Assembly: GCA_025352795.1 (NCBI GenBank)
Contig: JANXSF010000020.1
Span: forward strand, 1-64,000
Length of the DNA: 64,000 nucleotides
Source: Acidobacteriota bacterium
GTDB lineage: Bacteria > Acidobacteriota > Terriglobia > Bryobacterales > Bryobacteraceae
Direction of reading: 5' to 3'
Positions 1 to 64,000 of the stretch are shown here, piece by piece. The position numbers and the translations under genes are program-made. Position 1 is the stretch's first letter, and each line of letters opens with the position of its first letter. The notes under the pieces were generated by a model that had not been told where the DNA came from, searched no databases, and saw nothing but the letters and a program-made list of their open reading frames with translations.

Positions 1-50
1 CCCACATTCCCACCGCCTCGACTGCGGTTGTGTTGTGCCTTTACCAATCC

Positions 51-115
51 AAACAACAAAACAAGAAAACAAGAAAACACAAAGGAGCCCGGTCTAAAGG
101 CCGACCTTCAGGCTC
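51..115 (-). terminator. Rho-independent terminator of the CHRD protein gene
   Basis: Read on the minus strand, the stem GAGCC / GGCTC (85-89 with 111-115) with an inner GGTC / GACC pairing lies 25 bases after the stop codon at 140-142. It is followed by a long T-rich run (83 down to about 51). This fits an intrinsic terminator. The rest of 1-139 shows no gene; the doubled acaagaaa in it is the complement of the T-rich tail. Confidence 0.6.
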
Positions 116-139
116 ATCCTTCGATGAGAATATGCTGGG

Positions 140-2221
140 CTATTGAACAGCCATTGTAGTTGTGTTCGATGCGGTTGCACCAACTTTGACCACTACAGTG
201 GTATTTCCAGCACGAACACCAGCAGGTACGACGGCGATTACAAGATAGTAACCGGGCTGACCAATCAACGCAGTAGCAGCATTCACCCTGGCATCCACTC
301 CGCCGATTTGAACCGTGACTGTGCCTGCAACAGGGGTTGCAGTGGTCGGCAGCAGTCCAGTAGCCAAAGCAGGATTAAATTGTCCTAACCCTGTGCAAAC
401 GATCGCCAGCATGTCCCCAGCCTTGGCCGCGTTGTTCCCGCGTACCAAACTGAAATTGCTGACTTTTAATGCAATGGTACCTTCGCTATCGAAGAAAACA
501 CCTGGAGCCACAGCAGCAACGGCAATGCTGGAAGCGGCCGAAGTTCCGTTGGCGGTGGTCACCGTCACCGTTTGCGTGCCAACCGGAGTTTCAAAGGGAA
601 CCTGGGCCACAATGAACGATGGATTGGATTTCGCCGGATTGTTTGTGTCTGCCCACATGATGGGAGCATCCACACCACCAATTTTAACGCTGGTCCCGTT
701 CACTGAAGTGGGCAGGCGATTGTCGTCCAACCCCTCTACAAGTGAACTAACTTTAACCAGATCGTTACCAAAGATGGTCATCAATCCGCCTTGGGCGACC
801 GTCGTCAGGTTTACGTCGCTAACAGCATTGATGATGGCGCGGATCACAGGTGTTTTTATGTTGTCAGTACCAAGTTGCGAGCGAAGCACACCACCAGGGT
901 TCACAATTGTGTGCATGTTTACATAATGCTTTTCCGGGTTTGTAATTAGCGAGTTCAAGGATGTAAGGGCCTGCCCACCAGTCACGTTCAAAGTACGTGT
1001 GACATTGCCAAAACCAGTAGCGGATTTAATAGAATTCGCCCCGCTGATGCCGGTGTTGATTGTCACTGAACCAGCCACGGTGGAGGTTCCATCGTGAATG
1101 TGCAGGCCAGTGACTTCAGCCGCTTCCGGGAAACGATGATTGAAATCGAAATTCGTACGAGCGGCAGTGATGGCACCGGTGCGATCACGAAGGGCCCGGA
1201 TATCAATGAACCCAACCCCTGTTGCGTTAATTCCGGTTACCGCTGGAACCTCATTCGCAGGAGATGCCACAAAGGGAAAGCGCAAGTTTTCCGTACGCAT
1301 CAATTGAGACCGAATCACGCCGCCGGGAAATACAGTGGTGTGCATATTGACGTAGTAATTGGTGGAAGCATCAAACAGACCATCCAGTGCGTCTAAAGTA
1401 GCCGCAGAACTAGTGGCGGGAACTTCCACGCCAATGGTCACATTGCCGGCGCCAGTAGTGGCAGTGACTACGGTATTGGTTCCACTAAGACCGGTATTAA
1501 TGGTCACAGGACCAGCCACAGAGGCGTTGCCTGTATGAATGTGCAGACCAGTAATGGTGGCTTGAGCACCCATGTTGTAATCCACTTCAAAGCCTACCCA
1601 GCCGACGGCGAAGCGAGTTGGATCATAAGCACGAAGGGCGACAATGCTACCCAATCCGGTAGCTGGCGAATCCACTGCAGGAACTTCTTTCTTGGGACTC
1701 ATGCTTCCCATCAGGTAGGTGACTTCGGCACGGCGCAACTGGCCGCGAATCACCCCACCAGGGTTGTCTGTGGTGTGGATGTTGACGTAGGCCTTGGAAG
1801 GGTCGGCAAGAATTGTTTTGATCAAGGCAATGCCGGTGGCATCCGTCCCCAAAACTTGTGCTTGACGGGTGAGTACACCCCGACCAGTGTCAGTGCTGGC
1901 TACTGAAGCGGCACCGGAAAGGCCTGTGTTGATGACTACGGGTCCGGCGACAGTGGAAATACCGTCGTGAATATGCAATCCGGTAAAGGTTACGGCACCG
2001 GGCAGGTTGTAATGAATTGTGAAATCTACCGAGGCAGAAACTATGTTGCCAGTGGCGTCACGCATCAAGTGGAACCACATCACACCCGTGCCAGTGGCCG
2101 CTACGTTCACTGCCGGAACTTCACTGGCAGCGGACATAGGGGCAATAAAAGCAATTGTCTCCGCAGTTTGTGCAAACGCGGCAACAGCAAAAAGGCTTAG
2201 TAAGCCTAGAACTTTTTTCAT
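140..2221 (-). CDS. Secreted protein with three CHRD domains and a Solibacter-type C-terminal domain
   Basis: This is a predicted exported protein of 693 residues. The start is the ATG at 2221, preceded by GGAG and giving a clean signal peptide (MKKVLGLLSLFAVAAFAQ); an upstream ATG would add 16 charged residues with no reason. Three CHRD repeats follow (about residues 22-163, 166-318 and 320-460), each with the family hallmarks of a GLHIH motif and a closing NxHTxxxPGGxxRxQL. CHRD domains were first described in chordin and are common in bacterial secreted proteins, where their ligand is unknown. Residues about 465-693 form the beta-rich C-terminal domain seen in hundreds of Solibacter proteins (TIGR03437 family). 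The function is unknown; an extracellular or surface role is inferred. It is transcribed alone, with a terminator downstream. Confidence 0.85.
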   Translation of the reverse strand: MKKVLGLLSLFAVAAFAQTAETIAFIAPMSAASEVPAVNVAATGTGVMWFHLMRDATGNIVSASVDFTIHYNLPGAVTFTGLHIHDGISTVAGPVVINTGLSGAASVASTDTGRGVLTRQAQVLGTDATGIALIKTILADPSKAYVNIHTTDNPGGVIRGQLRRAEVTYLMGSMSPKKEVPAVDSPATGLGSIVALRAYDPTRFAVGWVGFEVDYNMGAQATITGLHIHTGNASVAGPVTINTGLSGTNTVVTATTGAGNVTIGVEVPATSSAATLDALDGLFDASTNYYVNMHTTVFPGGVIRSQLMRTENLRFPFVASPANEVPAVTGINATGVGFIDIRALRDRTGAITAARTNFDFNHRFPEAAEVTGLHIHDGTSTVAGSVTINTGISGANSIKSATGFGNVTRTLNVTGGQALTSLNSLITNPEKHYVNMHTIVNPGGVLRSQLGTDNIKTPVIRAIINAVSDVNLTTVAQGGLMTIFGNDLVKVSSLVEGLDDNRLPTSVNGTSVKIGGVDAPIMWADTNNPAKSNPSFIVAQVPFETPVGTQTVTVTTANGTSAASSIAVAAVAPGVFFDSEGTIALKVSNFSLVRGNNAAKAGDMLAIVCTGLGQFNPALATGLLPTTATPVAGTVTVQIGGVDARVNAATALIGQPGYYLVIAVVPAGVRAGNTTVVVKVGATASNTTTMAVQ

Positions 2222-2327
2222 ATTGGAGCTCTCCGACCTAACTTTACACCAATCCTTACTGACTAACACCTATCCACCGGGCGATTTAACACTTTGGCGT
2301 ATCTGAGTGGCTATAATAAAGAGAATT

Positions 2328-2756
2328 ATGTTCTTTCGCCGAGCCACCCCGCGCACACTTTCCTTTGACGAACGAGTAGACGCGGCCAGCAGTTATGGAT
2401 TTGAGACAACCAAGACCCCATCGGGTGCACGAATCAGTCGTAAAGGGTTTGGATGCTGGGTGAAAGAAGGTCCTGGTGGCGTTCCTGAACCTGGCGAGCC
2501 TGGTTTATTGCTTGGGGAACACATTGCAGGCTTGGTCGATGGCGGTTATCAGAAGTTCTTCACCACTCACGACAATCACAAAATTGCAGCTTTGGCGGAA
2601 CATCTTACGGCGATCCATGCGTTTCAAGAAGACTTGTACGAGGCTCTTGGACTGACCAGTTTATATAACACTTCCTTAGGTTCGGTCTGCAAGAACCATC
2701 TGTATGACCGGGTGAAGGATCGGGATCAAGGCGTTCCTAAGCGACCCTGGGAATAG
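2328..2756 (+). CDS. Conserved hypothetical protein
   Basis: This is a 142-residue soluble protein that I cannot assign to a named family. The ATG at 2328 is preferred because AAGAGA sits just upstream; an in-frame GTG at 2307 would add seven residues (MAIIKRI). The N-terminal half is basic (FFRRATPR, SRKGFGCWVKEG) and the middle has a Gly/Pro turn region (GGVPEPGEPG). The C-terminal half looks helical and ends in KRPWE. There is no signal peptide or membrane segment. It converges with the ArsC-family gene, leaving only six bases between the two stop codons. Codon use matches the neighbours. Confidence 0.7.
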   Translation: MFFRRATPRTLSFDERVDAASSYGFETTKTPSGARISRKGFGCWVKEGPGGVPEPGEPGLLLGEHIAGLVDGGYQKFFTTHDNHKIAALAEHLTAIHAFQEDLYEALGLTSLYNTSLGSVCKNHLYDRVKDRDQGVPKRPWE

Positions 2757-2762
2757 TTCAAC

Positions 2763-3107
2763 TCAAAGCCCTTGCAAAGCTTGTTCTTCAAAACCTACAA
2801 AAAGCTTCCTGCCCTTACGAATGGTAGGAGCTCGTAACTTTCCAGTAGGGCCGATCATCAAAGCCAGCAGTTCCGCATCCGCAGGTCGGCTGGATTTCAA
2901 GTTTACGTGAATGACCTTTTTGCCTTTGGTGGCGTAGAGTTCATCGGCATGGCTGGCCAGTTCCAAAGCTTCGGTGACCCCAAGCTTCTTCTTCCCTGCA
3001 TCCACCTGTTCCACAACTTCAATTTTGTTGTTTGCAAGAAACTCTTGCATTTTGGCGCAAGTGCTTCAACCGCGCCGATGGTAGCTCCAATCTATCTTCG
3101 TATTCAT
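2763..3107 (-). CDS. ArsC-family selenoprotein (UGA decoded as selenocysteine)
   Basis: An ordinary ORF search sees only codons 20-114. Upstream of that ATG the same frame stays open to an ATG at 3107 except for one TGA at 3066-3068. The readthrough N-terminus is MNTKIDWSYHRRG-U-STCAK, so the UGA falls exactly on the first position of a (C/U)xxC redox motif (U14, C17). The rest, including GPTGKLRAPTIRKG near the C-terminus, matches the thioredoxin-fold ArsC-like family in which both Cys and Sec members are known (annotated elsewhere as ArsC family (seleno)protein). The full length is 114 residues. The ATG lies seven bases after the stop of the upstream 3115-5616 gene, so co-transcription is likely; no strong Shine-Dalgarno is seen. 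The role is probably a thiol/selenol oxidoreductase with unknown substrate; arsenate reduction is not established. It requires SelA, SelB, SelD and tRNA-Sec, none of which are in this window. Confidence 0.82.
3033..3049 (-). promoter_or_regulatory. Candidate bacterial SECIS hairpin
   Basis: On the minus strand, TGCAAG (3049-3044) and CTTGCA (3038-3033) form a perfect six-pair stem around the five-base loop AGTTT. The stem begins 16 bases after the UGA and the apical loop begins 22 bases after it. As I recall the bacterial SECIS consensus, it needs a small apical loop with a G in one of its first two positions, about 16-37 bases from the UGA; here G is the second loop base. The stem lacks the bulged U of E. 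coli fdhF, which varies among bacteria. This would be the SelB-binding site. Confidence 0.6.
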
Positions 3108-3114
3108 GTTTTAA

Positions 3115-5616
3115 CTATTGCACCCGCACCAGCATCAAGCCGGTCTGTTTCCGATCTGCCCCGTAAGTTACCGCTTCAATAGTGTTCGATTTGGCGTTGA
3201 AATTCTGTAAAACGGGCGTTTGGACTGCACCAGGTGTTCCCGGACCGCCCGCTGGGGCTTGAGCCGGTACGGTTCCCACAAATGCGACACCCGGAGGGTT
3301 GTCAATAATGCGAAGATCACCGGTTACCAGATCGTAAATCAAATAATTGGTTCCGGCGTTGTTGGCCTTGGTGCCACGGGCAATTAACTTGCGTGTATCT
3401 GGAAAGACGCTGGCAATGGTGACTGTGGCGAAGCCTTCGGGCGTGGGCATAAGGCGTGAAGAGGCGAGTTCCAAATCAAAATAAACAATCCCCGCATCGC
3501 CGTTCACGCGGTTGGTGGCTAAGCCTACCACTGCGTTGAGTTGGAGAATTGAGCTGAGATTGGTGAATGTTTGCACATCGGGCGGTAGGTCGAACCGGAA
3601 GGAAGAATTGGTGACGCCATCGAAGACATACAAGGTATCGGAACGGTTGGCAGTGGCCACGTTGGCACCGTAGACGTAATCGTTCAATTCACTTTCATTG
3701 TTGCCGGTGGCATTGAACGATCCTGATCCAGGCAATGTGACTACGGCAGCTTCCTGGGTGTTCCAATCAAACGTTGCAAAGCCTTGTGCCGGACAGGGAT
3801 TCTTAATGGCAATTTCAGAACTGGATGCAGTAGAAAGGGCAATGCGCCGTGACAAATCCAGTTGAAATACTCTCAATTGGGCAGCACAGACGGCAAAGAA
3901 AGTCTTTTCCGGCAAGGGCTGAACCTTAGCGATTCCCTGGCCCACTGGAAAGGAAACAAATCCATGAGCTGAACCATCAGTTGTTCCTGAAATCACAACA
4001 TAGCTTCGGGAAGTTGCGTCCAGCACAGCCACTGCTCGAAACCTGGCTAAAGGATTTACAATGCCACCGGGAAGTCCTGGAATGCCACCACCACCGGGCC
4101 CTCCACCGCCGCCAGGGGCTGCTGGCTGCACTGCTGGAATAAGAGGCACATAGCCGCTGGGGAAATCGCGTGTAGCCTGGACCTTGCCGGTTGCATCCAC
4201 AATTGCCAATTTCGCTTTGGTGGGTTTCTCGGCGTTATCGGCCACCAGCACGCCGTATGTTCCTGCGGCAAAGGCAAATGGCGTGGCGATGGTTTCTTTA
4301 ATGCCGTCACCCAAGTCAATCACAGCCGTGAGCAAGGCAACCGGAATTCCACCTGCACCCCCGCCGCCGCCGAACCCACCGCCGCCGAACCCACCGCCGC
4401 CAGCCCCACCAATGACCACCGCTCCGCCATCCTTCAATTCCCCAGTTTCCGGATCGAGTGTCTTTGCAGAAGGGGGAGTGCCGCCAATGATCACAGAAAA
4501 CTCACCGCGTCCGGCGGAACCAATCAGCGCCGCAGTTGCCGGTAAATCCACCGACATAGCCAATTTTGCAGGATTGTACAACGCCAATTTATTTGAGACA
4601 CCAGTAGACGCATCGGCTGCCGGAGGTCCTACAAACGCTGCCAAAGCATTGCCTTCATTCGCTGCCGTAAATGGCGATGCCTGGTTGCGATTTGCCGTTG
4701 TCAGGCAACTATCAATCTTGTTCCAAATTTTGTTGGCAACATCGGCGACAAAGGAAGGGTAACAACCATCGTCGGCCCGGGCTGCAGCCAAGCCTAAGTA
4801 TCCGGGACGCAAGTCGCTAGATGTGAAACCGCGTAAATCTGGTGTGCCAGTAGGAATGGCAAGATAGCTCACCGATGGTTCGGAAATGCGTTGATACAGG
4901 GTGCGGTTGGCCGTGTTGTTGGCAATTTGCAGCGTGATCACATCGCCGGGTAGCGCAGTTGCTGGCAGGTCTACAGCCACGTCAAATTCTCCGACGCGAT
5001 CAGTTGATGCAGTCACCCTCACATCGGCTAAAGCGCCTCCAACCAATGCTCTTGCCGCACCACGGGGCGCGGCCAGCGTATCTTTAGGACCAGCAGTGCC
5101 GGTAGGAACATTGGGAGTAACTGGACCCAAGCCGCTGGCCCGCATCAGAATCGTATTCCCGCTGGTAGACATATCGGCGGCACCGTAGCCTGCGTCATCA
5201 GCAGTCTTCACGCTGGAAAATATGTTGACGACGTTGAATCGCACTGGACGACTCTGCACATCCCCACGCTTCACAATTAAGGTCACCTGACCATTGGTCA
5301 CTTCATACGGAACCTGGGCAACAATTTTGCTGGGACTGGCGGAGTAAATTGGCGCTAGCCGATTGTTGATCATCACCTGAATCGCCGGATCGCCTATGGA
5401 CGTGGGCCAGGGCGTATCCGTGGCCGTTACCGTGTCAACCGGACCCAGATTCAATCCCTTAATCCAAATCAATCCCCCGGATGCAACGGTTGTGGGCGCA
5501 GGTGCCTGGGTGAACGCGTTGATCACACCCCGTGGGCTGACCACCGGACCGTTGGGTGCCTGTCCCCAAACATTGGTGACACAAATTATCCCAAGGACTA
5601 ACTGGAATTTACTCAT
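3115..5616 (-). CDS. Secreted protein with N-terminal Solibacter-type (TIGR03437-like) domain and beta-propeller-like body
   Basis: This is a predicted exported protein of 833 residues. The start at 5616 gives a signal peptide (MSKFQLVLGIICVTNVWGQ); an ATG nine codons further upstream would spoil it. Residues about 30-260 resemble the Solibacter domain, with PSKIVAQVPYEV and ASGLGPVTP turns. Here the domain lies at the N-terminus rather than at the usual C-terminus. The remainder has repeated beta strands of the kind found in propellers. Two very glycine-rich linkers interrupt it, encoded at about 4345-4415 and 4055-4125. The function is unknown. It diverges from the MFS gene with only 43 bases between starts, and the selenoprotein follows it seven bases after its stop. 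Confidence 0.75.
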   Translation of the reverse strand: MSKFQLVLGIICVTNVWGQAPNGPVVSPRGVINAFTQAPAPTTVASGGLIWIKGLNLGPVDTVTATDTPWPTSIGDPAIQVMINNRLAPIYSASPSKIVAQVPYEVTNGQVTLIVKRGDVQSRPVRFNVVNIFSSVKTADDAGYGAADMSTSGNTILMRASGLGPVTPNVPTGTAGPKDTLAAPRGAARALVGGALADVRVTASTDRVGEFDVAVDLPATALPGDVITLQIANNTANRTLYQRISEPSVSYLAIPTGTPDLRGFTSSDLRPGYLGLAAARADDGCYPSFVADVANKIWNKIDSCLTTANRNQASPFTAANEGNALAAFVGPPAADASTGVSNKLALYNPAKLAMSVDLPATAALIGSAGRGEFSVIIGGTPPSAKTLDPETGELKDGGAVVIGGAGGGGFGGGGFGGGGGAGGIPVALLTAVIDLGDGIKETIATPFAFAAGTYGVLVADNAEKPTKAKLAIVDATGKVQATRDFPSGYVPLIPAVQPAAPGGGGGPGGGGIPGLPGGIVNPLARFRAVAVLDATSRSYVVISGTTDGSAHGFVSFPVGQGIAKVQPLPEKTFFAVCAAQLRVFQLDLSRRIALSTASSSEIAIKNPCPAQGFATFDWNTQEAAVVTLPGSGSFNATGNNESELNDYVYGANVATANRSDTLYVFDGVTNSSFRFDLPPDVQTFTNLSSILQLNAVVGLATNRVNGDAGIVYFDLELASSRLMPTPEGFATVTIASVFPDTRKLIARGTKANNAGTNYLIYDLVTGDLRIIDNPPGVAFVGTVPAQAPAGGPGTPGAVQTPVLQNFNAKSNTIEAVTYGADRKQTGLMLVRVQ

Positions 5617-5659
5617 AACTCGGTATAACACAATTGCCGTCATGAAGTTGCGAGGTACA

Positions 5660-6871
5660 ATGAAGGATTACCAGTCAAATCTTATGGGTTCTACCACCAC
5701 AAATACACTGGAATCCCCAGTGGAGACCAGTCAAGTCAATTACCTTCCCCTGATCCTGCTTTGCCTTGGTCACTTTTTCATTGATCTATATTCCAGCGCA
5801 CTGGGAGCATTTCAGCCGTTATTGCTGCTGAAACACAACATGAACCTTTCCCAGGCAGGGATTTTGGGCGGTGCACTGGTGTTTTCAGCATCGCTGGCCC
5901 AACCGCTGTATGGCTACCTATCGGACCGCTACCGCAATAAAATGTTTTCCTGCTTAGCTCCGGCGGTGGCAGGGGTGTTCATTTGCGCGTTGGGTTTAGC
6001 ACCAAGTTACGGATATCTATTGTTGGCCGTTGTGTTTGGCGGCGTGGGAATTGCCAGTTTTCATCCGCAAGGATCGGCTTGGGCCACCATCGGAATTGTA
6101 CAAAACAAGCAGCGCTGGTTTGCCGTATTCATCTCATCGGGAACTTTGGGGTACGCGCTTGGGCCGACGTTTTTCGCCTACTTCCTGCCGAAAATCGGTA
6201 TGCAGCAAAGTTTGTGGTTGGCCATACCCGGAATCCTGATCACAATTTTCCTGATGGCCAGCTTGGTTCCACCTTCGTATGAAGGGGTGGCTAAACATAA
6301 GTTTGAATGGCAGCCTTTATGGGAAGTTCGCCGAACCCTGTTTCTGCTCTACATGCTGGTATTTATCCGCAGCATTGTTCAAGTGACCTATGGTCAAATG
6401 CTGCCCCTGTACCTGACCAAAGAACGTGGTTTCAGCTATGGCGAAGCAACCGCCACCTTGAGCCTATACCTGGCTGCCGGAGCGCTAGGCGGTTTCATTG
6501 GTGGCAACTTGGCAGACCGATGGGGCGGTCGCAAAGTGATCCTACTTTCCATGGCCCTCTGCGTGGCACCACTGGCTGTATTCTTTCTCACCACTGGCTG
6601 GATTTCCGTTGCCTCTCTTACGCTGGCTGGCCTGATATTACTGTTCACTATTCCGGTGAATGTGGTGATGGCCCAGCAACTGGCACCCAGCCAATCGGGC
6701 GTGATCTCCGCCCTTATGATGGGCTTCGCCTGGGGCTTGGCCGGTCTTATTTTCATCCCGCTCACCGGCTGGTTCGGCGATCACTATTCGTTAGGAACGG
6801 CCATGGCGGCACTGGCTGCTTTCCCCATTATCGGGGCCGTCCTTGCCTGGATGCTGCCCAAGGAGTGCTAA
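5660..6871 (+). CDS. MFS transporter of the fosmidomycin-resistance (Fsr) type
   Basis: This is an inner-membrane exporter of 403 residues with about 12 predicted membrane segments. The MFS loop motif appears as GYLSDRYRNK between TM2 and TM3 and again as GNLADRWGGRK between the two halves. The sequence GIASFHPQGSAW is typical of the Fsr family, which exports small drugs and possibly native metabolites. The start at 5660 has GAGG just upstream; the open frame extends back to 5396, but that stretch is antisense to the neighbouring secreted-protein gene and is not membrane-like. The stop codon abuts the queC ATG, so the gene is probably co-transcribed with queC-queE. A link to 7-deazaguanine transport is possible but unproven. 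Confidence 0.85.
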   Translation: MKDYQSNLMGSTTTNTLESPVETSQVNYLPLILLCLGHFFIDLYSSALGAFQPLLLLKHNMNLSQAGILGGALVFSASLAQPLYGYLSDRYRNKMFSCLAPAVAGVFICALGLAPSYGYLLLAVVFGGVGIASFHPQGSAWATIGIVQNKQRWFAVFISSGTLGYALGPTFFAYFLPKIGMQQSLWLAIPGILITIFLMASLVPPSYEGVAKHKFEWQPLWEVRRTLFLLYMLVFIRSIVQVTYGQMLPLYLTKERGFSYGEATATLSLYLAAGALGGFIGGNLADRWGGRKVILLSMALCVAPLAVFFLTTGWISVASLTLAGLILLFTIPVNVVMAQQLAPSQSGVISALMMGFAWGLAGLIFIPLTGWFGDHYSLGTAMAALAAFPIIGAVLAWMLPKEC

Positions 6872-7558
6872 ATGCCTAAAGCGATTTGCCTGCTTAGCGG
6901 CGGTCTTGATTCCTCAACTGTTCTAGCCATCGCCCGAAGCCAGGGTTACGATTGTTACGCGCTGTCTTTCGATTATGGTCAACGGCATCGCATTGAACTG
7001 CAAGCAGCGGCGAAGATCGCCCAGGCCCTTCGTGCTGCCGATCATCGGATTGCCAACATCGATTTGCGGATGTTCGGCGGATCAGCCCTCACCGGTGACA
7101 TTGCTGTGCCCAAGCACCGTACTATTGGGGAAATGGCCCACGGCATCCCCATCACTTACGTGCCAGCCCGCAACACGGTATTCTTATCGTTCGCCATGGC
7201 CTGGGCGGAAGTTTTGGAAGCTAGCGACATTTTCATTGGCGTAAATGCAATTGATTATTCCGGGTATCCCGATTGCCGTCCCGAGTTTGTCTCTGCCTTT
7301 GAAGTTATGGCTAATCTGGCGACCAAAGCCGGTGTAGAGGGTCGTACAAAAATCAAGATTCATGCTCCGCTAATGGAGTTGGATAAGGCGGCAATTATCA
7401 AGTTGGCCGTGGCCCTGCAAGTGGATCTGAAACTTACTCACAGTTGCTACGATCCCGATAGCGCCGGGCACGCTTGTGGTTTTTGCGATTCCTGCCTGTT
7501 GCGTCAAAAAGGCTTTGCCGAAGCCGGGCTGGCCGATCCGCTGGAGTACGCTTCTTGA
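6872..7558 (+). CDS. queC: 7-cyano-7-deazaguanine synthase QueC
   Basis: QueC converts 7-carboxy-7-deazaguanine to preQ0 using ATP and ammonia, in the cytoplasm, on the way to queuosine in tRNA. The protein is 228 residues, the normal length. The PP-loop SGGLDSS is at residues 9-15, and the C-terminal zinc site is formed by C192, C202, C205 and C208. The ATG directly follows the MFS stop codon, with AAGGAG upstream. It overlaps the queE start by three bases, indicating translational coupling. QueD and QueF are not in the window. Confidence 0.95.
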
Positions 7559-8223
7559 AAATTTCGGAGATCTTTTATTCCGTTCAAGGAGAAGGCTCAT
7601 TGGTTGGCGTCCCTTCGGTGTTCATCCGAACATCGGGATGCAACTTGCGTTGCAGTTGGTGCGACACTCCTTACACGTCCTGGCGGCCTGAAGGGGAAGA
7701 GATGGCAATTGCGGAGATACTTAGCCAAGCTCTCAACTATAAAGCTCGGCACGCTGTTTTCACCGGTGGGGAACCACTCATCGCTCCGCAAGCGAAGCTG
7801 CTTACTGAAGCCCTGCGCAAGAATGGATTCCACATCACCATTGAAACTGCCGGAACCGTGGATGCCGACGTCGATTGCGACCTGATGTCGATCAGTCCTA
7901 AGCTGGCAAATTCCACGCCTGTTGGATCGTTCCAGGCACAGCACGAAAGGCTTAGGATCAATCTGCAAGTGCTGAAAAGTTTAATGCGATTCCCCTACCA
8001 GTTGAAATTCGTGGTTGCTACTCCCCAAGACATGGGCGAAGTGAAACAGTTGGTAAAACAACTGGAAGCCCCACCTGCTAACGTTATTCTTATGCCTGAA
8101 GGTACGGAAGCACACGTCCTGCACGAACGCAGCTTATGGCTGGTGGAATTGGCCAAGCAATTTGGATACCGCATTTCCCCACGCCTGCACGTAGACCTAT
8201 ACGGCCATCGTCGCGGAGTCTGA
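7555..8223 (+). CDS. queE: 7-carboxy-7-deazaguanine synthase QueE
   Basis: This radical SAM enzyme turns 6-carboxytetrahydropterin into 7-carboxy-7-deazaguanine, the step before QueC. It has 222 residues. The cluster motif C29-x3-C33-x2-C36 lies in [13 protein letters not shown], and FTGGEP is the glycine-rich SAM motif. The start is TTG at 7555, which overlaps the queC stop (TTGA) and has GGAG eight bases upstream. The open frame runs back to 7474, but that part overlaps queC out of frame and does not resemble the family. The gene order queE after queC keeps two consecutive steps together. Confidence 0.93.
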
Positions 8224-8230
8224 AAACACA

Positions 8231-8836
8231 ATGCATCTTGATCTGGATATGGTTCTGCAGTGGGTTTCGCTTTACGGCCCCATTGCTTTGTTTGTTCTGT
8301 TGATACTTGGCATTGTCGGGCTGCCAGTGCCCGATGAAACCTTGATGGTTTTTTGCGGAGCATTAATCGGCAAGGGCACACTGAATCCAGTGACCACCTT
8401 TGCCGCTGCATTTTTCGGAAGCGCCACCGGGATTACGCTCAGTTACTTTATTGGCAAGACCGCAGGCAAGCCGTTTCTGGATAAATTTGGACCCTGGATG
8501 CACCTCACTCCAGCACGTCTGGAGCAGGTTCACAAATGGTTCGACGGTTATGGACATTGGAGCCTGACGTTCGGCTACTTCCTGCCCGGCGTTCGCCATT
8601 TCACAGCGATTGTGGCGGGTATGACTGGCTTACACTACCCCGTGTTCGCTCGCTTTGCCTATGCTGGATCCCTAATTTGGGTATCCACATTTTTGATTCT
8701 CGGATATGTGATTGGCGACGCCTGGCGCGCTGCTGCTGAAAATGCGCATCAAGTGGTAGGAATCGCCGCCATTGTCATTGTGGTGGTGCTTGGCATCATT
8801 TGGTACGTGCGCTACAAGCAGCACAATAAGTCGTAA
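8231..8836 (+). CDS. DedA-family membrane protein
   Basis: This is an integral inner-membrane protein of 201 residues of the DedA / SNARE-associated (VTT) family. It shows the family glycine/proline-rich segment (LPVPDETLMVFCGALIG) and the re-entrant region FGYFLPGVRHFTAIVAGM with its conserved Arg (GVRH). DedA proteins are linked to recycling of undecaprenyl phosphate and other lipids across the membrane; the substrate here is unknown. It starts eight bases after queE, without a clear Shine-Dalgarno, and may be the last gene of the MFS-queC-queE unit. Confidence 0.88.
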   Translation: MHLDLDMVLQWVSLYGPIALFVLLILGIVGLPVPDETLMVFCGALIGKGTLNPVTTFAAAFFGSATGITLSYFIGKTAGKPFLDKFGPWMHLTPARLEQVHKWFDGYGHWSLTFGYFLPGVRHFTAIVAGMTGLHYPVFARFAYAGSLIWVSTFLILGYVIGDAWRAAAENAHQVVGIAAIVIVVVLGIIWYVRYKQHNKS

Positions 8837-8856
8837 GATTTTTCCAAGTAGGGCTG

Positions 8857-9669
8857 CTAGGCCTTGATCCAGCTATGCTTCGGATCATCGGCCCAGGCCC
8901 CATAGGTCCGACCCTCACCACCCAACACCCATGTATAGTTCAACGTGTACCCAGGGCACGCAACCACTGGATGGTATCCACGTGGAATCAGCACCACATC
9001 GCCGTGTTCCACCGGGTAGGCATGATCAAACGGCTTGGCATCGGAAGGATCGGTGTACACCCGCATAAATCCAAATCCTTGCTTCGGCTCCAATTGAAAG
9101 TAGTAGATTTCTTCCATCGGCACTTCCGACGGTGGATTAAACTGGTCATGTTTATGCGGCGGACACGACGACCATCCACCAGGACTGTTAATTGTCTCCC
9201 CACAAATCAAATGCGCCGCTGGAATGTTATCGGCAATGTGCGTGTGAACGTCGCGCACCCAATTATCTTTGCCTACCGACTTTGACATCACTGCGGTGCC
9301 ATCCACATAAACCGGGGCAACGCCGGGTTTGCCTTCAGCTCCGCCAATGCTGATGCGGGCGCTGGCATTCAACGCCTGCAGCTTCACCTTCGATCCCATA
9401 GGAGCGTATAGCATGGAGTGCACCTGGCTAAGCGAAGTACGCGCTGGAACATCCACCGCCAAATTTCCTGATGGGCTGGACACCTCAACCCGCACCGGGC
9501 CGGTATAAAAATCCAGCGAAACTTCTTCCTCACCAGTCTCAAAACTGTGTTCTTTCAAAGAACCACCCAACTCCACAATCGTGAAAGAAAGGTACTTCAT
9601 ATCGCGGCCACGGCGGGCAATTTCGTAAACGCCCGGGGCTTCGCCTGGCGACTTTATGTGCAAGTTCAT
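8857..9669 (-). CDS. iolB: 5-deoxy-glucuronate isomerase IolB
   Basis: IolB isomerises 5-deoxy-D-glucuronate to 2-deoxy-5-keto-D-gluconate in myo-inositol breakdown. The protein is 270 residues, normal for the family, and forms two cupin-like halves. The metal-site region SSCPPHKHDQFNPPSEVPMEEIYY is present, with the HxH and Glu ligands, as is the late cupin segment HGDVVLIPRGYHPV. The start is ATG 9669, where the conserved N-terminus begins; an earlier ATG adds 12 residues that overlap thiE. No other iol gene is in the window, so the pathway must be encoded elsewhere or be incomplete. It diverges from thiE with only 15 bases between the chosen starts. Confidence 0.9.
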   Translation of the reverse strand: MNLHIKSPGEAPGVYEIARRGRDMKYLSFTIVELGGSLKEHSFETGEEEVSLDFYTGPVRVEVSSPSGNLAVDVPARTSLSQVHSMLYAPMGSKVKLQALNASARISIGGAEGKPGVAPVYVDGTAVMSKSVGKDNWVRDVHTHIADNIPAAHLICGETINSPGGWSSCPPHKHDQFNPPSEVPMEEIYYFQLEPKQGFGFMRVYTDPSDAKPFDHAYPVEHGDVVLIPRGYHPVVACPGYTLNYTWVLGGEGRTYGAWADDPKHSWIKA

Positions 9670-9684
9670 TAGTTCCACGGTATC

Positions 9685-10350
9685 ATGTCGCTTTGCGGTT
9701 ACCAATTGATCACCTTACCTCGACTTTACCCAATCCTCTCCACCGACGCTTTAGAAAAACTAAACATCGACTTTGAAAAGGCTTCAACCGGGATGCTCGA
9801 AGCTGGCATAACAATCCTTCAGCTTCGCCACAAAGGGCACTGGTCCGCCCGCATGTTCGCCCAGGCGGAATGGCTGCAAAAGCAATGCCAGCAGGCCGAT
9901 GTGCAATTTGTGGTCAACGACCGCGCAGACATCGCCCGCATTCTGGGAGCGGCTCTTCACATTGGCCAGGACGATCTTTTCCCAACCGACGCACGCTCCG
10001 TCATTGGACCCGATTTGCTACTCGGTTACAGCACTCACAATGAGGCGCAGTTCGTTGCCGCTGACCGCGAACCAGTGAATTACCTCGCGCTCGGCCCGAT
10101 CTTTGGGACCTCCTCCAAAGAAAATCCCGACCCCACTGTCGGCTGTCCGGAACTAGCTCGACTTCGCCCGCTTACTCCAAAACCAGTGGTCGCCATCGGC
10201 GGAATCCATCTGCAAAACGTCGCCCAAGTTTTCGAAGCCGGTGCCGATTCTGTTGCTATCATCAGTGGATTACTTTCTGACCCGAATCACATTCGCGAAA
10301 CTACTGAACTATGGCTAAACACTCTCCACCGCCTCCCAACACGCAATTAG
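9685..10350 (+). CDS. thiE: Thiamine-phosphate synthase ThiE
   Basis: ThiE joins the thiazole and pyrimidine moieties to make thiamine phosphate. The 221-residue protein begins with the usual RLYPILSTD segment and keeps ILQLRHKG, FVVNDRADIA, HIGQDD and VAIGGI, all of which line the TIM-barrel active site. The ATG at 9685 has no clear ribosome site; a TTG at 9706 directly before LITLPRLYPI is an alternative start. No TPP riboswitch is possible in the 15-base gap to iolB. The 3' end overlaps the permease start by 40 bases. Confidence 0.9.
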   Translation: MSLCGYQLITLPRLYPILSTDALEKLNIDFEKASTGMLEAGITILQLRHKGHWSARMFAQAEWLQKQCQQADVQFVVNDRADIARILGAALHIGQDDLFPTDARSVIGPDLLLGYSTHNEAQFVAADREPVNYLALGPIFGTSSKENPDPTVGCPELARLRPLTPKPVVAIGGIHLQNVAQVFEAGADSVAIISGLLSDPNHIRETTELWLNTLHRLPTRN

Positions 10351-11696
10351 TCCAAGGACTGGGACTACTTGACGCCACCACGCTCGTGATGGGTTCCATG
10401 ATTGGTTCCGGAGTATTCATTGTTGCCGCCGATATCGGCCGTCAAGTGGGTTCCCCCGGCTTGATGATGATGACCTGGGTAGTCACCGCGTTAATGTCCA
10501 TTGCCGGGGCACTCTGCTATGGCGAATTAGCTGCGGCAATGCCCCACGCCGGTGGTCAATACGTCTACCTTCGCGAAGCCTTTGGGCCCTTAAGCGGCTT
10601 CCTTTACGGCTGGACGTTGATCGCCATTGTACAAACGGGAACCATAGCTGCCGTGGCCGTGGCCTGCGCCAAATTTGCCGGAGTATTCTTTCCCTGGATA
10701 TCGGCATCGAATACGCTGCTGCCATTATTGACGTCACAACGGCTGGTGGCCATTTGCCTGATCCTATTTCTAACCTGGGTGAATACGCGGGGCTTGCGGG
10801 CCGGTGCCATTGTCCAAAACGTATTCACGTTTGCCAAAGTGAGTGCGCTACTGGGCCTGATAGTTGCCGCCTTCACCATTGGACGAAATCCCCAAGCGAT
10901 CAACTTGAACTTTAGTAACTTTTGGGGAAATGCCGGTTGGAATTGGGATACTCTCAGAATCACCGGCGTGGCCATGGTGGGCTCACTATTCTCAGCCGAT
11001 TCCTGGAACAACGTCACCTTCACTGCTGCGGAAACGCGTAATCCCAAACGTAACCTGCCGCTGTCGCTGGCCATTGGCGTGGGTTCGGTATGTGCCTTAT
11101 ACTTGGCCTGCAATTTAGGATACCTGCTGGTGCTGCCATTTGAAGCGATTCAACATGCCCCTGAGGATCGCGTAGGCACCGCCGTTGCGGCCGCTATTTC
11201 CGCTTCTTACGGAGTTACCTTCATGGCCGCCGCCATTATGATTTCTACCTTCGGGTGCATCAACGGGCTGATCATGTCGGCATCGCGAGTGATTTATGCC
11301 ATGTCTGTCGATAAGCTATTTTTTGCCGCCGCCGGTCGCATTGATCCGCAAACCAAAGCTCCGGTTTCAGCACTTTGGATGCAATGCGCCTGGGCCTGCG
11401 TGCTTACGCTTTCGGGCAGCTATGGAGACTTGCTGGATTACGTCATTTTCGCCAACCTGCTGTTCTACATTCTGACCATTGCATCGGTGATGGTGCTGCG
11501 CTATCAGCAGCCCGATCTGCCGCGCCCTTATCGCACTTTCGCCTATCCTGTTCTGCCCTTGTTCTATATCTTCTCCGCAGGGTTTATTGAAGTGCTACTG
11601 CTGCTGTATAAACCAAACTACACATGGCCCGGACTAGGACTTGTACTACTGGGAATCCCTATTTACTACCTCTGGAAATCGAGACAAACAGCCTGA
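10311..11696 (+). CDS. APC-family amino acid permease
   Basis: This is a 461-residue inner-membrane transporter with about 12 membrane segments and the 5+5 fold of the APC superfamily. The first helix carries the substrate- and ion-site motif GSMIGSGVFI, and helix 3 shows the family's GALCYGELAAAMPHAGGQYVYL. The prolonged C-terminus with a last pair of helices resembles LAT/Cat-type members. The substrate cannot be told from sequence; exchange or uptake of amino acids is likely. The ATG is inside the thiE 3' end (40-base overlap), which implies coupled translation. Confidence 0.85.
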   Translation: MAKHSPPPPNTQLVQGLGLLDATTLVMGSMIGSGVFIVAADIGRQVGSPGLMMMTWVVTALMSIAGALCYGELAAAMPHAGGQYVYLREAFGPLSGFLYGWTLIAIVQTGTIAAVAVACAKFAGVFFPWISASNTLLPLLTSQRLVAICLILFLTWVNTRGLRAGAIVQNVFTFAKVSALLGLIVAAFTIGRNPQAINLNFSNFWGNAGWNWDTLRITGVAMVGSLFSADSWNNVTFTAAETRNPKRNLPLSLAIGVGSVCALYLACNLGYLLVLPFEAIQHAPEDRVGTAVAAAISASYGVTFMAAAIMISTFGCINGLIMSASRVIYAMSVDKLFFAAAGRIDPQTKAPVSALWMQCAWACVLTLSGSYGDLLDYVIFANLLFYILTIASVMVLRYQQPDLPRPYRTFAYPVLPLFYIFSAGFIEVLLLLYKPNYTWPGLGLVLLGIPIYYLWKSRQTA

Positions 11697-11722
11697 TTGT
11701 GGCATAAACTTATGGTGTTCCC

Positions 11723-12043
11723 ATGCGCGCCCAGGCCACAATTCCCGATGCCCAAATCCTGAGAGCTACAGGCAAGACCTGGGGAGAATGGTCCCCGATT
11801 TTGGCTGTGGCACCAGTGGACGCGGCCCTGTTTCTTCGCCAGAATTACAAGTTGGATTTTTGGTGGAGTCAGGCAATTGCCGCCACGTTTCGCCAACCAG
11901 TGCAGCAGATTGTCCGCCGTAGCGGTCATAGCTCCCTGGTAAAGCTTTTCAAAGCCTGCCATCCTGTGTTCCTGGTATCGCCGCCTAAGACTGACAGGCA
12001 ACCAGTCCCGCAATTGAGTCCTCGACAAAAACTCGAGGATTAG
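11723..12043 (+). CDS. Small DUF4287-like protein
   Basis: This is a 106-residue cytoplasmic protein. Its N-terminal half, TGKTWGEWSPILAVAPVDAA followed by LRQNYKLDFWWSQAIAATF, matches the pattern of DUF4287 domains (TGKTWxEWxxxLD, then LxxxHxLxxWWxQ). The exact function of that domain is unknown; it often accompanies small SRPBCC-type proteins. The C-terminal half is basic and proline-rich with no recognised domain. It lies 26 bases after the permease, on the same strand. An overlapping ORF in another frame (11641-11922) lacks family similarity. Confidence 0.6.
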   Translation: MRAQATIPDAQILRATGKTWGEWSPILAVAPVDAALFLRQNYKLDFWWSQAIAATFRQPVQQIVRRSGHSSLVKLFKACHPVFLVSPPKTDRQPVPQLSPRQKLED

Positions 12044-12120
12044 TCTGCGCTAGCCGTCACCGGTGCATCGCTCATTCCGGTTTTTCACAGATTGCGCTAT
12101 TCTGGCACAAGGAGGATGCA

Positions 12121-12588
12121 ATGAAATTAACTCGCATATTGTCTACCCTTGCAGTCAGCACTCTTTTATCTGTGGCGGCCTTGGCTGGCCCCAACCTATC
12201 CGGTGACTGGAAGCTGAACGCTGCTAAAAGCGATTTCGGTCCCATGCCTGGTCCCGATAAATTGTTGATGAAAGTGGACCACAAAGAACCGGTTATCAAG
12301 ATCCAAAGTGAGCAGAGCGGCCAGCAGGGCGACGTGAAAATGGAACAGAGCTACACCACAGACGGTAAAGAGTGCAAGAACAAAATGCGCAACGCCGAAA
12401 TGGTTTCAAAACTGAAGTGGGAAGGCGAAGCATTGAACGTGGATTCCAAGTTGGATTTCCAGGGCAATGAAGTTTCCATCAAGGAAACCTGGTCCTTGTC
12501 CGATGAAGGCAAAGTGCTCACCATCAAACGAAAGATCGCCGCTCCGCAGGGTGAGTTTGAGACGACACAGGTTTTAGAGAAGCAATAG
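12121..12588 (+). CDS. Secreted beta-barrel-like hypothetical protein
   Basis: This is a 155-residue exported protein, common in acidobacterial genomes and of unknown function. The signal peptide is MKLTRILSTLAVSTLLSVAALA, with cleavage before GPNLSGDWKLN. The mature part starts with the NLSGDWKLNxxKSDFGPxP signature and alternates short strands, in a lipocalin-like pattern (inference). A perfect GGAGG lies five bases before the ATG, suggesting strong translation. A terminator hairpin follows the stop codon. Confidence 0.8.
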   Translation: MKLTRILSTLAVSTLLSVAALAGPNLSGDWKLNAAKSDFGPMPGPDKLLMKVDHKEPVIKIQSEQSGQQGDVKMEQSYTTDGKECKNKMRNAEMVSKLKWEGEALNVDSKLDFQGNEVSIKETWSLSDEGKVLTIKRKIAAPQGEFETTQVLEKQ

Positions 12589-12596
12589 CTTTTTGC

Positions 12597-12633
12597 AGGG
12601 GCGTCAGAAGTGGCGCCCTCGACACTTTTTTTT
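12597..12633 (+). terminator. Intrinsic terminator after the secreted 155-residue protein
   Basis: The stem AGGGGCG (12597-12603) pairs with CGCCCT (12614-12619). Six bases after the stem comes a run of eight T (12626-12633). It sits between the 3' ends of two convergent genes. Confidence 0.55.
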
Positions 12634-12635
12634 AA

Positions 12636-13234
12636 TCAACTATCCCCAGTTCCGGCAAACGCGGACAAAAGAACTTCTTCAAACCCGGCATTAATCCCGT
12701 GCAGAAAACTACGATGAGATGCATCGTACATCTGATCTCGCGTAATGCGCGACCAATGAATAGGCACCGATTCCGTAGCGCAAGTTGGCGGATGAACTCA
12801 CATTGCGTGCGCCTGTTACCATCACAAAAGGGATGAATCGCATTCAGTTCCCCGATGTAAAACGCAGCCCGCTTACAGAACTGTGCGGTATCCAGATCGC
12901 CAAGATGCTGTTCTTTGCGCAACTCACCGAACATGATTTCCAGCGCAGGAACAATCTGGGCAGCAAAGGCGAAGTAGAATTGGCCTGAACGGGCAATGTC
13001 CACGGTGCGGAATTTGCCCGCCCATGGGTAAACGTCCTGAAAAATACTTTTGTGGATGGCCTGAAGGTGGGCAGCATCCAGCTTACCTGGCTTCATTTTC
13101 AGCCCAAGTTCCGCAATTCGGCGGCTCGTAGCAAGAGCTTCAAATATTCCTAGTTCTTCGTGATCACGAATGTCCCGAAGATTTTCAAGAAGGGTCGTTC
13201 CCGGATATACGTACGGGTCAATATTTTCTGTCAA
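12636..13234 (-). pseudogene. Decayed Fic-domain AMP-transferase toxin (frameshifted)
   Basis: Fic proteins transfer AMP to target proteins using the loop HPFx(D/E)GNGRxxR. Here the loop reads HPFCDGNRRTQC (residues 134-145): the third-position Gly of GNGR is Arg (agg) and the final Arg is Cys (tgt), each one G:C-to-A:T transition away from consensus. In addition the frame breaks near 12757-12772. In the original frame the C-terminus becomes LRNRCLFIGRALREI and unrelated sequence ending at 12632. In the +2 frame the true family C-terminus appears (IHWSRITRDQMYDASHRSF, then GINAGFEEVLLSA) and ends at TGA 12636-12638. Three independent lesions argue for a dead toxin rather than a read error alone. 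Its ATG lies within the end of the antitoxin gene. Confidence 0.8.
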
Positions 13235-13409
13235 AGTAATTGTCTATCTCTCGACCCATTTCTTCGTTGGTTATTTCGCCATCAACATAGCGTTGGAAGA
13301 TCGCTTTACCTTCGGAAGAGGGTTCAAGCCCTTCCATACGAACACTGGCCAGCGCATTTTCAATCTGCTCAGCTCGTACAGCGCGTCCCGTATCTGTTAA
13401 GACAGCCAT
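13218..13409 (-). CDS. VbhA-like antitoxin of a Fic toxin
   Basis: This 63-residue protein resembles the small class I Fic antitoxins. It contains the inhibitory helix motif (S/T)xxxE(G/N) as SVRMEG (residues 22-27). In known complexes its Glu blocks the gamma-phosphate site of Fic. The next segment LEPSSEGKAIFQRYVDGEITNEEM is characteristic of VbhA-type domains. The start ATG at 13409 is 11 bases after AGGAGG, and that ribosome site overlaps the end of the D-aminoacylase gene 15 bases upstream. It overlaps the fic start by 17 bases, the normal order for this module. Unlike the toxin, it looks intact. Confidence 0.8.
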   Translation of the reverse strand: MAVLTDTGRAVRAEQIENALASVRMEGLEPSSEGKAIFQRYVDGEITNEEMGREIDNYFDRKY

Positions 13410-13424
13410 GTCATATTCTACCTC

Positions 13425-15032
13425 CTACTGCTTCCCTGGTCCATACAAAATCCGGCCCGGTCGAGCCCCCGTCAACTTCCCGTCACGCAACACAACCTGA
13501 CCATTCACCACCACCGCGAGAAACCCCACAGCATACTGATGCGGCTTGGCATATTCCGACATATCCGCCACCGTCTCCGGGTCAAACACTGCGATATCCG
13601 CCTTCATCCCGGGGCGTAGCAGTCCGCGATCCATAATCCGAAATCGCGTGGCTGGCAGCGACGTCATCCGTCTCACCGCCTCCTCCAAAGTCAGCACCTT
13701 TCGTTCCCGCACATAGCGACCCAACACCCTGGCGAACGTCCCGTAATTTCTGGGATGTGGAACGTCCTCACCAAAATTTGGAATGCCGCCGTCGGATGCA
13801 ATCATGGTGTGCCGATAGCGTAGGATTCGCTCCAGATCCTCTTCCCCAATGGCATGAAAGATCGCCGAACAGTTCCCTTTCAATTGCAGCTCCAGCGCTG
13901 TCAAAGCGGCGTTTTCAAACGTCACCTCCCGACCCTTCGACGCCGTCACTTCAGCCAGGTTCTTACCCGCCAGCGACTTATCGAATCCGCAACTGGCCAG
14001 CACCACATTCCTCGGATCTCCAGCACCCCGATCCTCGCGAATATTCTGCGCCACCGTGGCCAGAATCCTGGCTCGCTGTTCCGGTGCATTCACCCGTTCG
14101 CGGAAAGCTGCCGCACCACTTTCACGGGACCATTGCGGAAATAACGCCGCAAGACCTGTCGATGAAGCGGTGTATGGGTATTGATCCAGCGTCACATCCA
14201 CGCCCCTGGCTCGTGCCTCCTCAATCAGCTTCAGCGATTCCACGCTCATCCCCCAATTGACCTTCCCGATGATTTTGTGGTGCGTCACCTGGGTCGGCAA
14301 ATGCCCTTCCTCGCCGATCCAAATTGTTTCCCGAATGCTATCCAGCGTATTCACCGATTCATTGCGCATGTGCGAGGTATGGATACCGCCCAGTTCCCCA
14401 ACCACTTTGGCGATCTCAATTACTTCCTCAGTCGTCGAAAAATTTCCAGGAATATAAAACAGCCCCGTCGAAAGCCCAAAGGCACCGTCCAGCATTGCCT
14501 GACGGGCCAACCCTTTCATTCGATCCATTTCTTCTGCAGTGGCCTTGCGATCTTTCAAGCCAATCACTTTTTCGCGGATGCTGCCCTGCCCCACCATCGA
14601 CCCAAAGTTGATGGTGCTGTGAATTGCCGCGACTTCCTTCAAGAACGGAGCCAGTGGAATTGGGGAACTGCCGTCGGGACCCTCAATGATCGTTGTCACG
14701 CCTTGGCGAATCTGATTTTCAGCAGCCGGGTTATCTAAAATGCCCCGTCGTCCATGGCTGTGTGTGTCGATGAACCCTGGGGTCACCGCCAATCCATCTG
14801 CTTTGATCACAGTGCGCGCCCTGGCCGGTTTACTTGGACCCACGTAGACAATGGCATCACCACGAATGCCGATGTCGCCCAAAAACCAACCGCCGCCGGA
14901 ACCATCAATGATTCGGCCATTCTGAATTAGGATGTCGTACTGGGGTTGCTGGGCGTTAGCCAGATTGAGACTGGCAAGGACGTTGGAACCGACAAGAAGA
15001 AAACTAAGTGTGCGAAACATGTTCCGGGCCAT
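13425..15032 (-). CDS. Exported D-aminoacylase / N-acyl-D-amino-acid deacylase
   Basis: This metal-dependent amidohydrolase of 535 residues probably removes acyl groups from N-acyl-D-amino acids in the periplasm. A signal peptide (residues 1-27, ending NLANA) precedes the composite beta-sandwich and TIM barrel. Metal ligands seen include H91-S-H93 in FIDTHSHG, the TSHMRNE and VTHHK segments, and the late SDGGIP. NYGTFARVLGRYVRE and LRPGMKADIAVFDPETV are typical of this subfamily. M1 and M5 are both possible starts. No clear ribosome site is visible. The antitoxin gene follows 15 bases downstream, so it may share this transcript. Confidence 0.87.
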   Translation of the reverse strand: MARNMFRTLSFLLVGSNVLASLNLANAQQPQYDILIQNGRIIDGSGGGWFLGDIGIRGDAIVYVGPSKPARARTVIKADGLAVTPGFIDTHSHGRRGILDNPAAENQIRQGVTTIIEGPDGSSPIPLAPFLKEVAAIHSTINFGSMVGQGSIREKVIGLKDRKATAEEMDRMKGLARQAMLDGAFGLSTGLFYIPGNFSTTEEVIEIAKVVGELGGIHTSHMRNESVNTLDSIRETIWIGEEGHLPTQVTHHKIIGKVNWGMSVESLKLIEEARARGVDVTLDQYPYTASSTGLAALFPQWSRESGAAAFRERVNAPEQRARILATVAQNIREDRGAGDPRNVVLASCGFDKSLAGKNLAEVTASKGREVTFENAALTALELQLKGNCSAIFHAIGEEDLERILRYRHTMIASDGGIPNFGEDVPHPRNYGTFARVLGRYVRERKVLTLEEAVRRMTSLPATRFRIMDRGLLRPGMKADIAVFDPETVADMSEYAKPHQYAVGFLAVVVNGQVVLRDGKLTGARPGRILYGPGKQ

Positions 15033-15048
15033 TTTGGCACGGATGGTG

Positions 15049-15168
15049 TCACTCTGTCACGGGCACTGTGTCAACCTTCCTGTCTTCTTCGGTATGAGGC
15101 GGAGAGGCGATCATGGATAGAAACAATCCAAAAATGAACAACATCGCTATGATTGCACCGATGATCAT
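15049..15168 (-). CDS. Possible small single-pass membrane protein
   Basis: This 39-residue frame reads MIIGAIIAMLFIFGLFLSM then IASPPHTEEDRKVDTVPVTE: one hydrophobic segment followed by a charged tail, the usual form of a small membrane protein. The ATG at 15168 is the first start after an in-frame stop. AAGGGGG lies 12 bases upstream, a long but usable spacing. It ends 16 bases before the D-aminoacylase ATG and would be the first gene of that unit. The opposite-strand reading (15113-15175, 20 codons) is less convincing. Confidence 0.4.
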   Translation of the reverse strand: MIIGAIIAMLFIFGLFLSMIASPPHTEEDRKVDTVPVTE

Positions 15169-15252
15169 GACTTAATGCTTCCCCCTTACCACGGATTTAC
15201 AGTGCACGACTGATGCCAAAGTATTCCCACTGATTTGTGATACGGTTTTGCT

Positions 15253-16542
15253 ATGCGTGTGGATTTGGCATTTGGCAAAACAGGACTGGCCGTTGAGCTC
15301 CCCGAGGGCTATTCGTACCAGGTATTGGAAGCGCGTTCGGCGCAGGCTTTGGATAACCAGATAGCCGCGATTGAACATGCGCTGGATCGTCCCATTGGGA
15401 CTTTACCGCTTACGGAGCTGGCTCGAGGTAAAAAGACTGCCGCCATTTCCGTGTGCGACATCACGCGTCCTGCACCGAATAGGCTGGTACTTCCGCCAGT
15501 TCTACGTCGATTAGCCGACGCCGGAATCAGTCGCGACAACGTTGTTGTGCTGATTGCCACGGGCCTTCATCGTCCTGCAACCGAAGAAGAAATACGGGAA
15601 ATTGTAGGACCCGATCTGTACGGTCATATTCGTGTGGAAAATCATTATGCCCGCAACTTGCAGGAACATCGTTATCTGGGCACAACAGCTTCAGGCATTC
15701 CGGTTCACATTGATGAACGATTCATGGCTGCCGACCTCCACATCACCTTGGGGTTTATTGAACCGCACTTAATGCTGGGCTTTTCCGGTGGACGCAAACT
15801 GATCGCCCCCGGTTTGGCCGCCCAGGAAACCATCAAGGTTATCCATTCCCCAAAGTTCATGCGCGACGCCCGGTCGGTGGAAGGGTCGATTGAAAATAAC
15901 CCGCTGCATGAGGAGCTGTTAGAAATCGCACGAATGGCTCGGCACGATTTTTTGGTGGATGTATCGTTGAGTCGTGACCGCCGAGTTGCGCAAGTTTTTG
16001 CCGGTGACGCAGAACTTGCGCATCGTGAAGGGACAAAATTTGTCAGTCAAGTGTTGCTGGAACAGCTGGACAGCTTAGCCGATGCGGTCATCACCACCGC
16101 AGCCGGGCACCCCCTGGACATGACGTTTTATCAGGCAGTGAAAGGCGTCACCGCCGCCAGCCATGTGGTGAAGCCAGGCGGCAAAATCCTCTTGGTAGCC
16201 GCGTGTTCAGAAGGTGCCGGGGCGGAAGAGTTTTGTGAAATGCTGTCAGCCTACCCTGAACATCAACAGTTTTTGGACGCCATTTTGCAGGCTCCAGTGG
16301 AAGTGGACCAATGGCAATTGGAAAAGCTGGCGCTGGTTTGCCAATCGAAGCAACTTCTGTTCTATGTCCCAGGATTGCCCGACGCCTATCGCGATTCGAT
16401 GTGGGGCCCAGTGTACAGCTCTATGGCCGATGCGGTGGCAGCGTTGATGGAAGGGTTACCGAAAGGCGCGAAGGTGGTTGTGATTCCCGAAGGCCCCTAC
16501 GTTTTAGCAAAGGCTGAGCAGCAAGTGCCGCTGGCAATCTGA
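15253..16542 (+). CDS. larA: Nickel-dependent lactate racemase family protein LarA
   Basis: LarA-type enzymes racemise or epimerise alpha-hydroxy acids using a nickel-pincer nucleotide bound to a lysine. The 429-residue protein keeps H106 (ATGLHRP), H172 and K182 (PHLMLGFSGGRKLIAPG) and H198 (VIHSPKF). This is exactly two residues offset from H108, H174, K184 and H200 of the Lactobacillus plantarum enzyme. The length is normal. No larB, larC or larE for cofactor synthesis lies in the window. The substrate may be lactate or another hydroxy acid, since the family is broad. It diverges from the small membrane protein / D-aminoacylase unit. Confidence 0.88.
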   Translation: MRVDLAFGKTGLAVELPEGYSYQVLEARSAQALDNQIAAIEHALDRPIGTLPLTELARGKKTAAISVCDITRPAPNRLVLPPVLRRLADAGISRDNVVVLIATGLHRPATEEEIREIVGPDLYGHIRVENHYARNLQEHRYLGTTASGIPVHIDERFMAADLHITLGFIEPHLMLGFSGGRKLIAPGLAAQETIKVIHSPKFMRDARSVEGSIENNPLHEELLEIARMARHDFLVDVSLSRDRRVAQVFAGDAELAHREGTKFVSQVLLEQLDSLADAVITTAAGHPLDMTFYQAVKGVTAASHVVKPGGKILLVAACSEGAGAEEFCEMLSAYPEHQQFLDAILQAPVEVDQWQLEKLALVCQSKQLLFYVPGLPDAYRDSMWGPVYSSMADAVAALMEGLPKGAKVVVIPEGPYVLAKAEQQVPLAI

Positions 16543-16615
16543 AAAAGTAGAGCCTCATTCCACTTTTGAGTAATTTGCCCCCCGTCAAGTTTACCTAACT
16601 GTCTTAAAACTAGCC

Positions 16616-16644
16616 TTGACGCTGATGCGTTAAACCCTTAGAAT
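16616..16644 (+). promoter_or_regulatory. Sigma-70-type promoter of the GWxTD gene
   Basis: TTGACG (16616-16621) and TAGAAT (16639-16644) are separated by 17 bases, close to the -35/-10 consensus. Transcription would begin near 16651, giving a 75-base leader before the ATG at 16727. The rest of the 184-base gap after larA shows no gene. Confidence 0.55.
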
Positions 16645-16726
16645 CTAAATAGCTAATGGTGGTTTTACTCCTGCCAGAACCGTGAAGTTATGGCACAGAG
16701 TGAAGAACAACTTTTAGGGGGCCACG

Positions 16727-18406
16727 ATGAAATTTCCACGCATGTTCGCCACGGTCGGATTAGTTAGCGCATCAGTTTTGATGGGCAGCTTGATCACAAC
16801 CAATGCCTTTGCCGCTGACAAGAAGAAAGCAATCGATCCCAATCGAGAAACGGTTGCCAAGCCGTTGACCGAAAAAGAAAAGAAACGCCGCGAAGAAAAG
16901 CTTCGCAAGGAATTGGAAGGTCCATACCGGAAGTGGTTGAATGAGGACGTACTCTACATCATCACTGACGAAGAAAAAACTGCCTTCAAACGTTTGAGCA
17001 CTGAAGATGAACGCGAACAGTTCATTGAACAGTTCTGGCTGCGTCGCGATCCTACTCCAGATTCCGCTGAAAACGAATTTAAAGAAGAACATTATCGCCG
17101 CATCGCCTATACCAATGAACGGTATGCTTCGGGCATTCCTGGATGGAAAACAGATCGCGGCCGCATCTACATCACCTTTGGGCCACCCGATGAAAACGAA
17201 TCGCATCCTTCCGGTGGTTCCTACGAACGCCCTTATGAAGAAGGCGGCGGCACAACCTCTACCTATCCCTTTGAAAAGTGGCGCTACCGTTGGATTGAAG
17301 GTATTGGTTCAGACATCATCATTGAATTCGTAGATCCAACCATGACTGGTGAATACCGCATGACCATGGACCCATCGGAAAAAGACGCGTTGATGATGGT
17401 TCCCGGTGCCGGTTTAACACTGATTGAACAGATGGGCTTATCCAGCAAGACAGATCGTTTCAGCCGCACAGACGGCACTCGTTTGGGAACTGGCACACAG
17501 CCCACTTCACAAAAGATGAACCAGTTTGAACGTCTGCAGCAGTTCGCCATGTTGCAAAAAGCTCCCGCCGTGAAGTTCAAGGATTTGGAAGCAATCGTCA
17601 ATTCCACAGTCAAATTCAATATCCTGCCGGTTCAGGTTCGGGCTGATTTCATGAAGATGACCAGCTCTTCCATTCAAACCAATGTCACATTGCAACTGGA
17701 ACGCAAAGACTTGCAATTTCAGAACAAAGAAGGCATAGCCAAGGCCGCCGTGAACATTTACGCGCGCATCACTTCCATGTCCCGCCGAGTTGTGAATGTA
17801 TTTGAGGACGTGGTCAGTGTGGAAATCCCCAATGAAATGCTGGAGAAAGGATCGACTGGTGCTTCGGTGTATCAGAAATCCATCCCATTGCCCCCTGGCA
17901 CCTATCGTCTGAACATTGTCGTTAAAGATATTTACGGTGGCACCATGAACAACAAAGAACTGGTTTTGAACGTGCCCCGCTTTGATGATGAAACTCTTGG
18001 CATGAGCAGCATGATTCTGGCTGACCAAATTGAAAAGGTTCCTACCCGCTCCATCGGCACAGGACAGTTCGTAATCGGCAGCACCAAGGTTCGTCCACGG
18101 CTATCGGAAACGTTCACCCGCGATGAAAAAATGGGAATTTACATGAAGTTCTACAATTTCCAGGCTGATGAGAAGACCAACAAACCCAGCGGGTCCATTC
18201 AGTATGAAGTTGTGAAAACTGGTTCCGATAAGAAGGTTTTTGAATTCTCAGAAGAAGTATCCAGCACTGGCGGCACTGAAGTTACGGTTGAAAAGCTGCT
18301 ACCCTTGAAATCATTAGAGCCCGGACAGTATAAACTAAGGATGAAGGTTACCGATAAGTTGCGGAACCAAACTCTAACCCCCTCAGCCACGTTCACGGTG
18401 ACATAG
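16727..18406 (+). CDS. Exported GWxTD domain protein
   Basis: This is a predicted periplasmic or surface protein of 559 residues. A signal peptide (about residues 1-29, ending NAFA) precedes a basic, lysine/arginine-rich helix. The GWxTD domain follows at about residues 65-185, with the naming motif GWKTD at 139-143 and FWLRRDPTPD and RIYITFGPPDE around it. The C-terminal half is beta-rich, with Ig-like spacing. GWxTD proteins are frequent in Acidobacteriota; their role is unknown. The ribosome site AGGGGG precedes the ATG, and a good promoter lies upstream. The next gene, a putative outer-membrane barrel, starts nine bases after the stop, so a functional pair is likely. Confidence 0.85.
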   Translation: MKFPRMFATVGLVSASVLMGSLITTNAFAADKKKAIDPNRETVAKPLTEKEKKRREEKLRKELEGPYRKWLNEDVLYIITDEEKTAFKRLSTEDEREQFIEQFWLRRDPTPDSAENEFKEEHYRRIAYTNERYASGIPGWKTDRGRIYITFGPPDENESHPSGGSYERPYEEGGGTTSTYPFEKWRYRWIEGIGSDIIIEFVDPTMTGEYRMTMDPSEKDALMMVPGAGLTLIEQMGLSSKTDRFSRTDGTRLGTGTQPTSQKMNQFERLQQFAMLQKAPAVKFKDLEAIVNSTVKFNILPVQVRADFMKMTSSSIQTNVTLQLERKDLQFQNKEGIAKAAVNIYARITSMSRRVVNVFEDVVSVEIPNEMLEKGSTGASVYQKSIPLPPGTYRLNIVVKDIYGGTMNNKELVLNVPRFDDETLGMSSMILADQIEKVPTRSIGTGQFVIGSTKVRPRLSETFTRDEKMGIYMKFYNFQADEKTNKPSGSIQYEVVKTGSDKKVFEFSEEVSSTGGTEVTVEKLLPLKSLEPGQYKLRMKVTDKLRNQTLTPSATFTVT

Positions 18407-18414
18407 GGATTTGC

Positions 18415-20289
18415 ATGACGGCGATAAATGCCGTCACTGGGAGACGTGGGCTTAAGCGCCCGTTGATGACCATGCACCGCGCATTAATCGGTGTTGTCGC
18501 AATCTGGATGTCAGGGACATTTGCGGGTCCCGTGTGCCAAGCGGCGGGGCTTGACCGTCCTGCCGGTGCAATCATAGGTATCGTCTCTGCTGTCAACGGT
18601 GTGGCGCAAATGGGTGCCACCGTCTCCTTATACAATCACTTTGATCGCCTGGTGAAAACTGCGTCCACTAATGAAAAGGGTGCATTCGGTTTTGACGGGC
18701 TACTGCCTGATCGGTATTCTTTGCGAGTGAATCTTTCGGCCTTCATGCCAGCGTTCCGCCAAGGCGTAGAAGTGCAGGCGGGCAATCGGACCTTCCTCGC
18801 CATTCAACTTGCTGGGGCTTTGAGTAGTATCGAACTTGTTTATAACGGCCAAGCCAATTCCGGGTTGATGAATGACGATTGGAAATGGGTATTGCGCAGC
18901 AGCATGTCCACCCGCCCAGCTTTGCGATTACTTCCCGGCTGGAATACTGGAACCACCACAGAAACGAAATCCATTTTTAGCAGTAATCGGGCCATGTTGA
19001 AGTTGTCCGCAGGCGACGGTGCCGCAGGTGGAGACATTACCAGCCAGCCCGATCTTGGTACGGCATTTGCCTTCGCCACATCTTTACTGGGCACCAACCA
19101 CTTACAGTTCAGCGGGAACGTAGGGTATGCTTCGCACGCCGGGCTCCCTTCTGCTGGATTCCGAACTCGTTACAAGCGCACGGAACAGGAGTTTGGAGGC
19201 ATCATCAGCGCTCCAGAAGTGCAATTGACAATGCGTCAGGTGTTCTCTCAAGGTCGTGCAGGATTGGCGATTGTGGGCAGTGGGCGGGAAGTTCCGGTGT
19301 TCCGTTCGCTTTCGACCAGCTTTATTGATCGAGTGACATTTTTCGATGGCGTGGAGTTGCTGTACGGCGCCGCCATGGAATCAGTTACATTCTTGGAGCG
19401 GCTGAACTACGTCAGCCCCTACGCCAGACTTTCGGTCGCGGCGGGTAAAGACACCTCCATCCGCGTCGCCTACAGTTCTGGCTTGCCTCCCGAAGAAATT
19501 TATACTGCCGCTGCCGGACGGTCCACCGACGCGAATCCGGATAGAGACTTGCACCAGGATCTTTCAGCGTTGAATCTTTTTCCCCGCGTTTCTTCCAGAG
19601 CAGGTCGGATCAAGGTGCAACGCTCCACCAACCTGGAAGCTGGCATTGACAGAAAGATCGGCAAGGGCCAACTGAGCCTTGTCGCCTGGCACGAAGCAGT
19701 GTCTAACGGGGCGTTGAGTGCCGTTGGCGATACCTCCGTACTGCCCGGTTCCGATGTGCTGCCCGATATGTTCAACCGCAGCTCAATCGTCAACATTGGT
19801 CACTATGCGCGGCAAGGGTACATGGCGGGCTATGCCTACCGCGTCAGCGATACCATATCCGTCACTGGCGGCTATGGGAACAATGGAACACTACTTACCG
19901 ATTCCATTGAACTAACCAGTCCCACCGGCGATGCCCTACGCGGTGCAATGCGACATGGACGTCGGCATTGGGCCTATGCCCGTGCCAGTGCCGTCCTGCC
20001 TGTGACCAAAACCAGAGTCGCCGCCAGTTATCAGTTCGCCGATTACTCCGCCTTGATGCCCATGCATCGCACGCTCACTGGCAACTTCTCACCAGAAATG
20101 GGGCTGAACTTCCAAATGCGTCAACCGCTGCCATCGTTTGGAATGTGGAATGGACGGGTGGAAGCGATCGCTGAGCTGCGCAATTTATTGCATCAGGGAT
20201 ACATTCCGGTAACTACCAGCGACGGTCGCAGCTTATTGCTGATGCAGGCACCAAAGACGGTTCGCGGCGGCCTGAACTTCATTTTCTAA
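18415..20289 (+). CDS. Outer-membrane barrel-like protein with carboxypeptidase regulatory-like domain
   Basis: This 624-residue exported protein starts with a basic region and a hydrophobic signal (about residues 20-43, HRALIGVVAIWMSGTFAG). Residues about 50-135 form a carboxypeptidase regulatory-like beta sandwich (AIIGIVSAVNGVAQMGATVSLY, then NEKGAFGFDGLLPDRYSLRV). The remainder alternates amphipathic strands with Gly/Ser/Asn turns and ends in an aromatic strand (TVRGGLNFIF), the form of an outer-membrane beta barrel. It resembles the TonB-receptor-like proteins of Acidobacteriota but lacks an obvious plug domain. It lies nine bases after the GWxTD gene, with AGGGA before its ATG. Its role is unknown. 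Confidence 0.65.
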   Translation: MTAINAVTGRRGLKRPLMTMHRALIGVVAIWMSGTFAGPVCQAAGLDRPAGAIIGIVSAVNGVAQMGATVSLYNHFDRLVKTASTNEKGAFGFDGLLPDRYSLRVNLSAFMPAFRQGVEVQAGNRTFLAIQLAGALSSIELVYNGQANSGLMNDDWKWVLRSSMSTRPALRLLPGWNTGTTTETKSIFSSNRAMLKLSAGDGAAGGDITSQPDLGTAFAFATSLLGTNHLQFSGNVGYASHAGLPSAGFRTRYKRTEQEFGGIISAPEVQLTMRQVFSQGRAGLAIVGSGREVPVFRSLSTSFIDRVTFFDGVELLYGAAMESVTFLERLNYVSPYARLSVAAGKDTSIRVAYSSGLPPEEIYTAAAGRSTDANPDRDLHQDLSALNLFPRVSSRAGRIKVQRSTNLEAGIDRKIGKGQLSLVAWHEAVSNGALSAVGDTSVLPGSDVLPDMFNRSSIVNIGHYARQGYMAGYAYRVSDTISVTGGYGNNGTLLTDSIELTSPTGDALRGAMRHGRRHWAYARASAVLPVTKTRVAASYQFADYSALMPMHRTLTGNFSPEMGLNFQMRQPLPSFGMWNGRVEAIAELRNLLHQGYIPVTTSDGRSLLLMQAPKTVRGGLNFIF

Positions 20290-20449
20290 TCCCACCTTAA
20301 CCCTTCCGACTCTTAAGAAGGCTACCCCCCAAATCTAAGTTCGCCTACAAATAGAAACCTCGCAATCTTAGGTTTCCACGAATTCGCTTTTCCGCCTACT
20401 AATGGCAATCTGGGTTCACACCAACAACCCTTTTCGCCTAGGAGCGTGA

Positions 20450-22411
20450 ATGCGGATTTTATTGCTATTTTTCTTTTTTTCACTGGCCTCATTTGGCCAG
20501 CAACCGTTCGGAATCAAGGACGGCCATTTGCAGGATGCTGCCGAATGGACACTTGCTCGTTCCGATCCTGACCAAGTCCCTGTCTTCGAAAATGCAGACC
20601 AGGATCGGTACCTGCTTTTTCGAGTCCGGCAAGATGATGCCCAGGGCCTGGAACTGCACTTCACCAACTTGCGTCTGCCCGAAGGCGTGGCACTATACAT
20701 CCACAACAACAGCGGCAGCGCAGCTCGCCAAGAGGTGGGGCCGCTGACCACTACCGGACCCAATGAGACCGGTGAATTCACCGTAGTTATGGTGGGACCG
20801 GAATCCTACCTGGAACTCCAAATTGGGCAGCGTGATTTGTCTGAGATTCCCTTTAGTTTGGAAGTCACTGCGAAAAATGATGTGGAATCGAATACTGGTT
20901 GGGTAACCGCTGCAGTCAGGGAAAACATGTCACGGCAAACCTCGACTTTCCGTGGGCAACGGTTGGAACATGCTGTTGTCGATGGCGTAGGAATTTTTGA
21001 GGGTGATATTTTGTTGGGCCAGTCCCGCGAATTAGAACAAGCCACGCGTGAAAATCGGATTCCGATCAAACAAGGTTCAGCGATTCCTGGTCAACAATAC
21101 CGCTGGCCCGGCGGAATCGTGCCCTATGTTCTGAACGCTACATTCCCCAATCCACAACGCGTTATCGATGCGATTGCGCATTGGAATACCAAACTAGCGG
21201 GTCGCATCCAAATGGTGCGACGCACCAACCAGGCAGACTATATTGTGATCACCGACCCTGGAAATGCTGGCGTCTGCAACTCATACGTCGGTAAGATTGG
21301 CGGAGCGCAACCGGTCAACTTGGGGGCCTATTGCGGCATGGGAAATGCGGTGCATGAATTGGGTCATGCGTTGGGGTTATGGCATGAACAATCGCGCATA
21401 GATAGAGATCAATTCATTCGTATCGTAACGGAAAACATTGATCCAGCCATGGCCTACAACTTCAACAAAAACACCACCAATACGGGAACGGACATTGGTG
21501 CTTACGATTACAACTCCATCATGCACTACCCGGCTTACGCTTTTTCAAAAAACGGTCAGCCGACAATTGTCACCGTTCCCGCAGGAATTTCCATTGGTCA
21601 AAGAAGCGCATTGAGCGACAAAGACATTACCTCCATCCAAACACTTTACCCGGCAACCGGAACAGTTAGTAACGTGACCAGGGCAAAAGTCAGAATCGTG
21701 GTGGGCGCCACTCCTACCGGATTTCAGGTTTCAGTGGATGGTCAAAAAGTGAACACCCCAGCTTCTTTTGAATGGGAGGTGGGTTCCAGTCACCAATTGA
21801 AAGCCGATGCCACGGTAAATGGTCAGACAGGAGCTCGTGCCATGTTTGTCCGCTGGAACGTCAGTGCAACCGCTGCGTTCTCTTACACCACGCCTTCCGA
21901 TACCGCCGAACTTACCGCCCAATACACCATTCAGTACGCCGTTAAGGCCACGCCCAACAACACGTCGTTAGGGGCGGTCACCTTGTCCCCACCAAGCTCC
22001 GACGCCTTCTACAATGCATCCACCACTCTTCAGATGAATGCCAAGCCAGTCGCCAACTCCTGCTTCACTGGTTGGACCGGACTTCTGCCGACAGCCCCGG
22101 CATCGGTACAACTTGGCGTCGCTGGACCCGCCACCATCACCGGACAATTCAAGGTCGGTGCGGTCAGCGTGCAGCCGTTGACCAATCAAATAAACAAAAA
22201 CGGCGGTGCCTTAACCGTGCAAGTGAATTCCACCGGATGCCCTTGGAGTGCGCAATCCAGTGCTGATTGGGCTCGGCTCAGTGGTGTCATCAGTGGGTCA
22301 CAAACCGGCAAGCTGATCATCACCGCCTTGCCCAACACTACGGGTCAAATCAGGACTGCGCAAATCTCACTCGGCGGCCTGACCTTCGCCATCGCACAAC
22401 CTGGCAAATAA
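20450..22411 (+). CDS. Secreted astacin-like (M12A) metalloprotease with C-terminal BACON domain
   Basis: This 653-residue exported zinc endopeptidase has a signal peptide at residues 1-16. An N-terminal region of about 200 residues may act as a propeptide. The catalytic domain (about 210-400) contains HELGHALGLWHE (302-313), giving the three zinc His and the catalytic Glu E303, and the Met-turn SIMHY (356-360). Two beta-rich segments follow (about 410-570). Residues about 575-652 have a BACON-like pattern (GCPWSAQSSADWARLSG), often carbohydrate- or mucin-binding. GGAG lies before the ATG. The 160-base gap upstream shows no gene. It converges with the oxidoreductase gene with three bases between stops. 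Confidence 0.88.
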   Translation: MRILLLFFFFSLASFGQQPFGIKDGHLQDAAEWTLARSDPDQVPVFENADQDRYLLFRVRQDDAQGLELHFTNLRLPEGVALYIHNNSGSAARQEVGPLTTTGPNETGEFTVVMVGPESYLELQIGQRDLSEIPFSLEVTAKNDVESNTGWVTAAVRENMSRQTSTFRGQRLEHAVVDGVGIFEGDILLGQSRELEQATRENRIPIKQGSAIPGQQYRWPGGIVPYVLNATFPNPQRVIDAIAHWNTKLAGRIQMVRRTNQADYIVITDPGNAGVCNSYVGKIGGAQPVNLGAYCGMGNAVHELGHALGLWHEQSRIDRDQFIRIVTENIDPAMAYNFNKNTTNTGTDIGAYDYNSIMHYPAYAFSKNGQPTIVTVPAGISIGQRSALSDKDITSIQTLYPATGTVSNVTRAKVRIVVGATPTGFQVSVDGQKVNTPASFEWEVGSSHQLKADATVNGQTGARAMFVRWNVSATAAFSYTTPSDTAELTAQYTIQYAVKATPNNTSLGAVTLSPPSSDAFYNASTTLQMNAKPVANSCFTGWTGLLPTAPASVQLGVAGPATITGQFKVGAVSVQPLTNQINKNGGALTVQVNSTGCPWSAQSSADWARLSGVISGSQTGKLIITALPNTTGQIRTAQISLGGLTFAIAQPGK

Positions 22412-22414
22412 GTC

Positions 22415-23584
22415 TCAGGCCAAAATTGGCACCCGTGCTTCTCTGCCCTTGTCGTCGGCTGATACATAACCGGCGTACAAGGTCAGGGTAATATCAATCG
22501 CCAAATCCAAATCGCTTTCCGGAGGTTTCCCGGTCCGAAAAGCCTTCAGGAAATCCTGCAATTCTTTCACCTGCCCATTGCTCCAACCCTCATCCGGCGA
22601 CGCCGGAATCCAACCTTCATTCGATGTGATCTTTTCCACCAGATTCAAATCCTTGAACTCGGCATGGCTTGGACTGTAAACATCCACCACACTCACGGGA
22701 CTCATTTTGCAGCGCGTGCGATGGTTGTTGGCAAACACTTCCACAAAATCGTACACCCCGCCCAGCACCAGTTCCGACGCCGTAATATCGGCCACCGTCC
22801 CATCGTCGAAAATCAAATGCAGAAACGAATAATCTTCTGTATCGTGATACTTCGTCCGCAGAAATCCCTTATCTTCAAAGGCTGGTAATTTCGTGATGGA
22901 ATGCGTGCGTGCGGAAACTGCTGCTGGACGAATCGGCTTGCCATTGCGGGCCAAGCCTTCCTTGCGTTTCAAATATAGAATAGCTCCCAGCGGGTGGCAT
23001 CCCTTGGCGATCAAAGACCCGCCGCCCTGCACACTCCAAATTCCATAAACCGGCGAATGAGACCCGCTGTGCGATTCTTCCCCAACCATGCGCAAAATTT
23101 GAGCATTGGTCTTTTCTATAATTTCCCGTTCTTTTTGAATGGAAGGCGCATACACAAAATTCTCGGCATAGCCTAAATTAATGCCACCAGTTCGCACCAC
23201 ATCCCGCAACCGTTTGCATTCATCCACCACCGCCCGCAACATGGTCGATTTGGAATTTGTCTCCGGGGATCCGTAAAATCCAGTGAACGGTTTTTCCACA
23301 ATCACGTGGACCCCAAATTTGGCTGCTGCTTCAATATATTCGCCATGGGAGCTGGGTGGGGTGCAAATATCCAGCACGTCAATATGCGGCAACATCGCTT
23401 CTACAGATTCAAAGGCTTTGGTGTTGCGCTTCGCTGCAAACTCTTCGCGCCGCTCCGCACGAACAGAGGTTACCCCAACAAGTTCCACGCCATATTCAGG
23501 GAAATTATCCCAATGAAAACTGGCCGCAAAGCCTGAGCCGGCAACGCCAACTCGTAAAGGACGGAAGGGTTCAGTGATGTTCAT
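22415..23584 (-). CDS. Gfo/Idh/MocA-family oxidoreductase
   Basis: This is an NAD(P)-dependent dehydrogenase of 389 residues, probably acting on a sugar or sugar derivative. The Rossmann motif VGVAGSGFAASFH opens the protein, and VLDICTPPSSHGEYIEAAAKFG with HVIVEKPF is the family signature carrying the catalytic Lys. The C-terminal alpha/beta domain is present. ATG 23584 is chosen because the N-terminus before it (MYPFILSLIL) is hydrophobic and overlaps the divergent gene's leader. The substrate is unknown. Confidence 0.85.
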   Translation of the reverse strand: MNITEPFRPLRVGVAGSGFAASFHWDNFPEYGVELVGVTSVRAERREEFAAKRNTKAFESVEAMLPHIDVLDICTPPSSHGEYIEAAAKFGVHVIVEKPFTGFYGSPETNSKSTMLRAVVDECKRLRDVVRTGGINLGYAENFVYAPSIQKEREIIEKTNAQILRMVGEESHSGSHSPVYGIWSVQGGGSLIAKGCHPLGAILYLKRKEGLARNGKPIRPAAVSARTHSITKLPAFEDKGFLRTKYHDTEDYSFLHLIFDDGTVADITASELVLGGVYDFVEVFANNHRTRCKMSPVSVVDVYSPSHAEFKDLNLVEKITSNEGWIPASPDEGWSNGQVKELQDFLKAFRTGKPPESDLDLAIDITLTLYAGYVSADDKGREARVPILA

Positions 23585-23616
23585 CAAAATCAAGGATAGT
23601 ATGAAAGGATACAACT

Positions 23617-26600
23617 ATGAGGATTCTTGTCTGCCTGCTTCTGGCATCGCTGTCCGCATTGCCGCAAACTGCCCCTGAAAAGAAGGACGAAAAGAAGGAT
23701 GAAAAACCCAAGTGGGACGTCAACAATCCTCCCGGCCCTACAGAAGACATCCCCATTCACACCACCAAAGGAACCTGGATGAGTGTCGACGTCAATCCTG
23801 ATGGCAAGGAAATTGTTTTTGATTTACTGGGTGACATTTACAGCATTCCCATCAGTGGTGGACAAGCCAAGTCACTGGCTTCCGGGATGGCCTGGGATAT
23901 GCAACCGCGTTTTAGTCCCGATGGCAAACAAATCGCCTTCACCTCAGACCGCGCCGGGGGCGACAACATCTGGGTGATGAATCGCGATGGTTCCAACCCC
24001 AAACAAATCACCAAGGAAACGTTCCGGCTTCTGAATAGCCCAAGTTGGAGTCCAGATGGTCAATGGATCGCCGCCCGCAAGCACTTCACCTCCGGCCGAT
24101 CCCTCGGAACTGGGGAGATCTGGCTGTATCACATGAGTGGTTCCGATGGACTGCAAATCACCAAAAAAGCCAATGAACAGAAGGATCTGGGTGAACCAGC
24201 CTTTTCCCCCGATGGTCGCTATATTTATTACAGCCTGGATTCTACCGATGGCACTACATTCGAATACAGCAAAGATCCCAATGCAGGCATTTACACAATT
24301 CGCCGTGTGGATCGCGTGACGGGTGACAATATCCGCTTCGCTGGCGGACCGGGCGGTGCCATTCGCCCCACTCCATCGCCCGATGGAAAGTCTCTGGCGT
24401 TCCTGCGACGCGTGCGCGGCAAAACTATTCTGTTCGTACAGGACATCGCTACCGGTGTGGAACGCGCTGTCTACGATGCTCTTGATCGTGACATGCAGGA
24501 GACCTGGGCAATTCATGGCGTCTACCCGGTGATGAGTTGGATGCCCGATGGCAACTCCATTGTCGCCTGGGCCGGTGGTGAAATCCGCCGTATAGAAATC
24601 GCCAGCGGGAAAGCTACCCTGATCCCTTTTCAGGTGGACGATACGCGAAAAATATCCAAAGCGGTGCGCTTTCCTATCCAAGTGGCTCCAGAACAATTTG
24701 ATGTAAAAATGTTGCGTTGGCCAAGAACGCACCCATCCAGGAATGAAGTCATTTATCAGGCGTTGGGCTATCTTTATCGCAAGCCTCTGGGCACTGCCGA
24801 ACCTGCACGGCTAACTGCCCAGAAAGACAACTTTGAATACTACCCCAGCTATTCCCGTGATGGTGCTTCAGTGATTTATGTAGATTGGAATGACCAGCAG
24901 TTAGCAACCATTCGTAGTGCCCCTTCTACTGGCGGTGAAGGCCGCGCCATCACAACAGAGAAAGGCTTCTATGCCGATCCAGTCCTTTCTCCCGATGGCA
25001 AATTTGTGGTTTATCGCAAGGGTCAAGGCTCCGGCTTAACCACTCCGTATTTCTCTCGCGAACCCGGCCTGTACCTGATTCCAGTCAATGGCGGCATCGC
25101 CAAGCTGCTATCTAAATCAGGATCACGACCGCACTTTGGGGCATCGTCCAGCCGCGTCTACTTTCAGGATAGCGATGGCGAAAAGGCAGTTTTGAAGAGT
25201 ATCGCGCTGGACGCAACGGAAGTTCGCACACACCTGATTAGCGAAGACGGATACGATTTCCGTGTTTCGCCAGATGAAAAGTGGGTGGCTTTCACAGAGT
25301 TGTTCAACGCCTATATTGCTCCGCTGGTAACCACTGGCAAGGCCGTTGAAATCTCCTCCAAGACCAAAGCCTTGCCTGTGAAACGAGTCTCGAAAGATGC
25401 CGGTGAATATTTGGATTGGGCTCCAGACAGCCAGAAACTGCATTGGGTGTTGGGCCCTGAATATTTCACACTGGAATTGAAAGAGGCCTTTTCCTTTCTG
25501 CCTGGCGCACCGGAAAAGTTGTCGGAAGCTCCGGCAACTTCCCAAGCCATCGGCTTCCGCTTCAAAACATTTGTACCGTCGGGAAACATTGCATTCACCA
25601 ATGCCCGCATCATTCCCATGACCGGAGCAACGGTGATCGCCAGCGGAACCATCCTGCTGGAAGGCAATCGAATTAAGGCTATCGGAGAGCAGGGCAAAGT
25701 GGCAATTCCCGCAGGCACCCATGTGGTGAATGCAGCGGGCAAGACCATTGTTCCGGGCTTGGTCGACGTGCATCATCACGGTTCGGAAGGCGGTGGAGGC
25801 CTGGTTCCGCAACGCAACTGGATGCACTATGCGTCCCTGGCTTTTGGCATCACCACCACGCACAACCCTTCCGCTGAAACAGACACCATTTTCGCCGCCA
25901 GTGAAATGAGCAAGGCAGGCTTGTTGAATTCCCCACGCATCTTTTCTACGGGAACAATTTTATATGGAGCGGCTGGCAACTTCCGTGCCGAAATCAACTC
26001 GCTGGACGATGCCCGCTCTAACCTGCGTCGCATGAAAGCCGCAGGAGCGTTCAGTGTGAAGAGTTACAATCAACCCCGTCGTGACCAGCGCCAGCAAATT
26101 ATCGCCGCAGCTCGCGAATTGGAAATGATGGTGGTGCCGGAAGGTGGATCGCTGTACCACCACAACATGAGCATGGTGGCCGATGGGCACACGGGCATTG
26201 AACACTCCGTCCCAACGGCGCGGAATTATGATGATGTTCAACAATTTTGGGGCAAGACACAAGTTGGCTACACGCCCACTTTGGTGGTTGCCTATGGCGG
26301 TTGGTGGGGAGAAAATTACTGGTATGGGAACTCCAACGTTTGGGAGAATGAACGGTTGAATCGATTCATTCCGCGCAACATAATTGATCCTCGTTCCCGC
26401 CGACGGGAAGTAATTCCTGTGGAGGAACTCAATCACATTGACATCGCCAAAGGTGCGAAAACATTGCTCGATAACGGTGTTAAAGTGCAACTGGGAGCAC
26501 ACGGTCAGCTACAAGGGTTAGGACCTCACTGGGAACTTTGGATGCTGGCACAAGGCGGCATGACCCCCATGGAAGCCCTGCGTGCGGCCACTCTTGACGG

Positions 26601-26814
26601 AGCCAAATATCTGGGTTTGGACAAAGACATCGGATCGCTGGAAGTCGGGAAATTGGCCGATCTGATTGTGCTTGACGCCAACCCGTTGGACAACATTCGC
26701 AATTCCGAAAGAGTACACTGGACGATGATCAACGGAAGACTATTTGATTCCGCCACGATGAACGAAGTAGGGAATCATCCAGCGGTTAGGGGTCCATTCT
26801 TTTTCGAGAAGTAA
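23617..26814 (+). CDS. Exported PD40 beta-propeller fused to an amidohydrolase
   Basis: This 1065-residue exported protein has a short signal peptide (residues 1-17), a lysine/glutamate-rich spacer, and a long TolB-like propeller (about 45-640) with repeated PDG blades such as FSPDGKQIAFTSDR and WSPDGQWIAARK. It then has an amidohydrolase domain (about 650-1060). The metal site appears as VPGLVDVHHHGSEGG, and KDIGSLEVGKLADLIVLDANPL near the end is typical of the imidazolonepropionase/dihydroorotase-like clan. This architecture is common in soil bacteria and may act on peptides or cyclic amides; the true substrate is unknown. AAAGGA lies eight bases before the ATG. It ends before a palindromic repeat. 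Confidence 0.87.
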   Translation: MRILVCLLLASLSALPQTAPEKKDEKKDEKPKWDVNNPPGPTEDIPIHTTKGTWMSVDVNPDGKEIVFDLLGDIYSIPISGGQAKSLASGMAWDMQPRFSPDGKQIAFTSDRAGGDNIWVMNRDGSNPKQITKETFRLLNSPSWSPDGQWIAARKHFTSGRSLGTGEIWLYHMSGSDGLQITKKANEQKDLGEPAFSPDGRYIYYSLDSTDGTTFEYSKDPNAGIYTIRRVDRVTGDNIRFAGGPGGAIRPTPSPDGKSLAFLRRVRGKTILFVQDIATGVERAVYDALDRDMQETWAIHGVYPVMSWMPDGNSIVAWAGGEIRRIEIASGKATLIPFQVDDTRKISKAVRFPIQVAPEQFDVKMLRWPRTHPSRNEVIYQALGYLYRKPLGTAEPARLTAQKDNFEYYPSYSRDGASVIYVDWNDQQLATIRSAPSTGGEGRAITTEKGFYADPVLSPDGKFVVYRKGQGSGLTTPYFSREPGLYLIPVNGGIAKLLSKSGSRPHFGASSSRVYFQDSDGEKAVLKSIALDATEVRTHLISEDGYDFRVSPDEKWVAFTELFNAYIAPLVTTGKAVEISSKTKALPVKRVSKDAGEYLDWAPDSQKLHWVLGPEYFTLELKEAFSFLPGAPEKLSEAPATSQAIGFRFKTFVPSGNIAFTNARIIPMTGATVIASGTILLEGNRIKAIGEQGKVAIPAGTHVVNAAGKTIVPGLVDVHHHGSEGGGGLVPQRNWMHYASLAFGITTTHNPSAETDTIFAASEMSKAGLLNSPRIFSTGTILYGAAGNFRAEINSLDDARSNLRRMKAAGAFSVKSYNQPRRDQRQQIIAAARELEMMVVPEGGSLYHHNMSMVADGHTGIEHSVPTARNYDDVQQFWGKTQVGYTPTLVVAYGGWWGENYWYGNSNVWENERLNRFIPRNIIDPRSRRREVIPVEELNHIDIAKGAKTLLDNGVKVQLGAHGQLQGLGPHWELWMLAQGGMTPMEALRAATLDGAKYLGLDKDIGSLEVGKLADLIVLDANPLDNIRNSERVHWTMINGRLFDSATMNEVGNHPAVRGPFFFEK

Positions 26815-26849
26815 ACAGCTTCAAGTGTTAGAGCGAAGCGTACCAGGCC

Positions 26850-26922
26850 TTTGAAAGACCGCTCCCTGGAGGTCATCGCAGCACGTTACAGAGCCGTGAC
26901 CGCGAGGGAGCGGTCTTTCAAA
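26850..26922. repeat. Palindromic intergenic repeat, copy 1
   Basis: An 18-base perfect inverted repeat, TTTGAAAGACCGCTCCCT (26850-26867) and its complement (26905-26922), encloses 37 bases. The right half (ACGTTACAGAGCCGTGACCG then CGAGGGAGCGGTCTTTC) is shared with copies at 34498 and 60172. It lies between two convergent genes and could work as a bidirectional terminator or a REP-type mobile repeat. The rest of the 170-base gap shows no gene. Confidence 0.85.
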
Positions 26923-26984
26923 CACAAGTTAGATCTGGACTTACTTGCGTTGTTGGTGGAGCAGCCGGTTTCGCCTACTCCAGA

Positions 26985-28352
26985 TCATTGGCTTGCCACC
27001 AAAATTCCGCCGAGTTCCTGTTTCAAAACTTCTTCCATTTCGTCGCGATACTCCTTCAAAAGAGCCTCGCTTTCCGCCTCGAAACGCATCACCAAAACAG
27101 GTTGCGTATTCGATGCCCGCACCAGACCCCAGCCTTTAGGGAAAATCACACGTGCGCCGTCCACCTCCACAATCTTTCTTCGAGACCGGAAGTAGGCAGC
27201 CACGCGAGCCACTACGTCGAACTTCGTATCGTCACTGCAATCCACACGCAGTTCGGGAGTGGAAACCATTTTCGGAAGCCCATCGAGCTGCGCTGAAAGA
27301 GGCTTGCCCGATGCCGCTACAATCTCCATCAAACGGCAGGCAGCGTATAGAGCGTCGTCGTAGCCGTAGTAGCGATCCGCAAAAAACATGTGTCCGCTCA
27401 TTTCACCGGCCAGTTCGGCATGTTCTTCCTTCATCTTGGCTTTGATCAAAGAATGGCCAGTCTTGTACATAATGGCGTTACCACCCAATTTCGTTAGCTC
27501 ATCATAAAGCACCTGAGAGCATTTCACTTCGCCAATGAAAGTTGCGCCAGGCTTGCGGGAAAGAATTTCGCGGGCGTAAATGAACAACAGCATGTCCCCA
27601 TAAATTGGTGTGCCAGTTTCATCGACAGCGCCAATACGGTCAGCATCGCCATCAAAAGCAATTCCTAAATCAGCACCAAATTCGCGAACTGCGGTGGAGA
27701 GCTGCTTCAAATTTTCAGGAACAGTAGGGTCTGGATGATGATTGGGAAAACGCCCATCCATTTCAAAAAACATTTCCTGAACATCGCAATTCATGCGCTT
27801 CAATATCCGGCTGAAAGCAGGCCCGCCCGTGCCATTGCCTGCATCCACCACCACTTTAATGCGACGCGCAAAATTGAAATGCTGGGACACGTCGTCCACG
27901 TAAGGAGTGACAATATCAACCGTTGCATTGCTACCAGCGCCGGTCAGAAAATCGCGAGCCTGAATCATCTGGTAGACCTCTTGAATGGCCTGCCCGTGCA
28001 ACGTTCCTGATCCGCAGACAGTTTTGAATCCGTTGTACTCGCTGGGATTGTGGCTGCCCGTGATCATCACCGCCCCATCAGACTTCATGTGCACCGCCGA
28101 AAAATAAGTGATGGGTGTGGGCACAACACCCAGTTCTGTTACATTGCAACCGCTGGCCAGCAGACCTTTGCGAAGAGCGTTGGCCAACCGATCCCCACTC
28201 AGACGGCAATCGCGGCCCAGGTTGATATTCTTACCCGTCTTGCGCTGAATGTAAGTTCCCAGTGCTTGCCCTAAAAGTTCCACGCCCGGATCAAGTAGTT
28301 CTGTGTCGGCAATGCCGCGGATATCGTATTCTCTGAAAATCGTTTGCTTCAT
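26985..28352 (-). CDS. Phosphomannomutase / phosphoglucomutase
   Basis: This enzyme interconverts hexose 1- and 6-phosphates and feeds nucleotide-sugar and exopolysaccharide synthesis. The 455-residue protein has the four-domain alpha-D-phosphohexomutase plan: FREYDIRG at the N-terminus, the phosphoserine loop TGSHNP (S100), the magnesium loop DGDADR (234-239), the sugar-specificity loop GEMSGH, and the phosphate-binding loop near RASNTQP. GEMSGH suggests a PMM/PGM of dual specificity as in AlgC (inference). It is followed by a DNA glycosylase upstream on the same strand, 43 bases away. Confidence 0.92.
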   Translation of the reverse strand: MKQTIFREYDIRGIADTELLDPGVELLGQALGTYIQRKTGKNINLGRDCRLSGDRLANALRKGLLASGCNVTELGVVPTPITYFSAVHMKSDGAVMITGSHNPSEYNGFKTVCGSGTLHGQAIQEVYQMIQARDFLTGAGSNATVDIVTPYVDDVSQHFNFARRIKVVVDAGNGTGGPAFSRILKRMNCDVQEMFFEMDGRFPNHHPDPTVPENLKQLSTAVREFGADLGIAFDGDADRIGAVDETGTPIYGDMLLFIYAREILSRKPGATFIGEVKCSQVLYDELTKLGGNAIMYKTGHSLIKAKMKEEHAELAGEMSGHMFFADRYYGYDDALYAACRLMEIVAASGKPLSAQLDGLPKMVSTPELRVDCSDDTKFDVVARVAAYFRSRRKIVEVDGARVIFPKGWGLVRASNTQPVLVMRFEAESEALLKEYRDEMEEVLKQELGGILVASQ

Positions 28353-28395
28353 GGATGGAACTTTAAAAATAACATTTCGGAGTTATCATTCGTAT

Positions 28396-28929
28396 TTATG
28401 GAGGCACAAGATTGAACCGCAACGGTAGCTCTACCGATTTCGTGATGCCAATGCGTAGACTGATCGCAATCTTAAAAGCAACTTCATTCCAGTCCCGAAC
28501 GGTAAGCGTCCCTTGCGTCACATCGCATCCATTTTGCTCACGCCCAATGCTCAGCGCCTTGGTTAATCGTCCAGGACCATTGCAATTACAATTCGGCATA
28601 AGGCCTGCCAGCGGATGCAACGCCCGGATTAGCACGCACCCGGCGATCCCATCTTTTTCGACTACAAAGTTTAGGCAATAGTGCATGCCGTAAATCAGAT
28701 AAACGTAAGCGAATCCCGGTGGACCAAAGATCACATTCGTAGCTGGAGTGCAGCCCCGCGCGGAGTGTGCGGCAAGATCTCCAGTTCCTAAATAAGCTTC
28801 AGTTTCCACAATGCGCCCGGCACTTTTTTCATGGACAATCACTTTTCCAAGCAAGCTGCGGGCAACGGTGACCGCATCGCGCTCGTAAAATTCTTTGGAT
28901 AAGATTGGTGCAGCAAAAAGATCTTCCAC
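28396..28929 (-). CDS. 3-methyladenine DNA glycosylase (AAG/MPG family)
   Basis: This enzyme excises alkylated and deaminated purines. The 177-residue protein keeps the active-site segment VETEAYLGTGDLAAHS: E44, Y46 and H55 correspond to E125, Y127 and H136 of human AAG. It also has YVYLIYGMHYCLNFV and GPGRLTKAL. The length is slightly short of the usual 190-210 residues. The start is GTG at 28929. It diverges from thpR with a 32-base gap. A second, unrelated alkyl-base glycosylase lies at 32893-33501. Confidence 0.92.
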   Translation of the reverse strand: MEDLFAAPILSKEFYERDAVTVARSLLGKVIVHEKSAGRIVETEAYLGTGDLAAHSARGCTPATNVIFGPPGFAYVYLIYGMHYCLNFVVEKDGIAGCVLIRALHPLAGLMPNCNCNGPGRLTKALSIGREQNGCDVTQGTLTVRDWNEVAFKIAISLRIGITKSVELPLRFNLVPP

Positions 28930-28961
28930 TTTCGTTCAGGGTACACTAATGAATTCCTACT

Positions 28962-29516
28962 GTGCGGCTCTTTACTGGCATTGACCTGGATATTCAAACT
29001 CGGCAAAACGTAGCGGCGCTGCTGGCAAGCTTTCGTCCTATGGCACCCCTTCTGTGGAGCCCGGCGGAAAACTTGCACATCACCACAAAGTTTATTGGCG
29101 AAGTACCGGATGAAGAAGTGGAGGAAATGACTGCCGCACTTCGACAAGTGCCCGTTCCAAAAGCATTCACCGTCCGCTTGCATGCCTTCGGTTGGTTTCC
29201 CAATCCTCACAACCCACGCAACTTTTTTATTGGAATCGATGCGGGTGATTCGCTTTCCAACTTGGCCCTGGCCATCAACAAAACTCTTCTTGAAATCGGC
29301 ATTCCCGCTGAGACCAAGCCATATGTTCCGCACCTCACATTGGCCCGAGTCAAACAGGCCAACGTGGATCTTCGTCCATTACGAGGAACCATTGCCGCGC
29401 TACAGTCAGTGGAATTCGGTGAGTTCGTTGTCCCGGCGTTTCATCTATACTTGAGCGAACTCCAGTCTTCCGTTTCAACTTATATAAAACTGGCGGAGTT
29501 TCCTTTGTCTTTATGA
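28962..29516 (+). CDS. thpR: RNA 2',3'-cyclic phosphodiesterase / 2'-5' RNA ligase ThpR
   Basis: This is a 2H-phosphoesterase of 184 residues. The two catalytic HxT motifs are H39-I-T41 (NLHITTKF) and H124-L-T126 (PHLTLARV), in the correct spacing for the LigT/ThpR family. It begins MRLFTGIDL, the usual N-terminus, from a GTG at 28962. Its TGA overlaps the plsY ATG (ATGA), so the two are translationally coupled. The physiological substrate of such enzymes is not well defined. Confidence 0.92.
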   Translation: MRLFTGIDLDIQTRQNVAALLASFRPMAPLLWSPAENLHITTKFIGEVPDEEVEEMTAALRQVPVPKAFTVRLHAFGWFPNPHNPRNFFIGIDAGDSLSNLALAINKTLLEIGIPAETKPYVPHLTLARVKQANVDLRPLRGTIAALQSVEFGEFVVPAFHLYLSELQSSVSTYIKLAEFPLSL

Positions 29517-30118
29517 TTTCTGTCCTTCTACTTTTGGCCGCCTACATTCTTGGCGGGATTCCTTTTGGATATCTTCTGGTTCGCTTCACCACCGGGGCCG
29601 ACGTGCGCCACATGGGTAGCGGAAACATAGGGGCCACCAACGTATTGCGCACCACCGGTCGGCTGGCTGGAATGGTCACACTTCTGTTCGACATAGCGAA
29701 GGGCTGGGTGGCCGTTTGGTTAATGGGGCATTTCACCAACCAGGATCCGCTGTGTATGTCGCTTGCCGCAATTGCCGTTGTACTGGGACATGCCTATTCC
29801 ATTTTTCTGAAATTTCAAGGTGGAAAAGCAGTGGCCAGTTTTGTCGGTGCCTTCCTTTACTTAACGCCGTTAACGGTTGCGGCCATAACCATTGTGTTCA
29901 TTGCCGCTGTTTGGTATTCCCGACACATTTCCTTCGGTTCCATTGCTGGCGCTGCCTTGTTTCCCTTTGGAGTTTGGATGATTGAACACCCTCCCCTTCC
30001 CGTGCTGATCGCAGCCATTGTCTGTGGCGGGGTTGTCATCTGGCGACATCGGTCAAACGTGCAAAGATTAAGAGCAGGTACGGAAAACGTGTTTACCTTC
30101 TCAAAGAAATCGTCATGA
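29513..30118 (+). CDS. plsY: Acyl-phosphate:glycerol-3-phosphate acyltransferase PlsY
   Basis: PlsY uses acyl phosphate to make lysophosphatidic acid, the first step of phospholipid synthesis. The 201-residue inner-membrane protein has about five membrane segments and the three family loops: GSGNIGATNVLRT, KFQGGKAVA with the phosphate-binding GGK, and the late HRSNVQRLRAGTE. It is coupled to thpR at its start and to gpsA at its end (ATGA overlap at 30115-30118). GpsA makes its substrate glycerol-3-phosphate, so the pair is a functional operon. Confidence 0.95.
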   Translation: MISVLLLLAAYILGGIPFGYLLVRFTTGADVRHMGSGNIGATNVLRTTGRLAGMVTLLFDIAKGWVAVWLMGHFTNQDPLCMSLAAIAVVLGHAYSIFLKFQGGKAVASFVGAFLYLTPLTVAAITIVFIAAVWYSRHISFGSIAGAALFPFGVWMIEHPPLPVLIAAIVCGGVVIWRHRSNVQRLRAGTENVFTFSKKSS

Positions 30119-31101
30119 AGCAACTTGCCGTTTTAGGTGGAGGCAGTTGGGGCACGGCCCTCGTAATGGCCCTTGCCCCGAAGTTTGATCACGTGCGGCA
30201 GTGGGTTTTTGAAACAGACCTGGCTGCGCGGATGCAGACTACCCGCGAGAACGATATTTTTCTTCCGGGCTTCAAATTACCGGCCAACGTCACTGTTTTT
30301 CCTAAACTGGCAGATGCCATTGTTGGTGCGGATATCGTGCTGGGAGTGACCCCTAGCCACCACCTTCGACGTGTTTTTCTGCACGCAAAACCGCTATTTA
30401 ACGACCAAATGTTGCTTGTAAGTGCCACTAAGGGGCTGGAAAACATCACTTTATTGCGCATGAGTCAGGTGATTTTTGAAGTAACAGGCTATAGTTCAGC
30501 GGTCCTTTCGGGTCCGAGTTTTGCCAAGGAAGTGGCCCGCGGGGAACCGACCGCTTGCGTGATCTCGTCTGAATTTCCTGGGCTGGCCCGGGCGATTCAA
30601 AGCGCTTTTGCTACACCAAACTTCCGTTTATACGCCAATTCCGACCCAATTGGGACCGAGATAGGCGGAGCGATGAAGAACGTCATGGCCATTGCTTCCG
30701 GAGTCTGTCACGGTCTGGGGTTCGGTTCCAACACTTCCTCTGCGCTGATTACCAGGGGATTGGCGGAGATGACCCGGCTGGCGGTGAGTTTAGGCGGTCA
30801 ACCGCAGACGCTTTCGGGTTTAGCGGGCGTGGGTGATCTGGTTTTGACCACAACCGGCGGGCTGAGCCGCAATCGTCAAGTGGGGATTGAACTGGCCAAA
30901 GGGCGTAGTTTGGAAGATATTGTTGGATCTACCAAGATGGTGGCAGAAGGCGTGGAAACCACCAAGGCGGCGTGCGATTTGGCGCGCAGGCAAGGCGTGG
31001 ACGTTCCAATTACGAATAGTATGCATTCGGTATTGTTTGAAGGCAAATCACCGAAATCGGCGATACGTGACTTGATGGAACGCTCGTTAAAGATGGAATA
31101 G
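30115..31101 (+). CDS. gpsA: Glycerol-3-phosphate dehydrogenase [NAD(P)+] GpsA
   Basis: GpsA reduces dihydroxyacetone phosphate to glycerol-3-phosphate, the acceptor for PlsY. The 328-residue protein starts with the dinucleotide fold LGGGSWGTALVMAL, has the GVTPSHHLR and SATKGLE segments, the catalytic-lysine region GGAMKNVMAIASG, and GLAGVGDLVLTTTG with SRNRQVG near the C-terminus. All are conserved. The ATG overlaps the plsY stop. The following sigma-factor gene begins after a gap and probably has its own promoter. Confidence 0.95.
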   Translation: MKQLAVLGGGSWGTALVMALAPKFDHVRQWVFETDLAARMQTTRENDIFLPGFKLPANVTVFPKLADAIVGADIVLGVTPSHHLRRVFLHAKPLFNDQMLLVSATKGLENITLLRMSQVIFEVTGYSSAVLSGPSFAKEVARGEPTACVISSEFPGLARAIQSAFATPNFRLYANSDPIGTEIGGAMKNVMAIASGVCHGLGFGSNTSSALITRGLAEMTRLAVSLGGQPQTLSGLAGVGDLVLTTTGGLSRNRQVGIELAKGRSLEDIVGSTKMVAEGVETTKAACDLARRQGVDVPITNSMHSVLFEGKSPKSAIRDLMERSLKME

Positions 31102-31251
31102 CTGTAAACCGAGCTAAAAAGATCACTTAGCCTGTTTATTTTGGTTACGGCCAGGGCGTACAATGCAGCTAAGGCGCTTAAAGAATTGCATCTGGAAGAC
31201 GACCCTATCAAATTTCCGCAACCTTCGCATTCTATTCGTGTTCAGAAAGAT

Positions 31252-31833
31252 ATGATAGCGGTCGGCGCACTAGAACCAGATACGGAATTGATGCTTCGGG
31301 TTCGAGAAGGCCACACTGAGAGTTTTGCGCTTTTACTTGGGAAACATCGTGGGCCGGTGATTCATTTCTTGTACCGGATGGTTCAAAATCAGGCTGTAGC
31401 TGAGGAATTGGCTCAAGAAGTGTTTTTGCGGGTGTACAAATCGCGGGGTAATTATGAGCCCACAGCGAAGTTCACCACGTGGTTATTCCGCATTGCCAGC
31501 CATCTGGCGCTGAACCATATTCGTGATTTTAAGAATGAGCGGAACCAGGGAAGCATTGACGAATCGAACGATGATGGGTTGACGTTGCAAGTAGCGGATC
31601 GGGGAATGACAACAGAGCAGACCCTGGTTTATAAAGTAAAGCTGGATGAAGTCCGCAGAGCCATTCAGATGTTACCGGAAAAGCAGCGGGCCGCAGTTCT
31701 TATGCACAAATACCAGGAAATGGAATATTCGCAAATTGCCTCTGTGTTGGAATGTTCGGAATCGGCAGTGAAGTCGTTATTGTTTCGAGCCTATGAAACG
31801 CTGCGAGTGCGCTTAGCGCATATGGCGCGCTAA
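31252..31833 (+). CDS. ECF-type RNA polymerase sigma factor
   Basis: This is a predicted extracytoplasmic-function sigma factor of 193 residues. Region 2 spans LLGKHRGPVIHFLYRMVQN to TTWLFRIASHLALNHIRD, with the -10 recognition helix. Region 4 (LPEKQRAAVLMHKYQEMEYS then QIASVLECSESAVKSLLFRA) is the -35 helix-turn-helix. ATG 31252 is chosen because family members start shortly before DTELMLRVREG. The open frame extends to a TTG at 31141, but that part resembles nothing and includes a possible -10 box, TACAAT, near 31160. The anti-sigma gene follows 22 bases downstream. Confidence 0.85.
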   Translation: MIAVGALEPDTELMLRVREGHTESFALLLGKHRGPVIHFLYRMVQNQAVAEELAQEVFLRVYKSRGNYEPTAKFTTWLFRIASHLALNHIRDFKNERNQGSIDESNDDGLTLQVADRGMTTEQTLVYKVKLDEVRRAIQMLPEKQRAAVLMHKYQEMEYSQIASVLECSESAVKSLLFRAYETLRVRLAHMAR

Positions 31834-31855
31834 GGCTGATAAAGGAGAAAAATTT

Positions 31856-32353
31856 ATGTCTTGCCCAATTTATTCAGACAGCCCCGATTTGCTGATGGAT
31901 TTTGCGGCGGGGAAGCTCGAATGGGATGCCTCGCAGAAGATGCAGGGGCACATTGCTGTGTGCTCGGAATGCAAAGCCGGGGTGGAAGCGCAAACCACGG
32001 TGTGGAAGGCGCTTGACGAATGGGATGCGGTTCCTGTTTCGCGAGATTTCGACGCTCGATTGTATGAGCGGATCGAAAAGGAGCAATCCACGGTTTGGGG
32101 TCGTCTAAAGCACTGGTTGGTGCCACAAGGCGGCGGGTTTGGCTGGCGTCCGGCCATGGGCATGGCGGCAGTCACGGTTATTTTCCTGGGCGGTTCGCTC
32201 TTGAAAGTTCCCAGTTCTCCTGATATCAGCACCAATATTCCAGTAAGAATGGAAGCGCAGGAAATTGAACAGGCGGAAAGAGCCCTGGAAGATGTGGAAA
32301 TGGTAGATTCGTTGATGGCTGAAGCTCCCAAGAGCGAATCTCAGGCACTTTAG
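31856..32353 (+). CDS. Zinc-finger anti-sigma factor
   Basis: This 165-residue membrane protein shows the ZAS motif H32-x3-C36-x2-C39 (GHIAVCSEC) in its cytoplasmic N-terminal domain. There is one membrane segment at about 100-118 (AMGMAAVTVIFLGGSLL) and a short, acidic exported tail. It would hold the neighbouring ECF sigma factor inactive until a signal arrives. A strong AGGAG precedes the ATG. It is 22 bases downstream of the sigma gene and 11 bases before the DUF3106 gene, which may belong to the same stress response. Confidence 0.85.
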   Translation: MSCPIYSDSPDLLMDFAAGKLEWDASQKMQGHIAVCSECKAGVEAQTTVWKALDEWDAVPVSRDFDARLYERIEKEQSTVWGRLKHWLVPQGGGFGWRPAMGMAAVTVIFLGGSLLKVPSSPDISTNIPVRMEAQEIEQAERALEDVEMVDSLMAEAPKSESQAL

Positions 32354-32364
32354 GTGGTGCTCCC

Positions 32365-32874
32365 ATGAAAATATTTATCATTCTAATGGCGGTGGGTTTG
32401 GCATCGGGCGGAGCTATGGCTCAGGCCCCAAATGCAAAAAATCAGCCGAAGAATGCCGGAAGAAAGGCCTTGAAGAAAGAAGGCAAGGGCATGCCCGTCC
32501 TTGAAAAATTACGGACCATGAGCCCGGCTGACCGAAGTAAAGTTTTGGCGAATATGCCACCAGAGCGGCGGCAGCGTTTGGAAGCTCGTTTAGAAAATTA
32601 TGACCGTATGCCGGAACGGCAGAAGAAGAACGTGGAACGGTTCCAGCAACTGCCTGTCGCCCAACAACAGCAGGTACGAAAAGTGTATCAGCGGTTCAAC
32701 CAATTGCCCGTGGAACGTCGCGCCACCCTGCGTCGAGAAGTGAATAAAATCACCCCCATGGACGAGGAAACCCGCAAGACATATTTGGGTAGCGAAAAGT
32801 TTCGCGCCAAGTACAACGATGAAGAACAACAGATGATCCATCAGCTTGCTGATTCCTTTCCTGTTGAGAAATAG
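32365..32874 (+). CDS. Exported DUF3106 protein
   Basis: This is a 169-residue exported protein with signal peptide MKIFIILMAVGLASGGAMAQ. The mature part is very basic, helical and rich in Q, R, P and M. It carries the DUF3106 pattern of repeated short units such as LRTMSPADRSKVLANMPPER and LPVAQQQQVRKVYQRFNQLP. The function is unknown; the fold recalls periplasmic metal- or stress-sensing proteins of the CpxP/ZraP kind (inference). Its place directly after the sigma/anti-sigma pair suggests a role as envelope-stress sensor or target. Confidence 0.8.
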   Translation: MKIFIILMAVGLASGGAMAQAPNAKNQPKNAGRKALKKEGKGMPVLEKLRTMSPADRSKVLANMPPERRQRLEARLENYDRMPERQKKNVERFQQLPVAQQQQVRKVYQRFNQLPVERRATLRREVNKITPMDEETRKTYLGSEKFRAKYNDEEQQMIHQLADSFPVEK

Positions 32875-32892
32875 CCGCCCACCCATGCGGAG

Positions 32893-33501
32893 TTATAGCA
32901 GCGCTGGGCCATCCAAACTACGCCAAAGGTACCAACAAGCCATCGTTCGATACGGTCGCCATGGTGCGGCGATCTGCTCCATTTCAGCCATGCTGGCCGC
33001 TTGTTCCAATCCGTAAGCCTTGGTAATGGCATTACGAATGGCAAGATCCCCTGTGGGCAGCACATCGGGGCGCTGCAGGGCGAACATCAGAAACATTTGG
33101 ACAGTCCACACGCCAACTCCCTTCACTTGGGTTAAATGCTCAATCACTTCCTGGTCGGCCATTGATGGCAGTTTGCTGAACTGAATTTTGCGAGTTGCCG
33201 TTTTCTCCGCTAAGTCAGTAATGTAGCGACCCTTTTGTGATGAAATGCCAAACGGGCGCATGCCCCCTTCCCCCAGGTCCAGAATCGCCTTCGGACGAAT
33301 TTTGCCGCCACGAACGGTGGCTTCAGCTAACCGCCCAAAAATGGTGCCTGCCGCCTTTCCACTCAGTTGTTGATAGACAATAGAACGAACCAGGGTTTCG
33401 AACTCTGGTTCCCGGTAAGATATCTGGTAAGGGCCAACGACCTCAATAATCCGGTTCATCACCGGATCGGCGGATTTCAAGTGTTGCAGCGCTTTTCTCA
33501 T
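32893..33501 (-). CDS. DNA-3-methyladenine glycosylase II-like HhH-GPD enzyme
   Basis: This 202-residue base-excision repair enzyme has the helix-hairpin-helix LTQVKGVGVWTVQMFLMF (123-140) followed by LPTGDLAIRNA, with the catalytic Asp at D152. The FETLVRSIVYQQLSGKAA segment is typical of AlkA-type glycosylases without the E. coli N-terminal extension. It removes alkylated bases. It is the second enzyme of this activity in the window and is unrelated in fold to the one at 28396. It diverges from the VWFA gene with a 36-base gap. Confidence 0.92.
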   Translation of the reverse strand: MRKALQHLKSADPVMNRIIEVVGPYQISYREPEFETLVRSIVYQQLSGKAAGTIFGRLAEATVRGGKIRPKAILDLGEGGMRPFGISSQKGRYITDLAEKTATRKIQFSKLPSMADQEVIEHLTQVKGVGVWTVQMFLMFALQRPDVLPTGDLAIRNAITKAYGLEQAASMAEMEQIAAPWRPYRTMACWYLWRSLDGPALL

Positions 33502-33537
33502 GGAACCTGTTTGCCTGATAAGACATCTCGTATTGTA

Positions 33538-34497
33538 ATGAAATTTTCTGCTGTCTTTCTACTTTGCGGCTCTTTTGCTTTGGCTCAAAAGGCTGCGGAA
33601 GAGATTCCGTTAATCAAAATTGACGTCGATCTGGTCAGTATTCTCTGTTCCGTTCGGGACAAAAAAGGCGCACTGCAAAGCACCTTGACCAAGGACGATT
33701 TCTCTCTCTTCGAAAACGGCACCCAGCAGCAACTGAAGTACTTCGTCCGGGAAACCGACCTTCCCCTTACCATTGGCTTGCTCGTCGACGTCAGCGGCAG
33801 TCAGGAGGGGCTGATTGGGGAAGAGAAACGAACCTCGAATCAATTCTTTCAAAAAATGCTGCGCCCAAAAGATATGGCATTCGTAATCAGTTTTGGTTCT
33901 GAAGCCGAGCTTTTGCAGGATTACACTAGTTCCATTAACTTGCTGCGCGAAGGGCTGGAAGGACTGCGGCTGAACACTTCTGTTTCCGGGATTCATCCTG
34001 GTCCGGTTCCGAACGCAGTTCAACGGGGAACCATTCTCTTCGATGCTGTTTTCCTAGCCGCTGCCGATAAGTTGAAAGGGGAAGTGGGGCGCAAAGTAAT
34101 TGTTCTGATCACCGATGGCATGGACCAAGGTTCCCGCGTAAAAATGGAGAAGGCCATTGAAGCAGCACAGAAGTCCGACGTAATCATCTACAGTATTTTT
34201 TACGAAGATCCCTACTTCCGCGCTCGAAACCGAGGTTATTACGCCAACGATTCCGCACTGAAGAAGATGTCTGAAGAAACAGGTGGTCGGGTGTTTCACG
34301 TGGGAGGAAGGCAGTCACTGAACGATATCTTCGATCAGATTCAGCAGGAGATGCGCACTCAATATGCGCTGACGTATATATCAACAATTCCTGTAAGAGA
34401 TGGCAGTTACCGCAAGATTGAAGTTCGACCAGCGAACAAAGATCTAAAAGTGCAGGCCCGTAAAGGGTATTACGCGACGGTGAACAGCAGCAACTAA
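33538..34497 (+). CDS. Exported VWFA-related acidobacterial protein
   Basis: This is a 319-residue exported protein. The start is ATG 33538, where a signal peptide begins (MKFSAVFLLCGSFALAQ); the open frame extends upstream over the divergent glycosylase gene and is not used. The domain carries the MIDAS motif DVSGSQEG near residue 82 and matches the acidobacterial VWFA-related group (TIGR03436 family), with FENGTQQQLKYFVRETDLPL before the A domain and ARKGYYA at the end. VWFA domains bind partner proteins through a metal; the partner is unknown. It is followed by repeat copy 2. Confidence 0.88.
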   Translation: MKFSAVFLLCGSFALAQKAAEEIPLIKIDVDLVSILCSVRDKKGALQSTLTKDDFSLFENGTQQQLKYFVRETDLPLTIGLLVDVSGSQEGLIGEEKRTSNQFFQKMLRPKDMAFVISFGSEAELLQDYTSSINLLREGLEGLRLNTSVSGIHPGPVPNAVQRGTILFDAVFLAAADKLKGEVGRKVIVLITDGMDQGSRVKMEKAIEAAQKSDVIIYSIFYEDPYFRARNRGYYANDSALKKMSEETGGRVFHVGGRQSLNDIFDQIQQEMRTQYALTYISTIPVRDGSYRKIEVRPANKDLKVQARKGYYATVNSSN

Positions 34498-34575
34498 GAA
34501 AGACCGCTCCTTTGCGGTCACGGCTCGGTAACTTACTGATTCTAAATAGCCATGACCGCAAGGGAGCGGTCTTTC
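34498..34575. repeat. Palindromic intergenic repeat, copy 2
   Basis: GAAAGACCGCTCC-TTTGCGGTCA (34498-34520) pairs with its complement at 34553-34575 with a single mismatch over 23 bases. The interior starts CGGCTCGGTAAC, which is the complement of the interior of copy 3. It lies between convergent genes: the upstream stop codon is at 34495-34497 and rfbD ends at 34600. Confidence 0.88.
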
Positions 34576-34599
34576 AAACTTAACGCTAATTCTTAACTA

Positions 34600-35463
34600 C
34601 TAATTCCCCGCGCGCAGTCGCCAATATTCCTGCAATGCGAATTCAAGCGTCGGCATACCTTCAATTCCAATGCTGTCCAGCTTGCTGTTAGAAAGAGCGG
34701 AAAACTTTGGACGCCGAGCAGCCGTACGATACTCTCGTTCTGTTGTCGGCTTCAATTCCGGGGTCATACCCGCCGATTCGAAGATCATTTTGGCCCAGTT
34801 ATACCAACTGATTGGCATACCACCGGCCATATGAAACACTCCCGTAAGCCGCTTTTCCACCAAATCGGCTGTGCGACTGGCCACTGCCGGGGCAAATGTG
34901 GGAGATGCCACATGATCTTCCACCACCCGGATGGGCTGCCCGGTCTTTGCCAGACGCACCATCAACTCCACAAAATTTCCTCTTACAGTGTTCTGACCCC
35001 CTGGCCCGAACACTCCGGAAACACGAATAATCAGCGGGTCTACATAGGCTTGGGCATAAAGCTCCCCAGCCAGTTTGGACACCGCGTAGGCCCCCAGCGG
35101 ATGGGTAGCGTCGGCTTCTGTGTAAGGACGCTGCAGCGTGCCGTCAAACACGTAATCGGTAGAAAAATGTACTAACAGAGAGTCCATTTGCCGACAGGCG
35201 ATTGCCAGATTTCTTACAGCCAAGGCGTTGGCCGAATAGGCGGCCAATGGCTCTGCTTCAGCTATGTCCACCTGATTGTAAGCAGCCGCGTTCAGCACCA
35301 CCGCAGGATCAATCTGTGTAAGACAGTTTTCCACCGCATGAAAATCGGAAATGTCCACCGTGGCACGATTCAGCGCTGTGACCTGGTACCCTCGTGATCG
35401 GAATTCCTTGGTCAACTCAAGGCCTAATTGCCCAGCACTTCCAAAAATAACTGCTTTCTGCAT
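34600..35463 (-). CDS. rfbD: dTDP-4-dehydrorhamnose reductase
   Basis: RfbD catalyses the last step of dTDP-L-rhamnose synthesis for surface polysaccharide. The 287-residue protein is an extended SDR with IFGSAGQLG at the N-terminus, NAAAYNQVDIAEAEP, STDYVFDG, and the catalytic YxxxK as YAVSKLAGE. ATG 35463 is preferred to 35481 because it begins the Rossmann strand directly. No other rml gene is adjacent. It converges on the VWFA gene, with repeat copy 2 between. Confidence 0.92.
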   Translation of the reverse strand: MQKAVIFGSAGQLGLELTKEFRSRGYQVTALNRATVDISDFHAVENCLTQIDPAVVLNAAAYNQVDIAEAEPLAAYSANALAVRNLAIACRQMDSLLVHFSTDYVFDGTLQRPYTEADATHPLGAYAVSKLAGELYAQAYVDPLIIRVSGVFGPGGQNTVRGNFVELMVRLAKTGQPIRVVEDHVASPTFAPAVASRTADLVEKRLTGVFHMAGGMPISWYNWAKMIFESAGMTPELKPTTEREYRTAARRPKFSALSNSKLDSIGIEGMPTLEFALQEYWRLRAGN

Positions 35464-35520
35464 TCTTTGAACAGGCCCCAAACGAAGAATATCATTTTTG
35501 TTTGAGACAAGACTACTGGT

Positions 35521-35895
35521 TTATTTTCTTTGAACGACCCCTTGGGCTCTAGACTGACCCATAATGCCTTCAATCATCCGGGCCAGTTGTCCCATATCCT
35601 GCAGCACTTGCTGCATCACCAAACCAATGGCATAACGGGATTCGTCGGGCCGTAACGGATGTGGTTCCGCCGGTTCTGAATACAGTACTTCGGCCAAAAT
35701 CATAGCGTCTGGCAAATCGATCTGGATCGCCGCGCCGGCGGCAATTGGTTGATCGGAGTATATCCGCAACCCACTGCCGGAAATATTTTCCAGAGTTCCA
35801 GAAATTGTTCTATCGGGGACGTCCTCCCCATTGCCGATTATCTTTGCCACAAAGGGCTGTTGAATATCAAAGCGGATCTTGCTGCGCCTTTCCAT
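35521..35895 (-). CDS. PilZ-domain protein
   Basis: This is a stand-alone PilZ domain of 124 residues that probably binds cyclic di-GMP. The two ligand motifs are present: RxxxR as R4-SKI-R8 near the N-terminus, and (D/N)xSxxG as NISGSG. The C-terminal helix continues to the end. No output domain is fused, so it would act by binding a partner. It is upstream of rfbD, on the same strand, 57 bases away. Confidence 0.85.
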   Translation of the reverse strand: MERRSKIRFDIQQPFVAKIIGNGEDVPDRTISGTLENISGSGLRIYSDQPIAAGAAIQIDLPDAMILAEVLYSEPAEPHPLRPDESRYAIGLVMQQVLQDMGQLARMIEGIMGQSRAQGVVQRK

Positions 35896-35941
35896 AGGGC
35901 ACTCATCGGTGCAAGCGCGGGATTCATCGTAAAAAATTGAG

Positions 35942-36340
35942 TTAACGGGAGATTATTTTTGTAAGCAAAAGCAGTAAGGCCACGGTGATGGCCAAACTTA
36001 GCCCAATGATCAGCCGTCGCATCATGGGAACTAGCCCAATGCCGTCAGCAGTTTGCCTATCTTTTGAGGAAAAACTTACTTTCCCCACCGGATACTTGCC
36101 CCCAGCTTCCTTGTTCGCATAGCGGATTCCTAATTGCGAATTCCCTCCGCTAAGAGCTTTCACCAGTTCTTCGCGCCCTTTTTGATCGGCTAAAAGAAAG
36201 GTAAAGGAATCGGAAGAGCGCAGTGACGTTTCCAACTGTTCCCGAATCGGTACTGGTAAATCCTCTTTGGACTGAAACCATTCGTTTCGTTCCGCAGTAG
36301 ATACAAGAATCGCAAAAGTTCGTAAGGTGGTTTGCTCCAT
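35942..36340 (-). CDS. Hypothetical protein with C-terminal membrane anchor
   Basis: This 132-residue protein belongs to no family I recognise. The first 105 residues are soluble, with mixed charge. They are followed by a single hydrophobic helix (LIIGLSLAITVALLLLLT) and a short basic end, the layout of a tail-anchored protein. AGGGA precedes the ATG. It lies between the LysR and PilZ genes on the same strand, 17 bases from the LysR stop, so it may be co-transcribed with them. Confidence 0.65.
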   Translation of the reverse strand: MEQTTLRTFAILVSTAERNEWFQSKEDLPVPIREQLETSLRSSDSFTFLLADQKGREELVKALSGGNSQLGIRYANKEAGGKYPVGKVSFSSKDRQTADGIGLVPMMRRLIIGLSLAITVALLLLLTKIISR

Positions 36341-36357
36341 CAGATCCCTAGCTAGCC

Positions 36358-37257
36358 TTAGGCGCCTGGAGTTTGAGCCGTCGCATGATTTAGTATAACT
36401 TGGATAAACCCTAAGGCAGCTTTGGAAAGGGCTTTATCTTTCCTGTAAATCAGGCCTAGTCGGCGGGTCATCGGCTCTGGTCCCATACTCAGCGGAACCA
36501 ATTTACCTGCTGCCGCTTCTTCCACACAATTGGACGCCGATAGGAAGGAAACGCCCAGCCCGGCCATCACAAAGCGCTTAATCATTTCCGTGGAATCCAG
36601 TTCCATGGACACTTGAATCTGATCTTCAACCGCATCCAGCCAGGTATTCAACCGTGACCGTGTGGTTCCACTCTTGGGAAGCAGTAAAGGAAAATCCAAC
36701 AGTGTTTCCGGCTTCACCATTTCGACATTTGCCAATGGGTGCCCTGGGGGAACAATCACTTTGATTTCATCGGTGTGGATTGGGACAACCTGTAGTTTTC
36801 TTTCCGCCAGCGGGAGTTGGGCAATTCCGAAATCGGCCATGTTGTCCAGAACCGCTTCCACAACCCTTGTTCCATAGGATCGATCCACATGCAATTGGAC
36901 ATTGGGGAACAGTTCCTTAAAGTTGGAAAAAACGTGCGGCAACACATAAATACAGGTGGATTCGTTGGCGGCAATCACCAATTCTCCGCGGGGAATGCGC
37001 TCCAATTCGTTAATGCTATCCTGGGCGCGCCGTCGCAAATCTAAAATTTGCTCAGCATATTCAGCAAAAATGCGACCTGCCGGGGTTAGGGAAATTCTTG
37101 TCCCCAGTCGATCAAACAGAGCCGTGTTCATTTCCTGTTCCAGTTGGCGCACTTGGGCGCTGATCGCAGGCTGCGTACGAAAACAGGTGATCGCCGCTTT
37201 GGAAAAACTCTTCAGGCGAACAATTTCTAAAAAGGTGTGTAGCTGGTCCAAATCCAT
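36358..37257 (-). CDS. LysR-family transcriptional regulator
   Basis: This 299-residue DNA-binding regulator has the N-terminal winged helix-turn-helix (residues 1-65: LDQLHTFLEIVRLKSFSKAA, then QPAISAQVRQLEQEMNTALF). The linker helix and a periplasmic-binding-protein-like effector domain follow. TCIYVLPHVFSNFKELFPNV is the start of the effector domain, resembling CysB/CbbR-like members. The effector and targets are unknown. It diverges from the SDR gene across a 156-base gap, the usual arrangement for a LysR target, so that gene is the first candidate. Confidence 0.9.
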   Translation of the reverse strand: MDLDQLHTFLEIVRLKSFSKAAITCFRTQPAISAQVRQLEQEMNTALFDRLGTRISLTPAGRIFAEYAEQILDLRRRAQDSINELERIPRGELVIAANESTCIYVLPHVFSNFKELFPNVQLHVDRSYGTRVVEAVLDNMADFGIAQLPLAERKLQVVPIHTDEIKVIVPPGHPLANVEMVKPETLLDFPLLLPKSGTTRSRLNTWLDAVEDQIQVSMELDSTEMIKRFVMAGLGVSFLSASNCVEEAAAGKLVPLSMGPEPMTRRLGLIYRKDKALSKAALGFIQVILNHATAQTPGA

Positions 37258-37413
37258 TTGGTTAGTAACGCCAAGCTCGGTGTACAGACATTGGGCTTAG
37301 GGCCATTCATGTCAGCCCCGTTATTGTATCCGATTGATCATGTCATTGCCTACCGATTACTGTTCGCCCTGTTCGCCGTTTCGCCAGATTCGCCCTCACC
37401 GTACAATTAGAAA

Positions 37414-38175
37414 ATGCGTTTGAAAAATAAGGTTTGTATTCTCACTGGCGCAGGGGCGGGAATTGGTGAAGCAATCGCTCTCCGATTCGCTGAAGAAGGT
37501 GCCAGTCTGGTTCTGAACGACCTCAATGAGCAAAACGGCCTGCGGGTGGCCGATCTGGTTCGTTCCAAAGGCGCGCCGGTAGTTTTTCTAGCGGGTGACA
37601 TTGCCCGTCAGGAAACCGGGCAAGAATTGGCCGCCTTGGCCCAAGCCACATTTGGCGCAATCCAAGTGCTTGTCAACAATGCCGCTGATTTCACCCAGAA
37701 AAGTTTAGAAGACGCCGACCTGGCCGATTGGAATCGCGTGCTGGGCGTCAACGTAATCGGCACCGCCATGGTTATTAAAGCTGCTCTTCCAGGTTTGAAG
37801 CGGCAAGGTGGATCGGTGGTAAACATCGCTTCTATGAGCGGCATCATCGCCCAAAAGGATTTCACCACCTACAGTGCATCGAAGGGGGCAGTGATTATGA
37901 TGACCCGTAACTTGGCGCTGGATCTGGCTCCCTTCAAGATTCGTGTGAACACAATCTGCCCAGGTTGCATTTTCACTAGCGCCTCTGTCCGAGAGATTGC
38001 CCGGTTAGGAACGACGGTTGAAGAGTGGACCAGCCGCGTGGCACCAGCCCATATGTTGAACCGCCTGGGAGAGCCGATTGAGGTGGCCAATGCCGCACTA
38101 TTCTTAGCATCGGATGAATCCAGCTTTATTACGGCTGAACAATTGATGGTCGACGGAGGATACATCCGTTGGTAA
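37414..38175 (+). CDS. Short-chain dehydrogenase/reductase
   Basis: This is a classical SDR oxidoreductase of 253 residues. It has the cofactor motif TGAGAGIGEA near the N-terminus, NNAAD, the catalytic Ser region VVNIASMSG and the YSASKGA motif, and it ends with the usual ITAEQLMVDGGYIRW. An Asp in the VLNDLNEQ segment after beta-2 suggests a preference for NAD(H). The substrate is unknown. The last codons overlap the HAD gene start, so the two are translationally coupled. Confidence 0.9.
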   Translation: MRLKNKVCILTGAGAGIGEAIALRFAEEGASLVLNDLNEQNGLRVADLVRSKGAPVVFLAGDIARQETGQELAALAQATFGAIQVLVNNAADFTQKSLEDADLADWNRVLGVNVIGTAMVIKAALPGLKRQGGSVVNIASMSGIIAQKDFTTYSASKGAVIMMTRNLALDLAPFKIRVNTICPGCIFTSASVREIARLGTTVEEWTSRVAPAHMLNRLGEPIEVANAALFLASDESSFITAEQLMVDGGYIRW

Positions 38176-38813
38176 CCAACTGCCATTTTTTGTTCGATAT
38201 GGACGGGGTGATCATTGATTCCATGCCGCTGCACACGCAGTCCTGGAAAATCTACCTGGAGAACGCCGGAGTTTCCGCCGATAGTCTGGTATCGCGCATG
38301 CACGGCAAGCGCAACGATCAAATTGTTCGGGACATTTTTGGCGATCAATTAACTGATGACGAAGTTTTCCAGCATGGGGCGAAAAAGGAAGCGCTGTTTC
38401 GCGATTTGATGTCGTCGAGAATTCAGGAGTTTTTAGTTCCTGGAATTGAAGAGTTTTTGGCAAAGTACCAATCCTTAGGGCTGGGCTTGGGGAGTAATGC
38501 CGAGCCAGCGAACATTGATTTTGTGCTGGATCGGGCTGATTTGCGGCAGTATTTTAAGGCGGTAGCGGATGGGCATCAAGTGCTTCACCCCAAGCCCGCG
38601 CCCGATATTTATCTGCGACTTGCCCGGCAGTTTGGGGCGAAGCCTGCTGATTGCATCGTGTTTGAAGATTCTGGTGCAGGAGTGGCCGCTGGTGTGGCGG
38701 CTGGAATGAGAGTGGTTGGAATTTCCACTTCTGAAAACTCGCTGCCTGGCGTGGAGGTTCTGGTTCGAGATTTTCGCGACCCTATTTTGCACGAATGGTT
38801 AGAAGCTATCTAG
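38169..38813 (+). CDS. HAD-superfamily hydrolase, beta-phosphoglucomutase-like
   Basis: This is a 214-residue phosphatase or phosphomutase. The nucleophile motif is FDMDGVIIDS. Motif III (HPKPAPDIYLRLARQFG) and IVFEDSGAGVAAGVAAGM, the motif IV acidic pair, are in place. The cap domain is of the alpha-helical C1 type. The start is TTG at 38169, overlapping the SDR stop, with GGAGG nine bases upstream. Any later start would remove the catalytic Asp. The substrate is unknown. Its end overlaps the next gene by 19 bases. Confidence 0.88.
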   Translation: MVTNCHFLFDMDGVIIDSMPLHTQSWKIYLENAGVSADSLVSRMHGKRNDQIVRDIFGDQLTDDEVFQHGAKKEALFRDLMSSRIQEFLVPGIEEFLAKYQSLGLGLGSNAEPANIDFVLDRADLRQYFKAVADGHQVLHPKPAPDIYLRLARQFGAKPADCIVFEDSGAGVAAGVAAGMRVVGISTSENSLPGVEVLVRDFRDPILHEWLEAI

Positions 38814-40489
38814 TTACGCTGGTTGCATCCGTCTTTTCCTGGAAAGCCGATGCCCCGTACCCGGAAATTTTATTGGGTTTGCTAGCATTCTGCGGACCAG
38901 GGCTAGCGGTTTGGTGGATGGTCCAGCAAAGTCGGAATCGGAATCGACGTGTGATTCGCAGTTTGAATGAACTTGGGGAGCAATTGCTGGCTAGCAAATC
39001 GCATACCGAAGCTTTAAAAACATTGCGAGTAGAATTACAAAGGATCCTAACCTCTTCTTCGGTTCGACTGTACAAATACGACAGAAACACGGAAACCCTG
39101 GGGTGCATGGAAACGCCTGGCGAACCGCAATCCATAAGCAATAACTTACAAGCGAATCGGGAATCGCCGTTTGGGGCGGCCATCTTCGCCTTCCAAAATC
39201 GAACGTTACTAACCATTCCCGATGCGCTGAAAAGTCCACTGCTTTCCCCACAGGCTGCGGCAGGACTTCCTCGCGGATTAATCTATGTTCCAACGCTTTT
39301 TGGCGGCCAGCCAATCGGCATCCTGGAAATTGCCTTTGCCCTGCCTCGTCGCCGCTTCAACCAGGACGTCCAAATCTGCTTGCAACACCTGGGGAATCAA
39401 GTAGCGGCGGCTTTGCGCTTAATTCATCAGCAATCTATTCAGGAACAACTGGTTCGAAGCGAAAAACTGGCCACGGCGGGACAACTGGTTTCCGGAATTG
39501 CCGCTGAACTCAGTTCGCCGTTGGCATCTATCCTGCAATTGACGTCCAGCCTGCTGCGTCATCAAACAGACTCGCTGACGGATCGCAGCCTGCGTGCCAT
39601 TGCTACACACGTGGACCGCGCCACGGGCATTGTCCAACGTCTATCGGGGTTTTCCCGCATCCAAAACGCAAGTTCCGCCGGGGAGTTGGACCTGGCCTTT
39701 TTGTTACGAGAAATGCTTCAGATGAAAGACCAGGTGGAAACCAATCTGGCCGATTTATCGGTGATCATCAGTGGGAACCGCAGCCAATTGGAACAAATTT
39801 TTCTGGACCTGCTTAGCTATGTGGAACAACAGCAGGATAGCCACAGTGACCGGCGGATTCTGGTGGGTTTAAGCACCAGTTCCCAATCCGTTTTGATTCG
39901 CATTGAGTTTCCCACCAGAAAGCTGAACCTGGACGAAACGGAAGCCAGCTTTAACCTGGACTTTTGTCGAGGTATTTTCAACGCTCATAATGGCAATATT
40001 AAGCTGGTGAAAAACAACGCCACGGCATCCACTTTTGAAATTGAACTGCCGCTAGCCCAAACCGCCACTTCCCCGATTTCGGGTGAAGCAAAAAAATGCT
40101 GGACCGTTTTGGTTATTGAACCGGAAGGTGCAGTGCAAAGAAAGTTGCTGTCCATTCTTTCGTTGGAAGGTCACCGAGTGGTGCCGGTGGTGAGTGCTGA
40201 AGAAGCCGCTGACTTATTGGAACGCATGCGGTTCCATGTAGTCTTCTGCGATGTGCGATTGCCCGGACGAAGTTGGATTGAATTTTATGAATCGGTGCGC
40301 TACCGTCCCATCACCTTTGTCTTAGTAACGGAAGGATTCGATGAGGGGTTATCCAGGGTATTTGAGGGTTCCAAAGGGTTCTTGCTGCGCAAGCCACTGG
40401 ACGATAGCGAGATCGCCCAGTTGTTGAGAATCATCGAATCAGGGGCGGGCCAAGTGCTGCACCGCAATCAAGAAGTGCTGCAATCCTAA
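38795..40489 (+). CDS. Degenerate histidine kinase (GAF-HisKA-HATPase remnant) with receiver domain
   Basis: This is a 564-residue protein with one membrane segment (about 24-44), a GAF-like domain (about 60-210), a HisKA-like dimerisation helix pair (about 220-290), an HATPase-like region (about 295-420) and a C-terminal receiver (435-550). In the kinase H box the expected His is Ala: SGIAAELSSPLASI, A237. The N box reads LDLLSYVEQQ, and no DxGxG or GxGLGL loop can be found, so ATP binding is also probably lost. The receiver keeps D486 and K533, but its acidic pair is E442/E444. It may act as a scaffold or as a phosphate sink of another kinase (inference). It overlaps the HAD gene by 19 bases. 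Confidence 0.75.
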   Translation: MVRSYLVTLVASVFSWKADAPYPEILLGLLAFCGPGLAVWWMVQQSRNRNRRVIRSLNELGEQLLASKSHTEALKTLRVELQRILTSSSVRLYKYDRNTETLGCMETPGEPQSISNNLQANRESPFGAAIFAFQNRTLLTIPDALKSPLLSPQAAAGLPRGLIYVPTLFGGQPIGILEIAFALPRRRFNQDVQICLQHLGNQVAAALRLIHQQSIQEQLVRSEKLATAGQLVSGIAAELSSPLASILQLTSSLLRHQTDSLTDRSLRAIATHVDRATGIVQRLSGFSRIQNASSAGELDLAFLLREMLQMKDQVETNLADLSVIISGNRSQLEQIFLDLLSYVEQQQDSHSDRRILVGLSTSSQSVLIRIEFPTRKLNLDETEASFNLDFCRGIFNAHNGNIKLVKNNATASTFEIELPLAQTATSPISGEAKKCWTVLVIEPEGAVQRKLLSILSLEGHRVVPVVSAEEAADLLERMRFHVVFCDVRLPGRSWIEFYESVRYRPITFVLVTEGFDEGLSRVFEGSKGFLLRKPLDDSEIAQLLRIIESGAGQVLHRNQEVLQS

Positions 40490-40499
40490 AGCGTCGCCG

Positions 40500-42227
40500 T
40501 TACTTTCCCAGTTCCTTGCGAATTTGCTGATCTGCGGGGAATGCAAAACATAAAACAACGGCGTCCTCTTCTGCTTCAGGCAATGAGTAACTGGTTAACA
40601 GTGCCTTTGCTTGCGCTTTCTTTCCTGAGCGATACAACGCGATTGCATGAAGATCCTTCCAATAATATTCCTGCAATGGATTGATTTTGGCTCGTACCTC
40701 TTCCAGAAATTGTGCAGCCTCCGCAGGTTCCTTTGAAACAAGCATGCCGATGGCCGCAATCGGCTGTCCATTCATGCGCTGCTTCCAGACAATGGCGGGC
40801 GCATTCGGTTGTGCCAACACCGCTGCTATGGCTACAGTGTTTCTATATTGAGGAGCATCCGGTAAACCTTGCATCGCTTTTTGGGCATATTCCACAGCCT
40901 TTGCGGGATGCTCCTCGAACCGTTCCCAAATGCTCAACTGAGCCCAGGCAAATGGATTCTTTTTCTCAACCGCAAAGCTCTGCAATTGGCGTTTGGCGGC
41001 ATCCTGCTTACCAGTCAAGTACACCCATTGCGCCTGGCGAAGGGGAATAAAAGGATCGTTCATCTTTTGCCGGAACTCAACGTATTGACCAAATACTTTA
41101 TCCGCTTCCGCTACATTGCCAGACCGCAAATGAGCCCAGGCAGCCTTGCGCAGCATGTTTGCTCCAAACGCATTGGGCAGCTTTTGAAAACCGGTTTGAA
41201 AAGATGCCGCAGCTTCAGCAAAATGTCCCTGCAGGAAAAGAATCTCACCGGAGGAATCGTAAAAGTTCGCGTCATCGGGCGCAGCGGCCTGGTAACGCTG
41301 TATGCTCTTTTGAGCATTTTCGAAGTCACCCGAAAAGGCTTCTGCGTAGCCTTTTGAATTCCAAAGCTGAGCAGATTCCGGCATGATTTTTGTGGCGATG
41401 CGGTACCATTCCACAGCCTTTGGAAGCATCCGCGCTGCAACAGCAAAATCGGCAGTTTGGGTGGCGTAATTGGCATCCGCAGGGTTGGCCCGAGAGATAT
41501 TTTCCAACTGCGCTAATCTATCGGCAGCCGAAGCATCGGCAGGCAATGCGCGCAAGCCTAGGTCGGCCCGTTCCACCGCTGGAATTGATTTTTGGACCAA
41601 GGCGAGTCGAGCTGTGTCCAGGGAACCGGCGATGTCGCCACGCCCTCGCATCCTGTCGATAAGCTGTATCCAGGCCAGGCCAAAAGACGGGTCAACAGCG
41701 GTGGCATCTTTCAGGTGGGCAACGGCATCGGATTGCGAACTGGCGGCCAACCCCTGTCCATAGGCTTCCAGCGATTTTAAGGCCTGAGTTGGAAGAGGGC
41801 GAACTGGCAATTGCAGTTGAGTGGAAATTTGATTGAGCAGGGCAATTGCGTCACCTGCTTGCACAAGAATCGTCGATTGCGTTCTGCCCGATTCCGTATC
41901 CACAACCGTAAGAGTTCCCCGAAGCAATCCGGCTCGAACGGAAAAATAGCCAGTCAGCAAACGCGTGGCCCGAAGCTGAGCGGCTTCACTGGGACTTTTG
42001 ACAACATTTGCTACTGAGCTTTGAGACCCGGAAAGTTGAGCTCGCCACAACGAGGGGGCAGCAGCAGAAAGCCAATTCCACTGTGCATCTCCTGTCAAGT
42101 TATCGAAATGGAGGATGGCAATGCGCTCCACGCCGATTGAAGAATTTCGTCGGCAAGCGGTGGGGAGCAGCGTAGTAAGAATTAAGAGAACGACGAATCG
42201 CAAACAGTAAGGAAACCTAAAGGACAC
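40500..42227 (-). CDS. TPR-repeat lipoprotein
   Basis: This 575-residue exported protein has a lipobox (LLPTAC, Cys 25), so it is probably anchored in a membrane. An N-terminal alpha/beta segment (ERIAILHFDNLTGDAQWNWL) resembles the FlgO/TolB-N-like domains fused to TPRs in acidobacterial proteins. The rest (about residues 150-540) consists of tetratricopeptide-type helical hairpins. The start is GTG at 42227, overlapping the upstream TPR gene by 11 bases, with GGAG before it. The function is unknown, probably protein-protein assembly in the envelope. Confidence 0.8.
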   Translation of the reverse strand: MSFRFPYCLRFVVLLILTTLLPTACRRNSSIGVERIAILHFDNLTGDAQWNWLSAAAPSLWRAQLSGSQSSVANVVKSPSEAAQLRATRLLTGYFSVRAGLLRGTLTVVDTESGRTQSTILVQAGDAIALLNQISTQLQLPVRPLPTQALKSLEAYGQGLAASSQSDAVAHLKDATAVDPSFGLAWIQLIDRMRGRGDIAGSLDTARLALVQKSIPAVERADLGLRALPADASAADRLAQLENISRANPADANYATQTADFAVAARMLPKAVEWYRIATKIMPESAQLWNSKGYAEAFSGDFENAQKSIQRYQAAAPDDANFYDSSGEILFLQGHFAEAAASFQTGFQKLPNAFGANMLRKAAWAHLRSGNVAEADKVFGQYVEFRQKMNDPFIPLRQAQWVYLTGKQDAAKRQLQSFAVEKKNPFAWAQLSIWERFEEHPAKAVEYAQKAMQGLPDAPQYRNTVAIAAVLAQPNAPAIVWKQRMNGQPIAAIGMLVSKEPAEAAQFLEEVRAKINPLQEYYWKDLHAIALYRSGKKAQAKALLTSYSLPEAEEDAVVLCFAFPADQQIRKELGK

Positions 42228-42963
42228 GCGTCTCCATGGTCATCAACTGTTGGAATTCGGGAAGTTCCCGCAAATTGGCGAACTCCGGTTCTTCCATGAA
42301 TCGCTTCTTTTCTTTGAAACCTTCTTCCAACGCCTTTCGAATGTAACCCAAGGCCCGTTCGTGCGCTCCGGCCTTGGCGTATGTCTTGGCCAGATAATAG
42401 TGGAATTTGGCGCGTTCGTTGACCGTTCGTTCCTGTAAAAGAACCCCATTGGAACCGCGATGCTCAAACACTTCCGGGTCTAGTTCCAGAGCCTTTTGAT
42501 ACGATTCCAAAGCGGCATCGTACTTTTTACGGGCAAAATAGGCGGTACCCAGGTTGCTGTGGACCGATGCGGAAAGTGGATTGATTTTCAGCGCCTTCAA
42601 GTATTGGGCAATAGCCTTGCGGTAGTTCTTTTGGGCATAGAAAGCAGTACCCAAATTGTTAATGGCTTCAGCATAGACAGGATTTGCCTTCGTGGAACGT
42701 TCGTAAAATTTACGAGCCGTATTTGTATCGGTCAGTTGATGATAGGCAATACCGGTTTTATTCAAAAGAATGGAGGAATCCTGCGGACCTTGCAGGTAAA
42801 CCTCAATGGCTTCGCGATACTCTTTGCGGGCCATCAAAATATCGCCCCGTGATTCAGCCGACAACTGTGGTTTTGGATCCGATGGTTTCGCTGGTGGATC
42901 ATTCATGCCGGTAATGAATGTTGAAGCGGAAATCAGGGTGCAAGCAAACATGCGGAATTTCAT
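42217..42963 (-). CDS. Exported TPR-repeat protein
   Basis: This 248-residue exported protein has its start at ATG 42963, eight bases after a good GAGG. This gives the signal MKFRMFACTLISASTFITG; a further upstream ATG would add a second hydrophobic stretch. At least four canonical TPR units follow (for example AEAINNLGTAFYAQKNYRKA and ASVHSNLGTAYFARKKYDAA). The C-terminal FMEEPEFANLRELPEFQQL is a common closing motif of such proteins. It is coupled to the TPR lipoprotein by an 11-base overlap. Confidence 0.85.
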   Translation of the reverse strand: MKFRMFACTLISASTFITGMNDPPAKPSDPKPQLSAESRGDILMARKEYREAIEVYLQGPQDSSILLNKTGIAYHQLTDTNTARKFYERSTKANPVYAEAINNLGTAFYAQKNYRKAIAQYLKALKINPLSASVHSNLGTAYFARKKYDAALESYQKALELDPEVFEHRGSNGVLLQERTVNERAKFHYYLAKTYAKAGAHERALGYIRKALEEGFKEKKRFMEEPEFANLRELPEFQQLMTMETRVL

Positions 42964-43074
42964 AACGCACACCTCTCTTTTAAGAACAAGCCAAAACAGA
43001 AAACGCAAGTTCGCTGAACCCTTACGCTTCTTAGCTATATTCTAGCTCCAATATTTGCGGCTGCGGATGGAAGG

Positions 43075-45588
43075 CTATTTGAAAATGTCTTTGATACGCC
43101 CAAATAAACCCTTAGGATGCTCCTTAGGAGGTTTCTCGCCAGGTGGATTTTCAGCGTCGGGAGCTTCTGTCACCTTGCTCCCTTTACGGGCGGTTATGGG
43201 GCGTTGCGGGGTGCCATCATCACGCTTCTGTTGCGGATCGGGGGCGTCCCAACCAGAAACTTGAGCCACGGCCCGGCTGCCACCATGCAGAGAACAAGTT
43301 TCCAGAGGTTGTGACCCAGTAATGAATACTTCGCTACGCGGCGTGGGGCAAGCGTCAGTGGCTAGTTGGCCGGAGGCTGGATCAATGTTCACTGTGACAA
43401 TCCCATCGGGGGCATTGAAGTAACTCACACCGCGATAATCCCGGTGATTGTGAGCGCGTTTCATGAATTCTGTCCAAATGGGCAAGGCCGTTTGGGCACC
43501 GTCTAAAACAAGTTCGGCATTGTCATCAAACCCCACCCAAACCACGCAAACAAGCTTTGTTGTAAAACCGGCAAACCAGCCATCATGATCGGAAGTGCCT
43601 GTTTTACCGGCAGCGGGCAGGCTAAAACCACGAGACCGAATGCCTGCGCCAGTGCCCGACCGCACAACCTCTTCCATCATGTTCACCATTAAATAATTCA
43701 CCCGGGAATCCAGCACATATTTATGAACCGGTTTGCCATCGAACAGTTGTTGACCGGCAGCGTCGCGAATGGATTGAATCCAGTAAGGCTTTGACCACTG
43801 CCCGCGATTCGCAAACACGGTGTAGGCACCAGCGGCTTCAATCGGGGTAACCTCGTAGGACCCCAGCGCTGCCGATGGCGTGGCGCGCACCGTGGTCCCC
43901 ATGCCTGCCAATTTTGCGAGCTGTGCCACTGTCCCGTAGCCGACAGATTGGGCCAGTTTCACCGTTGGAATATTCATAGACCGGGCTAGTGCCTGACGAA
44001 TGGACACCGATCCATACGACGCCTGATGATAATTCGAAGGTTCATAGGGTTTGCCATCGAACCAAAACGTGGTTGGTTCATCAACAATCATGCTGGCGGG
44101 GGTAAACACTTGCTGAGCCCCATTTTGAAGTGCCGTATTCATGGCCGCAGCGTATACGAAGGGCTTGAACATAGAGCCTGGCTGGCGCTTAGACAGAACG
44201 TGATTCAATTGGCTGTTGGCATAGTTTCGGCCACCCACCAACGCTTTCACTTCGCCTGTTTGCGGATCAACCGCCATCACTGCCACTTGCGCTGTACCAT
44301 GATTCTTTATGTTGCGGCGTTCCAAATACTTGTCCACTTCAACAAAGCCTACCCGCACCGCTTCAGCGGCGTCCCTTTGCAAATCCACATCGAGCGTGGT
44401 GTGAATGCGATATACCGAACTGGTGAAATCATGATCGCTAAAATGTTTCTCTAATTCTTCATTGACGATGTCGATGAAATAAGCCGAATCATTGGACCCA
44501 CTGCTGCCCCGGACAACTTTCATCGGCGATGCTACCGCTTGGGCATAATCCCGATCTGTGATGTAGCCGTTTTCGCGCATCATGGTCAAAATAATATTGC
44601 GACGTTTCAGCGCGCGGTCGGGATAGTAGAAAGGATTGGTATAGCTTGGCCGTTGATTCATTCCGGCTAAAGTGGCGGCTTCAGGCAGTGTCAATTCGCG
44701 AATGTCTTTGCCGAAATAGGCCTGTGCTGCTTCGCCGAACCCGCGAATCCCAAAGCTGCCCAAATGGCCCATATCGGCTACTTGATTGGCATAGTAGGCG
44801 AAAATTTCTTCTTTTGAAAGCTTCCATTCCAGTTGGATAGTGATCAGTGTTTCGGAAATTTTGCGCTTCCAGGTCTTCTCCCTGGTCAGGAACATGTTAC
44901 GAGCCACCTGCATAGAAATGGTAGAAGCACCTTCGCTGTGGCGGCCGGAACGAATGTCTACATAGGCCGCTTTGACAATCCGTAAAGGGTCAAACCCGGT
45001 GTGTTGAAAGAAGCGCTTGTCCTCGGCAGAAATTGTGGCGTCTACTAAAACTTTCGGAATATCTTCGTAGCGAACAACGCGGCGCTTTTCCCGCTTTTGA
45101 TCGAAAATGTTTGTGAGTAGTTCCGGCTCCAACTGGTAAACCGTACGGGGCGTGTTGTCGCGCAGGGAAATAATTTCTTTCACCTTACCGCCGTCAATTT
45201 TAATCACCCCGCCATCGTTCTCAAAATAGGAATCAGGACCGGGGAAAATTTCAATTGCACCAGGACGCACGTTGTACCAGCCCATGCGATTGGATTTCGA
45301 TTCCCCGTAGCCTGCATTTCGGACCTGACCCATAATTTCCTGGGTTGTTGTTTGATCGCCCACATGGACGGACTTTGGAGCGGCATAAATCCGTGAAGTG
45401 GTCATGTATGGGCCACGGGCCAACGTCTCATCAATCATTCGCGAATGCGTCATCCAAAAATAAGTGAAGATGAAAATGGAAAGGATGAAAACGGAGAGGG
45501 ATGCAATTACTATCCAAAAAAAGGTTTTGGAGGTACGCAGGCGGTCCAGCAAAGGCTGCGTTGACGATTTACGGACAGGTTTCGCCAT
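43075..45588 (-). CDS. Bifunctional penicillin-binding protein (class A, PBP1b-like)
   Basis: This enzyme polymerises and cross-links peptidoglycan. The 837-residue protein has an N-terminal membrane anchor (about 23-46) and a UB2H-like segment (about 52-145). The GT51 domain has E189 in SAEDKRFFQHTG and EGASTISMQ. The transpeptidase domain has S472-x2-K475 (GSMFK), S537-M-N539 and KTGTS (662-666). All catalytic residues are present. The C-terminal tail after about 790 is low-complexity and lysine/proline-rich. It is followed upstream by RNase T2 on the same strand, with only a 13-base gap. Confidence 0.95.
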   Translation of the reverse strand: MAKPVRKSSTQPLLDRLRTSKTFFWIVIASLSVFILSIFIFTYFWMTHSRMIDETLARGPYMTTSRIYAAPKSVHVGDQTTTQEIMGQVRNAGYGESKSNRMGWYNVRPGAIEIFPGPDSYFENDGGVIKIDGGKVKEIISLRDNTPRTVYQLEPELLTNIFDQKREKRRVVRYEDIPKVLVDATISAEDKRFFQHTGFDPLRIVKAAYVDIRSGRHSEGASTISMQVARNMFLTREKTWKRKISETLITIQLEWKLSKEEIFAYYANQVADMGHLGSFGIRGFGEAAQAYFGKDIRELTLPEAATLAGMNQRPSYTNPFYYPDRALKRRNIILTMMRENGYITDRDYAQAVASPMKVVRGSSGSNDSAYFIDIVNEELEKHFSDHDFTSSVYRIHTTLDVDLQRDAAEAVRVGFVEVDKYLERRNIKNHGTAQVAVMAVDPQTGEVKALVGGRNYANSQLNHVLSKRQPGSMFKPFVYAAAMNTALQNGAQQVFTPASMIVDEPTTFWFDGKPYEPSNYHQASYGSVSIRQALARSMNIPTVKLAQSVGYGTVAQLAKLAGMGTTVRATPSAALGSYEVTPIEAAGAYTVFANRGQWSKPYWIQSIRDAAGQQLFDGKPVHKYVLDSRVNYLMVNMMEEVVRSGTGAGIRSRGFSLPAAGKTGTSDHDGWFAGFTTKLVCVVWVGFDDNAELVLDGAQTALPIWTEFMKRAHNHRDYRGVSYFNAPDGIVTVNIDPASGQLATDACPTPRSEVFITGSQPLETCSLHGGSRAVAQVSGWDAPDPQQKRDDGTPQRPITARKGSKVTEAPDAENPPGEKPPKEHPKGLFGRIKDIFK

Positions 45589-45601
45589 GGAATCTCTTTT
45601 A

Positions 45602-46363
45602 TTATCTCAAGGGCTGAATGATCAATTCGTCGGGACAATTTTCCCGCACACCACGCCCACAGGAACGGAAGCCCAGTTCCCTGGTGAGGCAAACATCCAC
45701 TTCCTGAAGAAAACGTCCACTGCAGGTTACGCCCAGCATATCTTCGGTAAGGCCGGAATTAGAGGCGATGAAGTTCGCCTTAATTGCTGCCGGGTTGGTG
45801 CGTACGGCATCTTTGGGGGATTGGTAGTTTTGGGGGATGGTAACTTTGCCTCGAGCCTGTTTCACGGTCTCAAAATACTTTTGCTGCCCTAACCCGCTGC
45901 AGGTACCGTGCTTTTCCCATTCGTGATAAATCAACTTCGGGCTAGGCATCAAGGGGAGCATTTCATTAACCATTGCTCTGCTCACATTGGTTTCGCCACC
46001 GCAGGATTGAGGCCATCCCTTAGGATCGTATTGAGGCCAAAGTCCGTGAACCACGAAATTGTACTGACGGGTGCCGCCGCACTGGTCGCGATCCCGTTCG
46101 CCAGCCTGAGTTGAACAATGTTGCGGAGACCAGGACAAGCTTAGGAGATAGAAATCGAAATCACCAGCGGTTCCGCGGGGGGCATTTCTGTCACCGGAGG
46201 ATTTCCGGGATGGGCGGTCTTCACGCTGAACTTTTAATGGTTCCTGAACAGGTGCCTGGTTGGCGCTGGTTTGAACGGCTGAATTGCCGTAATTGGCACA
46301 CCCTTGCAGTGTCAGGATGAAAGCGGTGATGGCGGTGGTGCAAGGTAGGGTGCGGAAGCGCAT
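45602..46363 (-). CDS. Lipoprotein ribonuclease T2
   Basis: This secreted acid RNase of the T2 family is 253 residues long. A lipobox (LTLQGC, Cys 22) indicates membrane anchoring. Both conserved active-site segments are present: CAS1 in VVHGLWPQYD (H106) and CAS2 in HEWEKHGTC (H147, E148, K151, H152), with the family Cys residues around them. Residues 23-65 form a disordered linker rich in Q, S and R. T2 RNases degrade external RNA for nutrients in bacteria, by analogy with RNase I. The gap to lexA (227 bases) shows only a terminator hairpin. Confidence 0.93.
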   Translation of the reverse strand: MRFRTLPCTTAITAFILTLQGCANYGNSAVQTSANQAPVQEPLKVQREDRPSRKSSGDRNAPRGTAGDFDFYLLSLSWSPQHCSTQAGERDRDQCGGTRQYNFVVHGLWPQYDPKGWPQSCGGETNVSRAMVNEMLPLMPSPKLIYHEWEKHGTCSGLGQQKYFETVKQARGKVTIPQNYQSPKDAVRTNPAAIKANFIASNSGLTEDMLGVTCSGRFLQEVDVCLTRELGFRSCGRGVRENCPDELIIQPLR

Positions 46364-46554
46364 TCGTCTTCATCGTACTACGAAAGGGAGAGGCTATTCT
46401 TGCTGGTGTCGCCTTCGATTACGGATAGACCACGTTGCCCAGAAGTACTGGTTCAAAGTTCAGTACTAGGATGTATTACTGTTGCGTGATAAGGTGAACC
46501 AACGGGTAGGTCATACAAGCTGCCCTAGTTATTCCAAAGAGATTTACCCCCAAA

Positions 46555-46579
46555 GCCGCTTTGCTTCAAACAAAGCGGC
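46555..46579. terminator. Hairpin after lexA
   Basis: GCCGCTTTG (46555-46563) and CAAAGCGGC (46571-46579) form a perfect nine-pair stem with a seven-base loop. It lies 11 bases after the lexA stop. The T run (ATTTTT) is on the plus side, while the lexA side has only CTTT, so it may act on both strands but better on plus. Confidence 0.55.
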
Positions 46580-46590
46580 ATTTTTCATGG

Positions 46591-47229
46591 CTACTTGTAT
46601 TTCCGCAGAACGGCCAACACTCTTCCTTGGATAAAAACACTGTCCAGCGGCACTCGGATGGGTTCCATGGAAGCATTGGCCGGTTGAAGACGGGCCACGT
46701 TATCTGTTTCCCTGTAGAACCGCTTTAAGGTAGTTTCGCTCCCATCTACCAGGGCCACGACGATTTCGCCATCGCGCACACGGTCTGTTTTTTCAACCAG
46801 AACGTAGTCACCGTGCATAATGTGATCGTCAATCATAGATTCGCCACGAACTTGTAGAGCGAAGGTGCTTTCATTTCCCACAAAATCGCTAAAGCTAAGC
46901 GTTTCTTGCTGTTGAGTGGCATCTACAGGAGTTCCGGCGGCAATTTTACCAGCCAGTGGAACTTCGTAATTTTGTCGCGGGGCGGGCGGCTTATTGTTCA
47001 AACGATGTTGGGAAACGTATTCGGCGGAGACATCTAACGATCGACTCTGGTTGAAGCCGCGTTTCAAATAGCCGCGCAATTCCAGGGAGGAAATGTGCTT
47101 ATGCACGGTGGCCAGGGATGCCAGGTTCAAGCCGTGAGCAATTTCCTCATAGCTGGGGGAGTATCCGTTGTCTTCTACAAAGATGACCAGAAAGTCCAGA
47201 ACTTCTTTTTGCCTTGGAGTGAGTGCCAT
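46591..47229 (-). CDS. lexA: LexA repressor
   Basis: LexA is the SOS regulator and autoprotease. The 212-residue protein has an N-terminal winged helix (1-70, TPRQKEVLDFLVIFVEDNGY) with a recognition helix in SLATVHKHISSLE. The cleavage site is A93-G94 (VPLAGKIAAG) and the Ser-Lys dyad is S131 (RGESMIDD) and K169 (TTLKRFY). All are intact. AAGGA lies before the ATG. I could not recognise a LexA box of a known type in the 141-base leader, which is expected since acidobacterial boxes are poorly known to me. Confidence 0.95.
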   Translation of the reverse strand: MALTPRQKEVLDFLVIFVEDNGYSPSYEEIAHGLNLASLATVHKHISSLELRGYLKRGFNQSRSLDVSAEYVSQHRLNNKPPAPRQNYEVPLAGKIAAGTPVDATQQQETLSFSDFVGNESTFALQVRGESMIDDHIMHGDYVLVEKTDRVRDGEIVVALVDGSETTLKRFYRETDNVARLQPANASMEPIRVPLDSVFIQGRVLAVLRKYK

Positions 47230-47370
47230 AGGATTTGTCCTTCATTATGGGCGAAGAAAATACGAAAATCAAGTTTTTTGTGGTGGTAAGTATAGAACTA
47301 GTCATGTTTTTATCTCGCCCAAAAGAGGAAAATCTGTCATTATAAACTGAAGGAGGGCATTTTTCTGCCC

Positions 47371-47577
47371 TTGAATAATTCAGTTCCGATCTCTATTAAG
47401 TTACTTTTTAAAGAATTTGTTGTGGACAGATCAGACCTGGAACAGTTTTTCCCAGGCCGATTTACGATTCGCCAAACCATCCCCATGCGCACCGCACGCT
47501 TTACTCCTGTCCTGACAGATGAAGAAATTGGGACTATGGAAGAATTAGCCAACCGGTACTACGAGCGCAACCGCTAA
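47371..47577 (+). CDS. Small hypothetical protein with unusual ribosome-site geometry
   Basis: This is a 68-residue protein with no recognised family: a hydrophobic N-terminal helix (PISIKLLFKEFVV), a basic middle (FPGRFTIRQTIPMRTARF) and an acidic helix ending in ELANRYYERNR. No ATG is available; TTG 47371 is the first usual start. AAGGAGG (47350-47356) is too far from it (15 bases). However GGGCA (47355-47359) can pair with TGCCC (47366-47370), and this hairpin would bring the ribosome site next to the TTG. It lies between lexA and the adenylate-kinase-like gene. The call rests on length and composition only. Confidence 0.45.
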   Translation: MNNSVPISIKLLFKEFVVDRSDLEQFFPGRFTIRQTIPMRTARFTPVLTDEEIGTMEELANRYYERNR

Positions 47578-47634
47578 CAGACTGTTTCGTCTAAAAGTGA
47601 GCTGGGCCCCAGGAATTGATACTATGGGGATCTT

Positions 47635-48225
47635 GTGAATAAGTACGTCATTTGTGGCCCCCAAGGTTCCGGCAAAGGAACCCAGAGCGAACGGATATGC
47701 GGCGATTATGATTTCGTCCACATTTCTATTGGCGAAATTTTCCGTTGGCATGTAAAACATCACACGAAACTTGCTGCCAGAATCCGCCGCATTACCGATG
47801 CAGGCCTTCTGGTTCCCGACGAGATTGTGGAAGATGTTGTAAGCAAACGCTTAGACCAGCACGACTGGAACTATGGCTTTGTGTTGGACGGCTTTCCCCG
47901 CACTCGTTTTCAAGCAGAGTATCTGTTTGAAAATTGGGACATCGATAAAGTAATCTACCTGGATATTCCTGATGAAGTGATCTTTGAACGGGTCATGTAT
48001 CGTGCAAAAATGGGCCAAGGCAGCGGCTTCACCAAACGGGCTGATGACAACGCCGAGGCGCTCAAAGTGCGTCTGCGGGAATATTATGAAAAGACCAGCC
48101 CACTGCTGGAATTCTACGAAAAACGGAACCAGCTTTTGACGTTAGATGGGAATCGGGACATGGATGACATTTACTTGGACATCCGCCGCTTGCTGGGATT
48201 ACCGGAACCACGAAAAAAGCGCTAA
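47635..48225 (+). CDS. Adenylate-kinase-like nucleoside monophosphate kinase
   Basis: This P-loop kinase of 196 residues transfers phosphate between ATP and a nucleoside monophosphate. The P-loop is GPQGSGKGTQ, with NMP-binding segments and LDGFPRT and the LID arginines (RAKMGQGSGFTKRADD) present. The LID is of the short type and the sequence diverges from canonical Adk, so it may be a second kinase of different specificity rather than the housekeeping one, which normally lies beside secY. It starts at a GTG at 47635. The histidine kinase gene follows 54 bases later. Confidence 0.85.
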   Translation: MNKYVICGPQGSGKGTQSERICGDYDFVHISIGEIFRWHVKHHTKLAARIRRITDAGLLVPDEIVEDVVSKRLDQHDWNYGFVLDGFPRTRFQAEYLFENWDIDKVIYLDIPDEVIFERVMYRAKMGQGSGFTKRADDNAEALKVRLREYYEKTSPLLEFYEKRNQLLTLDGNRDMDDIYLDIRRLLGLPEPRKKR

Positions 48226-48279
48226 TATCGTGCAGCATTGTTACTGGAGTAGTCAGAAACTTGTTATAAAAGAGTGTCT

Positions 48280-48984
48280 ATGGCTCGGGCAACGAAACAG
48301 GAACAACAGTGGCGATCAAAGCGTTTGGAAATTGCTGGCATGCTCACTGGAAGCGTGGCTCACGATTTCAATAACTTATTGACGCTGATTAACGCCCACG
48401 CTGAAGCAGCGCAAGATGAGTTGCCAAAAAATTCCGAAGCAGCCAAGGAATTGGCAGCAATTGTTCAGTTAACAGGTAAGGCAGGGGCGTTAACCAGTCA
48501 GCTACTCGGGTTTCTGCGGCGCACTCCATCCACAGAAAAGCCTCTCAACCTGAATACCCTGATTGAACAATCTTCGGGCATGTACAAACGATTGCTGGGC
48601 GAAACCATTCAGCTTTCAATCAAGCTGGGGAAAGACGTTCCCCTTATTTTGGCCGATCTGGCTAACCTGGAACAGATTCTGGTGAACCTTTTGGTGAACT
48701 CTAAAGAAGCTATGCCCGATGGGGGTCTGGTGGAATTGACCACATCAACTGTTGGCAAAAGCGTACGGCTTCAAGTTGCCGACAACGGGCCGGGAATGGA
48801 TGATGCGACTAAATCTAGGGTGTTTGAGCCATTTTTCACCACCCGTGAATCCGATGGGGGCACAGGCATTGGTCTTTCCACAGTGGCCACAATTGTAAAA
48901 GCCGCTGGCGGGGTGATTCACCTGGAAACAAGTCCGGGCCGCGGTGCTTCATTTATGATCGATTGGCCAGCTATTCCAAGTTGA
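48280..48984 (+). CDS. Soluble histidine kinase without a sensor domain
   Basis: This 234-residue cytoplasmic protein consists only of a kinase core. The H box is GSVAHDFNNLLTLINAHAEA, followed by the N box (LEQILVNLLVNSKEAMPDGG), DNGPGMD (G1), FEPFFTT (F box) and GGTGIGLS (G2). All ATP-binding boxes are intact, in contrast to the protein at 38795. Such cores resemble the kinase portions of hybrid sensors; the input must come from a partner. No response regulator is adjacent. The start is ATG 48280, preceded by AAGAG; the end overlaps phzF-like by 14 bases in convergent orientation. Confidence 0.85.
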   Translation: MARATKQEQQWRSKRLEIAGMLTGSVAHDFNNLLTLINAHAEAAQDELPKNSEAAKELAAIVQLTGKAGALTSQLLGFLRRTPSTEKPLNLNTLIEQSSGMYKRLLGETIQLSIKLGKDVPLILADLANLEQILVNLLVNSKEAMPDGGLVELTTSTVGKSVRLQVADNGPGMDDATKSRVFEPFFTTRESDGGTGIGLSTVATIVKAAGGVIHLETSPGRGASFMIDWPAIPS

Positions 48985-49753
48985 TAGTGCCTTCCAGAAA
49001 CTTCACAGCGGTTCCAGAAAGCAGCACCCGATCCCCAAGTACTTCGCAATGCACTTCCCCGCCCCGTGAAGAAGCCTGAAAGGCCCGAATAGGGTTCCTA
49101 TTCAACCGGGCAGCCCAGAATGGTGCCAGTGTGCAATGGGCTGAACCAGTCACCGGATCTTCATCCACACCGGCTGCCGGTGCAAAGAATCTGGAAACAC
49201 AATCGTAATCCTGCCCTGGGGCAGTGACAATGACAGCAAAGCGATCCAGTCCCTTCAACTTTTCCATGGATGGCTTGACGGAGCGAACGGCTTGTTCCGA
49301 TGCCAGAACGGCAACGTAGTCACGGGCACCCCATAATTCGACAATGGGAGATCCCAGGGCTTCTTCCAGTTGGGGATTCGGCGCTAATCGTTCTGGCATA
49401 CTGGCGGGAAAGTCCAGGGTGTAAATATCACCCCGCCGACTCACCGACAAGGGGCCGCCACGGCTCTGGAAGCTGACGCTGACGGCCTTACGGTCTAATT
49501 CGTTCATAATTACCCAGGCTGCGGCAAGCGTCGCGTGGCCGCACAAGTCCACTTCAACGACTGGGGTGAACCATCGCAGATGATATCCACTTTCTGAACG
49601 TACGAAATAAGCAGTTTCTGCTAAATTGTTTTCGGCGGCGATTTTCTGAAGCAGTGCATCGGGAAGCCATTGTTCTAATGGACAGACTGCGGCAGGATTG
49701 CCTGTAAATAGAGCCGAAGTGAAGGCGTCAATCTGGAAAATAGGTACTTTCAC
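48971..49753 (-). CDS. PhzF-family isomerase
   Basis: This 260-residue member of the PhzF / diaminopimelate-epimerase fold superfamily has the opening QIDAFTSALFTGNPAAVC, the catalytic-Glu region NNLAETAYF (Glu 46), WFTPVVEVDLCGHATLAAA and DEDPVTGSAHC. Characterised members isomerise small metabolites such as phenazine precursors; the substrate here is not known. No phenazine genes are nearby. The start is GTG at 49753, overlapping the stop of the upstream gene (GTGA). Confidence 0.9.
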   Translation of the reverse strand: MKVPIFQIDAFTSALFTGNPAAVCPLEQWLPDALLQKIAAENNLAETAYFVRSESGYHLRWFTPVVEVDLCGHATLAAAWVIMNELDRKAVSVSFQSRGGPLSVSRRGDIYTLDFPASMPERLAPNPQLEEALGSPIVELWGARDYVAVLASEQAVRSVKPSMEKLKGLDRFAVIVTAPGQDYDCVSRFFAPAAGVDEDPVTGSAHCTLAPFWAARLNRNPIRAFQASSRGGEVHCEVLGDRVLLSGTAVKFLEGTINLE

Positions 49754-50016
49754 TGCAACTTGGCCCGACCCCTTTCGTTATGCACCAGCTCATTGAAAAT
49801 GGCCAATACTTGCTTGCGGTATTGATACAGCCGTTTCAAATTGTCCTTAAACGAGTCTTCGTATTGCTTTCCGCGCATCCACTTTCGGGCTAAAGTAGAC
49901 GGGACGTCAATATCTTTGCGGATGCTATCAATGGAATGTCCGCGCAGAAATAGCCCATAGAATAGGGCCGCCTCGCGTTGTGGCGCCAGAGGATCTTGCA
50001 CGTCTCTTGAGATCAT
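49750..50016 (-). CDS. Small HTH-like hypothetical protein coupled to the PhzF gene
   Basis: This 88-residue helical protein is of unknown function. The segment FYGLFLRGHSIDSIRKDIDV followed by PSTLARKWMRGKQY has the form of a helix-turn-helix of the transposase/RNA polymerase region-4 kind. The C-terminal half is a basic helix (LKRLYQYRKQVLAIFNEL). ATG 50016 is preferred to a TTG at 50028. It ends in a GTGA overlap with the PhzF gene, so the two are translated together. A DNA-binding role is inferred from composition only. Confidence 0.6.
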   Translation of the reverse strand: MISRDVQDPLAPQREAALFYGLFLRGHSIDSIRKDIDVPSTLARKWMRGKQYEDSFKDNLKRLYQYRKQVLAIFNELVHNERGRAKLQ

Positions 50017-50151
50017 ATTACTGGCCAAAAATGTGAGTATACGCCGCTATGGAATCGTTAGGCAAGCGTTGCATGTAAGTAGCTTAGAATCAACGACCCT
50101 TACGATGCCCCTATGTTACATTTGGAATTTACAGTAGTACAATAAAGCAGT

Positions 50152-50472
50152 ATGAAACTATTTGCAATCGTAACCGCGTTTGTGTTTGTGCCTGCAATCG
50201 CGATGGCCGAAACCTGGACAGGGACCATTGTCGACGTGATGTGCAAGGGCCGTGATCTGGCCAGCCACACCAGGGAATGCGCCGTCACCTGCGCGAAAGG
50301 CGGATACGGATTGGTGCTGGGCGATGGCAAGTTCGTCAAGCTGAACGAAGCCGGCAATGCCAAAACGCTTGGCCTGTTGAAGAAGCTGAATAAAGAAAAA
50401 GATCTGAAAGCGAAAATCAGCGGAAAGTTGCAGGGTGAAGTGATCCAAGTGGACACCATCGAGTTTCAGTGA
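50152..50472 (+). CDS. Small exported cysteine-containing protein
   Basis: This 106-residue periplasmic protein has the signal peptide MKLFAIVTAFVFVPAIAMA. The mature part begins ETWTGTIVDVMCKG and contains three Cys (VMCK, RECAVTC). The order TGxIxDxxC...HxxxCAxxCxxxGxxLVL recurs in acidobacterial exported proteins and may form a metal site or disulfides (inference). The C-terminal half is lysine-rich and ends IQVDTIEFQ. It is transcribed alone and converges on mltG with a three-base gap. Function unknown. Confidence 0.75.
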   Translation: MKLFAIVTAFVFVPAIAMAETWTGTIVDVMCKGRDLASHTRECAVTCAKGGYGLVLGDGKFVKLNEAGNAKTLGLLKKLNKEKDLKAKISGKLQGEVIQVDTIEFQ

Positions 50473-50475
50473 CTA

Positions 50476-51465
50476 TTATTTAGGGTTCTTCACAGCACGC
50501 CGATACTGATCCACTGCACGCTGATGAAGATTGAGCGTTTCTGAAAAATTATGTCCACCGGTTCCATCTGCCTTGGCTACAAAATAGAGGTACTTCGAAT
50601 TCAAAGGATGCAGTGCCGCTTTCAACGAAGCTATTCCTGGATTGGCTATTGGGCCAGGGGGAAGTCCGGCAACTTTGTAGGTATTGTAGGCATGCTTACG
50701 GTTTAGATCCGAGCGATAGATTTTGCCTCGCCACACGCCCAGCAGCATGGCGGCGTATGCAGTGGTTGGATCGCAATCCAGTTTAATGCCCCGGTCAATG
50801 CGGTTTTCAAACACTCCGGCAACCAGCGGTCGTTCTTCCTTTAAACCTGTCTCTTTTTCCACCAAAGAAGCTAATGTTACGGTCCTGACGGGATCACCGC
50901 CAGCGCCCAGTTCCTTCCACTGTTTACGGAATTCATTGGTCATCATGCGGCACACCTGTTCCGGGCTGGTGTGGTAGGTCAGATGATAAGTGGATGGGAA
51001 AAGAAAGCCTTCAAGGGAAGTGGCATTGGGTGCCAAGTCACGGATCATGGCGGGCTGTTTGGCTTGTTCCAGAAAAGCCTCCGATGAGAAAAGCCCTTGA
51101 CCTTCTAAACTCTTGGCGATATCGAAAATGTTGTAGCCTTCGGGAACAGTCAGCGGGTAGAAGTAAACTTCACCCCGCATCAGGCGTCCAATGACTTCAT
51201 CGGGACTAATGGGCTTGTCGAAGCTGTAATCGCCGGCCATCAGGCGGGATCGGGGGTGTAACAGGCGCGCTGCCCAAAAATGCCATTGACTGCGCACAAC
51301 CCCGGCTTTGGCCAAACTGATGGCCAATTGCCTGGTGCTGGTGCCTTTCGTAAATTGGACAGATTTGGGGTCGGCGAAAGTCTCATTGGCCTGGTGAGCC
51401 AAAAAATACAGCCCACCAAAAACAGTGAACCAGAGGAGGATAAGAAACAGCAGAAAGCGTTTCAT
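50476..51465 (-). CDS. mltG: Endolytic murein transglycosylase MltG
   Basis: MltG cuts nascent glycan strands and ends their growth. The 329-residue protein has one N-terminal membrane segment (about 4-22), a LysM-like part and the YceG domain. The catalytic Glu is E203 in ASLVEKETG, matching E218 of the E. coli enzyme. The segments LEGFLFPSTYHL and LPPGPIANPG are present. Its ATG overlaps the ruvX stop by four bases (ATGA), so the two are coupled. Confidence 0.94.
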   Translation of the reverse strand: MKRFLLFLILLWFTVFGGLYFLAHQANETFADPKSVQFTKGTSTRQLAISLAKAGVVRSQWHFWAARLLHPRSRLMAGDYSFDKPISPDEVIGRLMRGEVYFYPLTVPEGYNIFDIAKSLEGQGLFSSEAFLEQAKQPAMIRDLAPNATSLEGFLFPSTYHLTYHTSPEQVCRMMTNEFRKQWKELGAGGDPVRTVTLASLVEKETGLKEERPLVAGVFENRIDRGIKLDCDPTTAYAAMLLGVWRGKIYRSDLNRKHAYNTYKVAGLPPGPIANPGIASLKAALHPLNSKYLYFVAKADGTGGHNFSETLNLHQRAVDQYRRAVKNPK

Positions 51466-51875
51466 GCCAGTGAGGAAAGATAGCTGTTCAACAAAATCAC
51501 TGCTGAAAGCTTATCTACCAATCCTTTTCTGTCTCTGCGTTCGCCAATGCCGCCTTGTCTTAAGATTCTTTCGGCCTCCACGCTGGTTAACCGTTCGTCC
51601 CACAAATCGTAAGGAACTCCGGATGCTTGGGCAAGACGTTCGGCAAAAATTTTTACGAATTCGGTTTGACGACTTTCCCGACCACTCATATGCAGCGGGT
51701 TCCCAAACAACATCAGCGATACATTGTTGTTTGTTAACAGTTCCGTCAAGCGGGCAATATCTTCGCGGATATTCGTACGCTCAAAAGTATCAATGCCCTG
51801 AGCAGTGAAGCCCAGGGGGTCTGACAGGGCCAATCCGATACGTCGTTTGCCTAGATCAAAAGCCATGATCCGCAT
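51462..51875 (-). CDS. ruvX: Putative pre-16S rRNA nuclease / Holliday junction resolvase homologue RuvX (YqgF)
   Basis: This 137-residue RNase H-fold protein begins with MRIMAFDLGKRRIGLALSDP, containing the first catalytic Asp. The LMLFGNPLHMSGRES segment and the late DERLTSVEAERIL carry further conserved acidic residues. E. coli YqgF matures 16S rRNA 5' ends, and the family has also been assigned Holliday-junction activity. It is coupled to mltG by an ATGA overlap. The gap to skp holds a terminator of the bamA-skp unit. Confidence 0.93.
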   Translation of the reverse strand: MRIMAFDLGKRRIGLALSDPLGFTAQGIDTFERTNIREDIARLTELLTNNNVSLMLFGNPLHMSGRESRQTEFVKIFAERLAQASGVPYDLWDERLTSVEAERILRQGGIGERRDRKGLVDKLSAVILLNSYLSSLA

Positions 51876-51909
51876 ACTTTCATTATGTCTGCCTTGTGGG
51901 GAAATAGAA

Positions 51910-51944
51910 ATCGGGCAGCCTCTTTGAACAAGAGACCGCCCGAT
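51910..51944 (-). terminator. Terminator of the bamA-skp unit
   Basis: ATCGGGC (51910-51916) pairs with GCCCGAT (51938-51944), and inside it CTCTT (51920-51924) pairs with AAGAG (51930-51934). On the minus strand the hairpin starts 17 bases after the skp stop and is followed by TTTCTATTT. It separates bamA-skp from ruvX-mltG. Confidence 0.6.
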
Positions 51945-51961
51945 GATATGCAGTTACTTGC

Positions 51962-52558
51962 TTATTTTGCTGGAGCAGCTTTTTTAGCAGGTGGAGGAGT
52001 CATCACGGCTGGCTTTACGGCTCCTGCTGCTACCGGGGCATTCTTATCGTACAAAGCCACGATATCCCGCGTGATGTCCACTGAATTTGAGGCATACAGC
52101 ACAGGGCTCTGTTGGGCACTCACGTCGATGATCAGGGCGTAGGCGTTATCGGTTGCGTACTTATCAATCACGGCCATGATCTTGCCGCCGATTTCATTCA
52201 ACAGCTTGTTTTGATCCTGCTCAGCTTCGGCTTGGGCATCTTCAACATCGCGATTGAACGACTTGGTTTTGGAATCAATATCCATGGCCAGCTTCTTCTT
52301 GGTTTCCTCAGAAGCGGTGTTGGAAGAAGTGCGCAACTGATTTTGTAGTTGACTAATTCCTGCTTGCTTCGCTTCCAGATCTTTACGGCGAGGAGCGGAT
52401 TTTTCTTCCAGCGCCTTCACCGCCTTTTGGCCGTCTTGGGTAGCGACAATGGCATTCTGAATGTGGATGATGCCAACTTTCGTAGGGGCTGTTTGCGCAA
52501 AAGCGCTGCCTGCCAGGGCTACGAGGCTTAACCCCGTCAGTCGCAAACTGAATTTCAT
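51962..52558 (-). CDS. skp: OmpH/Skp-family periplasmic chaperone
   Basis: Skp binds unfolded outer-membrane proteins in the periplasm and passes them to the Bam complex. The 198-residue protein has a signal peptide (MKFSLRLTGLSLVALAGSAFA) from ATG 52558, with GAGGAG upstream. A short beta part (TKVGIIHIQNAIVATQDGQK) is followed by a long coiled coil (about 45-130), and the beta part closes with YALIIDVSAQQSPVLYAS. The end is alanine/proline/lysine-rich. It follows bamA by 30 bases, the usual order. Confidence 0.9.
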   Translation of the reverse strand: MKFSLRLTGLSLVALAGSAFAQTAPTKVGIIHIQNAIVATQDGQKAVKALEEKSAPRRKDLEAKQAGISQLQNQLRTSSNTASEETKKKLAMDIDSKTKSFNRDVEDAQAEAEQDQNKLLNEIGGKIMAVIDKYATDNAYALIIDVSAQQSPVLYASNSVDITRDIVALYDKNAPVAAGAVKPAVMTPPPAKKAAPAK

Positions 52559-52588
52559 GTGATTCAAACTCCTCAAATTCCTATTGTA

Positions 52589-55549
52589 TTAAAACGTTCT
52601 CGAAATGGTGAACCGGAACGTACTTCTTTTTTCCAAAAACGGTGTTGCTCTTCCAAAGGAGGCAAGCGAGTTAATAAACGTTGCCTGGTTAGGAAAGAAC
52701 GAACGATCAAGCACGATGGGTGGCTGAATATACTGTTGCACAATGGTTGGATTGTAGGCCCAGTACAGCCGGAACGGTGCGTTGACCACAGGCATCATAA
52801 TCTGCAATTCCAAACCGGCGGAACTACGGATTTTTTCAGTATTCGGCACAACTCGAATCTTACCGTCGAACCCGGCTTGAGGGAATAAACTGTTCAGTTC
52901 ATCCACGCGACCAGGATTCATCAGCAGTTGATCTTTACGAGTAAGTCTGTCTATTCCGGCGTCGAAGAAAGCGGCCAGAACCAAGGGTCCAAAAATTGGG
53001 ATGCGGTATTCGAAGTTAGTCACCAGATTGGTATCGCCGCCGGGGAACACCAATTGATAAATTGGAACCTGCATGGTTACACCAGACAGCGATTCTACAC
53101 CACCGGAGAGTACTTTCTGTTGCCGTGGTGAACCGTCATTATTCAAAACTGGAATGTTTGCGGAACTGGCGACGAAGGCAATGGGACTGATACCCCAGAT
53201 TTCAAATCCGCGGATATCATTTTCACCACCCATGTAAAAGCGTTGGAAAGGGGGCGCAACTTTGCCGCTGTAGCCAGTGATGAACCGACCTAAGCCGCGC
53301 ATACCAATGACGTGGCCTTTCTTGAATCCAGCTCTAAAATAAGTGCCGGTGACGCTGGGGGAAATCATGTTCACGTTGCCGCCCAATACGGACCCGGCAA
53401 AGATACCGGAAACGTAGAGACTCTTTCCCCTAGTTGGCGTGATTGGATGATCGACGGTGTTGTAAGAGTAGGACGGAACAATTTTGCTGGTCTTGATACC
53501 CTGCAACGAATTGGGTCCGCTGACCCCTTGAAAGTTAATGAAGTTAAAATACTGCTGCGATGCAGTAGTCAGCGTTGTGATGCTGGATTTGTCATACCCG
53601 TAGCTCATGGAAACGCTAGCAAAGGTCCGCTTCAACCGGGTGGATGCGAACGCGGTGAAGCCATAGCCTTGAGAAACATAATTGAGTAGATTCTCTTTGC
53701 CTAAAGCATTGTAGAACGGAGCTAGGTTTCGACCAGAGAGCAACGAAACTTCTCTGCCCTGATCGAAATTAAAGCGGTTCATGAAAATTGTGAAACCAGA
53801 TTGAATGGGCCGATCGAAAAGATAAGGTTCGGTGAAGCTGAACGTGACATCTCTGGTGCGGTCGCCTAATTGGGAGTTGATGCCCAACGTTTCCCCAAGT
53901 CCAAGAAAGTTGTTGGTGGAATAACCCATGCTGACGAAGCTACCGGAAATGCCTGAGACGCCGCCCGACAAGGATACGGAATTCTTTCCGCGCTCTTTCA
54001 CCTTCAAGGCGATATCAACTGTATTGTTGCGAGTATCACGGGTGATGGTAGCCGCTTCAGCTTCTTTCAGCGCTTCAAAGTAACCTAACTGATTCAAGCG
54101 CAGAATGCTCAGTTCCCAAAGACGGGAGTTGAACATGTCACCTTCATCGATCAGCAGCTCACGACGAATGACTTTATCGCGGGTGGTGGTGTTGCCCACA
54201 AAATCCACACGACGAACAAAGAACTGTTTCCCTTCGTCGACACTCAAACTGAAGTCGATTTTATCGCCACCGGGAACAGGTTGAATGTCCGGTTCGGGAA
54301 CCATGTCAATGTAGCCAAATTCGCCGTATAGCTTTCTCATGTTCTCCAAACCCTTGCGAAGTTTGGCTGTGGTGAACACATCGCCTTCCTGCATTTGGAA
54401 CAGGGGCTTCATCAAAGTTTCAGGGGTCTTAAAAAGCTTGACGCCCGTAAAACTGATTTTGCTCAAATGATACAGTTTGCTTTCCTCAACGTTGACGGTG
54501 ATGTTGGCTGCCTTACCAACTTTGTTGGGATAGATGAGAGGGATGCGAAATTTACCGCCGCCAACTTCTACAATGTCCACTTTATGTTCGTTGACCCGCG
54601 TGGTGAAGTATCCCTTCTCCTGATAGAAATTGCGGATCATGTCTTTATCTTGCTCAAGCTTGGTTGAGTCAAATGTCTTAGCGAATAAATTTTCAAGGAA
54701 GATAGAATTTGGGACACCAATGGGTCGCGAGTTCTTCATGGCCCGGATGATTACACGGTCACTGAAAATTTTGTTGCCAACAATGTCGATGACACCGACT
54801 TTAACTTTGGGGCCTTCGTTCACCAAAAAATTTACTTCGAGGGACGACGGGGGAATCTGTTTTACTTGTGGATCTACGGTGGCGTATTGACGCCCACGTT
54901 CTGACAAAAACTCTTTCAGCACGATAGCCGCACGCTGGATCTTATTGGGGTCGTATTGCTGTTCAACGGTTAGGCCGACTTTACGTTCTTTGAAACGATC
55001 CAGAATTTCCGATACGGTTACGGATTTGGCACCATCGTACTTAATGGAGCGAACCGTTCTGCGTTCCGTTACGACGAACCGAATCAGGTAGCCAGTTTTG
55101 CCAGCTTCCTTTTCCAGAACGATATCGTCGAAGCGGGCGGTGTTCCAAAGGGACATAAAATCCCGATGCAAGGTGTCTTCGTCAATCTTGTCACCCTTTT
55201 TTGAGAGGATCATCGCACGAAGAGTATCTTGCGGGACGCGACGAGAGCCGCGAAACTCAATGGCTTCAATTACGTCTTGGACCTCAGTGGGTGCTGCTTC
55301 AGGCGTGGCAAGTTTCGGGTTTTCCAGTTGGGGCTTGGCGCCTTCCACTGGCTTGGGGGCATCCGGCTTTACCTCTTGAGACTGGGGAACAGTTTCAAAA
55401 GGATTACCCGCTGGCGGCTTCGGTGCAGGTGTCTGCGGAGCAGGCGTAGCCTGAGCTCCAAAGGCCAAAGGGGCAATAAATAGAGCAGGAAGAATAGCGA
55501 GCAGACAAATAACTATCGGGTTCAGGCATAAAAGCCTGCAAAATCTCAT
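52589..55549 (-). CDS. bamA: Outer membrane protein assembly factor BamA
   Basis: BamA inserts beta-barrel proteins into the outer membrane. The start at 55549 gives a signal peptide and a 986-residue protein; an ATG 16 codons earlier adds only basic residues. After the signal comes a proline/alanine-rich linker (about 35-85), then five POTRA repeats (about 90-540), each with a typical FxG segment such as VDFVGNTTTRDKVIRREL. The 16-strand barrel follows, with MGGENDIRGFE (lid-loop RGF motif), and ends in FRFTISRTF, the C-terminal beta signal with terminal Phe. The proline-rich linker is an addition relative to E. coli BamA. It is co-transcribed with skp. Confidence 0.95.
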   Translation of the reverse strand: MRFCRLLCLNPIVICLLAILPALFIAPLAFGAQATPAPQTPAPKPPAGNPFETVPQSQEVKPDAPKPVEGAKPQLENPKLATPEAAPTEVQDVIEAIEFRGSRRVPQDTLRAMILSKKGDKIDEDTLHRDFMSLWNTARFDDIVLEKEAGKTGYLIRFVVTERRTVRSIKYDGAKSVTVSEILDRFKERKVGLTVEQQYDPNKIQRAAIVLKEFLSERGRQYATVDPQVKQIPPSSLEVNFLVNEGPKVKVGVIDIVGNKIFSDRVIIRAMKNSRPIGVPNSIFLENLFAKTFDSTKLEQDKDMIRNFYQEKGYFTTRVNEHKVDIVEVGGGKFRIPLIYPNKVGKAANITVNVEESKLYHLSKISFTGVKLFKTPETLMKPLFQMQEGDVFTTAKLRKGLENMRKLYGEFGYIDMVPEPDIQPVPGGDKIDFSLSVDEGKQFFVRRVDFVGNTTTRDKVIRRELLIDEGDMFNSRLWELSILRLNQLGYFEALKEAEAATITRDTRNNTVDIALKVKERGKNSVSLSGGVSGISGSFVSMGYSTNNFLGLGETLGINSQLGDRTRDVTFSFTEPYLFDRPIQSGFTIFMNRFNFDQGREVSLLSGRNLAPFYNALGKENLLNYVSQGYGFTAFASTRLKRTFASVSMSYGYDKSSITTLTTASQQYFNFINFQGVSGPNSLQGIKTSKIVPSYSYNTVDHPITPTRGKSLYVSGIFAGSVLGGNVNMISPSVTGTYFRAGFKKGHVIGMRGLGRFITGYSGKVAPPFQRFYMGGENDIRGFEIWGISPIAFVASSANIPVLNNDGSPRQQKVLSGGVESLSGVTMQVPIYQLVFPGGDTNLVTNFEYRIPIFGPLVLAAFFDAGIDRLTRKDQLLMNPGRVDELNSLFPQAGFDGKIRVVPNTEKIRSSAGLELQIMMPVVNAPFRLYWAYNPTIVQQYIQPPIVLDRSFFPNQATFINSLASFGRATPFLEKRSTFRFTISRTF

Positions 55550-55678
55550 GAAACTCGAATTCCTTTCCACTCTGCGACTCTGCCATGGACGCGCCAAGTC
55601 TCAGACCGGTTTCCAAACATTAGGCAATTCACATTTGCCCCTGAGTAAACACATGAACATCGCTGGGTGGCACCCCGT

Positions 55679-55708
55679 ATTTTACCTTAAACCATGGTCA
55701 GTAAACAA
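55679..55708 (-). promoter_or_regulatory. Possible promoter of the bamA-skp unit
   Basis: On the minus strand TTGTTT (55708-55703) and TAAAAT (55684-55679) are 18 bases apart, about 130 bases before the bamA ATG. It is the best -35/-10 pair in the 258-base gap, which otherwise holds no recognisable gene or RNA. Confidence 0.3.
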
Positions 55709-55807
55709 TTTGCAGCAGGCATCTGTTTACATCCGACACAGCCAAGGAACACGGTCTTTAATTTTTGCACACTTTGGGAATGCAAACAGGAGAAAGTGCT
55801 AACAACT

Positions 55808-56410
55808 TCACGGTTTTTCTGGAATAGTTTGCGGAGGAAGGTCCTCTTCGGCGGGGACTGGCAAAGGCAGGGGAGGAGGGAACACTGGTTCCTCCTGGAC
55901 TTCTTCCAACCGTTCCTTCAATAGGACAGGTGGACTTGGTTCTAAAGATCGTGCAAAGCGCTCACCTCGGAGAGGGACGCGCACCAGACAAACGCCGAAT
56001 AGGAAAAACGCCAAGCCCGTGGCAGGTTGCGGCATTAAGCGGGGAAGCAGGGGAGCGAACGTTTTCCAGAAACCGAAATTGAGCCACCAATACCACAGCA
56101 TGGACCAGGTGATGCCTGCCAGTAAGGTCATGTAAAAGCGGTTGGTCCAACGCCAGACAATTCCAAAGGCGAGCCCGGCAAATCCTAAAATACAAAAATG
56201 TAGGGCAATTCCTGCGGCGCTAGCCCAGCCTGCGCGCATTCGGAATGCATCCTGTCCATAAAAAAGGGTGGACCATAGATTCGGAAAGGCGTACCAGTGC
56301 TGTCCTTGATAGATGGCATCCAGCGTGAACCAGCCTAAAAGCAACAGTGCGCCTATGACACCTGTTTCCAACCCGGCGAGAGCACGCAGCTTAAGTGGAA
56401 CCGTGGGCAA
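55808..56410 (-). CDS. Membrane protein with proline-rich tail
   Basis: This is an inner-membrane protein of about 200 residues with four predicted membrane segments (for example LETGVIGALLLLGWFTLDAI and FYMTLLAGITWSMLWYWWLN). The C-terminal cytoplasmic tail is rich in P, E and L, ending LPVPAEEDLPPQTIPEKP. The open frame continues upstream over the previous gene in another frame, but TTG 56410, with AGGGA before it, starts where the composition becomes membrane-like. No family recognised. It is 28 bases after the DUF3592 gene and probably in its operon. Confidence 0.65.
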   Translation of the reverse strand: MPTVPLKLRALAGLETGVIGALLLLGWFTLDAIYQGQHWYAFPNLWSTLFYGQDAFRMRAGWASAAGIALHFCILGFAGLAFGIVWRWTNRFYMTLLAGITWSMLWYWWLNFGFWKTFAPLLPRLMPQPATGLAFFLFGVCLVRVPLRGERFARSLEPSPPVLLKERLEEVQEEPVFPPPLPLPVPAEEDLPPQTIPEKP

Positions 56411-56438
56411 TATCCCTATTGTTCCACGAAATAAAAGC

Positions 56439-57161
56439 TTACGTTTTTGAAGTCTTCTTGCGCAGACTGAAGACGTCTGCCTGATGGAAAGAGGGATCGG
56501 CTGGATCGAAACAGACCATGATGCGGGAACCAACGGGATACTTGCGCATAATTTCTTCCGGCACGGCCAGGGTGCGCCCTTCGTACCAGCGGCCATCGGT
56601 CCCATTGAAATGGTATTTGATCTGATTGGGTTTAAGTCTGGAATTGGAATCCTTGACCCACTCTGAAACAACTGTGGAAATACCAACACCTTTGTGAATC
56701 ACTTCTACGATTCGACGCAGCTTGATGTAGACGAAAACGAAAGATGCTAGAGCACCCAGAACTAATAGTAAGGCTCCCATGCGCATGTATTCGCCAGGAC
56801 CAGCTTCCTTTTCAAGATCGCGAAGGCCGCCGATCATATGCTTTTCTGGATTTTCAGGAAGATAGGTAATGGAAACCTGACGGTTATTATCGGCAAACAA
56901 TTTCCACTGCGAGGGTACGACGGCGCGAAACTCATGCGCCTTGGAATTTTCATCCCAATAGTAATAGCTGAGTTCGGCGCTGTTGTTGGGCCGTGGATTA
57001 ATTTCCTTAACCACCGCAAGCTTCTCAATTCCCCTGGCACGGAATGGTAACGAAGCTTTCAACCATAGGGTGCCCGCTGTGAATAGGATCACTGCAAGCA
57101 GAATAGGCAATAGGCAGGTGAGCAACAGGTAAGAACGGAAAACTCGAAAATATTGGCTCAT
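56439..57161 (-). CDS. DUF3592-like membrane protein
   Basis: This 240-residue protein has an N-terminal membrane segment (about 10-35) and a second (about 128-148) with beta-rich loops. The pattern of a strand block followed by NNRQVSITYLPENPEKHMIG and VGSRIMVCFDPADPSFHQAD matches the DUF3592 family, of unknown function, twice over. It begins seven bases after the OPT transporter stop and is followed by a second small membrane protein, so the three form one unit. Confidence 0.8.
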   Translation of the reverse strand: MSQYFRVFRSYLLLTCLLPILLAVILFTAGTLWLKASLPFRARGIEKLAVVKEINPRPNNSAELSYYYWDENSKAHEFRAVVPSQWKLFADNNRQVSITYLPENPEKHMIGGLRDLEKEAGPGEYMRMGALLLVLGALASFVFVYIKLRRIVEVIHKGVGISTVVSEWVKDSNSRLKPNQIKYHFNGTDGRWYEGRTLAVPEEIMRKYPVGSRIMVCFDPADPSFHQADVFSLRKKTSKT

Positions 57162-57168
57162 GAGTCTG

Positions 57169-59130
57169 CTATCGCTTTGCGTATTTCGCTGGTAACCCTG
57201 CCATAAGATAGACCAAGCCCAAGAAGGTAAGAATGGATAGCCAACTTTCTATTGTTGCACCCAATTGAAATTTATAGATATACGGCAGACCTGCCAGAAA
57301 AGTGACGGCAAGCAGGATACCAGCAATGGCTTCACCTGCAATCAATCCGGAAGCGATCAGGGTGCCAACTTCTTCTGCTTTCAGGCGCCCGGCATCCTCA
57401 GCTTTTGCGGTAAGCTTGCTGGCGAACCATTGAATTACGCCGCCAGTGAAAATCGCTGCGGAAGTGTCGAAAGGTAAGTACATGCCTACCGCGATCAGCA
57501 TGGGCGCCCGGGCGCCGCAGAGAATGAGCGCAACTCCTAAGGCAGCGCCAGCGCCGAGCAAACCCCAAGCCATATCGCCATCGACAATCCCTTTTGCCAA
57601 TTGGGCCATCAATCCTGCTTGCGGGGCGGGAAGTTCCCTTCCGCCAATGCCGCCTGTGGCAAGGTTCGCTTCATGCAACGCAATGATTGGTCCCAACAAA
57701 AAGAAAGACAGTAATACCACCGTGATAATTTCTACGACTTCCATTTTCCAGGGCGTTCCGCCCAACAAATGACCGGCTTTCAGATCTTGCAGCAAGGAAC
57801 CGGAAGTGGAGACGGCAACGCAAACCACACCGGCCACGCCCAGCACCGCGGCAACTCCTTCTTTGCCATGGACGCCTAAGGAAATCATTACCAGAGCTGC
57901 CAGAACGAGTGCTGAAAGCGTAAGGCCAGAAGTGGGCTGGTTGGAAACACCGACTAATCCGCCAAGGTAACCACCGACAGCAGAAAGAACAAATCCGGCA
58001 ATGGCCATGACGATTGCCGCAGCAATGGCGGAGGGCCATCCCTTGGTGAAGGAATGATAAATGAAGGCCAGCATGATGGTTAGAAAAACCGAGATCCCAA
58101 TGACCCATTGCGGCGGAATATCCTGTTCCGTGCGGTCCAGTTTTACGGTTCCTGAGGATTGCCGAGAGGCGTTCCAAGCTCCTCGCAAAGAAGTGATCAA
58201 CGTTTGTCGCATCCCAAATAAAGTGGAGGCGGCGGAGACAAGCATCATGCCAACGGCTATGGGTCGAACAATGTTGTACCAAATGGTAAAGGAAGCCACT
58301 GCCCCACTTACTTTTTCTGGCCCACCCAGTCGAATGGCAAAATCAGGATCGAAAAATAGCAGCATGGGAATCAGCACCCACCAGGCCAGTATTCCACCGG
58401 CGAAGCTCACTGATGCATATTCCGGCCCGATAATGTATCCGATTCCAATCAACGCAGGAGACAAAGCGGGAGTCGCCCAGGAAATTCCGCCAGCGTGTAT
58501 AACAGTAGCCAGGGGAGCTTTATCGAATCCAAAGTGATGCACCAGTGCTTTGGGAAACGCAATGAATCCTTCAGCCAACTCTTTCAAAACCGGGATACCT
58601 TTGTCGCTTTTTAGAACTTGAATCAACGCCCCAATGGCCATGGATCCGAACACCAGCTTCGGGGCGGAAGAATCGGCGGCCTCACCGGCTTTCACAATCT
58701 CCACACTGGCCACACTTTCAGGCCAGGGCAAGTTCGCATCCACGCAAAGGGGCTTGCGCAGCAGAATAATAAAGAAGACTCCGATTAAACCACCAGCGCA
58801 TAAAATGGCTGACGCCTCCCAGTAATTCGCTTTCAGGTCGGTCCACATGCCAGTGATGACGAAGGCCGGTAGAGTGAAGATGGCACCAGCCACCAGCGCT
58901 TCTCCAACGCTGGCCGCAGTTCTGGCAATGTTCTGTTCCAGAATGGTTCCACGGAACCACGGCATCCGAAAAATGGCCATGGCGATGACCGCTGCAGGGA
59001 TGGTGGCGGAAACCGTCTGCCCTGCTTTCAGTCCCAGATAAGCATTGGCGGCACCAAAGACCAAAGATAGAAAAAGACCTAAAACAATGGCTTTGAAGGT
59101 GAGTTCACGAGGAGAAGGAGCGGTTGGCAC
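57169..59130 (-). CDS. OPT-family oligopeptide/metal-chelate transporter
   Basis: This is an inner-membrane transporter of about 653 residues with some 15 membrane segments. It starts with the family segment RELTFKAIVLGLFLSLVFGA followed by NAYLGLKAGQTVSATIPAAV, and carries the GGIGGRELPAPQAGLMAQLA stretch typical of bacterial OPT proteins. Substrates in the family are peptides or iron-siderophore-like chelates. The start is uncertain: GTG 59130, with CTAAGGA just before it, or TTG 59160 with 10 more residues and no usable ribosome site. It diverges from the aldo/keto reductase gene. Confidence 0.88.
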   Translation of the reverse strand: MPTAPSPRELTFKAIVLGLFLSLVFGAANAYLGLKAGQTVSATIPAAVIAMAIFRMPWFRGTILEQNIARTAASVGEALVAGAIFTLPAFVITGMWTDLKANYWEASAILCAGGLIGVFFIILLRKPLCVDANLPWPESVASVEIVKAGEAADSSAPKLVFGSMAIGALIQVLKSDKGIPVLKELAEGFIAFPKALVHHFGFDKAPLATVIHAGGISWATPALSPALIGIGYIIGPEYASVSFAGGILAWWVLIPMLLFFDPDFAIRLGGPEKVSGAVASFTIWYNIVRPIAVGMMLVSAASTLFGMRQTLITSLRGAWNASRQSSGTVKLDRTEQDIPPQWVIGISVFLTIMLAFIYHSFTKGWPSAIAAAIVMAIAGFVLSAVGGYLGGLVGVSNQPTSGLTLSALVLAALVMISLGVHGKEGVAAVLGVAGVVCVAVSTSGSLLQDLKAGHLLGGTPWKMEVVEIITVVLLSFFLLGPIIALHEANLATGGIGGRELPAPQAGLMAQLAKGIVDGDMAWGLLGAGAALGVALILCGARAPMLIAVGMYLPFDTSAAIFTGGVIQWFASKLTAKAEDAGRLKAEEVGTLIASGLIAGEAIAGILLAVTFLAGLPYIYKFQLGATIESWLSILTFLGLVYLMAGLPAKYAKR

Positions 59131-59190
59131 TTTCCTTAGGAGTTTACAGCATTTCAGCAAACCTTGAACTTAGATGCTACAAAGGTAAAG

Positions 59191-60150
59191 ATGCAAACAA
59201 AACAGTTGGGAAATAGTAGCCTCTCTCTTACTTCAGTGGGAGTGGGGGCGTGGGCCATTGGCGGGGGCGGATGGGCGTTTGGATGGGGGCCGCAAGATGA
59301 TAACGAATCCATTGCGGGGATCCGCGCTGCCATAGACGCGGGTATGAACTGGATAGACACGGCGGCGATATACGGGCTGGGACATTCTGAAGATATGGTT
59401 GGTCGCGCGTTGGAAGGCATGACCAAGCGCCCATACATTTTCACAAAGTGTGAACGGACGTGGAATTCCGATCGCCAAATTGTGAAATGTTTGAAGGCTG
59501 ATTCGGTAAAGAAGGAATGCGAGGACAGCTTGCGACGGATGAAGTTAGACGTCATTGATCTGTATCAAATCCACTGGCCAGAACCGGAAGAAGATATTGA
59601 AGAAGGCTGGACGGCAATGGCCGAACTGCAACGGCAAGGCAAGGTCCGCTACATTGGTGTTTCCAATTTCAATGTGGCGCAAATGAAGCGAGCCCAATCC
59701 ATTGCACCCATCACGTCGTTACAGCCACCATATTCCATGTTGGTTCGCGGCATTGAAGAAGAGATTTTGCCCTACGCGGGTGCGAACAATATTGGCGTCA
59801 TCAGCTATTCGCCGATGCGCAATGGGTTGTTGATGGGATCAATGAAGCGGGAGCGAGTGGCCGCATTTCCATCAGATGATTTCCGGCGGAACCTGCCCGA
59901 TTTTCAAGAGCCGAAGTTAACAAGAAATCTTGCCTTGGCCGAAGAGTTGCGGGCCATTGGATCAGCGCACGGAAGGACTCCTGGAGAAGTTGCCATCGCC
60001 TGGGTGCTGCGTCGTCAGGAGGTAACAGCAGCCATTGTTGGGGTGCGCGGACCAAGTCAGGTTCCGGGAGTGGCAGGCGCCATGGAGTTCCGTTTGACAG
60101 CGCGGGAAGTGGCGAAGATCGAAGATTTTCTGGTGGCCAATCCAGCGTAA
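59191..60150 (+). CDS. Aldo/keto reductase
   Basis: This NADPH-dependent oxidoreductase is 319 residues long. The catalytic tetrad is visible: Asp in WIDTAAIYG, Tyr in the same segment, Lys in FTKCERTW and His in YQIHWPEP. It has the (beta/alpha)8 plan with VRYIGVSNFN and AIVGVRGPSQ at the cofactor phosphate site. ATG 59191 is chosen because AAAGG precedes it; a TTG at 59164 adds only nine residues. The substrate is unknown. It ends before repeat copy 3. Confidence 0.9.
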   Translation: MQTKQLGNSSLSLTSVGVGAWAIGGGGWAFGWGPQDDNESIAGIRAAIDAGMNWIDTAAIYGLGHSEDMVGRALEGMTKRPYIFTKCERTWNSDRQIVKCLKADSVKKECEDSLRRMKLDVIDLYQIHWPEPEEDIEEGWTAMAELQRQGKVRYIGVSNFNVAQMKRAQSIAPITSLQPPYSMLVRGIEEEILPYAGANNIGVISYSPMRNGLLMGSMKRERVAAFPSDDFRRNLPDFQEPKLTRNLALAEELRAIGSAHGRTPGEVAIAWVLRRQEVTAAIVGVRGPSQVPGVAGAMEFRLTAREVAKIEDFLVANPA

Positions 60151-60171
60151 CTTTGGAGACTATTTGCTTCG

Positions 60172-60238
60172 TGCGCTCGCGGTCACGGCTTAGGATTAGC
60201 GCGTTACCGAGCCGTTTCTGCGAGGGAGCGGTCTTTTA
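60172..60238. repeat. Palindromic intergenic repeat, copy 3 (left arm degenerate)
   Basis: The right arm GCGAGGGAGCGGTCTTTT (60220-60237) and inner GCGTTACCGAGCCGT (60200-60214) match the right halves of copies 1 and 2. The left arm is reduced to CTCGCGGTCACGGCT, so the outer stem is lost and only an imperfect inner hairpin (about 60176-60224) remains. It again lies between convergent genes. Confidence 0.75.
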
Positions 60239-60258
60239 ACCACAGGCTATTCCCCACT

Positions 60259-61455
60259 TTAGAGCAGCTCTTTCGCCAGTGCGATCATCTGTTCAGCCGA
60301 GTCGGAACTATCTTCCATCATAAGCGGCAAAACGTGACGAGCACCTTGGCCCCAGGGCGTCCAACGCTGTCGCATCCGCTCATTGGCCCAGCCCCTAAAC
60401 GCAGTAATCACGGGGACACCAAGCGCGGCTGCTGCGTGTTGGCCTACGGAATCGTAACCCAAGTAAAGGCGGCTGGATTGGATGGCTTGACTGAAGCAGG
60501 CAAAGCTTCCCTGATAGGTTTGCGCACCAGTGGCATGAGCAATACGACGGGCGTTGTCCTGCTCTAATTGGGACCCACCTTCGTCGATCAACACGGCATG
60601 ACCTTGACGTCGCAAACTTCGCACAACTTCCAGTTCAAAATCAGGTCCAACTCGTTTCGCAGGATTATCGCCGAATCCGAAGCTGAAGGTTATTTCGGCG
60701 CGTGGTACCGGGTTGGTGCAAATTGGATTTATCCAGGGCATGGCACCATAAAATCCGAAGATTTCGTTCAGCCAGTCTCCAGCAAGTTGACCTAAGCATT
60801 TCGTTCCAGGGTAACCATACGATCTACTCTCGAAGAAATAATAGTTGGACTCTTCGCCAAGCGGTAGCAAACCCAGTTGGGAAAGTCGCGAATCAGGATC
60901 GAGCACTAATGAATGCGGATGTGATAATTGTTGAGCCAGCTCCATTCCCGTTCGAAGACGATCTGCCAGCAAACCGTTGCGACTATAAGTAGCCTCCAAC
61001 AACTGGATGCGTGAATTGCCAGCAAAGAATTCGTAGTTCTTGCGAGGACCCACAAAGTAGATATCCGCGTCAGGAAACAAGGCGCAGGCTGCTTGCAGAA
61101 ATTGGCTGGTGATGGCAATGTCAGCACCCAAAGTTACTCGGCTGAGCACATACACCCGGTCGACTTTACCACCGTGGAATCGGCGTGGACTGCGGATTCG
61201 TTGAAATCGTTTACGAATTTCTGCGGCGTTCAATGAAGGGATAGATTGCGCCATCACTTCGGAAAAAATGCCTACGTAGCAATCCACAAGCGTAGGCTCA
61301 AACAGATCGGCCAGCGGCTCCACTAAGTCACGAAAAAGTGCTGCGGTTCCTTCAGGCTGAGCAAGGGAAACTAGTGCGTCGCGGGACCAGGGTCGCCCCC
61401 CGACGCATGCCGTGAAAAGTTTCCGTGCCAATGCCTCAGGCGAAGTACTTGCCAA
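60259..61455 (-). CDS. Glycosyltransferase family 9-like protein
   Basis: This 398-residue protein resembles heptosyltransferase-type enzymes (GT9), which build lipopolysaccharide core. It has two Rossmann-like halves. The C-terminal half carries LYLGYDSVGQHAAAALGVPVITAF, equivalent to the GT9 nucleotide-sugar motif (xGxDSGxxHLAAALGxPVVA), and before it SFGFGDNPAKRVG. The N-terminal 80 residues are unlike typical GT9. The start is TTG 61455, with GGAG seven bases upstream, overlapping the mtnP end by 20 bases. The donor sugar is unknown. Confidence 0.75.
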   Translation of the reverse strand: MASTSPEALARKLFTACVGGRPWSRDALVSLAQPEGTAALFRDLVEPLADLFEPTLVDCYVGIFSEVMAQSIPSLNAAEIRKRFQRIRSPRRFHGGKVDRVYVLSRVTLGADIAITSQFLQAACALFPDADIYFVGPRKNYEFFAGNSRIQLLEATYSRNGLLADRLRTGMELAQQLSHPHSLVLDPDSRLSQLGLLPLGEESNYYFFESRSYGYPGTKCLGQLAGDWLNEIFGFYGAMPWINPICTNPVPRAEITFSFGFGDNPAKRVGPDFELEVVRSLRRQGHAVLIDEGGSQLEQDNARRIAHATGAQTYQGSFACFSQAIQSSRLYLGYDSVGQHAAAALGVPVITAFRGWANERMRQRWTPWGQGARHVLPLMMEDSSDSAEQMIALAKELL

Positions 61456-62296
61456 CGATCAGCTCCAGCTTTTTCCTGGTCGCATCCGGGACCTTCGATT
61501 TATCAGTGATCAAGGCGTTGGCCAATGCGGAGTGGCATTTGCAGTCCATAGTGTCTGGAAACGCACCCACAAAGGCTGCCACTAATTTAGCGGCGTTTTC
61601 TGCATTCTTGGTCAGATTGGCGATGATGTCGGTGACGGTAACAGAACTATGTTCGGGATGCCAACAATCATAATCGGTGACCATGGCCACGGTGACATAA
61701 CAAATTTCCGCCTCACGAGCCAATTTCGCTTCCTGCAAATTGGTCATCCCGATGATGTCCATTCCCCAGCTTCGATACACGTTCGATTCCGCTTTAGTGG
61801 AAAACGCCGGACCCTCCATACAGAGGTAGGTTCCACCTTGTTTCGCCGTTACGCCGCAGGCCTTAGCTGCGTCCACAACCCGTTGCGACATCTGGGCGCA
61901 GATCGGTTCCCCGAAGCCCACATGGCCCACCAGCCCTTCGCCAAAAAATGTAGAAATGCGGCCCATTGTGCGATCAAAGAACTGATCGGGTACCACGAAG
62001 TCCAATGGCTGATGTTCCTCTTTCAAGGAACCAACTGCACTGAGAGAAAGTATATGTTTCACCCCCAACTTTTTCATGCCGTAAATGTTGGCGCGAAAAT
62101 TGAGTTCCGTAGGGGTCAGGCGATGCCCTTTGCCATGGCGCGTCAAAAACGCAACATCGCGACCAGCCAACTTCCCCACCACATAGGCATCAGATGGCGG
62201 ACCAAAGGGAGTTTCAATGGTTACCTCTTCTTGCACTGTAAAACCGGGCATGCTGTAGAGGCCGCTGCCTCCGATGATTCCAATAATTGGCGTCAA
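61436..62296 (-). CDS. mtnP: S-methyl-5'-thioadenosine phosphorylase MtnP
   Basis: MtnP splits methylthioadenosine with phosphate, starting methionine salvage. The 286-residue protein has IGIIGGSGLYSMPGF, the phosphate segment FLTRHGKGH, HILSLSAVGSLKEEH, and the base/ribose site GGTYLCMEGPAFSTKAES with IGMTNLQEAKLAREAEICY. The sequence MTNLQEAKLA supports MTA over purine phosphorylase. The start is TTG 62296. It sits four bases after the MeaB-epimerase gene and overlaps the glycosyltransferase start. Confidence 0.94.
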   Translation of the reverse strand: MTPIIGIIGGSGLYSMPGFTVQEEVTIETPFGPPSDAYVVGKLAGRDVAFLTRHGKGHRLTPTELNFRANIYGMKKLGVKHILSLSAVGSLKEEHQPLDFVVPDQFFDRTMGRISTFFGEGLVGHVGFGEPICAQMSQRVVDAAKACGVTAKQGGTYLCMEGPAFSTKAESNVYRSWGMDIIGMTNLQEAKLAREAEICYVTVAMVTDYDCWHPEHSSVTVTDIIANLTKNAENAAKLVAAFVGAFPDTMDCKCHSALANALITDKSKVPDATRKKLELIVGKYFA

Positions 62297-62300
62297 AAGT

Positions 62301-63611
62301 CTATCTCTCCTCTATCAATTCCAACAACACCCCGCCCGTGGAACGAGGGTGCACAAATACATATTTATGACCGCCAGCACCAAGCTGCGGCTCATTCAAA
62401 ATCCGCGCACCTTGCGATTTTAACCGTTCTACCGAAGTCGATAAATCCGGCACCCGCAAGGCAATGTGGTGCAAGCCTTCGCCTTTATTTGCAATGAACT
62501 TTGCGATGGTCGATTCCGGGTCCGACGCTTCCAGTAATTCCAGCTTGGATTTCCCGGCAGGCAACAGCGCTACATTCACCTTTTCCTGCACAACTGTTTC
62601 CCTATGCTCCACAGTAAGTCCAAGTGCATCCCGGTAGAAACCCAGCGCGTTATCAATCGATTTAACTGCGATTCCCAAGTGATCAATTTCAAATGGATTA
62701 GTCCCGCGAATTTGTTTCAGCCAGCCATTCACAATGGCGTAAGGGTCGCTTTCATTGCTGGTTACTGCCCGCGCAGCTTCTTCAATTTGTTCTGCAGAAA
62801 TTTGATTCGATAGCTTTTCACGCAACAGTTGTTCCAACCGAACTATCCAGCGCTGCCGTTGCCGATCCTTGGGTTTACTGTGCGACTTAAAGGATCGCAA
62901 AGCAGTTAGACTCTGTGCAATTCCCTGCCCTTCAGTAGCGATGGTTCGAACAATGGTTGGAACCCAATTATCGAGACGATGGGCTAAGGAGAGCATCATC
63001 TGGAGCTCAGCTTCCAACTTCGGGGCACCATCCAAATCACTTTTGTTGATCACTAAAACGTCGGCGATTTCCAGAATGCCAGCTTTGATCGCCTGCACCT
63101 CATCACCCATACCGGGTACCAGAACCACAGCAGTGGCATCGGCCATATTGGCAATGTCAATTTCATCCTGCCCTACGCCGACTGTTTCTACCAGGATCAC
63201 GTTGAAGCCTGCGGCGTCCAGCAACAGAGTCAGATCAAGAGTGGTTGGAGCAAGTCCGCCGAGCTTGCCACGGGTGGCCATGGAACGGATGAAGACCCCG
63301 GGGTCGCCATGATGTTCCTGCATGCGGACGCGATCCCCTAAGATGGCACCTCCGGAAAAAGGACTGGTTGGATCAACAGCAATTACCGCCACAGTCTTAT
63401 TTTCCTGCCTGAGTTCGCGAATCAGTGCGGTGACAAAAGTGCTTTTACCTACCCCTGGTGCACCGGTAATGCCGAATACCTCTGCAGTGCCAGTGTGCGG
63501 CCAAAGGGCCTGTAATAAGGCCTCCGACGCAACACTTCGATTCTCAATGAGAGTGGCCGCACGGGCAATGGCTCGCGGTTGACGGGCAAGGATACTTTCT
63601 ATGCTGGTCAT
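62301..63611 (-). CDS. MeaB-type GTPase fused to methylmalonyl-CoA epimerase
   Basis: The 436-residue fusion joins two proteins that act with methylmalonyl-CoA mutase. Residues 1-300 are MeaB, the G3E GTPase that protects and reloads the mutase: the P-loop [11 protein letters not shown] (47-57), [10 protein letters not shown] and NKSD (189-192). Residues about 308-436 are a VOC-fold epimerase with DHLGIAV (H311), GEGLHHIAL (H381 or H382) and LLELIEER (E431) as metal ligands. The ATG at 63611 overlaps the acyl-CoA dehydrogenase stop (ATGA); an earlier in-frame ATG adds 22 residues over that gene. This points to propionate or odd-chain/branched-chain acyl-CoA breakdown. The mutase itself is not in the window. 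Confidence 0.93.
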
Positions 63612-64000
63612 CTTCCTAGAATTTGACGAGCGATCACTAGCCGTTGAATTTCGCTGGTCCCTTCGCCGATGGTGCACAGCTTCACGTCGCGATAGAACTT
63701 TTCCACGGGGTAGTCTTTAATGAAGCCATAGCCACCATGAATCTGAACCGCTTCGTTGCATATATCCACGGCAGCTTCAGAAGAAAACAGCTTGGCCATA
63801 GCCGATTCTTTATTGACAGACTTGCCCTGATCCTTCAGCCAACCCGCACGATAAGTGAGCAGCCGCGAAGCTTCAATGGCCGTGGCCATGTCTGCCAGTT
63901 TATGTTGAATGGCTTGAAACTCAGAGATGGGCCGACCGAACTGTTTGCGCTGTTTTGAGTACTTCAACGCTGCGTCGTAAGCACCCTGGGCAATGCCAAT
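63608..64000 (-). CDS. Acyl-CoA dehydrogenase, C-terminal part (continues past the window edge)
   Basis: This is a partial gene: 130 codons of the C-terminal helical domain are visible, read from the window edge ([20 protein letters not shown]). The family features [40 protein letters not shown] and [20 protein letters not shown], with the catalytic-Glu position in IGEGTSEIQ, are present. The enzyme oxidises acyl-CoA to enoyl-CoA with FAD. Its stop overlaps the MeaB-epimerase ATG, so beta-oxidation and the methylmalonyl-CoA steps are coupled here. Confidence 0.93.

Follow-up and report, generated by a model that had tools for sequence, protein, structure and literature searches.

Arsenate reductase-type selenoproteins were first found in marine metagenomes with a UxxS motif (PMC1088965) and later, again in marine metagenomes, with both UxxS and UxxC motifs (PMC2398784). 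"ArsC-like" selenoproteins have also been obtained from bacterial genomes (PMC1794560), and an arsenate reductase-like UxxC family is listed in a review (PMC9312934). "Arsenate reductase 2" (cd03032) of the Global Ocean Sampling data is, going by its table description, likewise an ArsC-superfamily protein with UxxC (PMC2398784). The family NF041106 is listed as "Arsenate reductase-like protein, UxxC" in a 2026 review (PMC13188914), the only source to name it in a full-text literature search. The gene considered here, on the minus strand of the window (the whole stretch of DNA analysed, 64,000 nucleotides), is almost certainly a real selenoprotein gene of this family. Compared with NF041106 as that review presents it, the likeness lies in a match over residues 5-110 of 114 and in Sec at the first position of UxxC. 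Nothing essential differs; the window gene has a Met20 paired with a two-sided change of the lowest SECIS base pair.

The frame of the gene runs on the minus strand from an ATG at 3107-3105 through a TGA at 3068-3066 (codon 14) to a terminal TGA at 2765-2763. The first-pass annotation had described a frame open to an ATG save for one TGA, placed on the first position of a UxxC motif (HRRG-U-STC), and translation of the minus strand confirms this, the TGA at 3068-3066 being the sole internal stop. Reading that TGA as Sec gives a product of 114 residues in which Sec is number 14: MNTKIDWSYHRRG-U-STCAKMQEFLANN... The same annotation had expected gene callers to truncate the gene; indeed, in the standard ORF list the gene starts no earlier than the ATG at 3050 (Met20) and is reduced to a 95-aa fragment. 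The parts of the gene are as follows.

2763 to 3107, minus strand: complete coding sequence, stop codon included, of an ArsC/Spx-like selenoprotein (translation with TGA as U; NF041106 match; AlphaFold2 model).
3066 to 3068, minus strand: in-frame UGA, codon 14, read as selenocysteine (among 97 aligned genes, 85 have UGA here and the other 12 Cys).
3057 to 3059, minus strand: resolving Cys17 of UxxC, invariant in 50 of 50 alignment rows.
3048 to 3050, minus strand: internal ATG, Met20, the apparent start of the 95-aa fragment (standard ORF list).
2826 to 2834, minus strand: Arg92-Ala93-Pro94 (LRAP motif), invariant in 50 of 50 rows; its Spx counterpart, by profile alignment to Spx chains, is Arg-Arg-Pro.

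Upstream on the same strand lies an 842-aa frame (3115-5643), and the selenoprotein gene starts 7 bases past its end; a plus-strand frame ending at 2756 converges with the gene from the other side. Inspection of the sequence ahead of the ATG revealed no clear Shine-Dalgarno motif. The likelihood of such a read-through arrangement by chance was gauged over both strands of the whole window, the last 300 bases per strand being left out, with a TGA counted as readable when at least 8 aa from a start codon precede it and at least 60 aa follow it. Among 2108 TGA triplets, 83 were readable, and 6 of these 83 had a Cys at +3 or -3. Only one of the six is accompanied by a SECIS-like hairpin of at least 6 bp, namely the selenoprotein gene itself (7 bp); in the remaining five the hairpin measures 1 to 5 bp.

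The NCBIfam model NF041106, "ArsC family (seleno)protein", matches the product with 140 bits over residues 5-110 of 114, above the NCBI curated cut-off of 85. Given that this cut-off is passed and that the family is listed in the 2026 review (PMC13188914), the gene is a well-supported added member of a known family. The first-pass label "ArsC-family" holds at the superfamily level, as the Pfam ArsC model also exceeds its cut-off (27.1 bits, cut-off 24); the precise family is NF041106, and arsenate reduction is not indicated. The Spx/MgsR model TIGR01617 reaches 31.8 bits, below the NCBI cut-off of 75.05. Within the bacterial class, NF041106 is over its cut-off in 17 of 299 genomes, the window's included. 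All 17 matches contain exactly one TGA, in every case at the column of codon 14, and D6, W7, Y9, H10, and R11, which lie ahead of the UGA, are invariant in these genes.

A wider scan of bacterial and archaeal genomes yielded at least 573 confirmed relatives; these were ordered by how closely they resemble the window protein, and the best 80 were retained. The Sec column holds TGA in 68 of these 80 and a Cys codon in 12, a ratio that is no census because the loci were picked by similarity to the window protein. The scan relied on two patterns, one containing TQEFL and the other LRAP (all 80 kept loci match LRAP); both lie downstream of the Sec codon and so do not select for it. Over the 97 aligned genes (the 17 of the class and the best 80 of at least 573) the column thus reads UGA in 85, Cys in 12, and no other residue, in keeping with the first-pass expectation of Cys or Sec among homologues at position 14. 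Within the 97 rows, L025/L070 and L027/L063 share identical hairpin stretches and tree rows and are therefore near-copies of the same genes. By record titles and taxonomy, the listed loci are labelled Acidobacteriota, Planctomycetota, Rokuibacteriota, Methylomirabilota, and Nitrospinota, and further Gemmatimonadota, Tectimicrobiota, Pseudomonadota, Actinomycetota, and Melainabacteria/Cyanobacteriota, although most come from metagenome assemblies and their taxon labels may err. In viral contigs the patterns matched 13 times, in no case at a true relative, and plasmids gave no match at E 1e-5. On a tree of the relatives, built from 96 columns with the Sec and hairpin columns excluded and with many forks left open, the Cys label needs 5 changes, 2 of them forced by well-supported branches (among the best 80 of at least 573 scanned).

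Several related sequences deserve mention in their own right. A second ArsC/Spx-like group in the same bacterial class (L042-L054, 13 loci) has U in 3 and C in 8 at the equivalent place, L050 and L053 having been dropped as not read in the right frame; it scores 33.9-40.2 bits against NF041106, under the cut-off of 85, and its flanking motif is roughly U/C-T-T-C-R-K-A. The window's genome also holds, on another contig, a second and distant family relative with no internal stop (G000:C27:22821-23108, 22.8 bits). Finally, in one of the 85 Sec genes (L106, region 2476-2481, third codon after the UGA), which lies outside the 50-row alignment, an Arg (CGC) replaces the resolving Cys, which could point to a monoselenol form or to a sequencing error.

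The AlphaFold2 model, made from 50 sequences, has a mean pLDDT of 91.2 and a pTM of 0.82, and it predicts that the product is a thioredoxin-fold protein of the ArsC/Spx superfamily with Sec14-x-x-Cys17 at the start of helix 1. Structural matches are moderate (Z near 8-9), and a family's absence from the structure search is no evidence against it; the best is the ArsC-related protein 3gkx (Z 9.2, rmsd 2.5, 87 aligned), followed by Spx 3gfk (Z 8.8, rmsd 2.8, 86 aligned) and YffB 1rw1 (Z 8.6, rmsd 2.5, 84 aligned), with NrdH-redoxin 1h75 (Z 7.5) and the arsenate reductases 3rdw (Z 7.5) and 1sk0 (Z 6.2) lower down. Spx and the YffB/ArsC-related proteins resemble the product in predicted fold, the Spx CxxC aligning with UxxC, at 16-22% identity in the structural alignments.

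ArsC enzymes hold arsenate through an Arg directly before the active-site Pro. In the family considered here, all 50 rows have Ala93 directly before Pro94, and the alignment to Spx chains places this Ala opposite the second Arg of the Spx Arg-Arg-Pro. This would speak against a selenium-dependent arsenate reductase with true ArsC activity. Spx chains, moreover, outscore arsenate reductases both by sequence and by structure. Neighboring genes were also considered, by clustering frames of at least 90 aa in 80 relative loci (the best 80 of at least 573) and the window, many loci ending at contig ends. The largest cluster (19 loci) is the selenoprotein gene itself, and the two that follow in size (13 and 9 loci) have examples that overlap it on the opposite strand. 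Beyond these three, no cluster exceeds 8 of 81, so that the 81 loci reveal no widely conserved gene partner that would hint at a substrate, and hence no sign of an ars operon. Arsenate reduction is thus an unlikely function, despite the Pfam ArsC score, the arsenate reductase chains among the structural matches (3rdw and 1sk0), and the name "arsenate reductase-like" that the family bears in the 2026 review (PMC13188914).

The protein might instead be taken for an Spx/MgsR-type transcription regulator that senses redox state. The best solved relatives in the sequence profile search are Spx chains (E 3e-07), and Foldseek ranks 1-7 are Spx chains too (rank 5, 3l78, is named Spx in the profile search). 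Further, Spx works through a CxxC switch. However, the product falls far under the TIGR01617 cut-off, and it carries Arg-Ala-Pro where Spx has Arg-Arg-Pro, which makes a regulator of this type very improbable. The role with most support is that of a selenol/thiol oxidoreductase, which we consider likely. The course that we infer for decoding in the cell and for the redox reaction, electron donor included, is as follows. The UGA at 3068-3066 would be decoded as Sec by Sec-tRNA(UCA), with SelB presumably binding the hairpin at 3049-3033 during decoding. Sec14, as the nucleophile, would then attack an oxidised substrate; the adduct would be resolved by Cys17 to give a selenenylsulfide, which a donor of thioredoxin or thiol type would reduce.

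The bacterial SECIS model of the 2026 review has a loop of 3-9 nt with a G within its first two positions, a stem of 4-16 bp, a distance of 16-37 nt from the UGA, and a minimum free energy of -7.5 kcal/mol or lower (PMC13188914). Just downstream of the selenoprotein UGA, the RNA can form the hairpin UGCAAGA-GUU-UCUUGCA, which has the geometry described there (GUU loop, 7 bp, 23 nt).

3033 to 3049, minus strand: candidate bSECIS hairpin with a 7-bp stem, TGCAAGA/TCTTGCA (comparison, covariation, and synonymous-site bias).
3040 to 3042, minus strand: GUU apical loop of the candidate bSECIS, 23 nt after the UGA (GTT in 80 of the 83 distinct Sec sequences listed).

The energy of the hairpin is borderline with respect to the quoted -7.5 kcal/mol, at -6.6 kcal/mol for 17 nt, -7.4 for 19 nt, and -8.1 in a 51-nt fold. 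Single-sequence folding of the window gives z values of -0.14 (51 nt) and of -1.7 and -2.5 (two 71-nt folds), and an Rfam search of window positions 2600-3300 matched no family. Because single-sequence folding is weak and Rfam is silent over this region, the case for a SECIS rests on comparison.

That comparison sets 85 Sec genes (83 distinct sequences) against 12 Cys genes, drawn from the 17 class-level genes and the best 80 of at least 573. Among the matches listed, 73 of the 83 distinct Sec sequences have all 6 core pairs, as against 0 of the 12 Cys sequences. Likewise, in the 85 Sec genes the longest SECIS-like hairpin in the allowed range has 5 to 8 bp (7 or 8 in 70), against 2 to 6 bp across the 12 Cys genes listed. 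Over the 83 distinct Sec sequences listed, 94.5% of base-pair cells are paired, a value reached in 0 of 500 shuffles and by no slid register; in the 12 Cys sequences listed it is 40.5%, with 116 of 500 shuffles as high, bearing in mind that the relatedness of sequences can lift shuffled comparisons for some measures. An earlier pair count, which took in 57 of the 85 Sec sequences after thinning by hand and left out the off-register L071, L120, and L122, agrees with the count over 83. Changes on both sides occur in 5 of the 7 stem pairs (83 distinct Sec sequences listed). The top pair, for example, is A-U in 61, G-C in 14, and unpaired in 10 of the 85 Sec genes listed, GAG-TTT passing to GGG-TTC as a unit. 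The lowest pair is unpaired in 16 of the 83 Sec sequences listed. In the window gene the Met20 AUG, together with a GCA codon for Ala25 in place of the usual GCG, swaps C-G for U-A at this pair, a single case; the other 84 listed Sec genes have Thr, Ser, or Ala at position 20. The register is lost in five listed Sec genes (L071, L099, L114, L120, and L122), and in L071, L099, and L114 a shifted hairpin with an AGUU loop is possible.

Synonymous sites point in the same direction. Among the matches listed, 77 of 83 Sec sequences use CTT for the hairpin Leu, against 79 of 865 Leu codons further down the same genes (p 2.6e-61), and CTT occurs at the hairpin Leu in 1 of 11 Cys genes listed. Similarly, in the Sec genes listed, Glu is GAG in 70 of 70 cases at the hairpin versus 247 of 473 further down, and Thr is ACG in 57 of 60 versus 171 of 453. 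When codons for the same protein were redrawn at random over the stretch from +10 to +48 after the UGA, the actual stretch proved to fold better than expected in Sec genes (mean z -1.16, n=85) and not in Cys genes (+0.05, n=12), among the matches listed; four later stretches of the Sec genes gave -0.02 to -0.52, one of them mildly negative (-0.52). Collectively, these sequence comparisons support a UGA-linked bacterial SECIS after codon 14.

The same observations bear on the more conventional reading that the UGA is an ordinary stop, the gene being either a pseudogene or one that starts at Met20 and yields a 95-aa protein lacking the active-site residue. Standard ORF calling does produce exactly such a 95-aa ORF. 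Decay, however, would not produce a column in which 85 of 97 genes (the 17 of the class and the best 80 of at least 573), under many phylum labels, have UGA and the other 12 Cys, nor is it compatible with invariant residues ahead of the UGA in the 17 class-level genes or with a hairpin kept at synonymous sites and by covariation. The supposed start at Met20 is moreover peculiar to the window gene among the 85 listed Sec genes. Termination at codon 14 can thus be set aside with little hesitation in favor of a selenoprotein.

Decoding of the UGA as Sec depends upon dedicated machinery, and the first-pass annotation had predicted that the organism must carry selA, selB, selD, and tRNA-Sec. A search of the window's genome (96.6% complete) found all four: selA at 406 bits, selB at 387 bits (cut-off 242), selD at 365 bits, and a tRNA-Sec with anticodon UCA (Rfam match, anticodon by ARAGORN). 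The anticodon was taken from ARAGORN since the Rfam tRNA-Sec score is unspecific alone. The tRNA-Ser(UGA) of the window's genome also passes the Rfam cut-off (47.5 bits), as do control genomes of Caulobacter, Thermus, and Thermotoga that do not pass for selB, so that this score is unsuitable as a sole marker of Sec. The selD gene (L021 1501-2424) has an in-frame TGA of its own (1531-1533), followed after 20 nt by a hairpin of 7 bp with a GGU loop, and looks like a selenoprotein gene itself. That the UGA might be read as some other amino acid, as Trp through a changed code or by a near-cognate suppressor, is hardly credible: readthrough alone would also keep the frame open, but the relatives lacking the UGA have Cys in 12 of 12 cases among the matches listed, not Trp or Arg, the gene's own terminator is TGA, and the full Sec machinery and a SECIS are present.

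Whether the Sec form travels with the machinery was assessed in 36 genomes tested for selB, comprising the 24 Sec genomes that head the list of 68 and all 12 Cys genomes of the best 80 of at least 573. Among the matches listed, selB is over its cut-off in 21 of 24 Sec genomes versus 4 of 12 Cys genomes (Fisher p 0.002). Two of the three Sec genomes without selB have a tRNA-Sec match (77.3 and 67.7 bits), the tRNA-Sec matches in these relatives, as in the control genomes, being Rfam scores; the third, L074, has neither at the thresholds used, perhaps owing to an incomplete assembly. A tRNA-Sec match is present in 6 of 12 Cys genomes and absent in 6 of 12, hence the Cys form is no simple mark of machinery loss. 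Two Cys genomes (L056 and L085) have a tRNA-Sec match without selB over the cut-off, which makes the link between Sec form and selB clear, not strict. Four others (L055, L057, L065, and L110) carry the Cys form although selB is over the cut-off, and the exchange of Sec for Cys thus need not accompany loss of the machinery. Within the class, selB is over the cut-off in 212 of 299 genomes and in 16 of the 17 that carry the gene (G077, 84% complete, is missing among the matches listed). As selB is so common there, co-occurrence in the class is only mildly informative.

The 12 Cys genes provide a further contrast, one that concerns the protein itself. The segment encoded by the hairpin, mostly TQEFLA, has a mean pairwise identity of 0.78 in Sec members versus 0.48 in the 12 Cys genes, the Sec values being taken from random samples of 12 from the 68 scanned Sec genes of the best 80 of at least 573 (lowest of 300 samples, 0.64). 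Elsewhere in the columns compared, Sec and Cys members vary to the same degree (identity 0.43 Sec versus 0.42 Cys), while the Gln-Glu pair stands at 0.81 in Sec and 0.19 in Cys members, both within the same best 80 of at least 573. As a check on bias, given that one scan pattern contains TQEFL, the comparison was redone on the 41 of 68 Sec loci (best 80 of at least 573) not matching that pattern. Gln is kept in 40 of these 41, and identity is 0.70 for the segment and 0.73 for Gln-Glu (Cys Gln-Glu, 0.19). The simplest reading of this contrast is that the motif would be conserved for the RNA. There is accordingly good reason to think that the recoding hairpin has shaped the protein: Thr-Gln-Glu-Phe-Leu-Ala would be kept for the RNA and not for the enzyme, swaps of Sec to Cys (5 label changes on the tree) would have freed hairpin and motif alike, and one near-identical SECIS would serve the gene under at least 8 phylum labels.

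For this gene, standard ORF calling both shortens the protein and loses its active-site residue, and the corrected gene adds one more member to a selenoprotein family. More broadly, the contrast between Sec and Cys members amounts to a natural experiment in which an RNA recoding signal within a gene constrains the protein that it encodes. Caution is warranted in interpreting residues conserved beside Sec, which may not be catalytic.
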